Assembly (NCBI RefSeq): GCF_021228795.1
Contig: NZ_CP089309.1
Span: forward strand, 2,356,001 to 2,420,000
Length of the DNA: 64,000 bases
From: Thiocapsa bogorovii
GTDB taxonomy: Bacteria > Pseudomonadota > Gammaproteobacteria > Chromatiales > Chromatiaceae
Direction: 5' to 3'
The notes below the pieces were generated by a model. It saw only the letters and a list, made by a program, of their open reading frames with translations. It was not told where the DNA came from and ran no database searches. Positions 1 to 64,000 of the stretch are shown here, piece by piece. The translations under genes and the position numbers were made by a program. Positions within the stretch are counted from its first letter, which is position 1. Each line of letters starts with the position of its first letter.

Positions 1-79
1 GGGCCTGATAGAGACGTTGCATGGGGCCTACCGAAACGGTGCGGACTTCGCTGGAGAGGGATGCGGGGCGGGGGGAAGA

Positions 80-153
80 TGGAGCGGGTGATGGGAATCG
101 AACCCACGCTATCAGCTTGGGAAGCTGAAGTTCTACCATTGAACTACACCCGC
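80..153 (-). tRNA. tRNA-Gly (anticodon CCC)
   Basis: The reverse strand folds as a 74-nt tRNA that starts GCGGGTGTAG and ends with an encoded CCA. The T-arm carries GGTTCGATTCC. The anticodon stem TCAGC/GCTGA encloses the loop TTCCCAA, so positions 34-36 read CCC, which decodes GGG glycine codons. The acceptor stem GCGGGTG pairs with CACCCGC. Confidence 0.95.
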
Positions 154-261
154 TTCGAGTCCTTAGTGTAGGCCCTGCCCGCCGCGCAATCAAGAACGAG
201 ACCCGAGCCTTGACCGGCCCCGCCCCGGCGCCGAACGGTCGCGGGACTGCGCTCGGCCGGA

Positions 262-697
262 TCAGGCATCCATCCCGTACATCTCCTCGATCTCGTTGCG
301 ATAGCGCGAGACGACCATGGCGCGCTTCACCTTCATCGTCGGCGTCAGCAGGCCGTTGTCGATGGACCAAGGCTCGAGCGTCAGCGTCGCGCGCCGGATC
401 TTAGCGTAGCCTGGAAAATCGTGCAGTGAGGAGCGAATCCGCTTGAGGACCAGCTTGTTGAGCTGGGGATCGCGCAGGCTTTCCGGGTGCTCCGGATCCA
501 GACCATGCTCCCGTGCGAGACCGGGCCAGAGATCTGCGTTCAACACCAATAAGGCCGTGAGGTAGGAGTGGCCCTCGCCGAGTACAACGACCTGCTCGAA
601 CAAAGGGTCCATCGAGATCGCCATCTCGAGGTCGGCGGGCGGGACCTTCTCGCCATTTGACAGAACCAGAATATCCTTTAATCGCCCGGTAATGTAG
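262..697 (-). pseudogene. AMP-forming acyl-CoA synthetase, 3' part (cut off by IS1380 copy 1)
   Basis: This is the C-terminal subdomain of a long-chain fatty acyl-CoA synthetase, an ATP-dependent enzyme that activates fatty acids as CoA thioesters through an acyl-AMP. It holds the hinge motif ITGRLKDILV, the NGEKVPP stretch and the C-terminal lysine motif TPTMKVKR. The piece has no start of its own. It is separated from its N-terminal part by a 1.7-kb IS1380-type insertion flanked by a GTAG duplication. Removing the IS and one GTAG rejoins the frame as GHIYITGRLKD and gives an uninterrupted 605-codon gene, a normal length for the family. The gene is therefore almost certainly inactive, unless another synthetase elsewhere covers the function. 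Confidence 0.9.
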
Positions 698-2432
698 CCC
701 GGATGTTTCATAAACCGACACAGCCGACACTGGCCTCGCGGATTTGCGCGGCGCTGGGCGTCACCGAGGGCGATGACCGGGACGCCGCGGGGGTTGAATG
801 GTGGAAATACCGAGCGGCAACGGGCTTGATCAACGGGGCACGAGTAGTTTTGTCGCCGCGCAGGCGTACGATGCCCTGCCCGAGGTGGGCATAGTCGTCG
901 TGCGCGTGCTGAAATCCCCGTGCGGGGATGTATGTGCGTCTAGGCGGGCGCCGCCCGGGGCTGCGCGTTGAAGAGCCTCTCGGTGACCTGCTGCAACAGC
1001 GTCTTGACCGGACAGCTCGAGGGCAGGTGCAGGCGCACGCGGTCTTTGTACTGCACCACGCGCACGGCGAGCTTGAACAGTTTGATGATCACGGTGGCAG
1101 GCTGGGCGTTGGCCAGTTCCGTGCCGACGAGGACCTCGGTGCGCAGCGTTTGGTGCAAGACGTAAGCGGCGCAGGAGAAGAACAAGCGCATCTGATTGGC
1201 CAAGAAGGTGCTGTCGGAAGTGCGATCGCTGGCCAGATCGTTCTTGATCATTTTGATGAAGTTCTCGTCCTGGCCGCGCGCGCAGTACAGATCGCGGTAG
1301 ACGCACTCGGGACTGGGCAAGTCCAAGGAGGTGACGACGAAGCGGAGGTTGTCGCCGCGCGCCGTCACCTCGGCTTTGAGGATGGTCCGACACGCGCCGG
1401 GCCAGGAACCGGCACGGTAGTCAACCTCGTGGTAGGTGCGGGTCCGCTCGGGTACGTCGGCGTCGGCGCGCCGGGCGTTCTCGATGCGCAGCGCATGGAG
1501 CTTGCGGGCGTCGGCCAAGAACGGCTCGGCCCGTGGCGTGAGAGCCCGGTTACCCGCCAGGCCGAAGATGAAATCCGTCAACGGATCGGCCATCGCCAAG
1601 GCCATCAACTCGGGGTTGGAGAAGTGTCCGTCGCCGCGCAGGATGATGCGTGTGCGTGGCCACGCGGCCCGCAGCCGCTTGAGCACGCGCTTGAGGATCA
1701 TCGCGTTCTCGGCGCCGGTGGGGCGCTTGCCGGGACGCAGCACCGCGGTGATGAACTTCCCCGAGAGGCCCTCGAAGAGAAACAGCGGCAAGTAGCAATG
1801 GTTGCCGTAGTGATGATTGTAGAACGCGAACTCCTGCTGGCCATGGGTGGCGTCTTCGGAGTGGTCCATATCGAGCACGATCACCTGCGGCGCCTTCGGG
1901 TAGCTGGCGATGAAGGCCTCGACGAAGGCCTGCGCCATGCGGTAGAGGTCGCGCGCGCCGACCCCATTCTCCAAACGCGAGAAGGTCGGCCCGCTGGCCA
2001 GGTCCGTCGTCGCATCCAGCGGCTTGCGCTCCAGCCCCAGCTTGAACAGCGCATCACGGCGCAGCGCATTGGCGTCGTTGCCGTCTTCGTAAGCACAGGC
2101 GATCTGGTAGACCCGTTGCGCGATCAGCTCACGCATCGGATGGGTGGTGTAGGACGGATGGCGCCAATCATCGATCGCTGCGCTCAACCGCTCGGTCAGG
2201 CCGATCTGCCGATCAACCCCGCGCAGAATCATGGGGCCAAAGTCAGACGACATGGCGCCGCCGTCGAAGTCGCCGCGGACCGTGAAACCGGCGACCGGGG
2301 GAAAACGCAGCTGTTCCGGGGTAGACTCGGGCATGGGCGACCTCGTTTAGCTTCTTCCGAAGCGTTCTTGGCGGAACAGCCATTTTATCAATGGGTTGAA
2401 CGAGAGTCGCCCTTTTTTATGAAATATTCGGG
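698..2432 (-). mobile_element. IS1380-family insertion sequence, copy 1
   Basis: This is a 1735-bp element with imperfect 17-bp terminal inverted repeats (CCCGGATGTTTCATAAA against CCCGAATATTTCATAAA, 15 of 17 identical). It is flanked by a 4-bp target duplication, GTAG at 694-697 and 2433-2436. It carries one transposase gene, and about 240 bp of non-coding sequence lies between the transposase stop and the left end. It is nearly identical to the second copy at 51462-53195; the differences I could see are one base in the transposase gene and one extra G near its 3' end. It interrupts an acyl-CoA synthetase gene. Confidence 0.95.
940..2334 (-). CDS. IS1380-family DDE transposase (copy 1)
   Basis: A 464-residue transposase of the IS1380 family, which cuts and pastes the surrounding element. 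The RNase H-like fold is suggested by VIVLDMDHSED (first Asp, with the family's typical GQQEFAFYNHHYGNHCYLPL stretch after it), by RGDGHFSNPELM (second Asp) and by the ARGQDENFIKMIKNDL segment expected to carry the acidic third residue. The start MPESTPEQL lies about 100 bp inside the element end, and the protein stops at NAQPRAAPA. The length is typical of the family, so this copy looks functional. It differs from copy 2 by one substitution (Ala to Val in ILKAEVTARG) and by its C-terminal end. Confidence 0.93.
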   Translation of the reverse strand: MPESTPEQLRFPPVAGFTVRGDFDGGAMSSDFGPMILRGVDRQIGLTERLSAAIDDWRHPSYTTHPMRELIAQRVYQIACAYEDGNDANALRRDALFKLGLERKPLDATTDLASGPTFSRLENGVGARDLYRMAQAFVEAFIASYPKAPQVIVLDMDHSEDATHGQQEFAFYNHHYGNHCYLPLFLFEGLSGKFITAVLRPGKRPTGAENAMILKRVLKRLRAAWPRTRIILRGDGHFSNPELMALAMADPLTDFIFGLAGNRALTPRAEPFLADARKLHALRIENARRADADVPERTRTYHEVDYRAGSWPGACRTILKAEVTARGDNLRFVVTSLDLPSPECVYRDLYCARGQDENFIKMIKNDLASDRTSDSTFLANQMRLFFSCAAYVLHQTLRTEVLVGTELANAQPATVIIKLFKLAVRVVQYKDRVRLHLPSSCPVKTLLQQVTERLFNAQPRAAPA

Positions 2433-3818
2433 GTAGATGTGTCCGTGTTCCAGACGCACCTGATCGCCGGTGTGCAGCCAACCATCCTGCGTCAGCACCC
2501 GGGAGGTGGCCGCGTGGTTGTTCCAATAGCCGAGCATCACGTTCTCGCCCTTCACGAGGAGCTCGTCCTCCGCTCCGATGCGTAGCTGCAGCCCCCGCAG
2601 GGGCACACCGACGCTCTCCGGGATATTGTCTTTGAGCGGATTGAAACTGATGACCGGACTGGTCTCGGTCAGGCCGTAGCCTTGCAACAGGGGTAGGCCC
2701 AGACCGATGAAGGTCTGCGCGACGGCGCTCGGCAGGGGCGCACCGCCGCTCACGGCGACACGGAGCGCTCCGCCGAGCTTGGCGAGGACTTGACCGGCGA
2801 CCTTGCTGCGCAACAACGGCCAGAGCAGCATCAATGGGTGCCAGCCGCCACGTCCTTGCTCACGCAGAAAGGACCGCCACCCCGAGGCGACGGCGAGCCG
2901 GAACAGCCAGCGCGCGGGCGCCGGACGTGCTTCCAATTGGTCCAGGATGCGCTGGTGGACCCGCTCGAAGACCCGCGGGACGGCAATGATGACGGTGGGC
3001 CGAATCGCCTGCATATCGTCGGCAAGCTGCGCGACCGAACGCGCGAAGGCGACCGTCGCCCCGGCCATCATCGGCAGATAATAGCCGCCCGTGCGTTCGA
3101 GCATATGGGACAGCGGCAGAAAGGAGAGAAACCGATCCTCCTGATAGCAATCGATGATGGTGAGAGCACCATGCGCGTTGCCCAGGATGTTGCGGTGACT
3201 GAGCATGACGCCCTTGGGACGCCCGGTGGTCCCGGAGGTGTAGACGATGGTCGCCAAGGCATCCGGGTCGCCGGCACGTTGCTCGAGGTCCGGTGCGGTC
3301 TCCGGCAGCCAATCCTCGGCGATCACCACCCGCGGATCGGCGGCCGCGATCTCGCGTGCCGCGGGGCTCGACTCCAGGATCACGACGCGCGTCGGAAAAG
3401 GCCCATCGCCGAGCACCTCGGACAACCGCTTCCACCGTCCGGCATCGTGGATCAACAGCAGCTTGACCGCGGCATCCTGCAGGATATAGGCCGCGTTCTC
3501 CGCCCGGTCGTCCGTGTAGAGCGGAACCGTGACCAGTCCGAGCGACAGCGCCGCTTGGTCGAACACCACCCAATCGGGACAGTTGCGGAGCAGGATGGCG
3601 ACCCGGTCCCCGCTTCCGAGCGCCTCGCCCGCGAGCGCCCGATGCCAGCGCGCCACTTGTGCACTCATCTCGGCCCAGGTCAGCTCGGACCATCCGCCGC
3701 CGCGCTCGAAATGGCGATAGGCGACACGCGTCGGCGAGCGCTTGACGCGTTGCACGAAGAGTCCGTCCAGGGTCTTGGCGCGGTCGATCGGAATCAGGTC
3801 CTCGGACCATCGGCTCAC
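2433..3818 (-). pseudogene. AMP-forming acyl-CoA synthetase, 5' part (cut off by IS1380 copy 1)
   Basis: This is the N-terminal adenylation domain of the gene whose 3' end lies beyond the insertion. Visible motifs are the phosphate-binding loop YTSGTTGRPKGVMLSHRN, the acyl-AMP motif QGYGLTETSPVISFNP and WLHTGDQ. Codons up to GHIY belong to the original gene. After that the reading frame enters the IS terminal repeat and stops after a short foreign tail (PEYFIKKGDSRSTH). The cut falls exactly at the hinge between the large and small domains, so even a stable truncated product would lack the catalytic lysine and the CoA-binding half. The start at 3818 gives an ordinary N-terminus for the family. 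Confidence 0.9.
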
Positions 3819-4160
3819 GGACTATCCTCCTGGTCTCGCCGCCCCGCGCAGCGAGTCGGCATCTCGATTCTCCGGCCCGGACCCGCGACTGGGCATCGCT
3901 GCTCGCGCGGGGGCCCGCAAGCCGGCCCGGATTCTGTTGTTTGCTCTATTGTCACTACGGAGCGCTTTGCGCACCAGCATCCGCGCGGGTTCGGGATGCG
4001 CAGTGGAGCCGAACGGCGGAACACGCCGGGCGGAAGCCGAAAATCCTCCGGCAACCGCCAAGCGTCTGCTAACCTCAGGACGCATCGCAACAGCTCATGC
4101 CTGCCCTGACCCCGGTGACGCGCCGCTTGGGCACACGACCCGTCGAGCACATCAATCGCC

Positions 4161-4188
4161 TTGTTTTGCCAATAGATTCTGTTAATAT
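4161..4188 (+). promoter_or_regulatory. Candidate sigma-70 promoter for the RND operon
   Basis: TTGTTT at 4161-4166 and TAATAT at 4183-4188 are 16 bp apart, in an AT-rich patch unlike the GC-rich surroundings and directly upstream of the efflux adaptor. The inverted pair AGATT...AATCT (about 4174-4199) overlaps the -10 region and could be an operator. The 3819-4160 stretch upstream holds no gene I can support. Confidence 0.45.
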
Positions 4189-4221
4189 AAGCAAAATCTA
4201 ATATTTTAGAGGACCGCCATC

Positions 4222-5290
4222 ATGCCCCTCGTCCCATTGATCATACCTGCACTGGCGGGCCTGACGGCGCTTGCTGCGCTGAATCTTCAGGCCGCCGAGA
4301 CCATCGCGCTGGACACCGCACCGGCTCAGTACCAAACCCTGCCGCGCGAATATCGACTGGACGGTGTCGTCGAGGCCATCAATCGCACCACTGTCTCCGC
4401 CCAAACCACGGGCCAGGTCCAAGAGATCCTGTTCGATGTCGAGGATTTCGTCGAGAAGGACGCGATCGTCGCTCGGTTGAAGGATACCGAGCACCGCGCA
4501 CGGGTGGCCCAAGCCGCCGCCGATTTGAGGTCCGCCTCGGCGCGATTGGAGCAGACCCGGGAGGAGTACACACGCGTCCTCGGTCTGTTCGAGAAGAAGA
4601 ATGTTTCCGAGTCCGCCATGGACCAGGCGAAGGCGGATCTTGCCGCGGCCGAGGCGGAGCTGGAGTCCGCCACCGCGCGGCTCGAGCAGGCGCAGGAGCA
4701 GTTGGAATACACCCAGATCCGCGCCCCCTACTCGGGGATCGTCACCCATCGCCATATCGAGGTCGGCGAGACGGCGAGCCCCGGCCAACAGGTCATGAGC
4801 GGGATCTCGCTCGATCAGCTGCGGGTGATCGTCGACGTCCCCCAGAGCGTCATCCCCTCGGTGCGCGAGGGCGGGACCGCTCGCATCTATCTGAGCCCCG
4901 AGGAGATCATCCAGTCGGATCGCGTCACCATCTTCCCGTTCGCGGACATGGGCTCCAATACTTTCACCGTGCGTCTCGACCTGCCGGAAGGTACGAAAGG
5001 TCTCTTTCCCGGCATGTTCGTGAAGACCGCCTTCGAGATCGGTGCCAAGCAGGAGCTGACGATCCCGTCCGAGGCCGTCGTCCAGCGCTCCGAGGTCACG
5101 GCCGTCTATGTGGTGGACGATGACGGGCGAGTCGGCTTTCGCCAGATCCGTCTCGGACGCGCCATCGACGGCGGCGTCGTCGTGCTTGCCGGGCTGGCCG
5201 AAGGCGAGCAGGTCGCGCTCGACCCGATCGCGGCGGGCGTCGCCTTGAAGTCGCAGTCGAGCACCGGCGGCGCCGAGGCGGGACAAGATC

Positions 5291-5298
<8 letters not shown>
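4222..5298 (+). CDS. RND efflux periplasmic adaptor (membrane fusion protein)
   Basis: A 358-residue adaptor of the HlyD/AcrA type. It would bridge the inner-membrane RND pump encoded next to it and an outer-membrane channel. Residues 1-25 form a hydrophobic signal sequence ending near LQAA. A lipoyl/barrel-sandwich half (SAQTTGQVQEILFDVEDFVEKD) is followed by a long coiled-coil hairpin (about 90-165, rich in Ala/Glu/Gln heptads), the second lipoyl half (IRAPYSGIVTHRHIEVGE) and beta-barrel segments. GAGGA lies just before the ATG. The stop overlaps the permease start by 8 nt, so the two are translationally linked. No outer-membrane factor gene is nearby, so the pump probably borrows a TolC-like channel. 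Substrate cannot be read from sequence. Confidence 0.92.
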
Positions 5299-8536
<3,238 letters not shown>

Positions 8537-8538
8537 TC

Positions 8539-8624
8539 CTAAACCGCGTCCGGAGCGGCATGCATGATTTTCATTTTGTGTCGGGCTCAGGGATTTTTCC
8601 GACCTTTGCGGAGACGCGGTTTAG
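8539..8624. repeat. Dispersed 86-bp inverted-repeat element, copy 1
   Basis: A perfect 12-bp terminal inverted repeat (CTAAACCGCGTC ... GACGCGGTTTAG) encloses about 62 bp. It starts 2 bp after the RND permease stop. The left end is clearly related to the element at 11370-11456 (shared pattern TAAAyCGCGTyyGGArCrGyATGCAT), and the paired stem positions have changed together between the two copies. It may be a small MITE/REP-type element, or a transcript-end hairpin. Confidence 0.7.
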
Positions 8625-8710
8625 AATTTAAGGTTTTTAAAGTCTTCAACCGCGCCACCTCCAGCGGTCGTCAAATCTGCCGGGGCCGATCCCATCCGAA
8701 AACATCGCAT

Positions 8711-8727
8711 ACCGCGCTCGGCGCGGT
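8711..8727. terminator. GC-rich hairpin between convergent genes
   Basis: ACCGCGC, the loop TCG and GCGCGGT form a perfect 7-bp stem about 45 bp past the stop of the leftward gene at 8774. It lacks a clean U-tract on either strand, so intrinsic termination is only a possibility. The rest of 8625-8773 shows nothing else. Confidence 0.3.
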
Positions 8728-8773
8728 TTAATCGGAGACCGGGTCGGGATCCCGATCTATTCGACATCTCTGC

Positions 8774-9115
8774 TCAATCCCCCCGAAACAGGATGACGGC
8801 CGCGCCATCCGTCCGCTCGATTCGTATCCTCAGCTCCGTATAGCCGCTCACCCCGAAGGGCTCGTCCCCGCAGCTGCAGCCGCCGACGATCTCGGTGAAA
8901 AACACACCGACGGCGACCTCGATCCGTTCGGCATCGGCCCGACGCGACAAGAGGGTGACCTCGAGACTCGCGGGGTCGATCAGGCCGCCCTGCTCGCCCG
9001 CAATCGGCAGAACCCCTTCCGGCAGGGCCAAAAGCTCGCCCCTCAATACCGCGGCAAAGGCCGGGGTTCCGAAGGCGCCGACCGAATCGAGGAGATGGAA
9101 GGCCGGTTTAGACAT
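8774..9115 (-). CDS. Conserved hypothetical protein next to thioredoxin
   Basis: A soluble protein of about 113 residues without a signal peptide or membrane segment. I do not recognise the family. It carries GGCSCGDEPFG, with two cysteines two residues apart in a glycine-rich turn, which could bind a metal or take part in thiol chemistry. I prefer the ATG at 9115 (MSKPAFHLLDSVGAFG). A GTG at 9145, three bases after the thioredoxin stop, would add ten basic residues and allow translational coupling. It lies directly downstream of the thioredoxin-like gene on the same strand, so a joint thiol-redox role is plausible inference. Confidence 0.6.
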   Translation of the reverse strand: MSKPAFHLLDSVGAFGTPAFAAVLRGELLALPEGVLPIAGEQGGLIDPASLEVTLLSRRADAERIEVAVGVFFTEIVGGCSCGDEPFGVSGYTELRIRIERTDGAAVILFRGD

Positions 9116-9148
9116 CTCATCGCGGGAGCGACGCGCGATCGACACGGC

Positions 9149-9535
9149 TCACGATACCACCAGGCCGGCAAGATCATCCGGCAGATGGATCCGCAGCCAA
9201 TCGAGGATCTCATGGCGAGACCGCGCACCGCTGAAGCGCGCCAGCTCGGCACCGCGATGGAAGAGGATCACCGTCGGGAAGCCGCGCAGCTTGTACTGCC
9301 CTGCGAGCTTCATGTTCTCGCCCTCGTCGACCTCGATCTTGGCGAGAAGAACTTGCCCGTCGAGATCCGCGACCACACGTCCCAGGTGCGGCGCCAAGGC
9401 ATGACAGGGCGCACACCAATCGGCCCAGAAGTCCACCAGGACAGGTCGGACCTCGGACGCTTCGATGACCTCGCGTTGAAAGCCGTCGAGATCGACGTCG
9501 AAGAGATGTGTAGACGGGTCGCCCGGGCTTGTCAT
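9149..9535 (-). CDS. Thioredoxin-family protein
   Basis: A 128-residue thiol-disulfide oxidoreductase with a cytosolic thioredoxin fold. The active site is WCAPC within VDFWADWCAPCHALAPHLG, and the cis-proline loop is GFPTVILF. It has no signal peptide, so it acts in the cytoplasm. The active-site dipeptide Ala-Pro differs from the Gly-Pro of canonical TrxA, and the protein is slightly longer, so it is probably a secondary thioredoxin, not the main one. It is followed on the same strand by the small CxC protein at 8774-9115, likely in one transcript. Confidence 0.9.
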   Translation of the reverse strand: MTSPGDPSTHLFDVDLDGFQREVIEASEVRPVLVDFWADWCAPCHALAPHLGRVVADLDGQVLLAKIEVDEGENMKLAGQYKLRGFPTVILFHRGAELARFSGARSRHEILDWLRIHLPDDLAGLVVS

Positions 9536-9581
9536 GGAGAGCTTGTCCTTGTCGTTTTCAGTCTTCGGAGCACCCGAACCG

Positions 9582-10157
9582 CTACTCGGTCGGCGCCCAC
9601 AGATCGTCCAAGGCGATCGTCACCGCATCGAACGGCGCGACCGACACCTGTGCGCCGCCCGCAAACCGTCCGATCTCGCGCCAGTCGCCGCCCTCCAACG
9701 CGTAGGCTTCCAGCGTATGGGCCCGGGGATCGATCAACCAGGCATAGGCGACCCCGAAGTGCGCGTAGATCGGCATCTTCACCTCGCGATCCTTGCTCTC
9801 CGTGGATGGCGAGAGGATCTCGCAGACCCAGTCCGGCGCCACGGTGAAGCGATGATCCTGTGGAATCCGCGGCAGTCGGCTGCGCCGCCAGCCGGCCAGG
9901 TCAGGCACGTCGACCTCGATGTCGTGGATGAAGTGCAGTTCGGGCTCGTCGATGATCCACCAGCCACCCGGACCACCTCGCCCTCTTTGAAACGGGCCGA
10001 ACAGCTCGTAGCCCAAAGCCGACGCAGTCACCACGTGCGCACCACTCGGGCGCGGCTGGGTGTGGAGCTGGCCATTGAGAATCTCGCCCGTCAACCCTTC
10101 AGGCAGGGCTTCAAGCTGTTCGTAGAGTGTCGGGCGGACCTTCTGGTACGCAGACAT
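9582..10157 (-). CDS. Uma2-family (DUF820) restriction-endonuclease-like protein
   Basis: A 191-residue protein of the Uma2 family, which has a PD-(D/E)XK nuclease fold and no settled function. Family hallmarks are the N-terminal LTGEILNGQLHTQPRPSGAH segment, the acidic metal-binding stretch VDVPDLAGWRR, and APDWVCEILSPSTESKDREVKMPIYAHFGVAYAWLIDP with the conserved Glu and Lys. The ATG at 10157 (MSAYQKVRP) matches the family N-terminus; the open frame further upstream has no homology. Such genes are typical singletons. The 10158-10359 gap before hemB has no gene. Confidence 0.88.
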   Translation of the reverse strand: MSAYQKVRPTLYEQLEALPEGLTGEILNGQLHTQPRPSGAHVVTASALGYELFGPFQRGRGGPGGWWIIDEPELHFIHDIEVDVPDLAGWRRSRLPRIPQDHRFTVAPDWVCEILSPSTESKDREVKMPIYAHFGVAYAWLIDPRAHTLEAYALEGGDWREIGRFAGGAQVSVAPFDAVTIALDDLWAPTE

Positions 10158-10311
10158 GGCTCGGACTCCCGTGAGGGGTTCATCTGTGAAGCATAGTCGC
10201 GCGCCTTGACCTATATGGAAATGGCGCAGGCTATCTCGGCGTCGAATCCTATCGCGATACAGCCGCCGCACTGGAGCCATCCGAGCGCCTGAGCTATTGT
10301 ATCGGCCCTGA

Positions 10312-11456
<1,145 letters not shown>

Positions 11457-11559
11457 GATGCGTCGAGCGTCTTGCCGCGATTTCCGCTGTTCGCTGACAG
11501 CTGACAGCAGGAGGCAGAAAGCTCCAGCTCGATCCACAACCAGAGGCCGCCAAACGCCC

Positions 11560-12381
11560 ATGCCGGACCGATACGCCGTCATCGGCAATCCCATCGCTCA
11601 CAGCAAGTCACCGCTGATCCACGCCGCCTTCGCCCGAGCGACCGGCCAGGATCTGGACTACGGGCGTATCCTCGGCGACCCGGATGATTTCCCCGGCGAG
11701 GTCCGCCGTTTCCTCGCAAGCGGCGGTCGCGGACTCAACGTCACCGTACCCTTCAAAGAGGCCGCTTGGGCGCTTGCGGACGAGCGCTCGCAGCGTGCCG
11801 AGATCGCAGGTGCGGTCAACACGCTGATTCGACTCGATGACGGCAGACTCCGCGGAGACAACACCGACGGGGTCGGTCTTGTGCGCGATCTTGTCGAGAA
11901 TCACGGCTTTCGCTTTCCGGGCACGCGGGTTCTCCTGCTCGGAGCCGGCGGCGCGGCGCGCGGCGTGCTGGTACCGCTGCTCGAGAGCGGACTCGCCGGC
12001 CTGGTCATCGCCAACCGAACTGCTGTCAAGGCGCAACAGCTTGCTGATCTCGGCGCCCCGTTCGGACCTGCGCAGGCTCGCGGATTCGATGAGTTGGACG
12101 GCAAGCGATTCGACCTCATCATCAATGCAACGTCGGCCGGTTTGAGCGACACCGTCCCGGCAATCCCGGAGGACTGTCTCGCCTCGGGAGGCTGGACCTA
12201 CGACATGCTCTACGCGGACACGCCGACCGCCTTCCGCCGTTGGGGACAAAGACACGGTGCAGCCCGGTCGCTGGACGGACTGGGAATGTTGGTCGAGCAG
12301 GCGGCCGAGTCGTTTTGGTTGTGGCGCGGCGTCCGTCCGGACACCGCGGCCGTCATCGCAATGTTGAGACACCGGGAGTAA
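11560..12381 (+). CDS. aroE: Shikimate dehydrogenase
   Basis: A 273-residue NADPH-dependent enzyme that reduces 3-dehydroshikimate to shikimate in aromatic amino-acid synthesis. Family motifs are the substrate site [13 protein letters not shown], the catalytic Lys in [10 protein letters not shown], the conserved Asn/Asp in GAVNTL and GDNTDG, the dinucleotide loop GAGGAARGV and the NRT motif typical of AroE. The ATG at 11560 gives the usual N-terminus [11 protein letters not shown]. The upstream open frame is not homologous. The next gene starts 3 bp after the stop, so the two form an operon. Confidence 0.96.
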
Positions 12382-12383
12382 GA

Positions 12384-13262
12384 ATGATGAAGACCGCCGT
12401 GTTGGGCCTGGGTCTGATGGGTTCGGAGATCGCCCTGAGGCTGAAGCGACAAGGGCGGGAGATCATCTGCTGGAACCGAGGTCAGGCCAATCGTGGCGCC
12501 GCGGAGCGCCGCGGGCTCGACCTGGCGCAGACACCCGCCGAGGCGCTCGCAGCCTCCGAGCTGATACTCCTCGTCCTGAGCGACGCAGCCGCAATCACCG
12601 ACACCCTGTTCGATCCGGCCCACCCGGTCGAGTTGCGCGGACGCGTCCTGATCCAGATGGGCACCATCGCACCCGAGGAGAGCCGAGCGATCGCCGAACG
12701 AGTGGCCTCGGTCGGCGGCAACTACCTCGAAGCACCGGTGCTGGGCAGTCTTCCCGAGGCGCGGGAGGGCAACCTGATCGTCATGGCCGGAGGCGACCGG
12801 GATCTCTTCGAGCGCTGTCGGCCTCTCCTGCGCGACCTGAGCCGCGACCCCCAGTGGATCGGCCCGGTCGGACAGGGCGCCGCACTCAAGCTCGCCATGA
12901 ACCAGCTGATCGCGGGGCTCACCGCCAGCTTCGCGACAAGCCTCGCCTTGGTGCGCCGCGAAGGTATCGATGTGGAGCAGTTCATGGGCCTGCTGCGCAG
13001 CAGTGCGCTCTACGCCAAGACCTTCGACAAGAAGCTCGACAAATATCTGAGCCACGACTACGCCGGCGCGAGCTTTCCGCTCAAGCACCTGCTCAAGGAC
13101 GTGCGCCTGTTCGCGCGCGTCGGCGAAGCCGCTGGATTGGACACCCGAGTGATCTCGGCGATCGAGGCCGTCTGCGCCGATGCGGCTCGCGTGGGTCTTG
13201 CCGATCAGGACTACTCCGCACTCTATGAAGCCCTAAGCCCTTCAACACCCTCGAAGGGGTGA
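12384..13262 (+). CDS. NAD(P)-dependent beta-hydroxyacid dehydrogenase (3-hydroxyisobutyrate dehydrogenase family)
   Basis: A 292-residue oxidoreductase. The N-terminal Rossmann loop GLGLMGSEIALRL is followed by a substrate loop, APVLGSLPEAREGNL, and a C-terminal all-helical domain with the catalytic lysine in GAALKLAMNQLIAG. This fits the 3-hydroxyisobutyrate/glyoxylate-succinic semialdehyde reductase family; WNR after the second strand suggests NADPH preference. Exact substrate is unknown. It starts 3 bp after aroE, with a second ATG immediately following (12387), so co-translation is likely. Confidence 0.88.
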   Translation: MMKTAVLGLGLMGSEIALRLKRQGREIICWNRGQANRGAAERRGLDLAQTPAEALAASELILLVLSDAAAITDTLFDPAHPVELRGRVLIQMGTIAPEESRAIAERVASVGGNYLEAPVLGSLPEAREGNLIVMAGGDRDLFERCRPLLRDLSRDPQWIGPVGQGAALKLAMNQLIAGLTASFATSLALVRREGIDVEQFMGLLRSSALYAKTFDKKLDKYLSHDYAGASFPLKHLLKDVRLFARVGEAAGLDTRVISAIEAVCADAARVGLADQDYSALYEALSPSTPSKG

Positions 13263-13284
13263 CCGAGGGCCGAGCGACACGACC

Positions 13285-13307
13285 CCTCCGCGCAACGAGC
13301 GCGGAGG
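13285..13307. terminator. Strong hairpin after the aroE operon
   Basis: CCTCCGCGC, the loop AACGA and GCGCGGAGG form a perfect 9-bp GC stem 22 bp past the dehydrogenase stop. No T-run follows, so it would be a transcript-end stabiliser or a weak terminator. Confidence 0.4.
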
Positions 13308-13452
13308 ATGAACACCGGCACATGGCGCGCAGCCACCCTCCGCGCCACGGAATCTTGAGTGGCAGGCTGCACAAATCCGATGTGCGGACAACTCGACACG
13401 ACAATCGCGATCCTCCCGACCAAATCCCACCTTGCAAGGCGTCAAAATCCCC

Positions 13453-14139
13453 ATGGAGCTTCCCTTCACCCACAAACCCGGTCGGCGCGAGCGTCATTTG
13501 CGACGCCGACACGAAAACCCGCTCTTCGCTTGGCCACCGCAAGAGGTCCCGCCCGAGGATCTGTTGGCAGCCCAGCAGGCCGATCACGAGGAGATGGAAA
13601 CCTTCGCCACGGACTTCCGCGCACTCGTCCAAAAGGCCGTCGAGCTGCCGCCGGATGCCGGCAGCGAGGTGGTGCTGGGTTTCAAGGAAGCCCTGGAGCG
13701 GCACTACGAACAGTCCTTTGGCCTGCCGGAGACCCACACAGAAGAACGCGCGGCCATCCACAAACTCATCGCCCTCATCATGAAGGCCGTCAAGCGCGCA
13801 GCGGGTGCCGATCCGCTCGCCAGACAGGAGCTTGCCGACGAGGAAGAGGCCCGCGAGATCCACTTTCGCCTGCTCGAGCAACCGCTGGTGGCCGATCTGC
13901 TCCACCCCGAGTCGCCGATCGGCCCGGACGAGCTCGCGCCGGCCGTCCTCTCGGCGACGCTCGACGAGGTCGCCGCGGTGCTGCAGATCCTCGACCCCGA
14001 GCAATGCGCCGAGCTCGCGGATCAGGCCATCCGTCTGCTCGAAGAGCGCGCCGCGCAGGGCGTCGATGTCGCGGCGGCGCGCCGGCGTCTTGCCTTGATC
14101 CTTGCCGGTCTCGGGGTCGAAGACGTCCCGCGCCATTAA
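13453..14139 (+). CDS. Conserved hypothetical protein (acidic, helical)
   Basis: About 228 residues from the ATG at 13453 (MELPFTHKPGRRERHLRRR); an ATG at 13432 would add seven residues. I do not recognise a family. The N-terminus is basic and Arg-rich. The rest is acidic and predicted helical, with a hinge of repeated Glu/Ala (LADEEEAREIHFRLLEQPLVADLL) and a C-terminal segment LDPEQCAELADQAIRLLEERAAQG that looks coiled-coil-like. There are no membrane segments. Codon use is typical of the neighbours, supporting a real gene. It converges with the WYL remnant downstream. Confidence 0.6.
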   Translation: MELPFTHKPGRRERHLRRRHENPLFAWPPQEVPPEDLLAAQQADHEEMETFATDFRALVQKAVELPPDAGSEVVLGFKEALERHYEQSFGLPETHTEERAAIHKLIALIMKAVKRAAGADPLARQELADEEEAREIHFRLLEQPLVADLLHPESPIGPDELAPAVLSATLDEVAAVLQILDPEQCAELADQAIRLLEERAAQGVDVAAARRRLALILAGLGVEDVPRH

Positions 14140-14169
14140 GATCGACGAACGGCGCGGACGCCCGTCACC

Positions 14170-14640
14170 TCAAACCGCGTCGCTCACTCCGGACCGATCG
14201 CTGTAGATCGCCGCCATCTTCCCCGCCTGCACCGCCACCACATGGCGCAAGTCCGGCGGGGCGATCACCTCCAGATTGTCCCCCGCCCCGAGCAGCCAGC
14301 GCAGCAGCTGGCCCGTGGAGGGGACGCGGGCCGACACCCGCAGATCGAACTCGGAACCCTCGGGCTCGTCCTCGAACCACTGCCCGGGTGCGAGCGGACA
14401 GGCGCTCAACACCGTGGCCAGATAGCCGCGGACCCGCAGCTCCAGATCGATCAGCTCGCCCTGACCGATATCAGCCTGACCGCGCGCGAGCGCCTGGTCC
14501 AGGTCGAACCCGGCAGCGGCCCGCGCGGGCGTGTCGCTCGCGACCTCCGCCCGCACGATCCGGTGCAGGGCATAGAGTCGCACGGGCGCGTCCTCGTCGT
14601 TCACTTCGACGCTCGCCGCTTTCAACCCTGGACGCGGGAG
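14170..14640 (-). pseudogene. WYL-domain regulator, C-terminal remnant
   Basis: The leftward reading from about 14640 matches the C-terminal half of WYL-domain transcriptional regulators: VRLYALHRIVRAEV, then GFDLDQALARGQADIGQGELIDLELRVRGYLATVLSACPLAPGQ, then VSARVPSTGQLLRWLLGAGDNLEVIAPPDLR. The N-terminal winged helix-turn-helix and the first part of the WYL fold are missing. Upstream of 14640 the frame runs only as an antisense shadow of the next gene. WYL proteins sense nucleotide-like ligands and often regulate defence or DNA-damage loci. This piece is probably a dead remainder of such a regulator; a stand-alone ligand-binding protein is less likely. Confidence 0.6.
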
Positions 14641-14648
14641 GTCTGAGC

Positions 14649-15200
14649 ATGCCCCAACCTCGCACACTTTGGCGCAAGGACTTCGCCGCCGTACCGGCCT
14701 CGACGCGGCGCGCCGCGTGCTATGCCCTGCGACTGGTCCGCGCGCAACCCACGCTCGACGACCGATACACACTCGGTGCGCTCTGGTCTCTCTGCCTGCC
14801 GCTGTTCGAGCCCGAGCAGGTGGCGGCCTTCCTGTTCAACGCCGCCGGTCGCGACCCGGACGACGCCTGGGCGGACGACGACGAAACCCTGCAACCGCAG
14901 GACGATGCCGTCCTGCGCGGGCGTCTGCGCCGGTTCGACTTCAAGCTGCCCTTTTGGGCGCTCGCACCGGCACAGCGCTCGGCACTGTTCGCGCGCGAGG
15001 CGCTCGGGGATGTTTCCGCCCCGGTTCCGGCCGAGCTCGCGCGGCACCTGACGGCACTGGAGACGCTCACGCCCGGCGACTTCGCGACCGTGGCACGGCA
15101 GCGTACACTCCTCGGCGAGACGCTCGCGCCGGAGCAGTTCCTGCGGCGGTTGGCCGCGGAGAGTCGGATGAAGGGGGAGGCTCGGCAGGGCGCGGTCTGA
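14649..15200 (+). CDS. AAA-ATPase C-terminal-like protein (probably truncated)
   Basis: A 183-residue protein with a good ribosome site (GGGAGG before the ATG). The second half, FDFKLPFWALAPAQRSALFAREA and LETLTPGDFATVARQR ... PEQFLRRLAAESRMKG, resembles the C-terminal lid region of a family of AAA+ ATPases that often sit beside WYL regulators. No Walker A or B motif is present, so if the homology is right the ATPase core is gone. The same C-terminal block occurs again, frameshifted, at 54503-54703. The divergent WYL fragment next door is also truncated, suggesting a deletion took the centre of the locus. Whether this short form is functional is unknown. Confidence 0.5.
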   Translation: MPQPRTLWRKDFAAVPASTRRAACYALRLVRAQPTLDDRYTLGALWSLCLPLFEPEQVAAFLFNAAGRDPDDAWADDDETLQPQDDAVLRGRLRRFDFKLPFWALAPAQRSALFAREALGDVSAPVPAELARHLTALETLTPGDFATVARQRTLLGETLAPEQFLRRLAAESRMKGEARQGAV

Positions 15201-15359
15201 CGTCCGCGGGGGGACGGGGACCCATCGACGAGGACGAGCGGGATCATGTCGGCATGGAGCAGGTCCGGATCCCCGCGGCCGCAAGGATCGTCCCAGGACA
15301 ATGAACATCCGCCTTTGTGCTCGAACAGGACCGCGCCTCATTCAATGGAGAAGACGCCC

Positions 15360-16301
15360 ATGAACGGAACTGAAAACAACTCGACCTTTGCCGATCGCGC
15401 CCGTGCAGCCCTGCTCGCCCATGCGTGCGGCGACCGTTTCGGCGCCCCGCTCGAGTTCGTGACGGACGCAAGCGTACGCACCCGCCCGGTCCACTTGGGC
15501 CATTGGACCGACGACACCCACATGTCGCTGTATCTGGGCGAGGCGATCCTGGAGCATGGACCGGGGCCGCTCGACCCCGATCGTTTAGGCAAGCTGGTGG
15601 GCGAGGCCTTCGTGCCCTGGAGCCATGACCCGCTGACCCCGTCGACCGCGCCGGGCAACACCTGCTTGACCAGGGCCTCCCGCTTCGAGCGCGACCGCGA
15701 CTGGACCGCCAGCGGGGTGCGCGCGTCCGACGGCTGCGGGGCGGTGATGCGGATCGTCCCCCTGGCGCTTGCCTATCGGGGCGACGACCTGATCGAGGCC
15801 GCACGCATCTCGGCGTTGCTCACCCACGCCCATCCCAACGCGGTCGAGGCGGCCATCGCCGGGGCTTGGCTGGTGCGGGCGATCCTGGAGACGGGTCGCT
15901 GGGATACGGTCCTGGTGGAGGATGCGATCCGAGGGCTCGACGGGCCTTGGCATCAGGGTGGAGAGGTCGCGTCAAGCCTGCGCGCGGCCATTGCGTGGTC
16001 GGCGCGCGGCGGGGACTGGCTCGACGAGGAGGCCATCCCGCCGGGCGACGGTGGCTGGCGCTCCGGCAGTGCGCTGGGCCTTGCGGTCGCGGCGGCGCTG
16101 CGCTGGCCGGAGGATCCGGGTCTGGCGATCGAGAAGGCCGCGCGGATCCGGGGCGATTCGGATTCGGTCGCCTGTCTCGCCGGCGCCCTGCTCGGCGCGG
16201 CGCTCGGCACGGGTGCGATCCCGGCCGAGTGGCTCGACACCCTGCCGCAGCGCGAGGAGATCGCCGGGCTCGCGGATCGCCTGCTCGGTCTCGACGCATG
16301 A
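15360..16301 (+). CDS. ADP-ribosylglycohydrolase family protein
   Basis: A 313-residue hydrolase of the DraG/ARH family, which removes ADP-ribose from proteins, nucleic acids or small molecules using two Mg ions. The metal ligands are visible in WTDDTHMSLYLGEAIL near the N-terminus and in GDSDSVACLAGALLGAALG near the C-terminus, with the helical scaffold between (GCGAVMRIVPLAL). The ATG at 15360 lies behind a GGAG. The stop overlaps the start of the next phosphatase (ATGA), so the two are translationally coupled. A joint role in reversing ADP-ribosylation and clearing phosphate products is plausible but unproven. Confidence 0.9.
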   Translation: MNGTENNSTFADRARAALLAHACGDRFGAPLEFVTDASVRTRPVHLGHWTDDTHMSLYLGEAILEHGPGPLDPDRLGKLVGEAFVPWSHDPLTPSTAPGNTCLTRASRFERDRDWTASGVRASDGCGAVMRIVPLALAYRGDDLIEAARISALLTHAHPNAVEAAIAGAWLVRAILETGRWDTVLVEDAIRGLDGPWHQGGEVASSLRAAIAWSARGGDWLDEEAIPPGDGGWRSGSALGLAVAAALRWPEDPGLAIEKAARIRGDSDSVACLAGALLGAALGTGAIPAEWLDTLPQREEIAGLADRLLGLDA

Positions 16302-17074
16302 CGGCCACAGGCCCGCCGTTGGTGGCGATCGGCGACCTGCACGGTCATCTGGACCTGTTCGAACGTGTGCTCGAGCGCATCGACCGCGAGGCGCCGGATG
16401 CACGCATCGTCACCCTCGGCGATTATGTCGACAACGGCCCGCAGATCCAGGCTCTGCTGGATCGCCTGATCGCGTTGCAGGCCGAGCGCCCCGGGCGCTT
16501 CTTTCGGATCATCGGCAACCATGATCTGGCGTTGTTGCGGGCCCTTGGCTGGCCGGGACACGTTCCCGACAGGGCCTGGTACGCATGCTGGAGCGCACGC
16601 TACTGGAACCCGGGACTCGGCACGGCCGACGCCTATGAAGCGCACGACCTCGCGAGCTTCGCTGCGGCATTCCCCGCGCAGCATCGGCGTTTCTTGTCCG
16701 ATCTGCGCTGGTTCTTCGACGACGGCGAGATCTTCTGCGTGCACGCCGGGTTGGATGTCGGCCCGATCGCCCCGCAACGTGCCGCGCTCGAACGCACGAC
16801 ACTGCCCGCGGAGCCGTCCTTCATGCCCGAAGCCTTGCGCGACAAGGGTCGGGCGACTCGGCACGATCCGGACTGGGAGCGCGTCGCGGTGAGCAGTCAT
16901 ACCCATCTGCCCGGACAGGCGATCTTCTCGGCACCGCGGCGAGTGTGTCTGTCGGCGACCTCGGATCACGGGGGCGGATTACTCGCGGTGCAGTTTCCCG
17001 AGCGACGCTGTTGGTGGACCGACGGGGGCGAGGCGACCGAGGTGAGGTTCCCCGCCGTATGGGCATCCGGGTGA
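16298..17074 (+). CDS. Metallophosphoesterase (PPP-type Ser/Thr phosphatase family) 1
   Basis: A 258-residue phosphoesterase with the full PPP signature: GDLHGH, GDYVDNGP, GNHD and the C-terminal VSSHTH. It binds two divalent metals and could act on phosphoproteins or on nucleotide phosphates such as diadenosine polyphosphates. It has no signal peptide. Its ATG overlaps the ADP-ribosylglycohydrolase stop by four bases. A second, diverged phosphatase follows 80 bp downstream on the same strand, so the three form an operon. Confidence 0.88.
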   Translation: MTATGPPLVAIGDLHGHLDLFERVLERIDREAPDARIVTLGDYVDNGPQIQALLDRLIALQAERPGRFFRIIGNHDLALLRALGWPGHVPDRAWYACWSARYWNPGLGTADAYEAHDLASFAAAFPAQHRRFLSDLRWFFDDGEIFCVHAGLDVGPIAPQRAALERTTLPAEPSFMPEALRDKGRATRHDPDWERVAVSSHTHLPGQAIFSAPRRVCLSATSDHGGGLLAVQFPERRCWWTDGGEATEVRFPAVWASG

Positions 17075-17153
17075 TCTACGCGAACCCCTGTCCCGCGGAG
17101 CATTGTCGACCCGCCTGCGCGGGCCGACCGACAGGGTCAAGACAGGAGCGAAC

Positions 17154-18113
17154 ATGTACGATCTGATCGGCGACATCCACGGCTGTGCCAATGAGCTCAA
17201 GGCGCTGCTCGCGAAGATGGACTACCGGGAACACCACGGCGTCTGGCGACATCCGACACGCCAAGTGATCTTCCTCGGCGACTTTATCGATCGCGGACCG
17301 GCGCAGGTCGAGGTGCTGGAGATGGTTCGCGCGATGGTCGACGCCGAGCAGGCGCTCACGGTCATGGGCAATCACGAGTTCAACGCCGTGGCTTGGGCCA
17401 CGCCGATCTCGCCGGGCGCGAACAGCTATTTGCGGCCCCACTCCGAGGACAATCGCAGACAGCACGTGCAGTTCCTCGCTCGGGTCGGCGAGGGCAGCCA
17501 GGTCCACGACGAGTGGATCGACTGGTTTCGCGGCCTGCCGCTCTGGCTGGATCTGCCGGGTTTGCGCGTCGTCCATGCCTGCTGGCATCAGCCCTCTTTC
17601 AAGATCCTGACCGAACACCTGGACCACGGACAACGGATCCGCGACGAGACCGCTTGGGCCGCACTCACCCGAGAAGGCGACCCGGCCTACGAGGCGCTGG
17701 AGACGGTGCTGAAAGGCTTGGAGATTCCGCTTCCCGAGGGCGTCGAGTTCAAGGACAAGGACGGCAAGATCCGCCGGAATGTCCGCACCCGCTGGTGGAA
17801 AGAACACCCGATCACCTACCGCGATCTCGCGATTGCACCGACCGCGGTCATCCCGCAGATCCCGCACGAGCCGGCGCCCGAGGATATCCTGCCGGGGTAC
17901 AACGGGGACAAGCCGGTGTTCGTCGGACATTACTGGATGAGCGGTACGCCGCGCCCGCTGTCCGCACGCGTCGCCTGTCTGGACTACAGCGTCGCCGCAG
18001 GCGGGAAGCTCTGCGCTTACCGCTGGGACCGAGAGCATGACCTGGTCGACGCGCAGTTCTGCTGGGTCGACGTGGATCGCAGCCAACCCGCAACGCAACG
18101 ATCGGTTTCATGA
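17154..18113 (+). CDS. Metallophosphoesterase (PPP-type) 2
   Basis: A 319-residue phosphoesterase with MYDLIGDIHGCANEL, FLGDFIDRGPAQVE, VMGNHEFNAVAW and the late metal-binding VFVGHYWMSG. The motif order is PPP-like, but GNHE replaces the usual GNHD, and a long central insert (about 165-240, including the charged GVEFKDKDGKIRRNVRTRWW stretch) separates the halves. The ATG at 17154 is preceded by AGGAG. It is downstream of, and clearly diverged from, the first phosphatase. Substrate unknown; the large insert suggests a dedicated partner or substrate. Confidence 0.88.
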   Translation: MYDLIGDIHGCANELKALLAKMDYREHHGVWRHPTRQVIFLGDFIDRGPAQVEVLEMVRAMVDAEQALTVMGNHEFNAVAWATPISPGANSYLRPHSEDNRRQHVQFLARVGEGSQVHDEWIDWFRGLPLWLDLPGLRVVHACWHQPSFKILTEHLDHGQRIRDETAWAALTREGDPAYEALETVLKGLEIPLPEGVEFKDKDGKIRRNVRTRWWKEHPITYRDLAIAPTAVIPQIPHEPAPEDILPGYNGDKPVFVGHYWMSGTPRPLSARVACLDYSVAAGGKLCAYRWDREHDLVDAQFCWVDVDRSQPATQRSVS

Positions 18114-18622
18114 AAGCGCACAAGGTCATTGAAGATTACCCGCGCTGGACGGCTCCGGTTGCGAGCCAATGGGTTGATCCTTGGCGCGGCCCTGGTCGGC
18201 TACCTTCCGGCGCAAGCCGCGAGACGCATCGACATGCCGATACCTGCAGATGAACGCGAGTACGTGGTCGCTCTCTTTCGGGTTCTTGAGGAACCTTCCC
18301 ATGAATCGGAGCCGCTCCGGCTTGTGTGTCGCAGCAAGGCTATAGAGGGGGACGATGAGCCTTAGGCACCCTCCTGGGCTGCCATCTTGCGAAGCGCTGC
18401 CGCGGAGCGCCTCGTCGGGCGCTCTCGCTTCCACACCGCATCGAGAAAAGCCGCCGCCTGCGCCTCCGGCGGGCGCTTGGCCCGATAGGACAATTCCAGG
18501 TGCTGCCTGCGGCTGAACGACCCCCGCGTGCTGATCGCCGGCAGGTCGAAGGCCAGGATGCCTCCGATCAAGGGTGACGGGGCGCGGTAGCGGTGTCCGC
18601 ACGCAACCGCATCGGCCCGGCC
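18114..18622. other. Gap without a supported gene
   Basis: No open frame here has a convincing ribosome site or a recognisable family. A leftward frame ending at 18362 (ISTRGSFSRRQHLELSYRAK) has protein-like composition and may be the tail of a decayed gene. Confidence 0.3.
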
Positions 18623-19294
18623 TCAGAGCCTCATGATGTCCCGCAGCTCCACGCTGCCGAGCACCTGGCAGTAGATCATGTTGAGGATCTCCAGCTCGCG
18701 CCGGTGAAGCTCGTCGGTACCGGCCGCGCAGGCGTCCTCGACCACGATGACGTTGAAGCTCTCGTCGGCGAGACTGCGTACCGTGGAGGAAACGCACTGA
18801 TCGGTGAAGATCCCGGTCAGCACCACGTTGCGGATGCCCATGTTGGCGAGGATCAGGCGCAGGTTGGTGCCGGTCAGGGCGCTGTCGGTGGTTTTGGTCA
18901 CGACGATCTCACCGGGGAGCGGCGCCAGCTCGGGTATCAGTTGACTGGCCGCGCTGTCCTTGGGCAGCAAGAGCGCGTTCCAGCCCGGCTTCTTCTGGCT
19001 GAGCGAGCGGTCCCGCCCGTCCTCGAGCAGGCAGGCGATGCGGGCATGGATGACGTCCATCCCCTTCGCGCGGAAGGCGTCCTGCAGGGCGCGGGTGGTC
19101 GGGATGACGATCTCGCGCATGCGCCGGTGGAAGGGGAACCAGCGCGCCGCCTCCTGCGGATCGGACGGGATCTCGAGATAGAGGTTCTGCACGTCGATGC
19201 TCAGCAGCGCTGTTTCGGCCGGGTCCAGCACAAGGTCCTCGGGCTCGGGTGCGTGCGCGTAGTAGAAGGAGCGGTAGGCGGTCTTCCAGTTCAT
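18623..19294 (-). CDS. Isochorismatase-family cysteine hydrolase
   Basis: A 223-residue hydrolase of the isochorismatase/nicotinamidase superfamily. The catalytic triad is seen as Asp in ALLSIDVQNLYLE, Lys in VVTKTTDSALTGTNL and Cys in GIFTDQCVSSTVRSLAD. It has no signal peptide. The extended N-terminus (KTAYRSFYYAHAPEPEDLVLDP) is typical of a subgroup of uncharacterised amide hydrolases. Genes on either side are unrelated, so the substrate (a small amide, carbamate or enol ether) cannot be inferred. Confidence 0.9.
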   Translation of the reverse strand: MNWKTAYRSFYYAHAPEPEDLVLDPAETALLSIDVQNLYLEIPSDPQEAARWFPFHRRMREIVIPTTRALQDAFRAKGMDVIHARIACLLEDGRDRSLSQKKPGWNALLLPKDSAASQLIPELAPLPGEIVVTKTTDSALTGTNLRLILANMGIRNVVLTGIFTDQCVSSTVRSLADESFNVIVVEDACAAGTDELHRRELEILNMIYCQVLGSVELRDIMRL

Positions 19295-19723
19295 TCAGAC
19301 TCTCCGGGTCATTGGACGGACGGGTGTATCGCGCGGCCGAGCCCAGCAGGGGCGAGCCGTCTGCGCCGAGCATCCTCGCGAGTGCAGCGTAACCGGCTCG
19401 ACCCGGTTGTGATCCGTCGCCAGCGGGACGTCTCATGGGCGATTACGCCGTCGGGCGTGACGATCCTATTCGGGTCGGCAGGGCGTCGAGGTTCAGCCGT
19501 GACCGGTCACCCAGCGCCCGAAAGACGGTCATTCCTCAATCCTCTTAGCGGTCCGTCGTGGCCGATACATGGGATTCTTAGCCCAAACTGCCGAAAACCC
19601 ACTTTGGAAGACTGCATCGCCCTGCCCGACATGGATTGCAGCCCGGGGCTTGCCGAGGTCTATGAGCGGGAGGGTATTTCCGGCTCATCCCGAGCAGCCC
19701 CCGAGCCGGCATCCATAAGGCGG
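19295..19723. other. Intergenic region, about 430 bp
   Basis: No gene is seen. A palindrome TGACCGGTCA lies near 19500, within sequence of the kind that recurs between genes in this window (compare 21990-22025). No promoter is clear. Confidence 0.4.
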
Positions 19724-20434
19724 TCAGACGCCAGCCAGATAGGCTGCCTTCCACCCGGCATAGCGCTCGACCAACCCCCGTAACGCCTCGGGCTCATAGG
19801 CCCGCAAGCCGCTCAGGATCAGGGTCTTGGAGCCCTGCCCGACCGGCTCCCCGGCGGCAGTCAGGCGGAACCCGAGTCGGGCCTCGCCGCGCTTACCCTT
19901 CACCTCCAGCTCGGTCGATTCCAGAGCAATGCCCACGTCGGGGCAGTCCAATCGGTCCAGCTCGAACGACATCCGGTCGTAGATCACCAGGGGCCGATCC
20001 GGGTTGATCATCACGCCCTGCTGCTCCATAAGCGGCACCAGAATGTGTGGAAAATTCTGGCCCGAGAAGGCCACGTAGCGGCGCACGAACGATTCAATCA
20101 TGACCAGATCCCTGGTCACCTGTCCCGAACGCTCGACCTCGAGACAGGGATTGCCGTCGGCCGTTTCGACCATGACGCCGGAGTCGCTCTGAATGACATT
20201 CAATGCGGCATCCGCTCCAACCATTCCGGTGAAGTGAAAGGTCATCCGACGCGCAAGACCACATCTGGCGAGGACAAGCGCAAAGAGGAGATCGCCAGGG
20301 GCACAGAAGCGCGGATTCATCGCATCGTGGATCGGATTGAAATCACCCGCGATCTCCTTGGCGAAGGCGCTGCCTTGCGGCGCGGAGATGCGCAGCGTGC
20401 CGTCTACGGCCGCGTGGAAAGGATCGAGAAACAT
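19724..20434 (-). CDS. DUF3581 family protein
   Basis: A 236-residue cytosolic protein matching the DUF3581 family of gammaproteobacteria: N-terminal MFLDPFHAAVDGTLRISAPQ, AKEIAGDFNPIHD, RFCAPGDLLFALVLARCGL and RRYVAFSGQNFPHILVPLM. The DFNPIH stretch resembles the catalytic strip of hot-dog fold hydratases, so the fold may be hot-dog-like, but no activity is known. Length is complete for the family. It stands alone, with an inverted-repeat element upstream. Confidence 0.85.
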   Translation of the reverse strand: MFLDPFHAAVDGTLRISAPQGSAFAKEIAGDFNPIHDAMNPRFCAPGDLLFALVLARCGLARRMTFHFTGMVGADAALNVIQSDSGVMVETADGNPCLEVERSGQVTRDLVMIESFVRRYVAFSGQNFPHILVPLMEQQGVMINPDRPLVIYDRMSFELDRLDCPDVGIALESTELEVKGKRGEARLGFRLTAAGEPVGQGSKTLILSGLRAYEPEALRGLVERYAGWKAAYLAGV

Positions 20435-20532
20435 GGCTCAAAGCTCCGAGGTATGGGAGGCCGGACGACCTGCCGCCGGGGTGAGGACAGGAGATCGACC
20501 GCGCGAGAGGGGTCGGGTTGGCGCTGGTTGTT

Positions 20533-20804
20533 CTAGTACCCCGTTCCACCCTATTTTGCATGCTCAGAGCCCCCCAAAGGCGCCGGGGCAAGGCACAGTC
20601 GGCGGGGAATAGTGGATCCTATTTCCAAGGGCTGTAACGCCGCCCCGGCGCCTTTGGGGGGCTCCCGAAGGGCAAGGCGAGAAGCGTTCGGCGCCGTTGT
20701 TGCGCGAGCTTGAAAGAGGACCACTCTTCCTTCACTCGCGCGCCTAGCCGCCGAACGCTTCTCGCCTTGCTGAGCACGCAAAATAGGGTGGAACGGGGTA
20801 CTAG
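20533..20804. repeat. 272-bp nested palindromic element
   Basis: Outer inverted repeats at 20533-20567 and 20770-20804 match at 34 of 35 positions, with ends reading CTAGTACCCC ... GGGGTACTAG. Inside are two further hairpin arms: a perfect 23-bp repeat at 20567-20589 with 20642-20664, and a perfect 22-bp repeat at 20672-20693 with 20749-20770. Each arm holds smaller palindromes (GCGCGAG/CTCGCGC in the second). A single strand would fold into a three-way junction. No protein is encoded. CTAG at both edges could be a target duplication, which would make this a MITE. Confidence 0.85.
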
Positions 20805-20837
20805 GGGTAAACTGGCGCTGCGTGCCCACGCACCACG

Positions 20838-20866
20838 CGGTTCATCCCCGCAGACGCGGGGAACAC
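20838..20866 (+). CRISPR. Orphan type I-E CRISPR repeat (single unit)
   Basis: Twenty-nine bases starting CGGTTCATCCCCGC and ending ACGCGGGGAACAC match the type I-E repeat pattern in length, ends and central hairpin (CCCCGC/GCGGGG). No second repeat lies 61 bp to either side and no cas gene is in the window. It sits 33 bp, about one type I-E spacer length, from the edge of the 272-bp palindromic element. It is either the stub of a lost array or an isolated repeat-like site. Confidence 0.65.
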
Positions 20867-20984
20867 TTGGAGAAGCAAGCCCGCGAAGGCGCCCCGGCCG
20901 TGCCGAGGTTAAGCTTAGATGCCGTTTCAGATCCACTACGAGACGTTGGAGAACGTCTTCCCCCGCCATCAGCGAGAATCAGCC

Positions 20985-21266
20985 ATGATCCAATGCTACG
21001 TTCGCGTTTGCTCGGTACTGCTGTGCTGGCTTGCTTTCTCCCCGGTCAGCCCTGCCGCGGATGCGCAGGCGTGCGACGCGCAGCCGCGCAAGGACTGCAT
21101 CGCGAGCGCGGATTGCAGCTGGCAGACCATCGGTGCATGCGAGTCGAGCGGACAAGAGGCCATGGGTTGTGCCGGATACACCAAGGCCAAGCCCTGCAAC
21201 GGGAGTCGAAACACCTCCGGCGCGAAATGCGAATGGGTGGTGTCGGAACAATGCGTCGCGCGATGA
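20985..21266 (+). CDS. Small exported cysteine-rich protein
   Basis: Ninety-three residues from the ATG at 20985: a signal peptide (MIQCYVRVCSVLLCWLAFSP, cleavage near PAADA) and a mature part of about 65 residues with eight cysteines in spaced pairs (ACDAQPRKDCIASADC, GACE, GCAG, KPCNG, KCEW, QCVA). The pattern predicts a compact disulfide-bonded periplasmic or secreted domain. No family is recognised. An upstream in-frame ATG (20919) would bury the signal sequence and is unlikely. Confidence 0.65.
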   Translation: MIQCYVRVCSVLLCWLAFSPVSPAADAQACDAQPRKDCIASADCSWQTIGACESSGQEAMGCAGYTKAKPCNGSRNTSGAKCEWVVSEQCVAR

Positions 21267-21330
21267 CGCCGGGCGGGCACTCGGGACGCCTGACGTGTTT
21301 GGGCAACCCTCTTGAACAGCGGAGACCGGG

Positions 21331-21753
21331 ATGACGCGGCGACAGAACTTCGTCGACGGCGAACGCATCCGGAAGGCTCGCACGCTGCGCCGTGTCGAGC
21401 CTATCTACGAAGTCCTCGCGCAAGCGCTGGCAACGATTCCGGATCTTCGCTTCATCAAGCTCTTCCCGGGACGGCTGAGTGCCTCGAACCAGCTATCGAC
21501 GGACGGGAAGCAGAGTCCGGTCGTGGCGGTCGGCGCCGCGGGGACCATCCGCGTCGAGTTGCTCATCGACACGAAAACCCACGTGGTGCAATTCTACGGC
21601 ATGACTTCCGCGCGGCAGGGCTGTGGGCGAAAGATGGTGGAAACCGTTGTTGCCGCCACACCCTCGGACTGGTTTCTCGCCGTTCCCTTCGACTGGAGCG
21701 GCGGTTTCTGGGCGCACATGGCGGATGAATACCCGCGAATCCAGATATTCTGA
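21331..21753 (+). CDS. Hypothetical protein, 140 aa
   Basis: A soluble 140-residue protein starting MTRRQNFVDGERIRKARTLRR behind a GGAG. I do not recognise the family. The segment MTSARQGCGRKMVETVVAATPSDW followed by FDWSGGFW has the turn and helix layout of an acetyl-CoA-binding GNAT loop, but the match is weak. It lies 65 bp after the cysteine-rich exported protein on the same strand and might share its transcript. Confidence 0.6.
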   Translation: MTRRQNFVDGERIRKARTLRRVEPIYEVLAQALATIPDLRFIKLFPGRLSASNQLSTDGKQSPVVAVGAAGTIRVELLIDTKTHVVQFYGMTSARQGCGRKMVETVVAATPSDWFLAVPFDWSGGFWAHMADEYPRIQIF

Positions 21754-22241
21754 CGCCGTGCCCGGCCCTGCAGGCACGCTGCCGATTTCGAGTATCGCCG
21801 AAGCGGATACCGCGGAGTGCCGCCGATCAGGCTGATTCGCGTTTAATCAGAGGAGCCGTTAGATGTCGAGCAAAAGCGGCTGACGACCCAGATCGACCAC
21901 CGAGCCGAGCCAACCGACCAATCGCTGTGCTCCGGGAAGCCGTCACCGGTCTTTCGCAGCGTGGTGACTCTTCAATCCTGATACCGGTCACCCGCCGTCC
22001 GGCGACCGACGGACCGGTCACGCCCCTGGGCTGCCGCTCGGCTATCGGTCGTGAGCGACCGCTTTCTCCGGGACACCGAACCTCGCTTCGAGATCCTCCG
22101 CTTGCTGAGATGCGTCAGTTCAAGCCATCCGACCGACGTGCCTTGGTGAAGGCGTTGACTGTCACTCAGTAAAGACAGCGGGGGCGCGTGCCGAGCGAAA
22201 AACGGTCGCGCTCGCGCCACGGGCGCGGGGTTGCCGCCGGA
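21754..22241. other. Intergenic region, about 490 bp
   Basis: No supported gene. GACCGGTCAC-type motifs recur (about 21985 and 22010), but no ordered array is present. Confidence 0.4.
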
Positions 22242-22270
22242 CGACCGGAGGGACGCCTTTCCTCCGGTCG
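22242..22270 (-). terminator. Terminator-like hairpin after the small exported protein
   Basis: A perfect 10-bp stem, CGACCGGAGG with CCTCCGGTCG around a 9-nt loop, starts 11 nt beyond the leftward stop at 22281. No U-tract follows, so termination may need Rho, or the hairpin may protect the mRNA end. Confidence 0.45.
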
Positions 22271-22280
22271 CCGAGCTGTC

Positions 22281-22580
22281 CTACAGGAAACCCCCGTAGA
22301 AGGTGCTTGCGGGGGCGAGGTCGGAATTCATTCGCTCGTTGCTCGGGATCCGGCCCTCGATTGTTCGATCCATGTCCGCAAACCTCGTCGATCCCTCCAC
22401 GATGCTATCCTCAAAGTGCTCCTCCGGCGAGGCCGACCGGCTTTCAGCGATGCGAGCCGTCTCCGTTCCGATCTCGGCCCAGATATAGGAATCCGGTCCG
22501 CCGACGCCGAATCCGCCTTGTCCCGCGAAGGCCGGTGAGATCACGAGTGTCAGGGCGAGGGTACCAAGGATGTTCTTCAT
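22281..22580 (-). CDS. Small exported protein, second gene of the YHS operon
   Basis: Ninety-nine residues with a clear signal peptide (MKNILGTLALTLVISPAFA, cleaved before GQGG). The mature part is acidic, with GGPDSYIWAEIGTETARIAES and a C-terminal APASTFYGGFL, and has no cysteines. GGAG lies nine bases before the ATG. No family is recognised. It follows the YHS-domain gene by 64 bp on the same strand and so should share the sigma-54 promoter at 23261-23276. Location and co-expression suggest a periplasmic role in the same response. Confidence 0.7.
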   Translation of the reverse strand: MKNILGTLALTLVISPAFAGQGGFGVGGPDSYIWAEIGTETARIAESRSASPEEHFEDSIVEGSTRFADMDRTIEGRIPSNERMNSDLAPASTFYGGFL

Positions 22581-22644
22581 GGTCTGTTCTCCAGTCAAGT
22601 GGGATTGTTTCTTGAGTCGAGCACGTGCCTTGGACGTGCGAGGG

Positions 22645-23142
22645 TCAGCGGCTGTTGACCTCGGAGACCGCGACGTGATGCATCCCGGGCCAGTTCTGCT
22701 CCGCCTTGGTCAAGGTCCCGACCTTGTCTTCCTCGTAGGCCGCGAAGGCGGCCGCGTCCAGGAACAGGTAGAGCTTGGAGTCGACGATGTCGGCGTAGCG
22801 CGGATTGGCGTCGAGCTTCTTGCCGACCGCGACGCCAAAGGCGCAGTAGCCGCCGTATTGCGGCTGATAGGCCGCGGGGTCGGCGGCGAAGGCATCACGC
22901 GTGTCTTGGCTGGCGAAGTAGTAGGCGACACCGTCGTGGACGTGGCTGAACTTGGCTTGGCCGTCGGTGACGCCGAGACCAAGCGCGAGGGCCACGCTGT
23001 CGGTGCCGCGCAGCGCAACGCGCTCGCCGGTACGGGTCGTGCCGCTTGAGAGGTTGTACTCATCGACGGCGAGTGCCACGGATGCGGTGGAGAGGCTGCC
23101 GATGACGGTGGCTACGCTGATCAGAGTGTGGATGGGCTTCAT
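22645..23142 (-). CDS. Exported YHS-domain protein
   Basis: A 165-residue protein with a signal peptide (MKPIHTLISVATVIGS ... ALAVDEYNLS) and a YHS-type domain: GVAYYFASQDTRDAFAADPAAYQPQYGGYCAFGVAVGKKLDANP. YHS domains occur in metal transporters and in periplasmic proteins, and may bind metals. Here one cysteine (GYCAFG) and a histidine (FSHVHDG) are candidates. The ATG at 23142 is preceded by GAAAGGTAAC. It is the first gene after a sigma-54 promoter and a palindromic activator site, so it should be switched on by the regulator encoded divergently at 23386. Confidence 0.85.
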   Translation of the reverse strand: MKPIHTLISVATVIGSLSTASVALAVDEYNLSSGTTRTGERVALRGTDSVALALGLGVTDGQAKFSHVHDGVAYYFASQDTRDAFAADPAAYQPQYGGYCAFGVAVGKKLDANPRYADIVDSKLYLFLDAAAFAAYEEDKVGTLTKAEQNWPGMHHVAVSEVNSR

Positions 23143-23260
23143 GACGTTACCTTTCAGTGATCGCCAGAGATTGGCGAGGTTTGTGAGCCCCGCAAGCCGC
23201 ATGGCTCGCGGATCGTGCCGCCGGCGCTCGATGGCTTTTCCGGTCGTGCACTTGCCTTAT

Positions 23261-23276
23261 TACAAGCGCCATGCCA
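23261..23276 (-). promoter_or_regulatory. Sigma-54 (-24/-12) promoter of the YHS operon
   Basis: On the minus strand the sequence TGGCATGGCGCTTGTA matches the RpoN consensus (TGGCAYG, four bases, TTGCW) except T for C near -12. An AT-rich patch (23279-23303) between it and the palindrome at 23328-23350 could be an IHF site. The promoter layout repeats at 29945-29960. Confidence 0.75.
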
Positions 23277-23327
23277 ACCATTAATATTTTTAAAAAACAT
23301 AGAGATAAGATAGAGGCGCCGACTCAA

Positions 23328-23350
23328 GAGATTTGTGGACCACAAATCTC
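23328..23350. promoter_or_regulatory. Palindromic upstream activator site 1
   Basis: A perfect 23-bp palindrome, with 11-bp arms GAGATTTGTGG and CCACAAATCTC around a central A. It lies in the divergent region between the YHS operon and the regulator gene, 64 bp from the -24 GG of the sigma-54 promoter and 36 bp before the regulator ATG. It can serve both activation of the operon and autoregulation. The core GTGGACCACAAA recurs at 30018-30029. Confidence 0.8.
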
Positions 23351-23385
23351 CGTGGTCTAATACGCAGAAATTTGGGGGGACAGCG

Positions 23386-25218
<1,833 letters not shown>

Positions 25219-25323
25219 CCGGCTTCACGTCGGAGGCCCTCTGAGATCCCGACGCCCGAATCGCGCCAGCGGCGCCGGTGTGTCGCCGAGCACCCGAACC
25301 CGCGCGACGCGGCCTGGCCCCGG

Positions 25324-26703
25324 CTATTCCAGGGCGCCGAGGTTACCCAGCAGCGTCGGAATCAGCTCGCTGACCGTGGGATGGATGTGCACGGCACGCT
25401 GGATGACCGTGTAGGGCGTACCGGCTACCATGGCATCGAGGAGCGTGTGGATGACCTCGTCGCCGCCGAGGCCGATGATCGCGGCGCCGAGCATGCGCTG
25501 GGTCTCCGCGTCGATCAGCACCTTCATGAATCCTTGCGTCTCGCCGCGCTCGCGGGCACGTCCGACCCGGGTCATCATGAGCTTCCCCATGAGGACCCGC
25601 CGGCCGGTGTCGCGCGCCTGCTGCTCGCTCAGCCCCGCTCGCCCGAGCGGCGGGTCGATGTAGAGGGCATAGGCCGGTATCCGATCGGAGACGCGCCGTG
25701 GCGCGTCGTCGAGCAGGTTGGCCACGAGGATCTCGTGGTCGTTGTACGCGGTGTGGGTGAAGGCGCCGCGGCCATTGACGTCGCCCAGCGCCCAGACACC
25801 CGGCGCGGTCGTGCGCAGCTGCTCGTCCACCAGGATGAAGCCCCGCCCGTCGGTCTCGATGCCGGCGCTGCTCAGCCCGAGATCATCCGTGTTGGGCTGC
25901 CGGCCGACGGCCAGCAACAGATGGCTGCCCTGGACCTCGGCCGGGCCCTCTTGGCAGTCCAGATGGACGGCAACCCCGGCGTCTTGCGCTCGAACGCTCA
26001 GGCATGCGGCATTCAGCCGGACCGCGACACCCTCGGTTTCCAGGATCTCCTGCACGGTCCGCGACACGTCCGCGTCCTCGTGCCGGATCAGCCGCTCGCC
26101 CTGCTCGATCACCGTCACCCGGCTGCCGAATCGGCGGTACATCTGCACGAATTCGAGCCCAACGTAGCTGCCCCCGACGATGACCAGATGCTCCGGCAAG
26201 ACGTCCAGGTCCAGCAGGCTGGTGCTGGTCAGATACTCCACCTGGTCGAGCCCGGGCAGGTCCGGGACCGAGGGGCGCGCGCCCGTGTTGATGAAGATCC
26301 GCTCGGCGTGCAGGACCTCCCCGTTCACGCGCACCCGATTCGGACCGTCGAATCGGCCATGGCCGTCGTAGGTACGGAGGTTTGGCATGGTCTTCAGCCA
26401 GCCGGTGACGCCATCCTTGGAGGCCTTCACGACGGCGTCTTTCCGGGCCTTGACCCGCGCCATATCGACGTGGACCTCGCCGTTGATCATGACCCCGAAC
26501 TCGGGTGCTCGTCGGGCCACGTAGGCGGCGCGGGCGCTCGCGACCAGTGTCTTGGTCGGCGTGCAGCCGACGTTGACGCAGACACCCCCGAGGTGCTCGC
26601 GCTCGATGAGGGCCGTGCTCAGCCCCGCGGCCGTCAGCCGCTGCGCGAGGGAGGGGCCGGCTTGTCCGGCGCCGATGATGATTGCATCGTAGTGTGTTGT
26701 CAT
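25324..26703 (-). CDS. FAD-dependent pyridine nucleotide-disulfide oxidoreductase (mercuric reductase-like)
   Basis: A 459-residue flavoenzyme. It has an N-terminal FAD loop (AIIIGAGQAGPSLAQRL), a redox-active cysteine pair in GGVCVNVGCTPTKT, an NAD(P)H loop (VIVGGSYVGLEF), the second FAD motif (GVWALGDVNG) and the C-terminal dimer/active-site segment HIHPTVSELIPTLL with the His-Pro-x5-Pro signature. It lacks an N-terminal metal-binding domain and the terminal cysteine pair of true MerA, so mercury reduction is unlikely. It is the last gene of the leftward operon that starts at 29913 and may pass electrons to, or receive them from, the iron-sulfur reductase just upstream. Confidence 0.9.
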   Translation of the reverse strand: MTTHYDAIIIGAGQAGPSLAQRLTAAGLSTALIEREHLGGVCVNVGCTPTKTLVASARAAYVARRAPEFGVMINGEVHVDMARVKARKDAVVKASKDGVTGWLKTMPNLRTYDGHGRFDGPNRVRVNGEVLHAERIFINTGARPSVPDLPGLDQVEYLTSTSLLDLDVLPEHLVIVGGSYVGLEFVQMYRRFGSRVTVIEQGERLIRHEDADVSRTVQEILETEGVAVRLNAACLSVRAQDAGVAVHLDCQEGPAEVQGSHLLLAVGRQPNTDDLGLSSAGIETDGRGFILVDEQLRTTAPGVWALGDVNGRGAFTHTAYNDHEILVANLLDDAPRRVSDRIPAYALYIDPPLGRAGLSEQQARDTGRRVLMGKLMMTRVGRARERGETQGFMKVLIDAETQRMLGAAIIGLGGDEVIHTLLDAMVAGTPYTVIQRAVHIHPTVSELIPTLLGNLGALE

Positions 26704-26771
26704 GGCGGATTGCTCTCTGATTGATGGCGTGTGGGGATTGATGGCGTGTGGGTGAAGGCTAGGGCGGACCC

Positions 26772-28517
26772 TCAGATGGCGAGGATCAGGTCGCTCGCGG
26801 GAACCGAGCAGCAGATGAGCACGGACCCCGGGTCCGGACGCTCGACGGGCTCGATGCGGTAGGTCACCTCCCCGGCGATGCGCGTGCACAGGCAGGTGTG
26901 GCAGATTCCGGAACGGCAGCTGAAATCGGGTCGCAGACCACGGGCCTCGGCCAGCTCCAGGAGGCTCTCGACACCGGGATCCCAGGCGGCGGTGACGGCG
27001 GACCGCTCGAAGACCACCTCAAAGGCAGGCGAGCGGTCATCGTCCGTCACCCGGGTAGGCGCCTGTTCGGCACCCGCCTTCAGGACGGATGCGGGACCAA
27101 AGAACTCATAGTGGATGCGGTCCTCGGCGACGCCCCAATCCAGCAGCCCGTTATAGAGGGACCGCATGAAGGGCGTGGGACCACAGAGGTAGAAGTCATA
27201 CGCCGCGGGCGGAAGCAGCGCCTTGAGTACGTCCACAGAGACATGACCGACGCCAGCGTGGCTCGGCCCTACAGCGTCCCCCGGCTCCGGCCGACTGTAG
27301 CGGACATGGAGATGGACACTGTCGTGCGCGGCGGCGAGACGCCGCAGGTGCTCACCCATGACCTGCTCGCGAGCGTTGCGCGCGCCGTGGATGAACCAGA
27401 CCTGCCGCTTTGATCCTGCGGCAACGATGGCGTTGAGCATGCTGATCATGGGTGTCAATCCGATCCCGGCGCTGATCAGCACCACCGGCGTCTCCTGACC
27501 GGGGTCGAGGCAGAGCTCACCCCGGGGGGACCTGACACGGAGCTTCGTACCGGGCCGGACCTGGTCATGGAACCAACTCGACGAGAGGCCGGGCGGTGCC
27601 TCGGGCCGCTGCGCCGGGGGCAGCTCGCGCTTGACGCTCAGTCGATAGTGCTCGGGGTTGGGGGCGTCGGAAATCGTGTATGTCCGGGTGACCGGTCTTG
27701 GCTGGCCCGGGATGTCCAAGCTGAGGGTGAGGAACTGCCCTGGCTTGAATGCGGGCAAGGCCTCCCCGTCCTCGGGAGTCAGATAGAAGGACGTGACGGT
27801 CTGCGTTTCCGCGACCCTGCGATCCACGACGAACGAGCGCTCGCCATCCCACCCCCGCGGTTCGGGCGCCGACTGGGCCGCGTCCAGCTGCTTCTCCAGG
27901 TGCAGGCGCCAGGCATCCCCCAGGTCGCGGGAGGCAAGCACGCGCCGCAGTCCGTAGGGATCGCGTCTTCCGGACCGGTAGACATGAATGAACTCGGCGA
28001 TGGTGACCGAGCGCGGGTCGCTGTCGACGCGCTCGATGGTGTCGCCCGCGCCGATCTCGCCCTCCTCGATGACGCGCAGGTAGAAGCCGAGCCGGCCGCT
28101 CTCCAGGAACCGACGCAGGAAGTCCGGCCCCGCGGCCATGCGCAGGGCGAGCTTGTAGCAGGGGATGCGGGGCTGCGTGACCTGCAGCAGGGCGCCGCCC
28201 ACGCGGAACCGATCACCGACGCGCACCTGCTCCTCGGTCAGCCCTTGTAGCGTCAGGTTCTCCCCGAACTGACCGAACGGAAAGGGCGCGCGCTGGAGCG
28301 CTGCCTGCCAATAAGGGTAGTGCTCGACCGGATAGGCATACACGGCCATGTCGCGTCCGCCGTGCACCTTCCGGTCCGCCTGGCCATCGCCGTCGAGATT
28401 CAGCGTGCGCGCCCTGACGCGCCCGACGACGGGCTCTTTGAAGATGCCCGTGGTGATGGTGGCGCCCTGGTGGGGCACCTCCTTCGGGAGAGAGACGTTG
28501 ACGGAGAGCAGTTTCAT
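26772..28517 (-). CDS. MOSC domain fused to ferredoxin-NAD reductase with a 2Fe-2S domain
   Basis: A 581-residue fusion. Residues 1-215 are a YiiM-like MOSC domain (HGGRDMAVYAYPVEHYPYW, FGENLTLQGLTEEQVRVGD, QPRIPCYKLALRM with the conserved Cys). Residues 230-470 form an FAD/NAD(P)H reductase (RTYTISDAPN, ISAGIGLTPMISMLNAI, FYLCGPTPFM). The C-terminus is a plant-type 2Fe-2S domain (CRSGICHTCLC and a later Cys in LICCSV). MOSC domains bind molybdenum cofactor or sulfur carriers; YiiM reduces hydroxylated purines. The enzyme could reduce N-hydroxylated or other electrophilic compounds. The order MOSC-FAD-FeS is known as a family architecture. It lies 68 bp before the disulfide-oxidoreductase gene. 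Confidence 0.9.
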   Translation of the reverse strand: MKLLSVNVSLPKEVPHQGATITTGIFKEPVVGRVRARTLNLDGDGQADRKVHGGRDMAVYAYPVEHYPYWQAALQRAPFPFGQFGENLTLQGLTEEQVRVGDRFRVGGALLQVTQPRIPCYKLALRMAAGPDFLRRFLESGRLGFYLRVIEEGEIGAGDTIERVDSDPRSVTIAEFIHVYRSGRRDPYGLRRVLASRDLGDAWRLHLEKQLDAAQSAPEPRGWDGERSFVVDRRVAETQTVTSFYLTPEDGEALPAFKPGQFLTLSLDIPGQPRPVTRTYTISDAPNPEHYRLSVKRELPPAQRPEAPPGLSSSWFHDQVRPGTKLRVRSPRGELCLDPGQETPVVLISAGIGLTPMISMLNAIVAAGSKRQVWFIHGARNAREQVMGEHLRRLAAAHDSVHLHVRYSRPEPGDAVGPSHAGVGHVSVDVLKALLPPAAYDFYLCGPTPFMRSLYNGLLDWGVAEDRIHYEFFGPASVLKAGAEQAPTRVTDDDRSPAFEVVFERSAVTAAWDPGVESLLELAEARGLRPDFSCRSGICHTCLCTRIAGEVTYRIEPVERPDPGSVLICCSVPASDLILAI

Positions 28518-28602
28518 GGTTTCAGTCCAGGTTGGTTGGCCTTGGCTCGGCGGGGCTGCCGTCATCGCCGGCACAGGCAGGGCTCGCCGTTGCCGGCCGG
28601 GA

Positions 28603-29079
28603 TCACAAGGCCAGCTCGGACAGGCCCTGGTGTCCCTCGGGCCGCGGTCCCGGCGGCCAATGGAAGAGGCGCTGCTCGGGGCGAATCGGCAGGTCATTGA
28701 TGCTTGCCAAGCGCACGCGCATGAGTCCCTTTTCGTCGAATTCCCAGTTCTCGTTGCCGTAGGAGCGGAACCAGTTGCCCGCGTCGTCGTGCCACTCGTA
28801 GGCGAAGCGAACGGCAATACGGTTGTCGGTGAAGGCCCAGACCTCCTTGATCAGCCGATAGTCGAGCTCCCTGGCCCACTTGCGGGTGAGGAACTGGACG
28901 ATCTGCGCGCGTCCGTTGACGAACTCCGCACGGTTGCGCCACCGGCTGTCCGACGTGTAAGCGAGCGAGACCCGCTGGGGGTCGCGGCTGTTCCAGGCGT
29001 CCTCGGCGAGGCGGGCCTTCTCCGCGGCGGTCTCGGCGGTGAAGGGGGGAAGCGGTGGTCTGGTGTCGGTGGTGCTCAT
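28603..29079 (-). CDS. DUF1348 / NTF2-like protein
   Basis: A 158-residue cytosolic protein of the DUF1348 branch of the NTF2/SnoaL superfamily: [34 protein letters not shown], then [44 protein letters not shown] and [18 protein letters not shown] near the C-terminus. The cone-shaped fold forms a hydrophobic pocket and is used for small-molecule isomerases, dehydratases or binding. No activity is known for DUF1348. It lies inside the sigma-54 operon. Confidence 0.88.
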
Positions 29080-29169
29080 GGGGGTTCTCTTTCTGTATCG
29101 GTGGCTCGAGTGTTGGTGTCCCCGACGCGCCAGGGTGGGATCGCGCCGGGGACAGGCGTGGGGCGGCGC

Positions 29170-29577
29170 TCAGTCGGCGCGCATGGCCGCGACCGCTTCC
29201 TCGGTGCTCCACACCGTATTGGCCAGGAAGCGGAAGTTCACGAGCGCGGCGGCGTAGCCGTCCCCTTCCTCGACCTGAGCGGCCGCCGTCGCATCCGCCA
29301 CCACCGCGACCTCGAACCCCTGCTCGAGCAGCTCGCGCAGGTGGGACTCGGTGCAGAGATTGGCGGACATCCCGGCCAGCACGACCTTGTCGATGCCCTG
29401 TTTGCGCAGCTGCAGCACCAGGTCGTTGGTCTCGGGGCCGTAGATCTTGTGCGGGCTGGTGACGGTGGTTTTGCCGTCCTCGATCTCCATGCCGGGATTC
29501 GGCAGATCCGCGAAGGCGGGCGAGAGGGTTAGCGTCAGGGATGCGGCGACACACAGGGTCTTGGCGACGGTCTTCAT
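29170..29577 (-). CDS. Exported isochorismatase-like protein with internal deletion
   Basis: A 135-residue protein. The signal peptide (MKTVAKTLCVAASLTLTLSPAFA) is joined, after only about eight residues, to the C-terminal half of an isochorismatase-family hydrolase: IEDGKTTVTSPHKIYGPETND, the nucleophile loop AGMSANLCTESHLRELLEQGF and EGDGYAAALVNFRFLANTVW. Full-length relatives are about 230-250 residues; the first half with the catalytic Asp is absent. The open frame and ribosome site are intact, so the shortened protein may be made, but as a hydrolase it should be inactive. It is the second gene of the sigma-54 operon. Confidence 0.7.
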   Translation of the reverse strand: MKTVAKTLCVAASLTLTLSPAFADLPNPGMEIEDGKTTVTSPHKIYGPETNDLVLQLRKQGIDKVVLAGMSANLCTESHLRELLEQGFEVAVVADATAAAQVEEGDGYAAALVNFRFLANTVWSTEEAVAAMRAD

Positions 29578-29679
29578 GGTCTTGCTCCGGATCGTTGGAT
29601 GGATGAGCGGTGCTCTGGGCAGCCCGCAGGTCTTCGAGCGCCGGCTCGATCGCCCTGGCTTTCGCCGCGACGGGTCGCG

Positions 29680-29913
29680 CTACAGGGACGGAGAGGCCCT
29701 GCCGGCGCGTCCCCAGTCGCACTTGTGCTCCACGCGTTGCAACAGATGCGCTTCCAGGCGCGTGCAGAGGGGCAGCCAGAGCCAGAGGCACAGGGCCAGC
29801 GCGCACAACAGGTCGGCGATGTGAAGACCGTCCATCACCATCCCGCCCAAGCTCAGGGCGAAGATCAGTCCACGGTTCAGGTTGATGAGGTGACTGCGTC
29901 GTTTGGCGTTCAT
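29680..29913 (-). CDS. Small membrane protein, first gene of the sigma-54 operon
   Basis: Seventy-seven residues with a basic N-terminus (MNAKRRSHLINLNRG), two closely spaced hydrophobic helices (LIFALSLGGMVMDGLHIADLL and the following Leu/Trp-rich CLWLWLPL) and a short polar tail. It has a strong ribosome site (AGGAGAGG before the ATG). No family is recognised. As the first gene after the -24/-12 promoter at 29945-29960 it should be the most strongly induced product of the operon. Confidence 0.65.
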   Translation of the reverse strand: MNAKRRSHLINLNRGLIFALSLGGMVMDGLHIADLLCALALCLWLWLPLCTRLEAHLLQRVEHKCDWGRAGRASPSL

Positions 29914-29944
29914 ATCGGCCTCTCCTGTCGCACGCTTGCTCTAA

Positions 29945-29960
29945 AACAAATGCCGAGCCA
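29945..29960 (-). promoter_or_regulatory. Sigma-54 (-24/-12) promoter of the redox operon
   Basis: On the minus strand TGGCTCGGCATTTGTT matches the RpoN consensus at the key GG and TTG positions. The -24 GG lies 63 bp from the centre of the operator-like palindrome at 30015-30029, against 64 bp at the other promoter. An AT-rich spacer containing ATGTTTTTGAA lies between, closely resembling the one upstream of the YHS operon. Confidence 0.75.
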
Positions 29961-30014
29961 ACAGATAATAATGTTCAAAAACATATGCTTATAGAGCGTC
30001 GCGTGCCACAGGAA

Positions 30015-30029
30015 TTCGTGGACCACAAA
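30015..30029. promoter_or_regulatory. Palindromic upstream activator site 2
   Basis: TTCGTGGACCACAAA shares the 12-bp core GTGGACCACAAA with the perfect palindrome at 23328-23350. A further inverted pair CACAA/TTGTG follows directly. It is placed upstream of the second sigma-54 promoter at matching distance, so it is most likely bound by the same activator. Confidence 0.75.
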
Positions 30030-30330
30030 AACTTGTGATTCGAGACTCAGGAAATCGAGGTGGCTGGATGACAGGTGGATCTGTCGGCGGGTGCACGGCC
30101 GCTCGCGTGCGGCTCCGCTAGCCGGGCGCAGGCGATCGGAGGCGGTATGGCGATCGCAACTGAGCTTAGGCGATCGTTCGATTGGACGAGCAGCTCAGCC
30201 GCTCGGTCGCGCAGAGGCCAGGTCGCCTTGCTCAATGCAGGCAATAATCCAGACCATCACGACGCTGGAAATGACTGGCGTTGGGGGCATTGAGGGCACT
30301 GGACTTCGGGCGCTGCGTTGAGGGGTCTGC
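30030..30330. other. Intergenic region, 300 bp
   Basis: Between the second activator site and the stop of the DUF1772 gene I see no gene and no clear terminator. Confidence 0.4.
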
Positions 30331-30825
30331 TCAAAGCCTGAGCATCAGGAGTATCAGCAACACCGAGGTCAGGCTCGCCACGACCGTCCTGATCGCATTC
30401 CATCGATTCCAGCGCGGCTCGAATGCCCGGCGCGCCGATGCTTGCGCCGGCTCCTCCAGGCCATCGAGAGCGAGCGCTTGGAGCTGGTTGTTCAGCGGAA
30501 CGTTCACGATGAACGTCGGGAGTTGGACACCGAGAAGATAGAGGGTCGCAGCGACGACGAGGAGCAGGCGATCGGCTCCATCCAAGGACCACAAGCCAAG
30601 AACGGCCGCGACGGCCAAGGTCGCCACCGAGCCGGCCCAGACGAGCACGAAGATCGGTTGCCCCCGCTGGATCACACCATCCATCACCTGAAACGCTCGG
30701 ATGAACTCCCGGTCGCTCAAGCGCTTGAGGCCCGGCATCACCACGACAGCGAACGCCAACAAGAAGCCCGCGACCAACGAGCAGAGAAACGTCGCCAAAA
30801 GCAGGATGAGCTGCAAAAGTCCCAT
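30331..30825 (-). CDS. DUF1772-type integral membrane protein
   Basis: A 164-residue protein with four hydrophobic helices: LILLLATFLCSLVAGFLLAFAVVVMPGL, then FVLVWAGSVATLAVAAVLGL, then LLLVVAATLYLLGVQLPTFI and the C-terminal TVVASLTSVLLILLML. The VVMPGLKRLSDREFIRAFQVMDGVIQ loop and NVPLNNQLQAL are hallmarks of the DUF1772/anthrone-oxygenase-like family. The function in bacteria is unknown. Relatives often accompany small-molecule modifying enzymes, fitting the VOC, NTF2-like and hydrolase genes upstream on the same strand. Confidence 0.85.
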   Translation of the reverse strand: MGLLQLILLLATFLCSLVAGFLLAFAVVVMPGLKRLSDREFIRAFQVMDGVIQRGQPIFVLVWAGSVATLAVAAVLGLWSLDGADRLLLVVAATLYLLGVQLPTFIVNVPLNNQLQALALDGLEEPAQASARRAFEPRWNRWNAIRTVVASLTSVLLILLMLRL

Positions 30826-30947
30826 GGTGTCTCCAGTTGGTCGAGCGCCGGGGCGCCTGTCAGGAAGGGGCCGGAGCGCGCTGCACGTCGCCCTGTCGTC
30901 CGCAACACCAGGCTGCCCACGCGGGTCATTCCGGCGTCTTGCTCGGC

Positions 30948-31370
30948 TTAGCCCCGGGCGGTGCCCTTGAGCTCGACCGTATTGCCCTCGGGATCGCGGA
31001 TGTAGAGCGAGGGTCCGCTCCCCAGGGCACCGTAGCGCGTCACGATCTCACCCACCTCCACGCCCTGCCCGCGCAGGTGCGCGATAATGGCGTCCGGATC
31101 CCAAGGCTGCACCTGCAGACAGACGTGATCCATGTTGGGCGCGCCGTGCTCGGGAGGCTCACCGCCCGCTCGGCCCAAGTCGCTCTTGACATCGACGAGA
31201 TCGATCAAGGATCGCCCGGCGCGTAGCTGGGCGAGCCCGATCTCGCCTGGCCCGCGCTCCAGCCGGCAGCCCAGAACGTCGCTGTAAAACATGATCATGC
31301 GCTCCAGGTCGACGGCGCGAAGCACGACGTGGTCGATCAGAGCGATATTGATGGGGCTCGGCTGACGCAT
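30948..31370 (-). CDS. VOC-family (glyoxalase/bleomycin-resistance fold) protein
   Basis: A 140-residue metal-dependent VOC fold. The N-terminal module is INIALIDHVVLRAVDLERMIMFYSDVLGCRLERG with a metal-binding His. The second module has NMDHVCLQVQPWDPDAIIAHL and SLYIRDPEGNTVELKG with the conserved His and Glu. GGAGG precedes the ATG at 31370. Such proteins act as glyoxalases, dioxygenases, epimerases or antibiotic-binding proteins; which applies here is not determined. It is 122 bp upstream of the DUF1772 gene on the same strand. Confidence 0.9.
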   Translation of the reverse strand: MRQPSPINIALIDHVVLRAVDLERMIMFYSDVLGCRLERGPGEIGLAQLRAGRSLIDLVDVKSDLGRAGGEPPEHGAPNMDHVCLQVQPWDPDAIIAHLRGQGVEVGEIVTRYGALGSGPSLYIRDPEGNTVELKGTARG

Positions 31371-31795
31371 GGTGGCTCCTCCAGGTCGCTTGCGCGCATC
31401 TGAAGTCAGAGTGGCGCCCGTTGCGCGCGTTCCAATAGGCGGATGTGCGGCAGCAATCGCAAATCTCCTCAAAGTCCGCTAAGCGCGATTTTGCCGCCAC
31501 ACCCTGAATCGTTGGAAATGTCCATTTTTGGCCGAGTCCTTCTACCTCGGACCTTTCGGATCGACTGACCGCTGCTGGGGCCATGCGACCTCAGAGCAGT
31601 CAACCTTCCCAAGGGGATCTCGCCTGCGGCGGCCAGGTCCTGATTCAGCAGTCCGATATCGGTCAACAGCCGCACCGCCATGAGGCGATCGACGCTCGAT
31701 TGAAACTCCAGCAGCAAATGGACGTAGACCGAGTGCTGGATCTCAAAACCCCGCATTTCGACTTGATCCGCGCTGCCTTCGCCAAAGTCCCGGCG
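31371..31795. other. Gap with a possible gene remnant
   Basis: A leftward frame at about 31580-31756 (VYVHLLLEFQSSVDRLMAVRLL, then TDIGLLNQDLAAAGEIPLGRL) has the composition of real protein but no start, no match I recognise and no ribosome site. I treat it as the tail of a decayed gene. CGACTGACCGCTGCTGGG near 31563 resembles sequence at 37745 and 46190. Confidence 0.35.
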
Positions 31796-32326
31796 TCAAC
31801 CCTCATTGAAAAAGGGATCCGGCAACGCGGGATTTCGCAGCTTCGCCGCCGCCCCGGCACCGACCACCGGCAGGTTCGCCGGATCGAGCAGGCCGATCTG
31901 CACCAGAACACTCGCCTGATCCCAGTGGATGTGCTCGTACGATACCTTGCCATCCTGGATGCCGACGATCACCACGAATACCGCCTCGACCCGCTTGCCC
32001 GTCGGTTCCACCCCCGGAAGCATCCAGTCGATCTTCTGCGTGTGTGTGAAGGAGATGATCAGCTCATCGACCAGCCGCTCCTCGCTGTAGGTGCGGGAGA
32101 CGGTCTCGAAGGTGACGTCCGGCGGGAAGAACTGCCCGACGAGCCGCTTGTCGTAGAAGGTCCGGACACCCTCCGGCCCCTGCCCGCCAACCATGGTCGG
32201 CACGTTCACCAGATGTGGGGTTGGCGCCATCGTCGCCAGCGTCCGGTCGAGATCTCCCTCCAACTCCGCGTTCATGTGCGCCGCAAAGATCGCATCGAGT
32301 CTTGCTTTCAGGTTCGGGTTTGACAT
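31796..32326 (-). CDS. SnoaL/NTF2-like protein
   Basis: A 176-residue protein starting MSNPNLKARLDAIFAAHMNAELEGDLDRTLATM, typical of the SnoaL-like polyketide-cyclase/NTF2 superfamily. It continues with PTMVGGQGPEGVRTFYDKRLVGQFFPPDV, then DELIISFTHTQKIDWMLPGV and GKRVEAVFVVIVGIQDGKVSYEHIHWDQASVLVQIGLL. A conserved C-terminal LPVVGAGAAAKLRNPALP follows; it is usual in a subgroup annotated with ester-cyclase or dienelactone-type genes. No signal peptide. Probably a small-molecule isomerase or cyclase, substrate unknown. Confidence 0.85.
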   Translation of the reverse strand: MSNPNLKARLDAIFAAHMNAELEGDLDRTLATMAPTPHLVNVPTMVGGQGPEGVRTFYDKRLVGQFFPPDVTFETVSRTYSEERLVDELIISFTHTQKIDWMLPGVEPTGKRVEAVFVVIVGIQDGKVSYEHIHWDQASVLVQIGLLDPANLPVVGAGAAAKLRNPALPDPFFNEG

Positions 32327-32464
32327 TCGATGTGTGCTCGCAGTAGGGGTGGGCGCGCGCAAAGACGCTGCGACGCAAGAAATCAACGGGGCTACCCACG
32401 CTGAGTCGCGGTGATCACGAAGGACGAGGGCGACAAGATCGGCACGTGTGTGCAGCGACCCGGA

Positions 32465-33403
32465 TTAGGGCACCACGCGTGCGGCATTGTCCGCCCCGAA
32501 AAACTCGACCAACAGGCGCTGCGTCTCGGCGGTGCGTTCGAGCATCGGCAGGTGGCCGGTCTCGGGCAGGACGACAAGCTGGCTTCCGGGTAGGCGCTTT
32601 CGGAGCGTTGGTGCAGCCGATGCCGGATAGATTGAATCCCCCTCGCCCCAGACGATGAGCGCGGGGATGTCGATGTCCAGTGGCTCATCGGCATCGCCGG
32701 CCAAGACGTCATCGAAGAGATTCACGATGTCCCAGACCTGCCGATAGTGCCGATTGCGCGCGACATAATCGCGAATCAGCTGTTCGCGCACCTCATCCGG
32801 AACCTCCGGCGGCTGCACAAACAGCAAACCCATCTCCAGCTCGAACTGCGCCTGGTCCGTGGGGATGAACGGATTGATGCCTCGCAGGATTGCCGCGCGG
32901 ACCCCCGGACCCCAAGGCTCGACGCCCAATGGCGGCCCAATGAAGGCTAACCTGTGCACCCGAGCTGGATCGCACTGTGTGTACAAGGCCGCGATGGCGC
33001 CGCCAAGGGAGTTGGCCGCGAGGTCGAACGTCCTCAGCCCGAGCCCGTCGGCGAACTGACCAAGCAGCCGCACCTGACGTCGCAGATCGTAAACGCCCAC
33101 CGGATAGTCGCTGCTTTGGCCGAACCCCGGCAGATCGGGGGCGATCGCATCGAAGCCGGCCGAGGCAAGACCGCACAGCACACCTTGCCACTGCTCCTTT
33201 TGCGCGAACAGTCCATGCAATAGGATAACCGGCTGTCCGTGCCCGGCACGATCGTAGTGGACGTGTCCGCCGTCGACCTCGATCGACGCGGAGTGCAACG
33301 CGCAGCTGTCCTCGACGTCCTTGGCCTGGAGGCCGGTGACAACCAGCAGTCCAAGGATAAGCCATGCCGGAAAAGTCGCTCGCAGGATCAGGAATTTACC
33401 CAC
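32465..33403 (-). CDS. Alpha/beta hydrolase, membrane-anchored or exported (1)
   Basis: A 312-residue alpha/beta-hydrolase with an N-terminal hydrophobic segment (FPAWLILGLLVVTGLQAKD) that acts as signal or anchor, so it probably works in the periplasm. The oxyanion strand is PVILLHGLFAQKEQWQ. The nucleophile elbow reads AANSLGG, with Asn before the Ser. The acid is in ALIVWGEGDSIYP and the His in PETGHLPMLE. The Ala-Asn-Ser-Leu-Gly elbow differs from the common GxSxG but occurs in the family. Esterase, lactonase or C-C hydrolase activity are all possible. Confidence 0.87.
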   Translation of the reverse strand: MGKFLILRATFPAWLILGLLVVTGLQAKDVEDSCALHSASIEVDGGHVHYDRAGHGQPVILLHGLFAQKEQWQGVLCGLASAGFDAIAPDLPGFGQSSDYPVGVYDLRRQVRLLGQFADGLGLRTFDLAANSLGGAIAALYTQCDPARVHRLAFIGPPLGVEPWGPGVRAAILRGINPFIPTDQAQFELEMGLLFVQPPEVPDEVREQLIRDYVARNRHYRQVWDIVNLFDDVLAGDADEPLDIDIPALIVWGEGDSIYPASAAPTLRKRLPGSQLVVLPETGHLPMLERTAETQRLLVEFFGADNAARVVP

Positions 33404-33987
33404 GCTCTAGGCCTCGCCGTAGATCCATCGGTTAGCGGCTTGTCGGGCGAACAGGTCATGGCATCGACGCATATACCTTGTCGACTACGCCGTCTGATTT
33501 CAAGCGCGAAGGGGACCAGGCCGATGGCATTGCGGCGCGTCACTGGCTGACGCCCTTGCATCAGGTCTTGCCGGCCAACGGCCCATGCGCGGAGCATGCC
33601 CGGTGACAATGAACAAGGTCAAGATGTCGGGGTCTCAGACGCAACTGCTGAGGTACATCAAGCGGCACGATCGCAACTTCGGCAATATTGGCGACCCCCC
33701 TTCTGGTCATCTGCAACGGATCGTCAAGACGAGTACCGACCCAAGAGCGGTCCCTGGAGCCGAGATGTCTTAGGGGAGAAATCGGTATCAGCTGCCTCTC
33801 ATCGACCGCAAGCGTATGGCTCTTCAATCCGAGCGGAAAGTCACTCGTTGTTCGACGAGAGACAAGTCGCGACCCAAAACCGACCTGTTTCGCGAACCGG
33901 ACCCGCATCGCAAGGTGCTCCCCGGCGGCTGCCGTACGAGTTGGTCTTGACCCCGCGAGGTTGGGCTGAGAAGCCCGGAGGTATCAG
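33404..33987. other. Intergenic region, about 580 bp
   Basis: This lies between two divergently oriented alpha/beta hydrolases. I find no convincing gene, terminator or palindrome. Codon composition is unlike the flanking genes. The last 15 bases hold the ribosome site (CCCGGAGG) of the next gene. Confidence 0.4.
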
Positions 33988-34941
33988 ATGCAGTGGTCTG
34001 CCGCGTTGCTGCTCGCCTTGCTTGCCGGATCGGCGGCTTGGACCCTGGTCACTGTTTGGCGGGCCGAGTCGGCCAATCCACCCATCGGGCGGTTCGCCGA
34101 GGTTGACGGGCTGCGCGTCCACTACACGGACCAGGGGCAGGGCCGGCCTCTCATATTGGTCCACGGCGCGAGCACCAGCCTTCTGGATTTCCACGCCAGC
34201 ATCGGCGGAGCCCTGGCCGCGAGGTACCGGGTGATCGCCTTGGACCGCCTGGGCCACGGCTACAGCGAGCGTCCTGCCGATGCTTGGCCGAATCCATTGG
34301 CTCAGGCCCGCATCCTTTACAGCCTGGCACGGGAGTTGGGCCTGGAGCGCCCGATTCTGGTCGGGCACTCCTGGGGCGGCTCCGTGGTTCTCGCCTATCT
34401 GCTCGCCTACCCCGGCGAGGCGGCGGGCGCGGTGCTCCTTGCCGGCGTGACCCACCCCTGGGAGGGGGGCGTGGCCTGGTACAACGACCTGGCGGGGGTC
34501 CCGGTGCTCGGGTCGCTGTTCGCCTACACCTTGGGCGGGGCATTGGGCCCGCTCGCCATCGACGGCGGGATTACGCAGGTCATGGCTCCGGACCCGGTCC
34601 CGGATGGCTATCGGTCGCGCACCGGGGTCGACCTAGGCCTGCGGCCGCGGACCTTTCTGGCCAACGCCGAAGATATGCGCCGCCTCAGCCCCTTCCTCGC
34701 CGAACAGCGGGCCGGTTACGCTCGTATCCAAGTCCCGCTCTTGCTCATCACGGGCGATCGGGACGACGTGGTTCCCGCCTGGAATCATGCCGACCGCCTG
34801 ATTCCGGAGGTCCCCGGGGCGCGCCAAGTCGCGATCCCGGGGGCCGGCCACGGCCTGCACCACACCCGAGGCGATCTGGTGGTGAGGCTCATCGAGGACT
34901 TTGTCGCGGAAACGGACGCGGCCCACGGCGCCGGTCATTGA
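33988..34941 (+). CDS. Alpha/beta hydrolase, membrane-anchored or exported (2)
   Basis: A 317-residue alpha/beta-hydrolase. An N-terminal hydrophobic segment (SAALLLALLAGSAAWTLVTVW) suggests an inner-membrane anchor or uncleaved signal. The catalytic set is canonical: oxyanion PLILVHGASTSLLDF, nucleophile GHSWGGSVVL, acid GDRDDVVP and His GAGHGLHHTRGD. The cap region (about 165-220) resembles haloalkane-dehalogenase/epoxide-hydrolase-type relatives, but specificity cannot be assigned. A DUF6152-type gene follows 218 bp downstream in the same direction. Confidence 0.9.
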   Translation: MQWSAALLLALLAGSAAWTLVTVWRAESANPPIGRFAEVDGLRVHYTDQGQGRPLILVHGASTSLLDFHASIGGALAARYRVIALDRLGHGYSERPADAWPNPLAQARILYSLARELGLERPILVGHSWGGSVVLAYLLAYPGEAAGAVLLAGVTHPWEGGVAWYNDLAGVPVLGSLFAYTLGGALGPLAIDGGITQVMAPDPVPDGYRSRTGVDLGLRPRTFLANAEDMRRLSPFLAEQRAGYARIQVPLLLITGDRDDVVPAWNHADRLIPEVPGARQVAIPGAGHGLHHTRGDLVVRLIEDFVAETDAAHGAGH

Positions 34942-35159
34942 GTCCGAAGTCGGCATTCCCGGGTCCGCGTGCGGTGTCCGGCACCGCTACTGGCCTCTGG
35001 TCGTGGGGTGGTGGCAGGGCGCCCTTCTCGGGCCATGCGCGACCGGCGCCCTGGTTCCCGCCGCCGCGCGGAACCGCTCGGGTGCCCGCCCGGCCGGCGG
35101 GTTGCAGGAGGCAGGGTGCGCCCCACCTTCAAGGGCAGGTAAACGCGGGAGGTCTACCC

Positions 35160-35537
35160 ATGGCGCGACGCATCACCGGACGCATCTCCACCGCGGTCCT
35201 CGCCGCGGTCCTCGTCATGCCCGTGGCGGCGGTGGCCCATCACGGCTGGCGCTGGACCGCGGGCGAGAACATCGCCCTGACCGGTCTCATCACCGCGGTT
35301 CGGCTCGGCAATCCGCACGGGCTCGTGACCGTGGACGTCGAGGGCGAGCCCTGGACCGTCGAGGTCGGCCAGCCCTGGCGCAACGAGCGCGCGGGGCTGA
35401 CCGACGCAGACTTCGCCATCGGGCGCGAGATCCGCGTCGAGGGCGAGCCGGACGCGGCCGCCTCGCGCCGGGTCATCAAAGCCGAGCGGCTTTGGTTCGA
35501 CGGGCAGCGGCACGAGCTCTATCCCGAGCGCGATTGA
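35160..35537 (+). CDS. DUF6152-type exported protein
   Basis: A 125-residue periplasmic protein with a signal peptide (ISTAVLAAVLVMPVAAVAHHGW, cleaved before or at AHH). The mature part has HHGWRWTAGENIALTGLITAVRLGNPHGLVTVDVEGEPWTVEVGQP, the compact beta-domain pattern of DUF6152 proteins whose paired N-terminal His residues could bind a metal. GGGAGG precedes the ATG. The stop overlaps or nearly touches the start of the next membrane-protein gene, so the two form a pair. Confidence 0.85.
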   Translation: MARRITGRISTAVLAAVLVMPVAAVAHHGWRWTAGENIALTGLITAVRLGNPHGLVTVDVEGEPWTVEVGQPWRNERAGLTDADFAIGREIRVEGEPDAAASRRVIKAERLWFDGQRHELYPERD

Positions 35538-35539
35538 GG

Positions 35540-36013
35540 GTGGAGGCGCTCGCCGCGCTCGGGGCGACGCTCGCCGACTGGCCGCTCGCCGAGACGATGC
35601 GGCGCACGCGCTGGGGTTACGCGGCGGCGAGCACCGGGCACGTGGCCGGGATCGCGCTGCTGGTCGGCGCACTCGTGCCCTTCGACCTGCGGCTCCTCGG
35701 CGCCTGGGCCTCGGTGGAGCGCGCGGTGCTCGCGCGGGTGCTCCTGCCGGTCGCGGCGGCGGGCCTGGCGCTGGCAGTGAGCTGCGGGGTACTGCTGTTC
35801 CTGGCGGCGCCTGCGGACTACCTCGGCGCGCCGCTCTTCCTCGCGAAGATGGCTCTGGTGGCGGCGGGGTTGGGCCAGGCGGCTGCGCTCCACCTCGGCC
35901 CCGGTCTCGCCGCGGCGGGGGCGATGCGGCTTCGGGTCGCCGGGGCGCTATCGCTTGTGTGCTGGACGGGCGCGCTGGTCGCGGGGCGGATGCTTGCGTT
36001 CGTCGGCGAGTGA
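35540..36013 (+). CDS. DUF6644-type integral membrane protein
   Basis: About 157 residues from a GTG at 35540 (a TTG at 35534 overlapping the previous stop is the alternative). After VEALAALGATLADWPLAETMRRTRWGY it has four hydrophobic segments (AGIALLVGALVPFDLRLLG, VLLPVAAAGLALAVSCGVLLFL, FLAKMALVAAGLGQAAAL and the last helix of about 20 residues). The family is small and uncharacterised, and commonly paired with DUF6152 genes. A membrane partner for the exported His-rich protein is likely. Confidence 0.8.
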   Translation: MEALAALGATLADWPLAETMRRTRWGYAAASTGHVAGIALLVGALVPFDLRLLGAWASVERAVLARVLLPVAAAGLALAVSCGVLLFLAAPADYLGAPLFLAKMALVAAGLGQAAALHLGPGLAAAGAMRLRVAGALSLVCWTGALVAGRMLAFVGE

Positions 36014-36085
36014 GGGGGATCTTCGGCGTGGTTCCGGCCATCCTTGGCGCGCCCGTGATGGCGAACCCGCCGGGAGATCTCGGGT

Positions 36086-37279
36086 TTACGGCCCCGCTGC
36101 CGCCTCGATGACCGCCAGCGCCACCTTGGCGGCGTGGTCGGCCTCGCCCTCGGCGCCGCTGTTCAGCGCGATTGTAGCGACGAGATCCTTCTCGGGCAGG
36201 TAGATGTAGAGGGTGCGGAAGCCCATCGATTCGCCCTCGTACTGCCAGCCGGAACCGATCGCGGGCGAGGTGAATCCGGAGATGCCGAGGCCGAAGCCGC
36301 GGGGGTCGTCGGGGGTCAGCCGCGCGAGCGTCTCGCCGGTGCGCATCGACACGACCCGGGTGAGTTCGGCACGCGCGTCGGCATCCAGGAGATCGTTCGA
36401 GGTGAAGAGCGCCCGGACCCAGTTGTTGACCTCTTCGGGACGCGAGACGGCAGCCCCCGCGGCCCCGCCCCAGGACATGTCCTCGCCCTTGACGTCGGCG
36501 CCGTCCAGGGCCTTCATCCCGGGGTAGCCCTCGGCGACGAAATAGCCGGACGCCATCCGCTCGGTGATCTCGCGCGGATAGATGCCGGCCCGATAGGCGG
36601 TGTTCGTCAGGCCGTAACGGGGGCCGAACAGGCGGTCCTCGAAGTTCTCCTGGACCGTGCGTCCGCTGGCCTTCTCGATCACCATCCCGGCGAGGATGTA
36701 GTTGGTGTTGGAGTAGGCATAGCCCGATGTCGGGGCCGGGGCGCCGGGATAGGCGGGGTCGACGAAACCGACGAGGACCGCGGGCGAGAAGTGGCGCGAC
36801 AGCCCGTTCCGACCGATATCGGCGATCATGGCGTCGACGTTGTCGTAGCTCGGGATGCCGCTTGTCATGTTCAGAAGCCGGCGCAGCGTGACGTCCTGCC
36901 ACGCGGGATACTCGGGCAGCCACTCACCCAGCGTGTCGTCGAGGTCGAGCACCCCTTCGGACTGGAGTTGCAGCAGCGTGACCGAGGTGAAGGACTTGGT
37001 GATGCTCCCGATCTGGCACAGCGTGTCGGGCGTCACCTCGGCGGCGCCGGTCGCGTTCGAGACCTTGCCGGCGGTGACGTTCAGCGTGCCGCCGTGCTCG
37101 GGCAGGCTCACGCTGATCGAGATCGCGGTGGCCTTCTCGCCCGCGGCGGTATCTGCGATGTAGGCGTCGGCGATGGTCTGGAGCTTCGCGGCAAGCGCGT
37201 CGTCGGACTGCGCAGGCGCCGGCCCGCTCAGTGCGGCGGCAAGGGCGAAGACGGCTGGCCCGGCGATCCTGTTGGTCAT
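36086..37279 (-). CDS. Exported serine hydrolase (class C beta-lactamase / DD-peptidase family)
   Basis: A 397-residue protein with a signal peptide (MTNRIAGPAVFALAAALSGPAPAQ) that places it in the periplasm. The active-site SxxK is in LCQIGSITKSFTS and the YxN motif is in GYAYSNTNYILAGMVIEKASG. PEEVNNWVRALF and the C-terminal stretch GSGWQYEGESMGFRTLYIYLPEKDLVATIALN complete the transpeptidase-like fold. Relatives include D-alanyl-D-alanine carboxypeptidases, esterases and EstB-type enzymes; true beta-lactamase activity is not implied. The ATG at 37279 lies behind AAGGTG. Confidence 0.9.
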   Translation of the reverse strand: MTNRIAGPAVFALAAALSGPAPAQSDDALAAKLQTIADAYIADTAAGEKATAISISVSLPEHGGTLNVTAGKVSNATGAAEVTPDTLCQIGSITKSFTSVTLLQLQSEGVLDLDDTLGEWLPEYPAWQDVTLRRLLNMTSGIPSYDNVDAMIADIGRNGLSRHFSPAVLVGFVDPAYPGAPAPTSGYAYSNTNYILAGMVIEKASGRTVQENFEDRLFGPRYGLTNTAYRAGIYPREITERMASGYFVAEGYPGMKALDGADVKGEDMSWGGAAGAAVSRPEEVNNWVRALFTSNDLLDADARAELTRVVSMRTGETLARLTPDDPRGFGLGISGFTSPAIGSGWQYEGESMGFRTLYIYLPEKDLVATIALNSGAEGEADHAAKVALAVIEAAAGP

Positions 37280-37758
37280 GATCGGCACCTTGAAATCCGC
37301 TTGCGCAAATCGGTTCACCTGATGGCCGCATCAAGGCTGCCGAGGGCCGCGCGTCATGTCCCGCAGAAAACACGGCAGGAAAAAGAAGCCACCTCGACGG
37401 ATCCAACCCCTCGGCGCGTCTAGCGACGCTCCATGATCGAGGCTAGCGGTGGATCAACGGCCGGTCAAGGCGCTATCTTGGCGAAGAGGTCCCGGTCCGG
37501 CGTCGGCTCGGGACCATCGTCCCGTGCGGGAAGTCCGCGGGCGGGGCGGCTCGCCGATGTGATTGAGCATCCACCATGACGGCGTGGATAGCTTGTTTTT
37601 CGTGTACGGCAGGCAGGGTGATCCCGTGGCGCGCGGCGAACGTCAATTGTCGGCTGTCCGCTGTCCCTTGGACTGCTGCCGTTGAGATTCGGGGAACGGA
37701 TCGCGGCTCCTCGCTAGTACTCCTCATCAGACCTCCCGGATCCAGTGACCGCTCCTGG
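37280..37758. other. Intergenic region, about 480 bp
   Basis: This lies upstream of the serine hydrolase and downstream of DUF1826. No supported gene. The right end runs into a 528-bp block duplicated at 46204. Confidence 0.4.
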
Positions 37759-38286
37759 GGCCCAGCCGTCGCCCACACCGTCGACTCGGCTGACAGCAAT
37801 CTGCCCAGCGTTCAGATCCGGTGTTTGCGGGGGCCAAATCTGTGGCGATACGTCCCGACGCATCGGCGAGATCCATCGGCACGCCCGTGCCGCCGGACGC
37901 GCACCGGCGTGCTCGCCGCCGCGAGGCGGATGTCAGGTGACGCGCTCCGAGTTAGTCGTCCCAGAGGGCATCCAGGGCCACGAGGATCCGAGGGTCCGAG
38001 CCCGGAGCGACCTGCGGGGAGCGGTGGATCGCGCCGCCGGCCGCGTTGCCCTGCCAGGCGCTGCCTTTGAGCAGCAGGATGTCGAAGGGCCGGGCTTGCC
38101 CGGTTGCCGGGGCGTCCGCGGCGCTGCCGAGCAGACCCCGAGGGTCGATCCGGGGATCGTCGAGCCACTCCGTACCCGGACCGCACCAGGTGCAGAGCAG
38201 CCGGATGCCGGTGCGGTCGATATGCCAGCGGGGGCACATGGCGCGCTCCAGACGCTCGATGCGCAGACCGATGGCTTGGCAGCCGA
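37759..38286. repeat. 528-bp direct repeat, copy A
   Basis: This is almost identical, without gaps, to 46204-46731 (constant offset 8445). It spans the last 111 codons of the DUF1826 gene and about 190 bp beyond its stop. The intervening 7.9 kb carries the Usp/Kef/P-type ATPase module. Confidence 0.9.
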
Positions 38287-38614
38287 GCAGATCGCCGTAG
38301 AGCTCCAGCAGGAAGGCGAGCTCGCGCCGAACCGTCGGATGCGCGAACGGCCTTGCAAGCGGCAGGGTGTCGATGTCGGGAACGCCATCGGCGGAGAGCC
38401 GGACGACCGCCCGTAGGCCGGGCCCTGCGCTCGCGTGGAGGCGCTCGAGTGCGCCGAGCATGTTCGGGCTACCGGGGGGCGAGTGGACACAGATCTGGGT
38501 CTCCGGCATCAAGATCCGGGTCAGATCGGCGAGGGTCTCCGCCCGTTGCACCGTGTCGGTCGAGCTGCGGAACCCGAGCGGTGCGGCGCTCCGGATCACA
38601 GGTTGCGCTCTCAT
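37952..38614 (-). CDS. DUF1826 family protein
   Basis: A 220-residue cytosolic protein matching DUF1826: the N-terminal half has ADLTRILMPETQICVHSPPGSP, and the centre has the hallmark RAMCPRWHIDRTGIRLLCTWCGPGTEWL with possible metal ligands (Cys, His, Cys, Cys), followed by ILLLKGSAWQGN. DUF1826 genes often cluster with COG0523 GTPases and zinc-homeostasis genes under Zur. A Zur-like palindrome lies upstream (38815-38829). GGAGGT precedes the ATG at 38614. The C-terminal half is duplicated as a truncated copy at 46397-46731. Confidence 0.88.
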   Translation of the reverse strand: MRAQPVIRSAAPLGFRSSTDTVQRAETLADLTRILMPETQICVHSPPGSPNMLGALERLHASAGPGLRAVVRLSADGVPDIDTLPLARPFAHPTVRRELAFLLELYGDLLGCQAIGLRIERLERAMCPRWHIDRTGIRLLCTWCGPGTEWLDDPRIDPRGLLGSAADAPATGQARPFDILLLKGSAWQGNAAGGAIHRSPQVAPGSDPRILVALDALWDD

Positions 38615-38814
38615 GGCGTACACCTCCAGGCTGAACGTTCGGATCCGGGCGATGCCGGATGGTCATCTCCGCGGTCTGGATCGGCGAGGTTCGCGAGGAT
38701 CCGTTTCGCGGCTCGGACAGCATGCGCGGAGGCGGTACCTCGCCTCGGTCCTGCGCTCTTGCACCTAGGGTCGGGGGCACCCGCATCCGGATCGGCCGGC
38801 GCTAGAAATAAAAT

Positions 38815-38829
38815 GTTATGTCGTTACAT
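38815..38829. promoter_or_regulatory. Possible Zur operator upstream of DUF1826
   Basis: TGTTATGTCGTTACA forms an imperfect palindrome (TGTTAT against TGTAAC), extended by AAA/TTT on both sides. It resembles the TGTTATAACATAACA pattern of gammaproteobacterial Zur sites. It stands in an AT-rich island about 200 bp before the DUF1826 start. Confidence 0.4.
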
Positions 38830-39121
38830 TTGGGGGTGAAAACCCTGCGGGAAATCGGGTAGTTGGTGATCGCCCACAGCTGCGACCAGTCGACCGACTT
38901 CCTCACCCGTCGGATCAGCCCGCGTCCTGTGCCGAATCTAATGTCCCCGTAACCCTCCGGGTGCAGGACTGCGGATGTGCTTTGCCTGTTGCCAATCCGA
39001 CCTTACGCGACCCCGCCTGCCCGACGGCATGGCTCGGCCTTGCATTCATAACAAGAACGCCTATCAATTGCGACAATGGGCAGGGCGCCCGTGCCCTGCC
39101 CCGACATCCCGATCACCCGAT

Positions 39122-39304
39122 CGGATCGAACCGCTCGACGACCGCCACGGCCGGCGCGCCACCCTCATGACCAACCAGTTTCCGGTCGAGCATTGGCACG
39201 ACTTGATCGCGGATCCCACCCTGGCCGACGCGATCCTCGATCGCCTGGTCCACAATGCCTACCGGATCACCCTCAAAGGCGGGTCAATTCGCAAACGCCA
39301 TGCC
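39122..39304 (+). pseudogene. IS21-family IstB remnant
   Basis: The reading [22 protein letters not shown] followed by [30 protein letters not shown] is the C-terminal end of the IstB ATPase that assists IS21 transposases. The Walker motifs and the istA gene are absent and no inverted repeats remain, so this is a fossil of an IS21-type element upstream of the Usp/Kef module. Confidence 0.8.
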
Positions 39305-39537
39305 CGGACGTTGACCCCGACCGGATCGGCCGAATATCAACGCATCCCGGCGTCGCTTCGCTCCGACCGCCCCGGCAGGATGTTGGTGAAACAGGTGCCC
39401 GAATGGCTTGGAATGCGCATGCAACCAAGGCGGCTGCAGCTACGCGCTCTCTGAGTCTGAAGGGCCCCCATCGGCCGATGCGGGCCACACGATATGCTTC
39501 GGCGGCGAGCGACCGCCCAAGGCCGGTGTCCGGCGCG

Positions 39538-40548
39538 TCAGGATTCCAGGGTGACCGGCGACACGAATCCCTCCGGCTTGATGGCGAGCACCGAGCAATC
39601 GAGCTGGGTCAAGATCGTTTCCGCAGTGTTTCCGATCAACAAGCCGCTGATGCCGGTGCGGGCCACGGTGCCCATGACCACCAGGTCCGCCCCGAGCCGT
39701 TGGACCAAGGCTGGAATCTCCTCGCGTGCCCAACCCTTCACCAGGTGGGCATTCGGTTTCAGATAGCGGGTGGCTTCCGGACCTATTCGGTCGATCGTCT
39801 TCCGCATCAGTGCATGGAGGTTCTCTCGCCGGTGGCGTTCGACCTCCTGCACATAGGCCTTGATTCTTTCCTCGTCCGTGCTGAGGCATCCGCTGCGCAT
39901 GACCCATTCCCCAACGGGCTCCCATGCATGCACGACGTGCAAATCGGCGAATTCCGACAGGGCGAGGGACGTCGCCATCTCCATCACCTGTCGGTTCAAG
40001 GCCCGACGGCCTTCGACCTCATCGACCGGATAGGCTTCATTCACATCCACAGCCGCCACGATGCATTCGAAGGCGCCAGACAACTGAGGCTTGATCATCC
40101 AGAGGGGGCAAGGACATTTGCGCAGCAGATGCAGATCCTCGCTGCCGAACAGACGATCGAGCCAGCCGGGATCCTCCGGTGTCTTGATCACCAGATCGCA
40201 CCCTTCCCGCAGCACTTGACGAATGACCTCGATGAAGGGTGTACCAATCACCACCCGGCTCTGGATGACGACCCGCTGCACGTGAGGAGCCGCCAGATGG
40301 GACAGGAACTCTTCGCGTTCGGCCACCAGCCAAGATTGCAGGTCCCCCAAGACCGGACCGCCTTCGTGCGCTCCAATGCCGACAGGAACCCGCGGCACCA
40401 CACCCAGGAGGGTTAGCCGGGCCTGGTTGTGCTGCGCCAATGCCACCGCCCGCTCCAGCACCGTGGTATCTCCAGGGGTGGCGGAAACCACGTACAGGAT
40501 GTTTCGGAATCTGTTCACGGCATCGCCCTCCGGTTGGAAATCATTCAT
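39538..40548 (-). CDS. Tandem universal stress protein (UspE-like)
   Basis: A 336-residue protein with two Usp domains. The first (NILYVVSATPGDTTVLERAVALAQ) has a degenerate nucleotide loop. The second (CIVAAVDVNEAYPVDEVEGRRALNRQV ... VMGTVARTGISGLLIGNTAE) keeps the ATP-binding G-2x-G-9x-G pattern. Usp proteins are cytosolic stress and energy sensors. The start overlaps the last codons of the Kef-type antiporter gene by 8 nt, so they are co-translated; Usp-antiporter pairs suggest that ATP/AMP level gates ion transport. Confidence 0.92.
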   Translation of the reverse strand: MNDFQPEGDAVNRFRNILYVVSATPGDTTVLERAVALAQHNQARLTLLGVVPRVPVGIGAHEGGPVLGDLQSWLVAEREEFLSHLAAPHVQRVVIQSRVVIGTPFIEVIRQVLREGCDLVIKTPEDPGWLDRLFGSEDLHLLRKCPCPLWMIKPQLSGAFECIVAAVDVNEAYPVDEVEGRRALNRQVMEMATSLALSEFADLHVVHAWEPVGEWVMRSGCLSTDEERIKAYVQEVERHRRENLHALMRKTIDRIGPEATRYLKPNAHLVKGWAREEIPALVQRLGADLVVMGTVARTGISGLLIGNTAETILTQLDCSVLAIKPEGFVSPVTLES

Positions 40549-42223
40549 CTTTTCGGTCTATGGCATCATCGGACCACGACCCCTCCCGGCTGCGCCGGAT
40601 CATGCCTGCCAGGGCCTCTACGGCGAAGTCCACTGCGTTGTGCATCGGGTAGATGACCGTCGGTACCCCCAGCCGCTTGAGTATCAGGCCGTCCTCGTCG
40701 GCGCGGGCGACGATGGCCAGGTCACGGGTGTAGTGATGGGTACGCAGCGCCTGCAACAGGCCACGATTGGAGGCGATGTCCGGCAGGGTACTGACAACCC
40801 AGGCGCACGAGGCCAGCGGCAGGGATTCCATTAATTCGGCCTCGGTGGCATCGCCGTAGCGTACCTCGAGGCCCTTGCCACGCCAGGCTCGGGCCGACTC
40901 GGGGTCAAAGTCCACCCCGACCACCGCCAGTCCGGCCGCCTCCAGCCCTTGGGCAAAGCGACCGCCGTAGCGGCCGAGCCCGAACACGATCACATCCGCG
41001 GGTCGGGTCGATCCAACCTCTTGCTCGGCGGCCAGCTCCCGCTGGGGGTTGCGCCGCTCGAACAGCCCCAGCCAAGGAGCTAGGCGCTCGTAGAGGGGAT
41101 GGGAATAGATGATCATGTAGGTGGAAACCGCAATGGTGGTCACGCCCACCAGGGTGACCAGACCCAGAGCCTGCGTGCCGACATGGCCCAGGGAGATGCC
41201 CATGGCGATGAAAATGATGGAGAACTCGCTGATTTGGGCCACCGTGAGTCCGGCCAGGAAGCCGGTGCGCTTGCGGTAACCCATGTAGCCCATGATCGAC
41301 ATGACGATGAGTGGATTGCCGATCAGAACGAACAGGGACAGCACCACGGACGGCCAGAGCTCGCCGCCGAGGACGGAGAAATCCAACTTGGCGCCCAGAT
41401 CGATGAAGAAGAACAGGAGCAGGAAATCGCGGATGCCGGTGAGCCGGGCGCTCATGGCGTCCCGGTAGCTTGTGGATGCCAGGGAAAAGCCTGCCAGGAA
41501 GGCCCCGGCCTCCTTCGAGAAGCCGGCCCACTCACCGAGGGCCGCCAAGCCGACGCCCCAGGCGATGGCGAATATCAGCAACAGTTCTTGAGAGCGCGCC
41601 ATCAGGGATACCGCCCGCGGCAGCACATGGCGCATCAGCAAATACAGGGCGACCGCCGCCAGCGCCACCCGCCAGAGCAGCGAGAAGATCACCTCCGTCG
41701 GGGAGTCGCCGCCCCCGCCCAGGGCGCTCACGACCATCATGGCCAGTACCACGGCCAGGTCCTGGACGATCAGGAAACCGACCGCGATGCGGCCGTGCAG
41801 GGCGTCGATCTCGCGCTTGTCCGACAGCAGCTTGACGATGATGATGGTGCTGGAGAAGGTCAGCGCCACCGCCACGTACAGGGCCTCCAGCGGAGTCCGA
41901 CCCAAGAGCAGGATCAGGCCGAAGCCGACGGCAATGGTGAAGCCTAATTGACCGAGACCGGTGGCGAGGGCCACCGGGCCGATGTGACGGACATGGGCGA
42001 GATCCAGCTTCAGGCCCACCAGGAACAGCAACACGGCAATGCCCATCTGCGCGAGCAGATCGATCTGATCATGTGCGGAGACGAAGCCGAACACCGCCGG
42101 TCCGACGACAATGCCCACCACGATGTAGGCGATGAGCAACGGCTGGCGCAGCCGCAGGGCCACCACCCCTGCGGCGGTGGCAATGATGAGCAGCAGGGCG
42201 AGCTCGCTGAAATGTTCCTGCAT
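40541..42223 (-). CDS. Kef-type cation/proton antiporter with TrkA-N domain
   Basis: A 560-residue inner-membrane protein of the CPA2 family. Twelve or so hydrophobic helices (LLLIIATAAGVVALRLRQPLLIAYIVVG at the start) include the family motif around AVLLFLVGLKLDL and the DLAVVLAMMVV segment with the ion-site Asp. A cytoplasmic RCK/TrkA-N domain follows (VIVFGLGRYGGRFAQGLEAAGLAVVGVDFDPE, YGDATE) for NAD(H) control of K+ or Na+ efflux. It lies 45 bp after the P-type ATPase gene and overlaps the Usp gene, forming an ion-stress operon. Confidence 0.92.
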   Translation of the reverse strand: MQEHFSELALLLIIATAAGVVALRLRQPLLIAYIVVGIVVGPAVFGFVSAHDQIDLLAQMGIAVLLFLVGLKLDLAHVRHIGPVALATGLGQLGFTIAVGFGLILLLGRTPLEALYVAVALTFSSTIIIVKLLSDKREIDALHGRIAVGFLIVQDLAVVLAMMVVSALGGGGDSPTEVIFSLLWRVALAAVALYLLMRHVLPRAVSLMARSQELLLIFAIAWGVGLAALGEWAGFSKEAGAFLAGFSLASTSYRDAMSARLTGIRDFLLLFFFIDLGAKLDFSVLGGELWPSVVLSLFVLIGNPLIVMSIMGYMGYRKRTGFLAGLTVAQISEFSIIFIAMGISLGHVGTQALGLVTLVGVTTIAVSTYMIIYSHPLYERLAPWLGLFERRNPQRELAAEQEVGSTRPADVIVFGLGRYGGRFAQGLEAAGLAVVGVDFDPESARAWRGKGLEVRYGDATEAELMESLPLASCAWVVSTLPDIASNRGLLQALRTHHYTRDLAIVARADEDGLILKRLGVPTVIYPMHNAVDFAVEALAGMIRRSREGSWSDDAIDRKDE

Positions 42224-42268
42224 GATCGGTTCTCGTCGGGGATAGGTTGTCGGCGCCCGGGCATCCGG

Positions 42269-45004
42269 TCAGTAGCGTATCGGTGTCGTTTCTTCCCCCG
42301 CGACAACGGCCGACGTGCGGACAGCCGCGCTCAGACGTAGGCGCAGACGCTTCTCCAGCTCGATGATCACGAACAGGACGACCCCCACCGCAAGAATGAG
42401 CAGGGCGTCCCTCAACGGAATCGACTCGGTTTCAAAAACCCCCTGCATCGGCGGCAGGTAGGTGATGGCGATCTGCCCGACGACCACCAGAGCGATGGCC
42501 AACCAAAGCACCCGGGTGCCGCGCAATCGCCTCCAGCCGAGATTCTGGCTGTTCATGTTGCGGATGAACAGGAGATGGAAGATCTCCATCATCACCAGGG
42601 TATTCATGGCGATGGTGCGGGCCAGATCGATGGAATAGCCCTGCTCCACCGCGTAAAGGTAGATGCCGAACACCCCGGCCAAGAACAGAGCGGCCACGAG
42701 TACGATATGCCAGATCAGATCGCCGGACAGCAGCGGCTCGCCGCGGGGGCGTGGCGGGCGAGCCATGATGTCGTTCTCGCTGGGCTCGAAGGCCAGAGCG
42801 ATGCCCAAGGTCACGGCCGTGATCATATTCACCCACAGGATCTGCACCGGCGTGACGGGCAGGGTCAGCCCCAACAGCAGGGCGAGGATGATGGTGGATG
42901 CCTCGCCGGCATTGGTGGGCAGGGTCCAACTGATGACCTTTTTGATGTTCGCGTACACCGTTCGCCCCTCGCGCACGGCGGCCGTGATGGAGGCGAAGTT
43001 GTCGTCCGCCAGCACCAGCTCGGAGGCTTCCTTGGCCGCCTCGCTGCCCTTTCGGCCCATGGCGATACCCGCATCCGCGCGTTTCAGCGCCGGGGCGTCG
43101 TTGACCCCGTCGCCGGTCATGGCCACGGTCAGTCCGTGGGCCTGCAGCGCCATCACCAGCCGCAGCTTGTGTTCCGGACTGGTGCGTGCGAACACGTCGG
43201 TGTCCAGCACCCGCTCGGCCAATTGGACGTCATCGAGCCGGTCCACGTCGACGCCGGTCAGCACCTTGTCCGGGTTGTCCAGACCGAGCTGCCGGCCGAT
43301 GGCCGCCGCAGTGGTGGCGTGGTCGCCGGTGATCATCTTGACCCGGATGCCGGCGGATCGGCACTCGGAGACGGCGGCCACGGCCTCGTCCCGCGGTGGA
43401 TCGATGAGACCGACCATGCCGAGCAAGGTCAGGAAACCATCGATGTCCTCATGCTCCAGGACCGTGTGCCCGGCAGGCATGGGTCTCGCCGCCAGGGCCA
43501 AGACCCGCTGGCCCTCGGCTGCGATCGCCTCCGCACGCGCGAGCCAGCCTTCCCGGTCCAGGGACGCCGTGGCGCCGGCCTCTCCCCTCTGCTCCCGGCA
43601 CATGGCGAGGATCGTCTCCGGGGCGCCCTTGACGAACACGCGCCCGCTGCCCTCATGGTCATGGTTCAGGGTGGCCATGAAGCGGTGGCTGGAATCGAAC
43701 GGGATGACGTCCGTACGCGCCCACCGGCCACGGATCTCGCCCCGGTCAAGCCCGGCCCTGCCGGCGAATGCCAGCAGCGCACCTTCCATCGGGTCTCCCT
43801 CGACTAGCCATCGGCCTTCCCGATTTTGCAGCTCGGCGTCATTGCACAAGACGGCCGCCAGCGCCAGATCTTCGAGGGGCGGATGCTCCAGGGGCGTCAC
43901 AGACCCGTCGCCCAGGGTGAAGCGGCCGGCGGGCTCGTAGCCGGTGCCATCCACCCGGTAGAGGTGGCGCGCGCCGAGCACGCTGGCCACGCTCATCTCG
44001 TTGCGGGTGAGGGTGCCGGTCTTGTCCGAGCAGATAACCGACACCGACCCCAGGGTCTCGATGGCCGGCAGGCGGCGCACGATGGCGTTGCGCCGGGCCA
44101 TAGCCTGTACACCAACCGCCAGGGTGATGGTCAGAACCGCCGGCAACCCCTCGGGGATCGCCGCCACCGAGAGACCGACCACCGCCATGAACAGTTCGGC
44201 GAAGGGATGCTCCAGCACCAGGTAGCCAAAGCCGAGGAGCAGCCCCGCCACCGCGAGGATGAAGACGGTGAGCCATTTGGCGAACACCGCCATCTGCTGC
44301 ACCAGGGGGGTGGTCAGGGCCTCCACCCCGGCCAGAAGGTCGCTGATGCGCCCGATCTCGGTGTGCGCGCCGGTGGCCACCACCACGCCCATGCCCTGGC
44401 CGCTGGCGACGGTGGTACCGCTGAAGGCCATGCACTTGCGGTCGCCGAGGGCCGAATCGGTAGCCACCGGATCGGTGTGTTTGTCCACGGCGATGGACTC
44501 GCCGGTAAGAATCGCCTCTTGGATCGTCAGACCGTGCACCTTGACCAGGCGCAGGTCCGCGGGCACCTTGTCGCCGGCTTCCATCAGCACCAGGTCCCCG
44601 GGGACAACGGCCTCGCCGTCAACCACCCGGCGTACCCCCTCGCGTAGCACCGATGCGCGTGGGGCCAGCATTCTGCGGATGGCGTCCATGGCCTTTTCCG
44701 CCTTGCCTTCCTGCACGTAGCCGATCAAGGCGTTGATCAGCACCACGGCCAGAATCACCCCCGTATCCACCCAATGTGCCAACAGGGTGGTGATCGCCGC
44801 GGCGCCGAGCAGCACGTAGATCAGGATATTGTGGAACTGAGCCAGGAACCGTCTCCAGGCGCTCGGTCGGCACGGCTCCGGGAGCTTGTTGGACCCGTAT
44901 TCGGCAAGCCGGCGGCAAGCCTCGTCGGCCCGAAGGCCGCTCATGCCGCTGTGGAGTGAGGAAAGGACGTCTTCTAAGCTTTCTTCATGCCAGCTTTTCA
45001 TCAT
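42269..45004 (-). CDS. Cation-transporting P-type ATPase (P2-type, Ca2+/Na+-like)
   Basis: About 911 residues from the ATG at 45004 (MMKSWHEESLEDVLSSLHSG; the adjacent ATG at 45001 is equivalent). Motifs are the cation-ATPase N-terminal domain, the TGES actuator loop (ILTGESIAVDKHTD), the ion-site helix PEGLPAVLTITLAVG, the phosphorylation site CSDKTGTLTRNEM, the nucleotide-binding KGAPE and the hinge MTGDGVNDAPALKRADAGIAMG. Ten transmembrane helices are expected. PEGLP and the helix-6 region PVQILWVNMITAVTLGIALAFEP fit P2-type pumps exporting Ca2+ or Na+. It heads the operon with the antiporter and Usp gene. Confidence 0.93.
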   Translation of the reverse strand: MMKSWHEESLEDVLSSLHSGMSGLRADEACRRLAEYGSNKLPEPCRPSAWRRFLAQFHNILIYVLLGAAAITTLLAHWVDTGVILAVVLINALIGYVQEGKAEKAMDAIRRMLAPRASVLREGVRRVVDGEAVVPGDLVLMEAGDKVPADLRLVKVHGLTIQEAILTGESIAVDKHTDPVATDSALGDRKCMAFSGTTVASGQGMGVVVATGAHTEIGRISDLLAGVEALTTPLVQQMAVFAKWLTVFILAVAGLLLGFGYLVLEHPFAELFMAVVGLSVAAIPEGLPAVLTITLAVGVQAMARRNAIVRRLPAIETLGSVSVICSDKTGTLTRNEMSVASVLGARHLYRVDGTGYEPAGRFTLGDGSVTPLEHPPLEDLALAAVLCNDAELQNREGRWLVEGDPMEGALLAFAGRAGLDRGEIRGRWARTDVIPFDSSHRFMATLNHDHEGSGRVFVKGAPETILAMCREQRGEAGATASLDREGWLARAEAIAAEGQRVLALAARPMPAGHTVLEHEDIDGFLTLLGMVGLIDPPRDEAVAAVSECRSAGIRVKMITGDHATTAAAIGRQLGLDNPDKVLTGVDVDRLDDVQLAERVLDTDVFARTSPEHKLRLVMALQAHGLTVAMTGDGVNDAPALKRADAGIAMGRKGSEAAKEASELVLADDNFASITAAVREGRTVYANIKKVISWTLPTNAGEASTIILALLLGLTLPVTPVQILWVNMITAVTLGIALAFEPSENDIMARPPRPRGEPLLSGDLIWHIVLVAALFLAGVFGIYLYAVEQGYSIDLARTIAMNTLVMMEIFHLLFIRNMNSQNLGWRRLRGTRVLWLAIALVVVGQIAITYLPPMQGVFETESIPLRDALLILAVGVVLFVIIELEKRLRLRLSAAVRTSAVVAGEETTPIRY

Positions 45005-46203
45005 CAAAGTCCGCTTTGGAGGATGCGCGCTCACTCCCGCGCTCCCGAGTCGGTCGGCAGGAATAGAAGAGATCATTTACCGCGTTAAATATAGGGACAT
45101 TGATGCGCACCCTGGGTTCGCGCCCTTGAATCGGATTTCCGGTTTGATTGAACGTCTTTTTCGCTGCGTTTCCCTGTTCTCGAAGAGAGCAGGCATCTCG
45201 CGGTCTGCTTGGAGGGGCCTGGGTGCGGGTCTCCCGCGCTTCTCCTTCCTCGACGATGGATCGGTAGGCAACGTTGTCGCGCAACTCTTCGGGTTCAAAC
45301 AAAGTCAGGAAGCACTCTGGGGGCGTCGGGGTCGTGGATACCCTCCCCGCGGGCGTATTCGTTCACCTTGCGCATGAGGTCGTTGGTGGACTGGCCGGAC
45401 AGCATGGGCAGCTTGTCTTCTCGGTCGCCGACGCCTCGGCTCAGGCGCATCGGCGGCACTCTCGTTTGTACCGTTGCTCTGCCTTCTTCACCTCCCCGGG
45501 CGTGCAGGTGAAACTCAATTCCGTCGGTCGCCGCACGGCAGGTGACCGTTCTCAGGATCTATGTGAAGGGTCCGAACTATGAGAAGCTCCGGCGCTGGCC
45601 GCAGGGTTTCCGAGGATTCAGGCTGCCAGTCGCTTCATATCATTCACAGCCCCTGCCGGCATTTCGGGACGTGACCGATCGGCTGTTTGGGAGGAAGGGC
45701 CGGTGGGCGTTCTACCAGACGCGCGGGGAACGGCGCGCTCATCGCCGGATCTGCCACGAGTCCCTGCGGACTGGTCCTCGTTGACCGGTTCGTAGATCCA
45801 TCGCGTGATGAGCACAGCGGCGCCAGGACAGATCAAAGACCACTCAGGGCAAGCTGAGAACGATGTGAAGCTGGAGCGAGTGAAAAGGCCACGAAAGCCT
45901 TTGCCATCTGCGCCGAGCCCGAGCCGAAATTCGACGTCTCGAGCATTGGTGAGCGTCGCATCGAACATGCCCTGGGATGGATCCAACCCAGCGCTCGGCA
46001 ATGCTGAAATGGCTGCTCTGCACAGGTCAGCGGGCGGATCAGATTCGCGGGTTACGTGTACGATATATGCACCGAGCGCACGTGGGTCGTGTCATCTGTC
46101 CACGCGATTTCGGACGCCGGCCGACGAGGCACTCGTGCCCTTTACTGGCCGAGAGCGACCTTGCGGGGCCGCAAGACTGAGCCGCCTCGACTGACCGCTG
46201 ATG
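45005..46203. other. Degenerate region, about 1.2 kb
   Basis: No intact gene is supported. A leftward reading across 45180-45540 (STNDLMRKVNEYARGEGIHD, then LPDFV and, after a break, PEELRDNVAYRSIVEEGEARE) looks like a frameshifted remnant of an unknown protein. Confidence 0.35.
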
Positions 46204-46731
46204 GGCCCAGCCGTCGCCCACACCGGCGACTCGGCTGACAGCAATCTGCCCAGCGTTCAAATCCGATGTTTGCGGGGGCCAAATCTGTGGCGATACGTCC
46301 CGACGCATCGGCGAGATCCATCGGCACGCCCGTGCCGCCGGACGCGCACCGGCGTTTTCGCCGCCGCGAGGAGGATGTCAGGTGACGCGCTCCGAGTTAG
46401 TCGTCCCAGAGGGCATCCAGGGCCACGAGGATCCGAGGGTCCGAGCCCGGAGCGACCTGCGGGGAGCGGTGGATCGCGCCGCCGGCCGCGTTGCCCTGCC
46501 AGGCGCTGCCTTTGAGCAGCAGGATGTCGAAGGGCCGGGCTTGACCGGTTGCCGGGGCGTCCGCGGCGCTGCCGAGCAGACCCCGAGGGTCGATCCGGGG
46601 ATCGTCGAGCCACTCCGTACCCGGACCGCGCCAGGTGCAGAGCAGCCGGATGCCGGTGCGGTCGACATGCCAGCGGGGGCACATGGCGCGCTCCAGACGC
46701 TCGATGCGCAGACCGATGGCCTGGCAGCCGA
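46204..46731. repeat. 528-bp direct repeat, copy B
   Basis: The second copy of the block at 37759-38286, in the same orientation and with only scattered substitutions. Its right edge cuts the DUF1826 reading frame and joins unrelated sequence (ATCCGCGAGGCATGGAG). Confidence 0.9.
46397..46731 (-). pseudogene. DUF1826 C-terminal fragment (duplicate)
   Basis: The last 111 codons of DUF1826, almost identical to the intact gene at 37952, including RAMCPRWHVDRTGIRLLCTW. CTWCGPG has changed to CTWRGPG, losing a candidate metal ligand. The N-terminal half and upstream control region are missing; the frame continues into non-homologous sequence. Product, if any, is probably not functional. Confidence 0.85.
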
Positions 46732-47155
46732 TCCGCGAGGCATGGAGAGCGGAGCGAGGCCGAGCGCCCCCCGGTAGGCGTCGGCGCGTGCGTGCCGCCG
46801 CAGCGGCGAAGCGGCCGTGGTCGCGAAGCCGCGAAGGCGGTATGCAAAGCGCATCCGACACGCCGTCGAGCTCTTCGACGAATGGCCTTGCGCAGCGCGT
46901 CCCGGAGCGGGGCGAACCGGGGTTAAGACGGGTCGTCGCCAAGGAGCAGTCCGTCCGGCCGCAGGAGCGCCCGGACGGATTCACGAGCAACACACGACTC
47001 TCCGGTCACCACGCAACCTTGCAGACTATTCGTCCTGGTCGAAGCATTGCGGGGCGGAAGGCGAGGGAAGTAACGGGCTGACGCTGCAGAGCGATGGCTC
47101 GGGGCGGGCGGGTCACTCGGTACGAATCGTTGCCGTGCACATCTCGCCCGTCCCG
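46732..47155. other. Intergenic region, about 420 bp
   Basis: The junction sequence beyond the duplication. No supported gene. A short rightward reading (RYAKRIRHAVELFDEWPC) has no recognisable family. Confidence 0.35.
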
Positions 47156-47692
47156 TCACACCTCGTCTGCGCGCAACGACGGGCCAACCGCTGCGAAGGC
47201 CTCGTGGAACGCGACAGTTCCCCGCGGCAGCGTCCCGTCGAAGGACAGTGCGAAGAAGACCTCCGGCGGGACGCCCTCGAGGACGAGCTGCGGGCAGTTC
47301 TCGAACCCGAACCTTCGGTAGTATTCCGGATGCCCCACCAGGCAGCAGCCGCGCGCCTGCATGCGCTTGAGCCGCGACAAGCCTTCGCGCACCAGGGCTT
47401 GGCCGATCCCTCGGCACTGAACCTGCGGCAAGACCGACACCGGGCCGAGTCCGTACCAATCCCCCGTACCGTCCGACAGGGCCACGGGCGAGAACGCGAT
47501 GTGGCCGACGACACGGCCATCGAGCACCGCGACGAGCGAGAGCGCGAGGGTCTCGGCGGCGCGGAGCGCGTCGATGATGAAGTGTTCGGTCTGGTTGCTG
47601 ATCTCCAGATCCCGAAACGCCGCTATCGTCACCTCGGCGATCGCGGCGATATCGTCGTTCGTCTCGTTCCTAATCTCGATGTCCGACGTCAT
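47156..47692 (-). CDS. GNAT-family N-acetyltransferase
   Basis: A 178-residue acetyl-CoA-dependent transferase: the N-terminal strand IEIRNETNDDIAAIAEVTIAAF, the core sheet LVAVLDGRVVGHIAFSPVAL, and the pyrophosphate loop QCRGIGQALVREGLSRLK followed by VGHPEYYRRFGFE. YYRRFGF and GPVSVLPQVQ mark the YhbS-like subgroup. GGAG before the ATG at 47692 supports the start. The acceptor is unknown. It lies alone between degenerate stretches. Confidence 0.9.
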   Translation of the reverse strand: MTSDIEIRNETNDDIAAIAEVTIAAFRDLEISNQTEHFIIDALRAAETLALSLVAVLDGRVVGHIAFSPVALSDGTGDWYGLGPVSVLPQVQCRGIGQALVREGLSRLKRMQARGCCLVGHPEYYRRFGFENCPQLVLEGVPPEVFFALSFDGTLPRGTVAFHEAFAAVGPSLRADEV

Positions 47693-48286
47693 GATCTCGA
47701 TCTCCGCGGCTTTTAACCCGATGGTTTCGCCCGATGTCTGCACCAGCGATCTGGCTTACGCGTTCGGTGGCGTCGCCTTCGTGGACGCGGTCGGCGGGAA
47801 GAGCGCCTGTACCCGCAGTATCCGGTCGCGGTCATCGGGTTGTCGATCCGGGATGGCATCCTATGCGGCTTATGCTCTTCGCCACCATTCGTCATCCGGC
47901 ACGCCGTTCGGGGCTCCGACCGCCCGGCGATCGGCACTCGTCATGACGGTCAGGCAGACCGGAGCGGTGTCGGTTAGGCGGCTGCGGAAGCGTTTGGTGG
48001 AGGGGAGTTGGTGAACCGAGCGGACGCCCATGAAAAGTGCGACCAGCATTGCGTCTCATGGTCGACTGCACCATCGCGCGATCACGACCCGGTCACTCAG
48101 TCGCCACGGGCGGGCGATCGCAAGATCAACGATTGCAGAGGTGAGCCTTCTCATCGGCGCCGCTGCGCTCGAGCGCGCCCTTGATATCACCACGCACAAC
48201 CGCGGATAAGTGGGTCCCCGAGAGCGGGGCCGGATTGGCGCTCTGGGCCTGGGTCGACTTCGCTTCATGGAGCAACGTGACCCCGA
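47693..48286. other. Intergenic region, about 590 bp
   Basis: No supported gene in either direction. Short frames lack ribosome sites and homology. Confidence 0.4.
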
Positions 48287-48523
48287 TCAGGCCCCACCGC
48301 GATACAGCTGGGCTGGTTGACTCTCGACGAAGCGTCGAATCGCGTCCTCGATGTCGAAGGCGGGCTCGAGCGCCGGTCGCCCGCTCGTCTTGGCGCGGGC
48401 GGGGCGAAGCCCGCCCGCCCGGGTGGCCGCACTGATCGGGGCCGCGGTGAAGCGGTTCGTCCGCCTGAACGTGGCTGGATGGCGGTTCTGGCTGGCCTGC
48501 GATTGAATCGAATCCGTCAGCAT
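48287..48523 (-). CDS. Small hypothetical protein, 78 aa
   Basis: A 78-residue open frame with a strong ribosome site (GGAGG eight bases before the ATG). The N-terminal half is polar (MLTDSIQSQASQNRHPATFR), the middle is basic and the end is acidic and helical (PAFDIEDAIRRFVESQPAQL). No family is recognised and there is no membrane segment. It is real mainly on the strength of its ribosome site. It could be a small regulatory or antitoxin-sized protein, but no partner gene is adjacent. Confidence 0.4.
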   Translation of the reverse strand: MLTDSIQSQASQNRHPATFRRTNRFTAAPISAATRAGGLRPARAKTSGRPALEPAFDIEDAIRRFVESQPAQLYRGGA

Positions 48524-48629
48524 GTATCGGTCCTCCGGTGGCGTCGTGAGAAGTGGCCTGGCCGCGACCTGATCGCGACCTTGGGCCCAGCTTAAGGAGA
48601 TGCCACTGACCGAACCCTAGATGGCCTTG

Positions 48630-49134
48630 TCAGCAAACGATCAGCCAACCGGGACGACCGGCCTCTTCAGCTTTGACCGGCGGCCATCTCGCGCGCTCGA
48701 ATCGGCGTCCGACAGCCACTGGCGCCCCCGTGCGCCGTGCGAGCAGATCATCGGCGAGCGGCACATCGAAGAGAGTGAAGACACTCGCCGCCAGAACACC
48801 AGCGAGGTGACTCTGCCAATGACGGCGCCGGTCTCGACACCGGCGCCACTGGACGGAAGCAAGGTCAGGAAGCGGGCGGGGGAAACGATGTTGGCCAAGC
48901 CGGGCTCGGCTTGCTCGATCGCGGCGAGGAGAGTGTGACGCCGGCGGGCCAGTTCCTCGTCGGTCTAGCTGCCGATCGGCAGGCGCCCGCCGACCCGCTG
49001 AGCATGACGAAGAAGACACCCCGATCCTCCTTGGGGATCGATTCCGGCGGGATTTGCTCGAACCGCCAAAGCCCGCCGACCAGGGTGGTGAGGAAGAGCA
49101 AGGTCTCCAGGACGATGGCGATCCCCGGGGTCAT
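48630..49134 (-). pseudogene. RND permease remnant (deleted and frameshifted)
   Basis: The leftward reading from 49134, MTPGIAIVLETLLFLTTLVG followed by PKEDRGVFFVMLSGSAGA, is the helix-7/periplasmic-entry segment of an RND pump. After a frame change comes RRRHTLLAAIEQAEPGLANIVSPARF, porter-domain-like. After another comes ASVFTLFDVPLADDLLARRTG, the last helix of an RND permease. About 500 codons of the middle and the whole first half are missing. It sits directly downstream of the damaged cytochrome genes. Confidence 0.65.
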
Positions 49135-49162
49135 CGCGCGCGATTGCTTTGCCCGACCTGGA

Positions 49163-49759
49163 TCAATCCTTCCAGGGTCCATGGCCTGGAATGTCGATCT
49201 GCCGCTCGTTGTAGTTCCCTTCGGTCGCCCCGCGATGGCAGGCATTGCACTTACTGAAGCTGCCAACCTCCGGGTTGCCCGCCACCAGACGGGACGGAAT
49301 CTCATCGTGCTCGTTCTTGAAGTTGGCGGTTGCGCTGATGCGCGGCAGTGCGCGGCCCGTGTTCGACCCGCTGGCGTCGAGGCGCAGAGGATCGCCCTGC
49401 AAGGCCAGGTCGGCGGAGCTGGCGCCGAGGAAGGCGCTGATCTCGGTGCGCAAATCCTCCGTGAGGGAGGCGTCATCGCCATAATGATTCGCAAGCGCCG
49501 TGGGCGTCACGATCTCCGCCCAGGCGCGTGGCGGCAGCAGTCCCGGTTGGTAGGCCATGTGACAGGAGCCGCACTCCGCGTTGTAAATGGCATTGACGAC
49601 AGGCGAGAGTGGGGCGCGGGACTCCATCCAGCCGCTTTCCTCCTGGCCGCCCTCGCGCCTTTCATCGTCATCGTCGTCATCACCGAAGGCCAAGCCGACA
49701 GCGCCCGGCGAAAGCGGGCCGACGGCCAGCAGGATGAGGATGGGTTTGGGATGCTTCAT
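49163..49759 (-). CDS. Exported diheme cytochrome c (DHC family)
   Basis: A 198-residue protein with a signal peptide (MKHPKPILILLAVGPLSPGAVG) and two haem c attachment sites: CGSCH in YNAECGSCHMAYQPGLLPPRAW and CNACH in SFSKCNACHRG near the C-terminus. An acidic/Asp-rich linker (DDDDDDERREGG) follows the signal. The family is the diheme cytochrome c that is usually encoded with cytochrome b561 and a DUF1924 cytochrome, forming a periplasmic electron-transfer set. This gene looks intact, but both partners upstream are broken, so its electron donor may be lost. Confidence 0.88.
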   Translation of the reverse strand: MKHPKPILILLAVGPLSPGAVGLAFGDDDDDDERREGGQEESGWMESRAPLSPVVNAIYNAECGSCHMAYQPGLLPPRAWAEIVTPTALANHYGDDASLTEDLRTEISAFLGASSADLALQGDPLRLDASGSNTGRALPRISATANFKNEHDEIPSRLVAGNPEVGSFSKCNACHRGATEGNYNERQIDIPGHGPWKD

Positions 49760-49775
49760 CGATCGGGTCTCCGGA

Positions 49776-50131
49776 TTACTGGGTCTTGATGTAGGCAATG
49801 AAATCGGCCTTTTCGGTCGCGGTGCATTCGCGCCCGAGGGTCCAGTTGCAGTTGCGTAGCAGCCATTTGTCGACCTTCTTCTGGTCGGTCAGGCGTTGTG
49901 GATTGGCTGAGGGCGCCATGGGTTCGATCGTCTTGCCGGTCTTGGCGTGACGGCCCCCCGGGTCAGGTCGCGGCCGTGACAGGTGGCGCAACTGCGCGCG
50001 GGCGAGCCGTCCGTTTGGGTGTATTCCTTGGTCCAACCGGCTTGCCCAGCCGCCGGGTCGGCGGCAAGTAGGGCAGTCGGCAGGGTCAGCGCGCCAGTCG
50101 CGACCAGGGCAATTGCAAAGCGTTGTTTCAT
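49776..50131 (-). pseudogene. DUF1924 monohaem cytochrome, frameshifted
   Basis: The first half (signal peptide MKQRFAIALVATGALTLPTA, then GSPARSCATCHGRDLTRG with haem site CATCH) and the second half (RHAKTGKTIEPMAPSANPQR, then DKWLLRNCNWTLGRECTATEKADFIAYIKTQ) are in different frames. They meet in a G6 run (plus-strand C6 at 49954-49959). One more G would restore RGGRHAKTG and a full DUF1924 protein of about 119 residues. Its start overlaps the cytochrome b561 stop (ATGA). A sequencing error or slippage in the homopolymer is the alternative to true loss. Confidence 0.85.
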
Positions 50132-50517
50132 CAGTCTTCTCTCCGTTTGTGTCCGGTCACCATGGCTCCGCCGGCCGGGTTGTGTCCCAGATAGCGCGGG
50201 GCGCGGAAGGCCAAGGCGTCCTTGAGATAGGCGATGATTTGGCGTGGTCCGCGCACGAAGTCGGTAAACCGGGCGTGCCGGGTCCCGATGACGCCCCAGA
50301 CGAGGCGAATGGCGATCAGGCTCAGGACGAGGTATCCCACCCAGACATGCAGGCCAAGCAGCTCGTCCTCGACGATAAAGTCGATGGCAAAAGCGGCGGC
50401 CAGGGTCCAGTGGAAGGTCCGGACCAGCGGATCTCAGACGCGCACCCGTGGGCTTGCGGCAGGTGTGATGGCATCAGGTGGCGTGGCCCCCAAGGTGCCC
50501 GTGGCGGGTGTCGTCAT
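50131..50517 (-). pseudogene. Cytochrome b561-type protein, nonsense-mutated and truncated
   Basis: From the ATG at 50517 the frame reads to RVRV, then a TGA (50434-50436) where relatives have Trp in VWDPLVRTFHWTLAAAFA. Beyond it the b561 sequence continues (LLGLHVWVGYLVLSLIAIRLVWGVIG, then HARFTDFVRGP and YLGHNPAGGAMV) and stops at about 128 codons. Full-length proteins have two more helices. So the gene has both a TGG-to-TGA change and a 3' deletion. Haem-ligand histidines in FHW and LHVWVGY remain. It is the first gene of the decayed cytochrome operon. Confidence 0.82.
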
Positions 50518-50635
50518 AGTCGGTTCTCCAATTGAGTTCGTCGCTTGAGCGATCACGAGACGTTGCGACCCTGTTGCACAGATTACCGAGACCACACTGA
50601 CCGGTGGCTATCGGGCCCTGTCAGCGTTCGGTCAT

Positions 50636-50992
50636 TTGGGATCCCGCCATAATCGTCCGCATGAACATCGCGTCTCGCCGTCTTCAGTCTCTTACCTCCT
50701 TGCGGGGTTACTGGCCTGCGCTTCGGTCCACGGGCCCCCCCGGCGCGACTACGATCACGACCACGCGCGTCAGGCATTGAGTCGCGTCGAAGCGCGCCCG
50801 ATCGCTGAAATCCTGGCTGAGGTGGCGAACGCGGTGCCGGACGAGGTGATCGGGGTGGAATTCGAGCGAGCGCGGCGCCGCGGCGCCGAGGTGTGGGTCT
50901 ACCAACTCAAGATTATTGCCAAGGACGGGCGTCTGCTGAAGGTCGAGGTGGACGCGGCCACCGACCGCCTTCTGGTGGCGGAGGAGGACTGA
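50636..50992 (+). CDS. PepSY-domain protein, start region probably frameshifted
   Basis: A small PepSY protein: ARQALSRVEARPIAEILAEV, then PDEVIGVEFERARRRGAEVWVYQLKIIAKDGRLLKVEVDAATDRLLVAEED. PepSY genes commonly neighbour the b561/DUF1924/DHC set and encode periplasmic proteins. The hydrophobic signal (YLLAGLLACASVHG) is in frame only with an unlikely start at 50636. The natural-looking start MNIASRRLQSLTSL (50661) is one base out of frame, so a single-base change near 50690 may have broken the signal peptide. It is transcribed divergently from the cytochrome genes. Confidence 0.7.
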   Translation: MGSRHNRPHEHRVSPSSVSYLLAGLLACASVHGPPRRDYDHDHARQALSRVEARPIAEILAEVANAVPDEVIGVEFERARRRGAEVWVYQLKIIAKDGRLLKVEVDAATDRLLVAEED

Positions 50993-51450
50993 TGCGCGAC
51001 TGAGCCGCTAATTCGCTTGCCCACGCTGCACGCAACTGGATGTCCAGAACCCGCGCCGGGGGCCTGGAGTTCGCCGACATGATCACGCTCCGCGCGGTCG
51101 ACTTGGCCGATCTGCTGCTTTTCTTCATCGACCTGGGCGGGTTAGGGGTCTAGGGTCACTTCTCGCATCGTGACAGGATTTGCGGCCTTCACGTCACTGC
51201 CTGCTTTGCCCCAAGTCCTGCCGCCCTGCAACACGAACCGACGTGGCATAGCTCCCCGCGTGAAGTGATCGGTGACTTCAGCAGCGGCAGGAGTTTGCAA
51301 ATCGTGTACAAGAGACGTCGGCGTCGGCGGTACGAGTGACGGCTTATGGCCTTCAGCCATCACTGGGACAACGTCTCTAAAGCAGGCTCAGGTTGTCGGG
51401 GATTGAACTGCGCGGATCTGCCACTCGGAATCGCCCCGATATCGAGCGTC
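50993..51450. other. Intergenic region, about 460 bp
   Basis: No supported gene. A short reading (GLEFADMITLRAVDLADLLLFF) may be a remnant of an unknown protein. Confidence 0.35.
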
Positions 51451-51461
51451 CTTGAACCTAG

Positions 51462-53195
51462 CCCGAATATTTCATAAAAAAGGGCGACTCTCGTTCAACC
51501 CATTGATAAAATGGCTGTTCCGCCAAGAACGCTTCGGAAGAAGCTAAACGAGGTCGCCCATGCCCGAGTCTACCCCGGAACAGCTGCGTTTTCCCCCGGT
51601 CGCCGGTTTCACGGTCCGCGGCGACTTCGACGGCGGCGCCATGTCGTCTGACTTTGGCCCCATGATTCTGCGCGGGGTTGATCGGCAGATCGGCCTGACC
51701 GAGCGGTTGAGCGCAGCGATCGATGATTGGCGCCATCCGTCCTACACCACCCATCCGATGCGTGAGCTGATCGCGCAACGGGTCTACCAGATCGCCTGTG
51801 CTTACGAAGACGGCAACGACGCCAATGCGCTGCGCCGTGATGCGCTGTTCAAGCTGGGGCTGGAGCGCAAGCCGCTGGATGCGACGACGGACCTGGCCAG
51901 CGGGCCGACCTTCTCGCGTTTGGAGAATGGGGTCGGCGCGCGCGACCTCTACCGCATGGCGCAGGCCTTCGTCGAGGCCTTCATCGCCAGCTACCCGAAG
52001 GCGCCGCAGGTGATCGTGCTCGATATGGACCACTCCGAAGACGCCACCCATGGCCAGCAGGAGTTCGCGTTCTACAATCATCACTACGGCAACCATTGCT
52101 ACTTGCCGCTGTTTCTCTTCGAGGGCCTCTCGGGGAAGTTCATCACCGCGGTGCTGCGTCCCGGCAAGCGCCCCACCGGCGCCGAGAACGCGATGATCCT
52201 CAAGCGCGTGCTCAAGCGGCTGCGGGCCGCGTGGCCACGCACACGCATCATCCTGCGCGGCGACGGACACTTCTCCAACCCCGAGTTGATGGCCTTGGCG
52301 ATGGCCGATCCGTTGACGGATTTCATCTTCGGCCTGGCGGGTAACCGGGCTCTCACGCCACGGGCCGAGCCGTTCTTGGCCGACGCCCGCAAGCTCCATG
52401 CGCTGCGCATCGAGAACGCCCGGCGCGCCGACGCCGACGTACCCGAGCGGACCCGCACCTACCACGAGGTTGACTACCGTGCCGGTTCCTGGCCCGGCGC
52501 GTGTCGGACCATCCTCAAAGTCGAGGTGACGGCGCGCGGCGACAACCTCCGCTTCGTCGTCACCTCCTTGGACTTGCCCAGTCCCGAGTGCGTCTACCGC
52601 GATCTGTACTGCGCGCGCGGCCAGGACGAGAACTTCATCAAAATGATCAAGAACGATCTGGCCAGCGATCGCACTTCCGACAGCACCTTCTTGGCCAATC
52701 AGATGCGCTTGTTCTTCTCCTGCGCCGCTTACGTCTTGCACCAAACGCTGCGCACCGAGGTCCTCGTCGGCACGGAACTGGCCAACGCCCAGCCTGCCAC
52801 CGTGATCATCAAACTGTTCAAGCTCGCCGTGCGCGTGGTGCAGTACAAAGACCGCGTGCGCCTGCACCTGCCCTCGAGCTGTCCGGTCAAGACGCTGTTG
52901 CAGCAGGTCACCGAGAGGCTCTTCAACGCGCAGCCCCGGCGGCGCCCGCCTAGACGCACATACATCCCCGCACGGGGATTTCAGCACGCGCACGACGACT
53001 ATGCCCACCTCGGGCAGGGCATCGTACGCCTGCGCGGCGACAAAACTACTCGTGCCCCGTTGATCAAGCCCGTTGCCGCTCGGTATTTCCACCATTCAAC
53101 CCCCGCGGCGTCCCGGTCATCGCCCTCGGTGACGCCCAGCGCCGCGCAAATCCGCGAGGCCAGTGTCGGCTGTGTCGGTTTATGAAACATCCGGG
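51462..53195 (+). mobile_element. IS1380-family insertion sequence, copy 2
   Basis: A 1734-bp element with the same 17-bp ends as copy 1 and a 4-bp target duplication CTAG (51458-51461 and 53196-53199). It is oriented opposite to copy 1. It is shorter by one G in a G run near the transposase end (about 52937-52939), otherwise almost identical, indicating recent transposition. Confidence 0.95.
51560..53185 (+). CDS. IS1380-family DDE transposase (copy 2, C-terminally extended)
   Basis: Identical to the copy 1 transposase through NAQPR except one Ala-to-Val change. The missing G then shifts the frame: the normal end RAAPA is replaced by RRRPPRRTYIPARGFQHAHDD and more, giving 541 residues and a stop inside the right terminal repeat. 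The catalytic region (VIVLDMDHSED, RGDGHFSNPEL, RGQDENFIKMIKN) is unaffected. The 78-residue tail is basic and low in complexity; it may or may not disturb activity. Confidence 0.9.
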   Translation: MPESTPEQLRFPPVAGFTVRGDFDGGAMSSDFGPMILRGVDRQIGLTERLSAAIDDWRHPSYTTHPMRELIAQRVYQIACAYEDGNDANALRRDALFKLGLERKPLDATTDLASGPTFSRLENGVGARDLYRMAQAFVEAFIASYPKAPQVIVLDMDHSEDATHGQQEFAFYNHHYGNHCYLPLFLFEGLSGKFITAVLRPGKRPTGAENAMILKRVLKRLRAAWPRTRIILRGDGHFSNPELMALAMADPLTDFIFGLAGNRALTPRAEPFLADARKLHALRIENARRADADVPERTRTYHEVDYRAGSWPGACRTILKVEVTARGDNLRFVVTSLDLPSPECVYRDLYCARGQDENFIKMIKNDLASDRTSDSTFLANQMRLFFSCAAYVLHQTLRTEVLVGTELANAQPATVIIKLFKLAVRVVQYKDRVRLHLPSSCPVKTLLQQVTERLFNAQPRRRPPRRTYIPARGFQHAHDDYAHLGQGIVRLRGDKTTRAPLIKPVAARYFHHSTPAASRSSPSVTPSAAQIREASVGCVGL

Positions 53196-53437
53196 CTAGA
53201 TCCGGCAGTTGACCGCTTCGTGCTTCATGCAAGGTCTTGACGGCCTTAACGATCGCGCTTGTCGAATGGCTCACCGGTTGGGTGAAGGCCGCTACGACCC
53301 CTGGAGCACGCCCCGCGCGGCGCCCGACTGCGTTGCAACGCGTTGTCGTAGAACCACTACGCCGCCGCGTTGCGCCTTGCCGGACACCGCGCGGGACGCA
53401 CTCCAGGGGCCGTTCAACTGCCGGATCTAGGTTGAAG

Positions 53438-53830
53438 CGACCCGCAGTCCGGCCGAGGAACTGCGAATCCGGCATCGCGGGCGGCTATACCGGCTGCGCG
53501 TGGCGAACGCCGGTCACCTCGAGCTCGTCAGGCCGAAGGGATCGGTCCGGACGCCCGGTTTATGCTGACGGATCGGCTTTGTCCGCAGCGGTGCCCGGAC
53601 GCGGCGTAGCTGCATACGGGATTGCGCGACGCAGTCGTGACCATAGCGGTTCCGGCAATCCGAATGATCAAGGTCGCCCGTGCGTCCGCGCCCGTCGAAA
53701 ACGCACCGATCTGCACTTTCGGTTGCGAAATCTCAGGGTAAAGCAGGCGGAAATGAGCCGATACTTTGCACTCGGGCGGCGCGCGAGTCGCTACCTTGGA
53801 GCCCCGCCGCCGGCTGGTACGGGTACGGGT
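53438..53830. other. Intergenic region, about 390 bp
   Basis: No supported gene. Composition is GC-rich with no recognisable protein family in any frame. Confidence 0.35.
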
Positions 53831-53831
53831 A

Positions 53832-53924
53832 ATGAATCATTCAGGTGGACGCGCCGAGCCGAGGCGACCGAGCGGAGAGGCGTACGAGTGCGTGGACTGG
53901 TACTTCCGCAAGAAATCGCTCTGA
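53832..53924 (+). CDS. Candidate 30-residue small protein before a terminator
   Basis: A short frame, MNHSGGRAEPRRPSGEAYEC continuing to VDWYFRKKSL, ends 30 bp before a strong intrinsic terminator. The ribosome site is weak (GGGTACGGGTA). The end VDWYFRKKSL looks protein-like. It may be a real small protein, the tail of a decayed gene, or part of a small RNA ending at the terminator. Confidence 0.3.
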   Translation: MNHSGGRAEPRRPSGEAYECVDWYFRKKSL

Positions 53925-53954
53925 GCCTGCACATCCGGATTGCATGATGCGCAG

Positions 53955-53982
53955 AGCCCCGGCCGAAAGGTCGGGGCTTTTT
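53955..53982 (+). terminator. Intrinsic terminator
   Basis: AGCCCCGGCC, the tetraloop GAAA and GGTCGGGGCT form a 10-bp stem (one G-T pair) followed by TTTT. It is the clearest intrinsic terminator in the window and ends a rightward transcript whose gene is not obvious (only the 30-codon frame at 53832). Confidence 0.85.
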
Positions 53983-54502
53983 GCGCTTCGGGGCTGAGTG
54001 CGGTGAGTTCGGTCAAAAACGGGGCAGGTTCGAACCAGGCTTCGGGGTCTTGAACTCACGCGCCCCGTAGATCCACGCCGCTGCAGCCGAGCCGGCATCT
54101 GCGGGATGGAACCAGCGCAGGCGTGACTGACGGTGAAGCATGGCCGTGTAATCCGCCGAGTCCATCCAGCCTCCGGAGCTTTCCCGCCTTTCATCGCAAT
54201 GTCACCACAGCGTCCCGATCCCGAACCGTACGAATACCGGGTCGCGTGTCACGAGCGGCATGCGCTCCAAGGTGCTTTGTGCTGCGAGCATCCGGTCGAA
54301 TGGTCTCGGTCGTTCCGGTCGCGTCTCTCGGAGGCATGGTGTCCTTCCATGTACGCATCGCTGCGCGTGATCCTCGGCCGTTCGCAACGGATCGTGGTCT
54401 TGGGGGCTGTTTCTGAAATCGGCGTTGAGGCGTTAGTAGCCCTCGGCAATATCCTCGTAAGGGTTGTTGCAAGCGTCTTGCTCGACGGAAGCATGCCGCC
54501 AT
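53983..54502. other. Degenerate region, about 520 bp
   Basis: No supported gene. It runs from the terminator to the AAA-type remnant. Confidence 0.35.
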
Positions 54503-54703
54503 GGCTCGGCGATGCCACCGCCCCGGTTCCGGCCGACCTCGCGCGACACCTTGCGGCGCTGGAATCGCCCAAACGCGGCGACTTCGCGACCTTGGCGCGG
54601 CAGCGTACACTCCATCGCCGAGACGATCGCGCCGGAGCAGTTTCTGCGCCGGTTGGCGACCGAATGTCGGATGAAGGGGGACGCTCAGCAGTGCGTGGTC
54701 TGA
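54503..54703 (+). pseudogene. AAA-type C-terminal remnant (second copy of the 14649 gene end)
   Basis: The DNA closely follows the 3' end of the gene at 14649-15200: APVPADLARHLAALESPKRG, then DFATLARQRTL, then, after a one-base insertion (CACTCCATCGCC against CACTCCTCGGC), PEQFLRRLATECRMKGDAQQ. The stop position corresponds too. The upstream portion is absent. This is a frameshifted relic of the same family, about 39 kb away. Confidence 0.75.
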
Positions 54704-54863
54704 CAGACCGCCGACGTCAACGTTGGAGGACTGGATTTCGGGGGAACCGCGTTGTTCTCGGCTTACGAACCTTCTGTGGCAACATACCCGCATCCACGCC
54801 CGGCCGCTGATCGGGAGATCGGGCGACTCGGCCCACGCAACCGATTCTCCCTTGGATTGACAG
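54704..54863. other. Spacer before the Kef pair
   Basis: 160 bp without a gene; presumably holds the promoter for the KefF/KefC operon, though no clear -35/-10 is seen. Confidence 0.35.
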
Positions 54864-55499
54864 ATGCCCGATGACCAACCCCCACCTTACCCGCGTCGGA
54901 TTCTAGTCCTCTTCGCGCACCCGACACAGGAGCGATCGGAGGTCATTGCGCCGATGGCTCGGGCTGCGGCGAACCTTCCGGGCGTCACCGTGGTGGACCT
55001 GTACGGTCGGTATCCCGGCTTCGCGATCGACGTCGACAGGGAACAGGCCCATTTACGCACTCATGACGCGGTTGTCTTTCTGCATCCTCTCTATTGGTAC
55101 TCCACACCGTCCATCTTGAAGGAATGGCAGGACCTGGTTCTGGAGCACGGATTCGCCTACGGCAGCAGCGGCACGGCGCTCCACGGCAAGGTCTTCTTCA
55201 GCGCGCTGAGCGCGGGTGGTCCGGAGGCCGCCTACTGCGCGGCGGGCTACAACCACTTCACCATCCGCGAGTTGCTCCAGCCCCTGGAGCAGACCGCCTC
55301 CCTGTGCGGCATGTTCTACCTGCCCCCGTTCGCACTCTTCGGTGCCCGTACCGCTGTGGAAGACGGCCGGCTCGAGGGGCATCTGCAGGCTTGGGTGCGA
55401 CTGTTGACCGCACTGCGCGACGATCGCCTCGACCTGGAGGCGGCCCAAAGGCTGCCTGTCCTCAACGGCGCGCTCGACACCGTCGATCGGGAGGGCTAG
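54864..55499 (+). CDS. NAD(P)H oxidoreductase, KefF/KefG-like ancillary subunit
   Basis: A 211-residue flavodoxin-fold quinone oxidoreductase: ILVLFAHPTQERSEVIAPM, VVDLYGRYPGFAIDVDREQ, HDAVVFLHPLYWYSTPSILKEWQD, and FSALSAGGPEAAYCAAGYNHFTIRELLQPLEQTA. These match KefF/KefG, which bind FMN and are needed for full activity of the glutathione-gated K+ efflux system. The antiporter gene begins 3 bp after its stop, confirming the partnership. Confidence 0.92.
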   Translation: MPDDQPPPYPRRILVLFAHPTQERSEVIAPMARAAANLPGVTVVDLYGRYPGFAIDVDREQAHLRTHDAVVFLHPLYWYSTPSILKEWQDLVLEHGFAYGSSGTALHGKVFFSALSAGGPEAAYCAAGYNHFTIRELLQPLEQTASLCGMFYLPPFALFGARTAVEDGRLEGHLQAWVRLLTALRDDRLDLEAAQRLPVLNGALDTVDREG

Positions 55500-55502
55500 T
55501 AC

Positions 55503-57464
55503 ATGGGCGGCGTGCTCGTTCAAGCGTTCATCTACCTGTGCGCGGCGGTCGTGGCCGTGCCCATCGCCAAGCGACTGGGGCTCGGTTCGGTCCTGGGCTA
55601 TCTGATCGCGGGTATCGTGATCGGGCCGGTCCTCGGAGTGGTCGGCGCCGAGACCGCCGAGATCCAGCACTTCGCCGAGCTGGGCGTTGTGATGATGCTG
55701 TTCCTGGTCGGCCTCGAGCTGGAGCCTCGACTCCTTTGGGACATGCGCGCCCGACTGCTCGGCCTCGGCGGGCTGCAGGTCGGCCTCACGGTCCTGGTGA
55801 TCGCGGCCGCCGGTTTCGTGCTCGGGGTGTCCTGGAGCATCGCCCTGGCGGCCGGACTCATCCTGTCGCTCTCATCCACCGCCATCGTTCTCCAAACCCT
55901 GAGCGAGAAAGGGCTGGTGAAGACCTCGGGCGGGCAGAGCAGCTTCGCCGTACTGCTGTTTCAGGACATCGCGGTCATTCCGATGCTGGCGCTATTGCCA
56001 CTGTTGGCGATCCCCGAGTTGACCGGGCTCGCCGACCACGGCGCGTCGAACGCAACCGAGCACCACCACTTGAGCCTGGTCGATGGCTTGTCGGGGTGGA
56101 CCTATGCGCTGGTCGTCTTGGGCGCGGTCGCCATGGTGGTGCTCGGCGGACACTTCCTGTCCCGACCGCTCTTTCGATTCATCGCCGCCTCGGGTCTGCG
56201 AGAGATCTTCACGGCTGCGGCCCTCCTGCTGGTCATCGGCATCGCCCTCTTGATGACCCTGGTGGACCTCTCGCCGGCCCTCGGCACCTTCCTCGCGGGC
56301 GTCGTGCTGGCCAACAGCGAATTCCGTCATGAGCTGGAGTCCGATATCGAGCCCTTCAAAGGCCTGCTGCTCGGTCTGTTCTTCATCACCGTCGGCGCGG
56401 GGATCGATTTCGCGATCCTGATGCAGAGCCCGGGGACACTTTTGGGGCTCACCGTCGGCCTGATCGCGGCGAAGGCACTGATCTTGTTCGCCCTGGCCCG
56501 GCTGTTCCGACTGGAGCGCGGCGGCGACTGGTTATTCACCCTGGGACTGGCCCAGGCCGGCGAGTTCGGGTTCGTGCTGCTCGCATTCTCGGTGCAGGCC
56601 CATGTCCTGCCGGTCGACCTGGCCAAGACCCTGTCTTTGGTGGTGGCCTTGTCCATGCTCCTGACGCCTGCCCTTTTCATCCTCTACGAGCGCTGGATCC
56701 TGCCGGGCCTGGAGCGCACCGCAAAACTGCCCCCGGACACCATCGACGAGCAGGGGACCGTGGTCATCGCCGGTGTCGGGCGCTTCGGGCAGATCGTCAA
56801 TCGCCTGCTGGTGGCGAGCGGGGTACGCACCGTCGTCCTGGACCACGCGGCCGCTCAGATCGACATCCTTCGCAAATTGGGCATCAAGAGCTGGTTCGGC
56901 GATGCCACCCGTCCCGATCTGTTGCATGCCGCTGGAATGGACGCAGCGGCCGTGTTGGTGGTCGCCATCGACGACCGGGAGCGGGCGGTGGATTTGGTGG
57001 CCTACGCGCGTAGGCGCTACCCGAAGGTGAAGATCCTCGCGCGTGCCTTCGACGTGAATCATCTCTATCTGCTCAAGAAGGCAGGGGCAGACGTGGCGAT
57101 CCGCGAGCTCTTCGACGCCTCCTTGAATCTGGGCGCCGAGGCACTGCGGACTCTGGGCGTGCATCCGTTCAAGGTCGAGAAGATGACACGCGCCTTCCGC
57201 CTCCATGACGCCCAGGGCTTGGATGAGATGTACGAGCTCTGGGATCTCGACCCGGACTTGTCGCGGAACCGCGCCCTGCTTGCACGGGTGCGCGAGCACG
57301 GCGGCAGCCTCCAAGAGGCGATGGCTGCCGAACGCATGGATCTCCACGACCGCACCGAGCGCGGCTGGACCCCACCGCCGAAAGACTATACGTCGGCGCT
57401 GCAGGGCGAAGCACCGGCGGATGAAGCAAGCAGTCAGACCCGGCACGACATTCGCCATGACTGA
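55503..57464 (+). CDS. Glutathione-regulated potassium-efflux antiporter (KefB/KefC-like)
   Basis: A 653-residue inner-membrane CPA2 antiporter. Helical domain: GSVLGYLIAGIVIGPVLG, the family motif ELGVVMMLFLVGLELEP, FQDIAVIPMLALLPLLA and a central HALGASNATEHHH-type periplasmic loop (residues near 178-190). The RCK domain (VVIAGVGRFGQIVNRLLVASGVRTVVLDH, WFGDATRPDLLHAAGMD) binds glutathione and its adducts to open K+ efflux, acidifying the cytoplasm during electrophile stress. A C-terminal tail follows. It is 3 bp after the KefF-like gene; gshB is 5 kb downstream. Confidence 0.93.
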   Translation: MGGVLVQAFIYLCAAVVAVPIAKRLGLGSVLGYLIAGIVIGPVLGVVGAETAEIQHFAELGVVMMLFLVGLELEPRLLWDMRARLLGLGGLQVGLTVLVIAAAGFVLGVSWSIALAAGLILSLSSTAIVLQTLSEKGLVKTSGGQSSFAVLLFQDIAVIPMLALLPLLAIPELTGLADHGASNATEHHHLSLVDGLSGWTYALVVLGAVAMVVLGGHFLSRPLFRFIAASGLREIFTAAALLLVIGIALLMTLVDLSPALGTFLAGVVLANSEFRHELESDIEPFKGLLLGLFFITVGAGIDFAILMQSPGTLLGLTVGLIAAKALILFALARLFRLERGGDWLFTLGLAQAGEFGFVLLAFSVQAHVLPVDLAKTLSLVVALSMLLTPALFILYERWILPGLERTAKLPPDTIDEQGTVVIAGVGRFGQIVNRLLVASGVRTVVLDHAAAQIDILRKLGIKSWFGDATRPDLLHAAGMDAAAVLVVAIDDRERAVDLVAYARRRYPKVKILARAFDVNHLYLLKKAGADVAIRELFDASLNLGAEALRTLGVHPFKVEKMTRAFRLHDAQGLDEMYELWDLDPDLSRNRALLARVREHGGSLQEAMAAERMDLHDRTERGWTPPPKDYTSALQGEAPADEASSQTRHDIRHD

Positions 57465-58305
57465 GCAAGCATCCATCCGGGCAAGGCGTTTGGCTCGGTA
57501 TCGCACTTCGGCAGGATGGCGCCCGCCGTGCTTAGGGATGTCGATGCGGGGATCGGTCGAGGTGGTGGCGGTCCCGGTATCCGAGATGAAGGTGTTGATC
57601 CGCCCGAATGTCTCATGGCTATTGGACGCATGAGGAGCGACTCGATCTGGACCGCTTTCGCCATCGACGCCTTTGCCCCCGGCGATTGTCGTCCCGCGGC
57701 GGGGTTCGTCTTCGGAGCGGCCGTTATCTCTTGCGACGCAAAGCCGCCGGCGCCGGGAGACAGGATACGGACACAAAAAAACCGGACGCCTTGCAGTGTC
57801 CGGTCAATGGCGAGCCGACTCGGGGCACGAGGCCCGGTTGGCTTCGTTATTTGAACAGTTTGCTCTTATCAACTCCATGGACGTCGGCGCGCTTAAAGCA
57901 GGCAGAGTCTTGGTCTTTTCGTGATGGACCGAGTTGCCGAAGCAATTCCAGTTCTCCTCGTCTACGAAGGTGTCATCCGTCCGAGACTCTCGCCGGGGTA
58001 GCGGCTGCCCTCGCGGAATTGGGTATGTTTCGAGCGACCGCCGGCCTCATCGGGCCGTGGCGGCAAATGAATATTCAAGCGATCTTGCCTTGATCTTTGC
58101 AGCCATCGCACTTGTCGGATCGAACGAACGTGGGCATGATGCGACCTCTCCAGGGGCCTCACCGACATTATTGGCTGCCTTGGATGGTGACACGGTATTT
58201 CGCGCGGCAGGATCGTCAGCTGAGGCGAGGTTAATGACCACCCCCCTCGAGGTCAAAACAGATTTTTACCTGCGTTCATAAATCTGCCTTATTGGATGGT
58301 TTTTT
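57465..58305. other. Intergenic region, about 840 bp
   Basis: No intact gene. A leftward reading ends FKRADVHGVDKSKLFK just before the terminator at 57775-57804 and may be the last codons of a lost gene. Confidence 0.4.
57775..57804 (-). terminator. Intrinsic terminator on the minus strand
   Basis: On the minus strand ACCGGAC, a 10-nt loop and GTCCGGT are followed by a run of T. It is well formed, yet no intact leftward gene lies upstream of it. Confidence 0.75.
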
Positions 58306-58752
58306 ATGACTCCGGAATCGGCAGAGAAGAAACCGATGAATCGACCAGGTGTTTGGTTGACGACCGGTGCGGCCTGCGGGTTTCTCACCGTGGCTTTGGG
58401 AGCCTTCGGGGCACACGGTCTACGTGGTCTCGTGAGCGTGGGGCGGCTGGCGAATTGGGCCACTGCAACGCAGTACCTCGGACTGCACGCACTTGCGATC
58501 CTGGCCTGCGGGCTGTGGCTGCTGCAACGGCCCGACGATCGCCTCGTCCACCGGGCAGCCGCGGCTTTCCTGGTCGGCGTTCTACTCTTCAGCGGCAGTC
58601 TCTTCGCGCTCGTGCTGACGGATCAACGTGCGATCGGCATGGTCACCCCGATCGGCGGATTGCTCCTCCTTGCAGGTTGGGCGCTGCTCGTAGCCGGTGC
58701 CTGGCGTGTCCGGAGAGGCCAAACTGCGAACTCACGACCCGACGCGGATTGA
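58306..58752 (+). CDS. DUF423 family membrane protein
   Basis: A 148-residue protein with four hydrophobic segments; GAACGFLTVALGAFGAHGLRG-like sequence near the N-terminus (GAFGAHGL is the hallmark), QYLGLHALAILACGLWLL, AAAFLVGVLLFSGSLFALVL and the last helix (GGLLLLAGWALLVAGAW) match DUF423/YgdD. Function unknown. The ATG at 58306 is used here; an ATG at 58336 is the alternative. The rsmE gene starts 10 bp downstream. Confidence 0.88.
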   Translation: MTPESAEKKPMNRPGVWLTTGAACGFLTVALGAFGAHGLRGLVSVGRLANWATATQYLGLHALAILACGLWLLQRPDDRLVHRAAAAFLVGVLLFSGSLFALVLTDQRAIGMVTPIGGLLLLAGWALLVAGAWRVRRGQTANSRPDAD

Positions 58753-58762
58753 CGCCTCGCCG

Positions 58763-59494
58763 ATGCGAGTTCCGCGCATCTATGTCGACCTGCCTTTGGA
58801 GCCCGACGCGGTCATCGAGCTCCCCTCGGCTCAAAGCCGTCATCTCACCCAAGTCCTGCGTCTCTCGCACGATACGCCACTGGTGTTGTTCAACGGCAAC
58901 GGCTATGACTATCCAGCCCATCTGGTGCGAGGAGCGCGAAGTGGGACAGCGGCGATCGTGGACGCGCCCGGCGCCCGAGAGCCGTTACCGCCATTGAATA
59001 TCCACCTCGCGCTCGGAGTGTCCAAAGGCGAGCGGATGGACTACGCTCTGCAGAAGTCCGTCGAGCTGGGCGTGGGTCGCATCACGCCTCTCTTCACCGA
59101 GCGCAGCCAAGTTCACCTGAGCGGCCCGAGACTCGAACGCCGACTCGAGCATTGGCGCGGAATCCTCATCGGGGCGTGCGAGCAGTCGGGGCGGCGGCGG
59201 CTGCCGCATCTCGCGACTGCTGCGACCTATCCGGCTTGGCTGAACAACCACGCGGGCGGAGGACTGATGCTCGACCCGCAGGCCGATCGGCCCCTCACCG
59301 CCTTACCTCCGCCGGACGCGACGATCACCCTGCTGGTCGGCCCGGAGGGCGGGCTCAGCCCGCGCGAACGCGCGATTGCTCGGGATCGCGGTTTCGAGGG
59401 GGTGCGCTTGGGGCCTCGGATCCTGCGTACCGAGACAGCACCCCTCGCCGCCATCGCCGTCATCCAGGCGCTCTGGGGGGACCTCGGCGACTAG
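58763..59494 (+). CDS. rsmE: 16S rRNA (uracil-1498-N3)-methyltransferase
   Basis: A 243-residue SPOUT-family RNA methyltransferase that methylates U1498 of 16S rRNA with S-adenosylmethionine. An N-terminal PUA-like domain (RIYVDLPLEPDAVIELPSAQ, HLTQVLRLSHDTPLVLFNGN) is followed by the knotted SPOUT domain: ERMDYALQKSVELGVGRITPL, ERSQVHLSG, GACEQSGRRRLP, LLVGPEGGLSPRE and the knot RLGPRILRTETAPLAAIAVIQ. The ATG at 58763 gives the usual N-terminus. Confidence 0.96.
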   Translation: MRVPRIYVDLPLEPDAVIELPSAQSRHLTQVLRLSHDTPLVLFNGNGYDYPAHLVRGARSGTAAIVDAPGAREPLPPLNIHLALGVSKGERMDYALQKSVELGVGRITPLFTERSQVHLSGPRLERRLEHWRGILIGACEQSGRRRLPHLATAATYPAWLNNHAGGGLMLDPQADRPLTALPPPDATITLLVGPEGGLSPRERAIARDRGFEGVRLGPRILRTETAPLAAIAVIQALWGDLGD

Positions 59495-59503
59495 CCGCGA
59501 CCG

Positions 59504-61915
59504 TCACTCCGGGGACCCCAGCTGCCGCTTGACGAGTGCCTCCAAGACGGCCTCAAGGAGTTTTGCTTGTCGGGCGCGCGGCTCCTCCGACGCCTGTCGA
59601 TCGGCGATCAATCCGCGCCCGACGCTCTCCAGATCATCGAGGATCTCATCCACGCGACCGCAAAACTCGCGCTGCTCGATAGCCTCGCCCGTGTCGTCCA
59701 CGCCCTCCCCGAGCGGCCTCCCGCTCGGGTACCGATCGCTCGCGAGACGATCGACGAGCTCGCGTAGACGTGCCAGCCCGAGGTCGAGTGCATCCAAGCC
59801 CGAGACCATTTGCGCATGAGTGATGTCCAACACATTGCGACAGCGCGCAATCTCGGCGATCTGTTCCACGAGTGAAGGCGGCGACGGGACGAGCGCCGAA
59901 TCAGCCACTGGACCATCCGAAGGTTCTATCGCAGGGTCGAGGAGCGCTGAGCGCGTCGGGTCCAACTCCTCGCCGAGGGTCTGCGCCGAGAGCTCGAGCG
60001 CGGCTTCCCCAGCCGAGCGCACCTCGACCACCCCGGTATCGGAAGACTCATCCACATCGGGCAACACCCATTCGCCCGATACCTCCGGTGCAAGCTCAAA
60101 GGTATCGAGCAAATCCTCGATGGGAATCTGCGGGGCGTCGCCCGACCCCGTCAAGCCATCCAAAGGGACCAATGCCGACAAACCGCCGCCCTCGAGGCCC
60201 GCGCCTCTCACCGTCTCGGCGATCTGCCCGGCTCGCGCGACCAGCGCCCTGACGACGGCAGCGCGATCCTCGTTCCCTCCGTGCACCAACGCGGGAAGCT
60301 GATCCAGGACCTCGGCAATGAAGCTCGTCGCCGCAGGATCGCGCGTCGGCTGCGCGGTGACCCGGCCCAAGAGCTCCTCGACCGACTCGGCGACCTGTGC
60401 AACCCTCCGAGCACCGACGAGCAGTCCGCTTCCCTTGATGACGGAGAAATGACGCTTCAATCCGGTCCCTGCGGAGGCATCTCGCGGGTCGAGCGACCAT
60501 CGCGCCAGGCGTTCCCGAGCGGCGGCGATCTCATCGTCGATCTCCTCGAGAAAGATGTCCATGAGCTCCGGGGCGATCCTATCCTCCACCGGAGGCTCGT
60601 CGAGCGGCAACGCCGGCCCTTCCGAGGGTAGCCCCTTCGGCGCTCCTGTCGGCATGATCGGCGCAGCAATCTGCGCGCGTTCGAGCGCCAGGAGCGCTTG
60701 CTCGGCGCACCCCGCCGGCGCCGGCACCGCGCGTCCCGAGGCCATGCCGGCGGCGATCTCTCGCCCCAGGCAGGCTAGCGCCTCGGCCAACTGCGCACGG
60801 CCGTCACCGACCGAGGGCGCAGCAGGGACGATGTCGTACCGACGCACCCAGTCACCGCAGGCTTCCGCAAGAACGGCAGCTTCGGCCAGCTCGAGCAAAC
60901 GCAGGACGCCGGCAATGCGGGCGAGCATCGCCGCGACCTCGGCCGAGCGCCGCGCGATCTCCGCGGCACCGCGATCACCGAACAGCGCCTCGCTGACGTC
61001 CCGAAGCGCATGATCGAGCTCACCCAAAGCGGCGAGTGTGAGATCCGCCGGATCCATCCCGGGACCGGGCGCAGGAACTTCGGCGAAGACACCTTTATCC
61101 ACCCAAGCATCCAGGATCGACTCCAAGGTCAGCAGGTCGGCGGTTAAGGACTCCAGGCGCGTCGACTGCTCGGACGCGTCGGCCGACACGAGCGACCCCA
61201 CCTGGTCGGCGATCGCGGCCAGACGCGGCGAGAGCCGACAAGCCTCTGTCGGATCCAGCACACCGACGACCTCATGGAGTGCTGCGTAAGCGGCATCGAG
61301 CGCCGCCGGATCGACGAAAGCGCCGCGGTCGATGACCTCGAGCAGTTCCTCGAAGGCAACGCATTCGGCGAGCCTCCCGGCCGTGCGATGGACCTCATCG
61401 TCCCAGGCAGGCACGGCTCGATCGCGACGCGGATCCTGCGCCGCCTGGATCGCCTCGGACGGGCGGTACACGGCGGCCACATCGACCGCCCGGCGGTCTA
61501 ACCGCTCCAAGCTCCCCAGCTCACCCAAGAGCCGATCGATCAGCGCTCGAGCCTCGCCCTCCGGCCACACGGGCGGCTGCTGCGATAGTGGCTTCAAGAC
61601 CCGATCGAGCTGCCCCATCAAAGATCGCGTGCCCGCAGCGCAACCCAGTCGCCCGTCACGCAGCGCCGCCGCGAAGATCTCGGCCAAACCGAAGAGATCG
61701 GCCAGAACGCCGCTGCCCAAGCCCGCATTCAGCTTTCGAAACAGCACCTCAAGGCGCATCAGTCCTCGCGGATCCGTCGCGTCTCGATACCAATCGACCA
61801 GGCCGCGATGAAATTTCGGACGTACCCGCCGCATCACCTCGGCGAGCGTCTGCAGGTCCGTCGTCGCGTGCGGTGTCTCGGCGTCGAGCTCGACGGAGGG
61901 GCGGGGGTCAGCCAT
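59504..61915 (-). CDS. ChpA/PilL-like Hpt-repeat protein (N-terminal part only, degenerate Hpt)
   Basis: An 803-residue cytosolic protein that resembles the Hpt-array N-terminal region of the type IV pilus histidine kinase ChpA/PilL. It lacks the CheA-like kinase, CheW and receiver domains. The clearest Hpt-like block is LMDIFLEEIDDEIAAARERLARW ... LKRHFSVIKGSGLLVGARRVAQVAESVEELL; where active Hpt domains have FHTLKG it reads FSVIKG, with Ser at position 491 replacing the phospho-acceptor His. The start at 61915 overlaps the response-regulator stop by 8 nt, behind GGAG. It could be a signalling scaffold for the partner regulator. Confidence 0.75.
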   Translation of the reverse strand: MADPRPSVELDAETPHATTDLQTLAEVMRRVRPKFHRGLVDWYRDATDPRGLMRLEVLFRKLNAGLGSGVLADLFGLAEIFAAALRDGRLGCAAGTRSLMGQLDRVLKPLSQQPPVWPEGEARALIDRLLGELGSLERLDRRAVDVAAVYRPSEAIQAAQDPRRDRAVPAWDDEVHRTAGRLAECVAFEELLEVIDRGAFVDPAALDAAYAALHEVVGVLDPTEACRLSPRLAAIADQVGSLVSADASEQSTRLESLTADLLTLESILDAWVDKGVFAEVPAPGPGMDPADLTLAALGELDHALRDVSEALFGDRGAAEIARRSAEVAAMLARIAGVLRLLELAEAAVLAEACGDWVRRYDIVPAAPSVGDGRAQLAEALACLGREIAAGMASGRAVPAPAGCAEQALLALERAQIAAPIMPTGAPKGLPSEGPALPLDEPPVEDRIAPELMDIFLEEIDDEIAAARERLARWSLDPRDASAGTGLKRHFSVIKGSGLLVGARRVAQVAESVEELLGRVTAQPTRDPAATSFIAEVLDQLPALVHGGNEDRAAVVRALVARAGQIAETVRGAGLEGGGLSALVPLDGLTGSGDAPQIPIEDLLDTFELAPEVSGEWVLPDVDESSDTGVVEVRSAGEAALELSAQTLGEELDPTRSALLDPAIEPSDGPVADSALVPSPPSLVEQIAEIARCRNVLDITHAQMVSGLDALDLGLARLRELVDRLASDRYPSGRPLGEGVDDTGEAIEQREFCGRVDEILDDLESVGRGLIADRQASEEPRARQAKLLEAVLEALVKRQLGSPE

Positions 61916-62363
61916 CCGAGAGTGCTCCGGCGACGGCATTCAACAGCTCGTCCGCGGTAAATGGCTTTGAAAGGCAAGACCGCGCCCCGACCAGGTGGGC
62001 CCGAACGCGTGCGTAAAGGCCCCCGTAATCCGAGAGAATGACCACCGGGAGTCCGGAAAACCCGGGGGCTCGCCTTACGAGAGCACAGACCTGGAAACCG
62101 TCCAGCCGCGGCATCCGACTATCGAGGAGCAGAAGATCGGGCTTCACCTCGAACAACATGCCGAGCGCGTCGAAGCCGTCGAGCGCAACCTCGACGCGGT
62201 AGCCATGATCGCGCAGCAGCTTGGAGGCAAAGCGGCGCGCCACCGGGCTGTCGTCCGCCAGGAGAATGCCGGCTTCCCCTCGCGCGACAGGCCCGGCGCG
62301 CGACGCATCGGGCAGCAGATCCGACGGACGCGAATCGGACGGAACCGCAACCCTCGTCACCAT
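61908..62363 (-). CDS. Response regulator, PilG/PilH-like single receiver
   Basis: A 151-residue protein with one CheY-like receiver: acidic pair in ILLADDSPVARRF, phospho-Asp in PDLLLLDSRMPRLDGF, the switch Ser in VVILSDYGG and Lys in SCLSKPF. The first 30 residues (MVTRVAVPSDSRPSDLLPDA) are a non-conserved leader. It has no output domain, so it acts by protein contact, as PilG does in twitching motility. It precedes and overlaps the Hpt-repeat gene and is divergent from gshB, as in other gammaproteobacteria. Confidence 0.88.
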   Translation of the reverse strand: MVTRVAVPSDSRPSDLLPDASRAGPVARGEAGILLADDSPVARRFASKLLRDHGYRVEVALDGFDALGMLFEVKPDLLLLDSRMPRLDGFQVCALVRRAPGFSGLPVVILSDYGGLYARVRAHLVGARSCLSKPFTADELLNAVAGALSDG

Positions 62364-62402
62364 CCCTGACAAGCCCCCGGCCACTGAAGTACACTCGCAA
62401 GC

Positions 62403-63359
62403 ATGCCTATCGATCTCGGCGTCGTGATGGATCCGATCGGATCCATCAACATCAAAAAGGACAGTACCTTCGCCATGCTGTTGGCCGCGCAGAGGCGCGG
62501 CTGGCGCTTGTGGTATATGGAGGTCGCGGATCTGTCGTTGCGCGACGGACGCACCCTGGCGCGGATGCGCACGCTCGATGTCACGGACGACCCTGCGGGT
62601 TGGTATCGCCTGGGAACAGAGATCGAGCGCCCGCTCGATACGCTGGGGGCGGTGTTGATGCGTAAGGATCCGCCGTTCGATATCGAATATATTTTCACGA
62701 CCTATCTCCTCGAGCAGGCCCACGCGGCCGGCTGTTTGGTCGTCAATCACCCGCGCAGTCTGCGCGACGCCAATGAAAAGGTCTTCACTGCAGTCTTCCC
62801 TCAGTGTACACCGCCCACTTTGATCACACGCCGCTCGGGGGCGATTCGGGGCTTCCATCGAGAGCACGGCGATATCATCCTCAAGCCGCTCGACGGCATG
62901 GGCGGCGCCTCTGTATTTCGCGTGCGCGCGGACGACCCGAACCTGAGCGTCATCATCGAGGCCCTCACAATGCATGGCCGGCGTTTCTGCATGGCCCAGC
63001 GCTTCATCCCCGAGATCCGTGACGGCGATAAGCGGATCTTGATGGTGGACGGCGAGCCCGTGCCTTATTGTCTTGCGCGCATCCCGGCGCCGGGCGAGAC
63101 TCGCGGCAACCTCGCTGCGGGAGCATCCGCCGAGGCCCGACCCTTGACCGAGCGGGATCGCTGGATCGCCGCACAAGTCGGCCCGGAGTTGCGCTCCCGC
63201 GAGATCCTATTCGCCGGTCTAGACGTGATCGGGGACCATCTGACCGAGGTCAACGTGACCAGCCCGACCTGTATCCGCGAGATCGACGCCGCCTACGGCA
63301 CCGACATCGCGGGTGATCTGATGGACGCGATTCAGGCCCGAGTCATGCGTCGCACCTAA
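62403..63359 (+). CDS. gshB: Glutathione synthetase
   Basis: A 318-residue ATP-grasp enzyme that joins glycine to gamma-glutamylcysteine. Typical segments are VVMDPIGSINIKKDSTFAML at the start, VLMRKDPPFDIEYIFTTYLLE, NHPRSLRDANEKVFTAVFPQ, the ATP-binding IILKPLDGMGGASVFRV, AQRFIPEIRDGDKRILMVDG and the C-terminal EVNVTSPTCIREID. Length is normal. It is divergent from the PilG-like gene with a 39-bp gap, so both promoters overlap. It supplies the glutathione that the KefC-like system (55.5 kb) would sense. Confidence 0.97.
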   Translation: MPIDLGVVMDPIGSINIKKDSTFAMLLAAQRRGWRLWYMEVADLSLRDGRTLARMRTLDVTDDPAGWYRLGTEIERPLDTLGAVLMRKDPPFDIEYIFTTYLLEQAHAAGCLVVNHPRSLRDANEKVFTAVFPQCTPPTLITRRSGAIRGFHREHGDIILKPLDGMGGASVFRVRADDPNLSVIIEALTMHGRRFCMAQRFIPEIRDGDKRILMVDGEPVPYCLARIPAPGETRGNLAAGASAEARPLTERDRWIAAQVGPELRSREILFAGLDVIGDHLTEVNVTSPTCIREIDAAYGTDIAGDLMDAIQARVMRRT

Positions 63360-63434
63360 GACCTTGCCTACCGGTCGTCGACCCGCTCGACCTCGCGAGC
63401 GTCCGCGCCCGGCAACCCAATCCCGGAGGTGTCC

Positions 63435-64000
63435 GTGCTGTATTCATCCTCCCGCCCCGACCGGCTTCGGCGCTCACCCCCATGGTGCGCAATCGCCGCC
63501 GCACTCTTCGGACTCGCCGCCTGCGGACAAGAGACCCCGGTCACCACCATTCGTTTCGACGCCTTCGGAGGTCAGGTCGACCTGAGCCTGGTCAGCGTGG
63601 ACCGACAACAGGCAAAAGAGGCAGCGTCCCTTGTCCAAGAGGACTTCGCCTTCCTGCAGGACGCATGGCACTCCTGGCAACCCGGCCCGATGGGGCGCGT
63701 CAATCAGCTGCTGCTGACCGAGGAGCCCTTCGTGGCACCTCCATCGACCATGCCGTTGGTGCGTTTGAGTAAGCAGTTCGAGTTAGAAAGCGGCGGCCTC
63801 TTCAATCCCGCCATCGGCTATTTGATGGATCTCTGGGGGTTCCACGCCGGCGCGGTCCGCAGCCGCCCGCCGCCGCCCGAACAGCAAATCAAGCGATTGG
63901 TCGCGGCAACACCCAGCATGAGCCAGATCGATATCGATGGGCTCGAGCTGCACGGCCACAATCGGTCCATCAAGCTCGATTTCGACAGCATCGCCAAGAG
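63435..64000 (+). CDS. apbE: FAD:protein FMN transferase (ApbE), truncated by window end
   Basis: The first 188 codons of an ApbE-type lipoprotein, which attaches FMN covalently to threonines of redox proteins such as Nqr/Rnf subunits. A GTG at 63435 behind GGAGG gives a signal with lipobox LFGLAACG, lipid-anchoring it outside the inner membrane. The conserved TTIRFDAFGGQVDLSLV, ESGGLFNPAIGYLMDLWGFH and IKLDFDSIAK segments are present. The C-terminal half lies beyond the window. Confidence 0.9.
   Translation, partial: MLYSSSRPDRLRRSPPWCAIAAALFGLAACGQETPVTTIRFDAFGGQVDLSLVSVDRQQAKEAASLVQEDFAFLQDAWHSWQPGPMGRVNQLLLTEEPFVAPPSTMPLVRLSKQFELESGGLFNPAIGYLMDLWGFHAGAVRSRPPPPEQQIKRLVAATPSMSQIDIDGLELHGHNRSIKLDFDSIAK

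What the first reader, a model, noticed from the sequence alone, without database searches (positions are those of the whole stretch)
22242..30029. A self-contained sigma-54 regulon with two outward operons under one activator
Seen: two -24/-12 promoters (23261-23276 and 29945-29960, both on the minus strand). Each has the same activator-site core GTGGACCACAAA at nearly the same distance (64 and 63 bp from palindrome centre to the -24 GG), and each has a similar AT-rich spacer with ATGTTTTT. Between them lies a PAS/AAA+/Fis activator with an intact GAFTGA. Downstream of the promoters are an exported YHS protein plus a small exported protein, and a five-gene operon (small membrane protein, exported isochorismatase-like, DUF1348, MOSC-reductase-2Fe-2S, disulfide oxidoreductase). 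The matching layout argues for one co-regulated response. No known system with this gene set comes to mind.
Basis: partly seen in the sequence, partly recalled or inferred. Interest (0 to 1): 0.82.

Follow-up and report, generated by a model that had tools for sequence, protein, structure and literature searches.

The report
Sigma-54 regulon with tandem-dyad operator
A purple bacterium carries a self-contained gene switch, in which one activator with a matching DNA address in front of two gene sets probably turns on a group of export and redox enzymes; related switches occur in other bacteria, but what they respond to is unknown.

Summary
Both minus-strand -24/-12 promoters (23261-23276, 29945-29960), the shared 12-mer and the 64/63 bp spacing are real. 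One correction: the operons are not both outward, because the five-gene operon runs toward the activator gene. Of 1506 -24/-12-like sites in 88 sequences, 18 reach 16 of 20 matches (next best 13), 17 of them 62-64 bp from the -24 GG. All 18 lie in the window or in loci with a matching activator N-terminus, and CCACA ranks first of 1024 pentamers. On an activator tree the operator marks one supported clade (11 of 11 against 0 of 17). Six of 20 loci with sister activators carry ACG-N6-CGT pairs at the same 17-bp period, 84-86 bp from GG. G229 holds the whole locus. The window's isochorismatase has an in-frame 110-residue deletion and is probably dead. The most likely role, redox or electrophile stress, is inferred. 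I found no published description in the library searched.

The parts
23386..25218 (+). sigma-54 activator (two N-terminal PAS-like domains, sigma-54 AAA+ with GAFTGA, Fis-type HTH), 610 aa
   Evidence: AlphaFold2 model of residues 1-283 reads as two PAS-like folds and a linking helix; 89% identical protein in L051
23340..23355 (-). left operator dyad of the YHS promoter (CCAC-N8-GTGG)
23323..23338 (-). right operator dyad of the YHS promoter, only its CCACA half kept
23261..23276 (-). -24/-12 element of the YHS operon (TGGCATGGCGCTTGTA)
   Evidence: identical in L051
22645..23142 (-). exported YHS-domain protein (NF041384 family)
   Evidence: 109 bits, cut-off 70; 92% in L051; signal peptide read from the sequence
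22281..22583 (-). small exported protein, no family match
   Evidence: 55% in L051; signal peptide read from the sequence
30023..30038 (-). left operator dyad of the five-gene operon (TCACA-N6-TGTGG)
30006..30021 (-). right operator dyad of the five-gene operon (CCACG-N6-TGTGG)
29976..29984 (-). conserved ATGTTTTT spacer element (also 23292-23300 at the YHS promoter); IHF-like or bending element, inferred
   Evidence: TGTTTT lies 23-24 bp from the -24 GG in 13 of 18 sites by the script, and in a 14th (L093) on reading its printed sequence
29945..29960 (-). -24/-12 element of the five-gene operon (TGGCTCGGCATTTGTT)
29680..29913 (-). small membrane protein (77 aa), no family match; membrane nature read from the sequence
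   Evidence: 88% in L051, 62% in L061 and 60% in L111
29170..29577 (-). exported isochorismatase-fold protein with an in-frame 330-bp deletion (135 instead of 245 aa)
   Evidence: ATCGA microhomology at the junction
28603..29079 (-). DUF1348 (SnoaL/NTF2-like) protein
   Evidence: 226 bits; PDB 2imj
26772..28517 (-). MOSC domain fused to an FAD/NAD reductase and a 2Fe-2S ferredoxin domain
   Evidence: MOSC part like YiiM 5yhh, reductase part like flavohaemoglobin
25324..26703 (-). pyridine-nucleotide disulfide oxidoreductase (NF004992/PRK06370) with a CVNVGC pair read from the sequence
   Evidence: 759 bits, cut-off 629; nearest PDB sequence 6kgy

Best explanation
This is a local sigma-54 regulon. 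The PAS activator binds a 33-bp element of four half-sites, best read as two adjacent 16-bp dyads (CCACA-N6-TGTGG, 17-bp period), centred 62-64 bp upstream of the -24 GG. Bending of the AT-rich spacer (TGTTTT element) would bring it onto RNA polymerase-sigma-54 at the YHS promoter and at the five-gene promoter. The operator in front of the YHS operon also lies 31-63 bp upstream of the activator's own start codon, so autoregulation is likely (inferred). Shown here by comparison: the element, its spacing, and its co-occurrence with the activator clade. Inferred: binding, sigma-54 dependence, the parsing into dyads, and the signal. The most likely role is a redox, oxidant or electrophile stress response: the second PAS domain has H173, H177, H178, C191 and H203, invariant in the 13 sensors aligned, which could hold a metal, haem or redox centre, and the targets are exported proteins, a YHS protein, a MOSC-reductase and a RclA/MerA-like flavoprotein, with glutaredoxin, DoxX and an FMN-binding-type protein in relatives. 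I give that functional step about 0.35.
For:: 17 aligned sites in the window and 12 loci, all with centre-to-GG 62-64 and the same layout; 18 of 1506 -24/-12-like sites score 16/20 or more (next 13), all in the window or in loci with an activator N-terminus match over 100 bits; CCACA first of 1024 pentamers (18 sites; mean over pentamers 0.08). The 17 sites are among the 18; the 18th (L084, 9096, minus, 58 bp) is the same dyads read from the other strand; operator is one side of a branch with 99% SH-aLRT, 11 of 11 against 0 of 17; the best score anywhere in the 17 loci without it is 14. ACG-N6-CGT pairs with the same 17-bp period at 84-86 bp from a TGGC in 6 of 20 loci with sister activators (L053, L075, L079, L085, L110, L118); whole locus in G229; activator within 6.5 kb of the isochorismatase in 32 of 87 loci; DUF1348 in 19 of 32 with and 10 of 55 without; one sigma-54 gene in the genome; conserved His/Cys in a PAS fold whose Foldseek hits include DosP, FixL, NifL-NifA and MmoS.
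Against: No expression or binding data. The window's -12 boxes read TTGT, not TTGC. The 17 sites were first picked with dyads as a criterion, though the score gap and the narrow spacing were not selected for. Thiocystis violacea (L060) keeps the operon and operator (17/20) while its genome gave only PAS-level activator matches of 42-45%. Wider pattern scans show no regulon beyond the locus: over 14 genome handles the junction pattern gave 32 matches against 56 for the reversed control. The conservation of junction and dyads is about equal, so the parsing rests on the one-turn spacing of half-sites (recalled for Fis-type activators) and on the outer halves. The functional step rests on gene families only. 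The window's isochorismatase is probably dead, so the response may be partly decayed here.
Confidence: 0.82

Rival explanations
1. The core operator is the GTGGACCAC palindrome noted by the first reader, bound by one central dimer, and the flanking CCACA and TGTGG halves are secondary.
For: The exact junction is kept in 6 of 17 sites, as often as the right dyad (6) and more than the left one (5); mean scores are 8.9, 8.5 and 9.0 of 10. The two window places are the best genome matches to the 15-bp form.
Against: The outer halves are conserved too (means 4.6 and 3.9 of 5; positions 3, 4 and 33 identical in 17 of 17). Junction mismatches occur in 11 of 17 sites. Half-sites one turn apart fit Fis-type dimers (recalled).
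Confidence: 0.25
2. The regulon is a catabolic or detoxification pathway for one particular organic compound (for example a halogenated, quinone-type or amide compound) sensed by the PAS domains, not a general redox stress response.
For: Operon partners in relatives include an exported alpha/beta hydrolase nearest haloalkane dehalogenases in sequence, DoxX and SDR-type proteins (SDR read from the sequence); L051 has a lactonase-like beta-propeller behind a third site. Exported enzymes suggest an external substrate.
Against: The partner enzymes change between lineages while activator, operator and isochorismatase stay; the window set is rich in redox flavoproteins.
Confidence: 0.35
3. The locus in this strain is a decaying, recently transferred island whose promoters no longer matter.
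For: The isochorismatase has lost 110 residues including the N-terminal Asp motif; 10 same-genus genomes gave only PAS-level matches to the activator's N-terminus; -12 boxes are TTGT; the right YHS dyad is half lost; G229 holds an IS21-like insertion next to a second, broken activator copy.
Against: The other seven genes have open frames matching G229 along their length, at 83-97% except the small exported protein (55%); the half dyad is shared with L051, and TTGT with L051 and L060.
Confidence: 0.15

Closest known systems
NtrC-family bacterial enhancer-binding proteins with PAS or GAF sensors (NorR, NifA)
   Same: AAA+ domain with GAFTGA, Fis-type HTH, repeated upstream sites, -24/-12 promoters; AAA+ scores best against the NorR (374.9 bits) and NifA (372.7 bits) models
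   Different: Both scores lie below the curated cut-offs (476 and 528.85); sensor is PAS-PAS, operator half-site CCACA, targets unrelated to NO or nitrogen fixation
Isochorismatase-like cysteine hydrolases (PF00857; YecD, biuret hydrolase, RutB)
   Same: Fold and the conserved Cys region
   Different: Exported; the full-length L051 protein is below the cut-off of each of the three NCBIfam models listed; the window copy lacks the N-terminal half of the domain
RclA / mercuric reductase-like flavoproteins
   Same: PRK06370.1-4 equivalog cut-off met; nearest PDB sequence 6kgy; that 6kgy is E. coli RclA is recalled
   Different: RclA score 359 against cut-off 740, MerA 338.7 against 454.45; sigma-54 control instead of RclR (recalled)
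DUF1348 protein 71cR of Cercospora nicotianae
   Same: DUF1348 domain; upregulated in response to cercosporin, and its expression studied as resistance to that photoactivated toxin (PMC4608573, start of abstract and passages seen)
   Different: Fungal protein, mechanism unknown; disruption mutants did not differ from wild type in resistance (same passages)

Membership tests
sigma-54 enhancer-binding protein | Sigma54_activat AAA+ domain with GAFTGA | tested here: met
   PF00158 242.4 bits; GAFTGA in the translation
sigma-54 enhancer-binding protein | Fis-type HTH and N-terminal sensor | tested here: met
   PF02954 25.2 bits over cut-off 22, PAS_4 55 bits over 23.1; PAS-like folds
sigma-54 enhancer-binding protein | rpoN in the same genome | tested here: met
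   one PF04552 match, 231.6 bits
sigma-54 dependent promoter | GG at -24 and GC at -12 with 10 bp between | tested here: inconclusive
   GG and spacing met in both; -12 reads GT in both window sites, two of three L051 sites and L060, GC in 11 of the 12 sites of the other loci
sigma-54 dependent promoter | transcription lost without rpoN | not testable with these tools
   needs a mutant
NorR | NCBIfam NorR cut-off | tested here: not met
   374.9 against 476
NifA | NCBIfam NifA cut-off | tested here: not met
   372.7 against 528.85
isochorismatase-like cysteine hydrolase (active) | complete domain with Asp, Lys and Cys (triad recalled) | tested here: not met
   window copy covers profile 100-174 of 175 and lacks the TDPQ Asp region present in the eight relatives aligned; Cys kept
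RclA | NCBIfam RclA cut-off | tested here: not met
   359 against 740
YHS (seleno)protein NF041384 | subfamily cut-off | tested here: met
   109.2 against 70; the Pfam YHS model alone is below its cut-off (22 against 30.3)

The most novel reading that the evidence does not exclude
A widespread, undescribed sigma-54 stress module: a His/Cys-rich PAS activator on two tandem dyads with a fixed 17-bp period, set at one of two helically related distances (62-64 or 84-86 bp from -24), controlling an exported isochorismatase-fold enzyme plus lineage-specific redox partners and sensing oxidants through a metal, haem or redox centre in its second PAS domain. The activator lies by the isochorismatase in records of about nine phyla; the tandem dyads were seen in four named ones (Pseudomonadota, Acidobacteriota, Planctomycetota and, without a listed -24 box, a Desulfosarcina).
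Probability: 0.35. Interest if true: 0.72.

Novelty: new member of a known kind. Interest (0 to 1): 0.55.

Why it matters
It turns a one-genome impression into a defined regulator-operator pair with a conserved address, spacing and core target, so it can be tested with one reporter and one deletion. It also attaches four poorly understood families (exported isochorismatase, DUF1348, exported YHS, MOSC-reductase fusion) to one signal, at least in the window's lineage. The change of half-site from ACG to CCACA, together with a shift of about two helical turns, would be a compact case of activator-operator co-evolution.

Tried and rejected
Composite pattern search over 274 genomes of the class used eight unspecified bases where seven were needed between TGGC and TTG; it misses even the window's own sites, so its zero is void. 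It was followed. One search (junction pattern, 14 handles, two of which, G200 and G315, hold the same places) gave 32 matches against 56 for the reversed control, so it shows no wider regulon. One search (left-dyad pattern, 15 handles) gave 8 matches in 6 genomes against 2 control matches; 6 of the 8 are sites of this kind (G308, G317, G200, G310 once, G229 twice). It does not match the window's own sites, whose dyads deviate.

Nearest PAS-domain hits in 56 genomes gave no ortholog in the genus; one search used only the first 265 residues. The ten neighbourhoods fetched hold no TGTGGNCCACA.

A first scan for ACG dyads limited to 56-70 bp from GG missed most sister operators; the promoter-independent scan found them. 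There ACG is not the top trimer by count in the 20 loci (CGC 12, GCG 11, ACG 11, in GC-rich DNA), so the support is the shared position. Of the 11 ACG hits 6 lie 84-86 bp from a TGGC, one (L103) 64 bp from one, and four (L082, L102, L106, L117) had none listed. In 55 loci without a counted activator ACG gave 7 hits, one of them (L065) at 84 bp, L054 and L086 near weak TGGC boxes, the rest with none.

'Self-contained' holds for the window genome at the stringency used, but G229 has further sites before a lactonase-like gene and a second YHS copy, and L084 a second site.

Cluster counts (31 of 87 loci) include PAS histidine kinases joined by single linkage (seen); the count used is that (32 of 87), which includes two doubtful cases (L103, L109) and a fragment (L082). 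Association of YHS, small membrane protein, MOSC-reductase and PRK06370 with the activator was not significant. L114 was dropped as the same contig as L056. The tree (quick method) holds 25 of the 32 loci plus the window, L183 and the distant PAS hit L031; L088, L102, L113, L116 and L124 were not in the cluster used, L082 and L109 were dropped by me, as were five kinase rows. The label of L183 (G172) rests on one 15/20 site, below the 16/20 line.

Papers: passages of PMC4608573, PMC13207237, PMC12316311 and PMC9312934 were read; others were seen only as listings (one search listed 15 of 37). PMC13207237 lists a Bradyrhizobium isochorismatase gene with TGGCACGGCGCTTGC at -37 among genes it calls downregulated; whether it is a homolog was not tested.
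Full report
What is there. The window lies in a 5.65-Mb single-contig genome that has photosynthetic reaction-centre genes and one sigma-54 gene. Between 22.28 and 30.04 kb lie an activator gene on the plus strand (23386-25218) and seven genes on the minus strand: exported YHS protein and a small exported protein downstream of one -24/-12 promoter, and small membrane protein, exported isochorismatase-fold protein, DUF1348, MOSC-reductase-ferredoxin and a disulfide-oxidoreductase-type flavoprotein downstream of the other. Both promoters read on the minus strand, so the five-gene operon runs toward the activator and only the YHS operon runs away from it.

Is it more than chance. The 12-base core has three matches at up to one mismatch in the window, against 0.09 expected, and the 15-base form has only these two places in the genome at up to one mismatch. 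The -24/-12 boxes alone are not above chance. A composite of core, gap and -24/-12 finds four places in the genome, two of them these promoters, with two control hits.

Orthologous loci. G229, in another family of the class, holds the same eight genes in the same arrangement. Proteins are 83-98% identical, except the small exported protein (55%) and the first 42 residues of the isochorismatase (77%). A scan of genome contigs with an alignment of nine isochorismatases gave the best 80 of 582 relatives. Adding eight earlier loci and removing one duplicate contig leaves 87 loci, of which 32 have a sigma-54 activator within 6.5 kb. DUF1348 is near the isochorismatase in 19 of these 32 and in 10 of the 55 others. 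By record titles the 32 include Pseudomonadota, Acidobacteriota, Zixiibacteriota, Planctomycetota, KSB1, Gemmatimonadota, Nitrospinota, Nitrospirae and Desulfosarcina.

The operator. Aligning 17 promoters from the window and 12 loci shows four half-sites, CCACA-N6-TGTGG twice, 17 bp apart, centred 62-64 bp from the -24 GG. TGTTTT lies 23-24 bp from GG in 13 of 18 sites (these 17 and L060) by the script, and in a 14th when its printed sequence is read. Exact GTGG-N-CCAC junctions number 6 of 17, exact left dyads 5 and exact right dyads 6; half-site means are 4.6, 4.4, 4.5 and 3.9 of 5. So the outer halves belong to the site, but conservation alone does not say how dimers pair on it. As a null, all 1506 -24/-12-like sites of 88 sequences (the 87 loci and 24 kb of the window) were scored without regard to genes. 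Eighteen reach 16 of 20 and the next reaches 13; all 18 are in the window or in loci with an activator N-terminus match. One of the 18 (L084, minus strand, 58 bp) is an operator already counted, read from the other strand. CCACA is first of all 1024 pentamers, with one-letter variants next.

Co-evolution. On a quick tree of 28 proteins the operator is one side of a branch with 99% SH-aLRT support, 11 of 11 against 0 of 17; in the 17 loci without it the best score anywhere is 14 of 20. One of the 11, L183, has a weaker 15/20 site. In loci with sister activators, ACG-N6-CGT pairs with the same 17-bp period lie 84-86 bp from a TGGC in six of 20 (L053, L075, L079, L085, L110, L118). L103 has such a pair 64 bp from a TGGC, L082 a perfect pair without a listed -24 box, and L065, with no activator on its contig, a pair at 84. 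The raw count of ACG pairs is not above GC-rich decoys; the shared position is the evidence.

Results against the reading. Both window promoters carry TTGT at -12. Thiocystis violacea (L060) keeps operon and operator, yet its genome gave only PAS-level activator matches of 42-45%. In G172 the activator lies on another contig than the isochorismatase. Pattern scans of 14 handles did not exceed the reversed control. The window's isochorismatase has lost 330 bp in frame at an ATCGA microhomology, removing the N-terminal half of the domain with the TDPQ aspartate, so it is probably inactive. Ten same-genus genomes gave only PAS-level matches to the activator's N-terminus, so the island is probably acquired.

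Mechanism. Established knowledge of enhancer-binding proteins (recalled) predicts that dimers on adjacent sites seed a hexamer that remodels sigma-54 polymerase through GAFTGA. One operator lies just upstream of the activator's own start, so autoregulation is plausible. The sensor part is modelled as two PAS-like folds (mean pLDDT 82.6, pTM 0.50). The first Foldseek rows include DosP, FixL, NifL-NifA and MmoS but also eukaryotic PAS proteins, with low TM-scores (0.29-0.46 for the query in the 50 rows shown). H173, H177, H178, C191 and H203 are invariant in the 13 aligned sensors, suggesting a metal, haem or redox site; this is inference.

Function. Target families in the window and relatives point to redox or electrophile handling with an exported hydrolytic arm. 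A fungal DUF1348 protein has been studied for tolerance of a photoactivated toxin (PMC4608573, passages). A substrate-specific detoxification pathway is about as likely. Paper searches showed no description of this regulon; the library lacks most subscription journals.

Verdict. Observation confirmed; co-regulation interpretation supported and refined. [quoted passage not shown]

Noticed in passing
L182 (G229:C217), contig positions about 18.8-21.5 kb: Genes resembling IS21-type istA and istB (named from the sequence, not from a database call) lie beside a second, broken copy of the activator and a second YHS copy with the same operator: a duplication of part of the locus.
   Followed up: partly
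window 18623-19294: A second isochorismatase-fold protein without an evident signal peptide; relatives at 75-78% identity lie near the exported isochorismatase in two Thiodiazotropha loci (L069, L105).
   Followed up: no
window 30331-31472: Anthrone-oxygenase-like (ChrI-like) and glyoxalase-fold genes upstream of the operon also lie close to the locus in L060 and, on the other side, in G229.
   Followed up: partly
L056, L071, L116: The activator carries two consecutive copies of the His/Cys PAS domain (two matches in a row), as if that domain had been duplicated.
   Followed up: no
isochorismatase loci such as L123: Twenty of 87 loci have a gene of one other cluster nearby, which I take from the sequence to be an AraC-type regulator: the same enzyme may have swapped regulators.
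   Followed up: no
L084 15178 and L051 15185: Additional tandem-dyad sigma-54 promoters before a small membrane protein with a lipase-like gene (both named from the sequence), and before an exported lactonase-like beta-propeller.
   Followed up: partly
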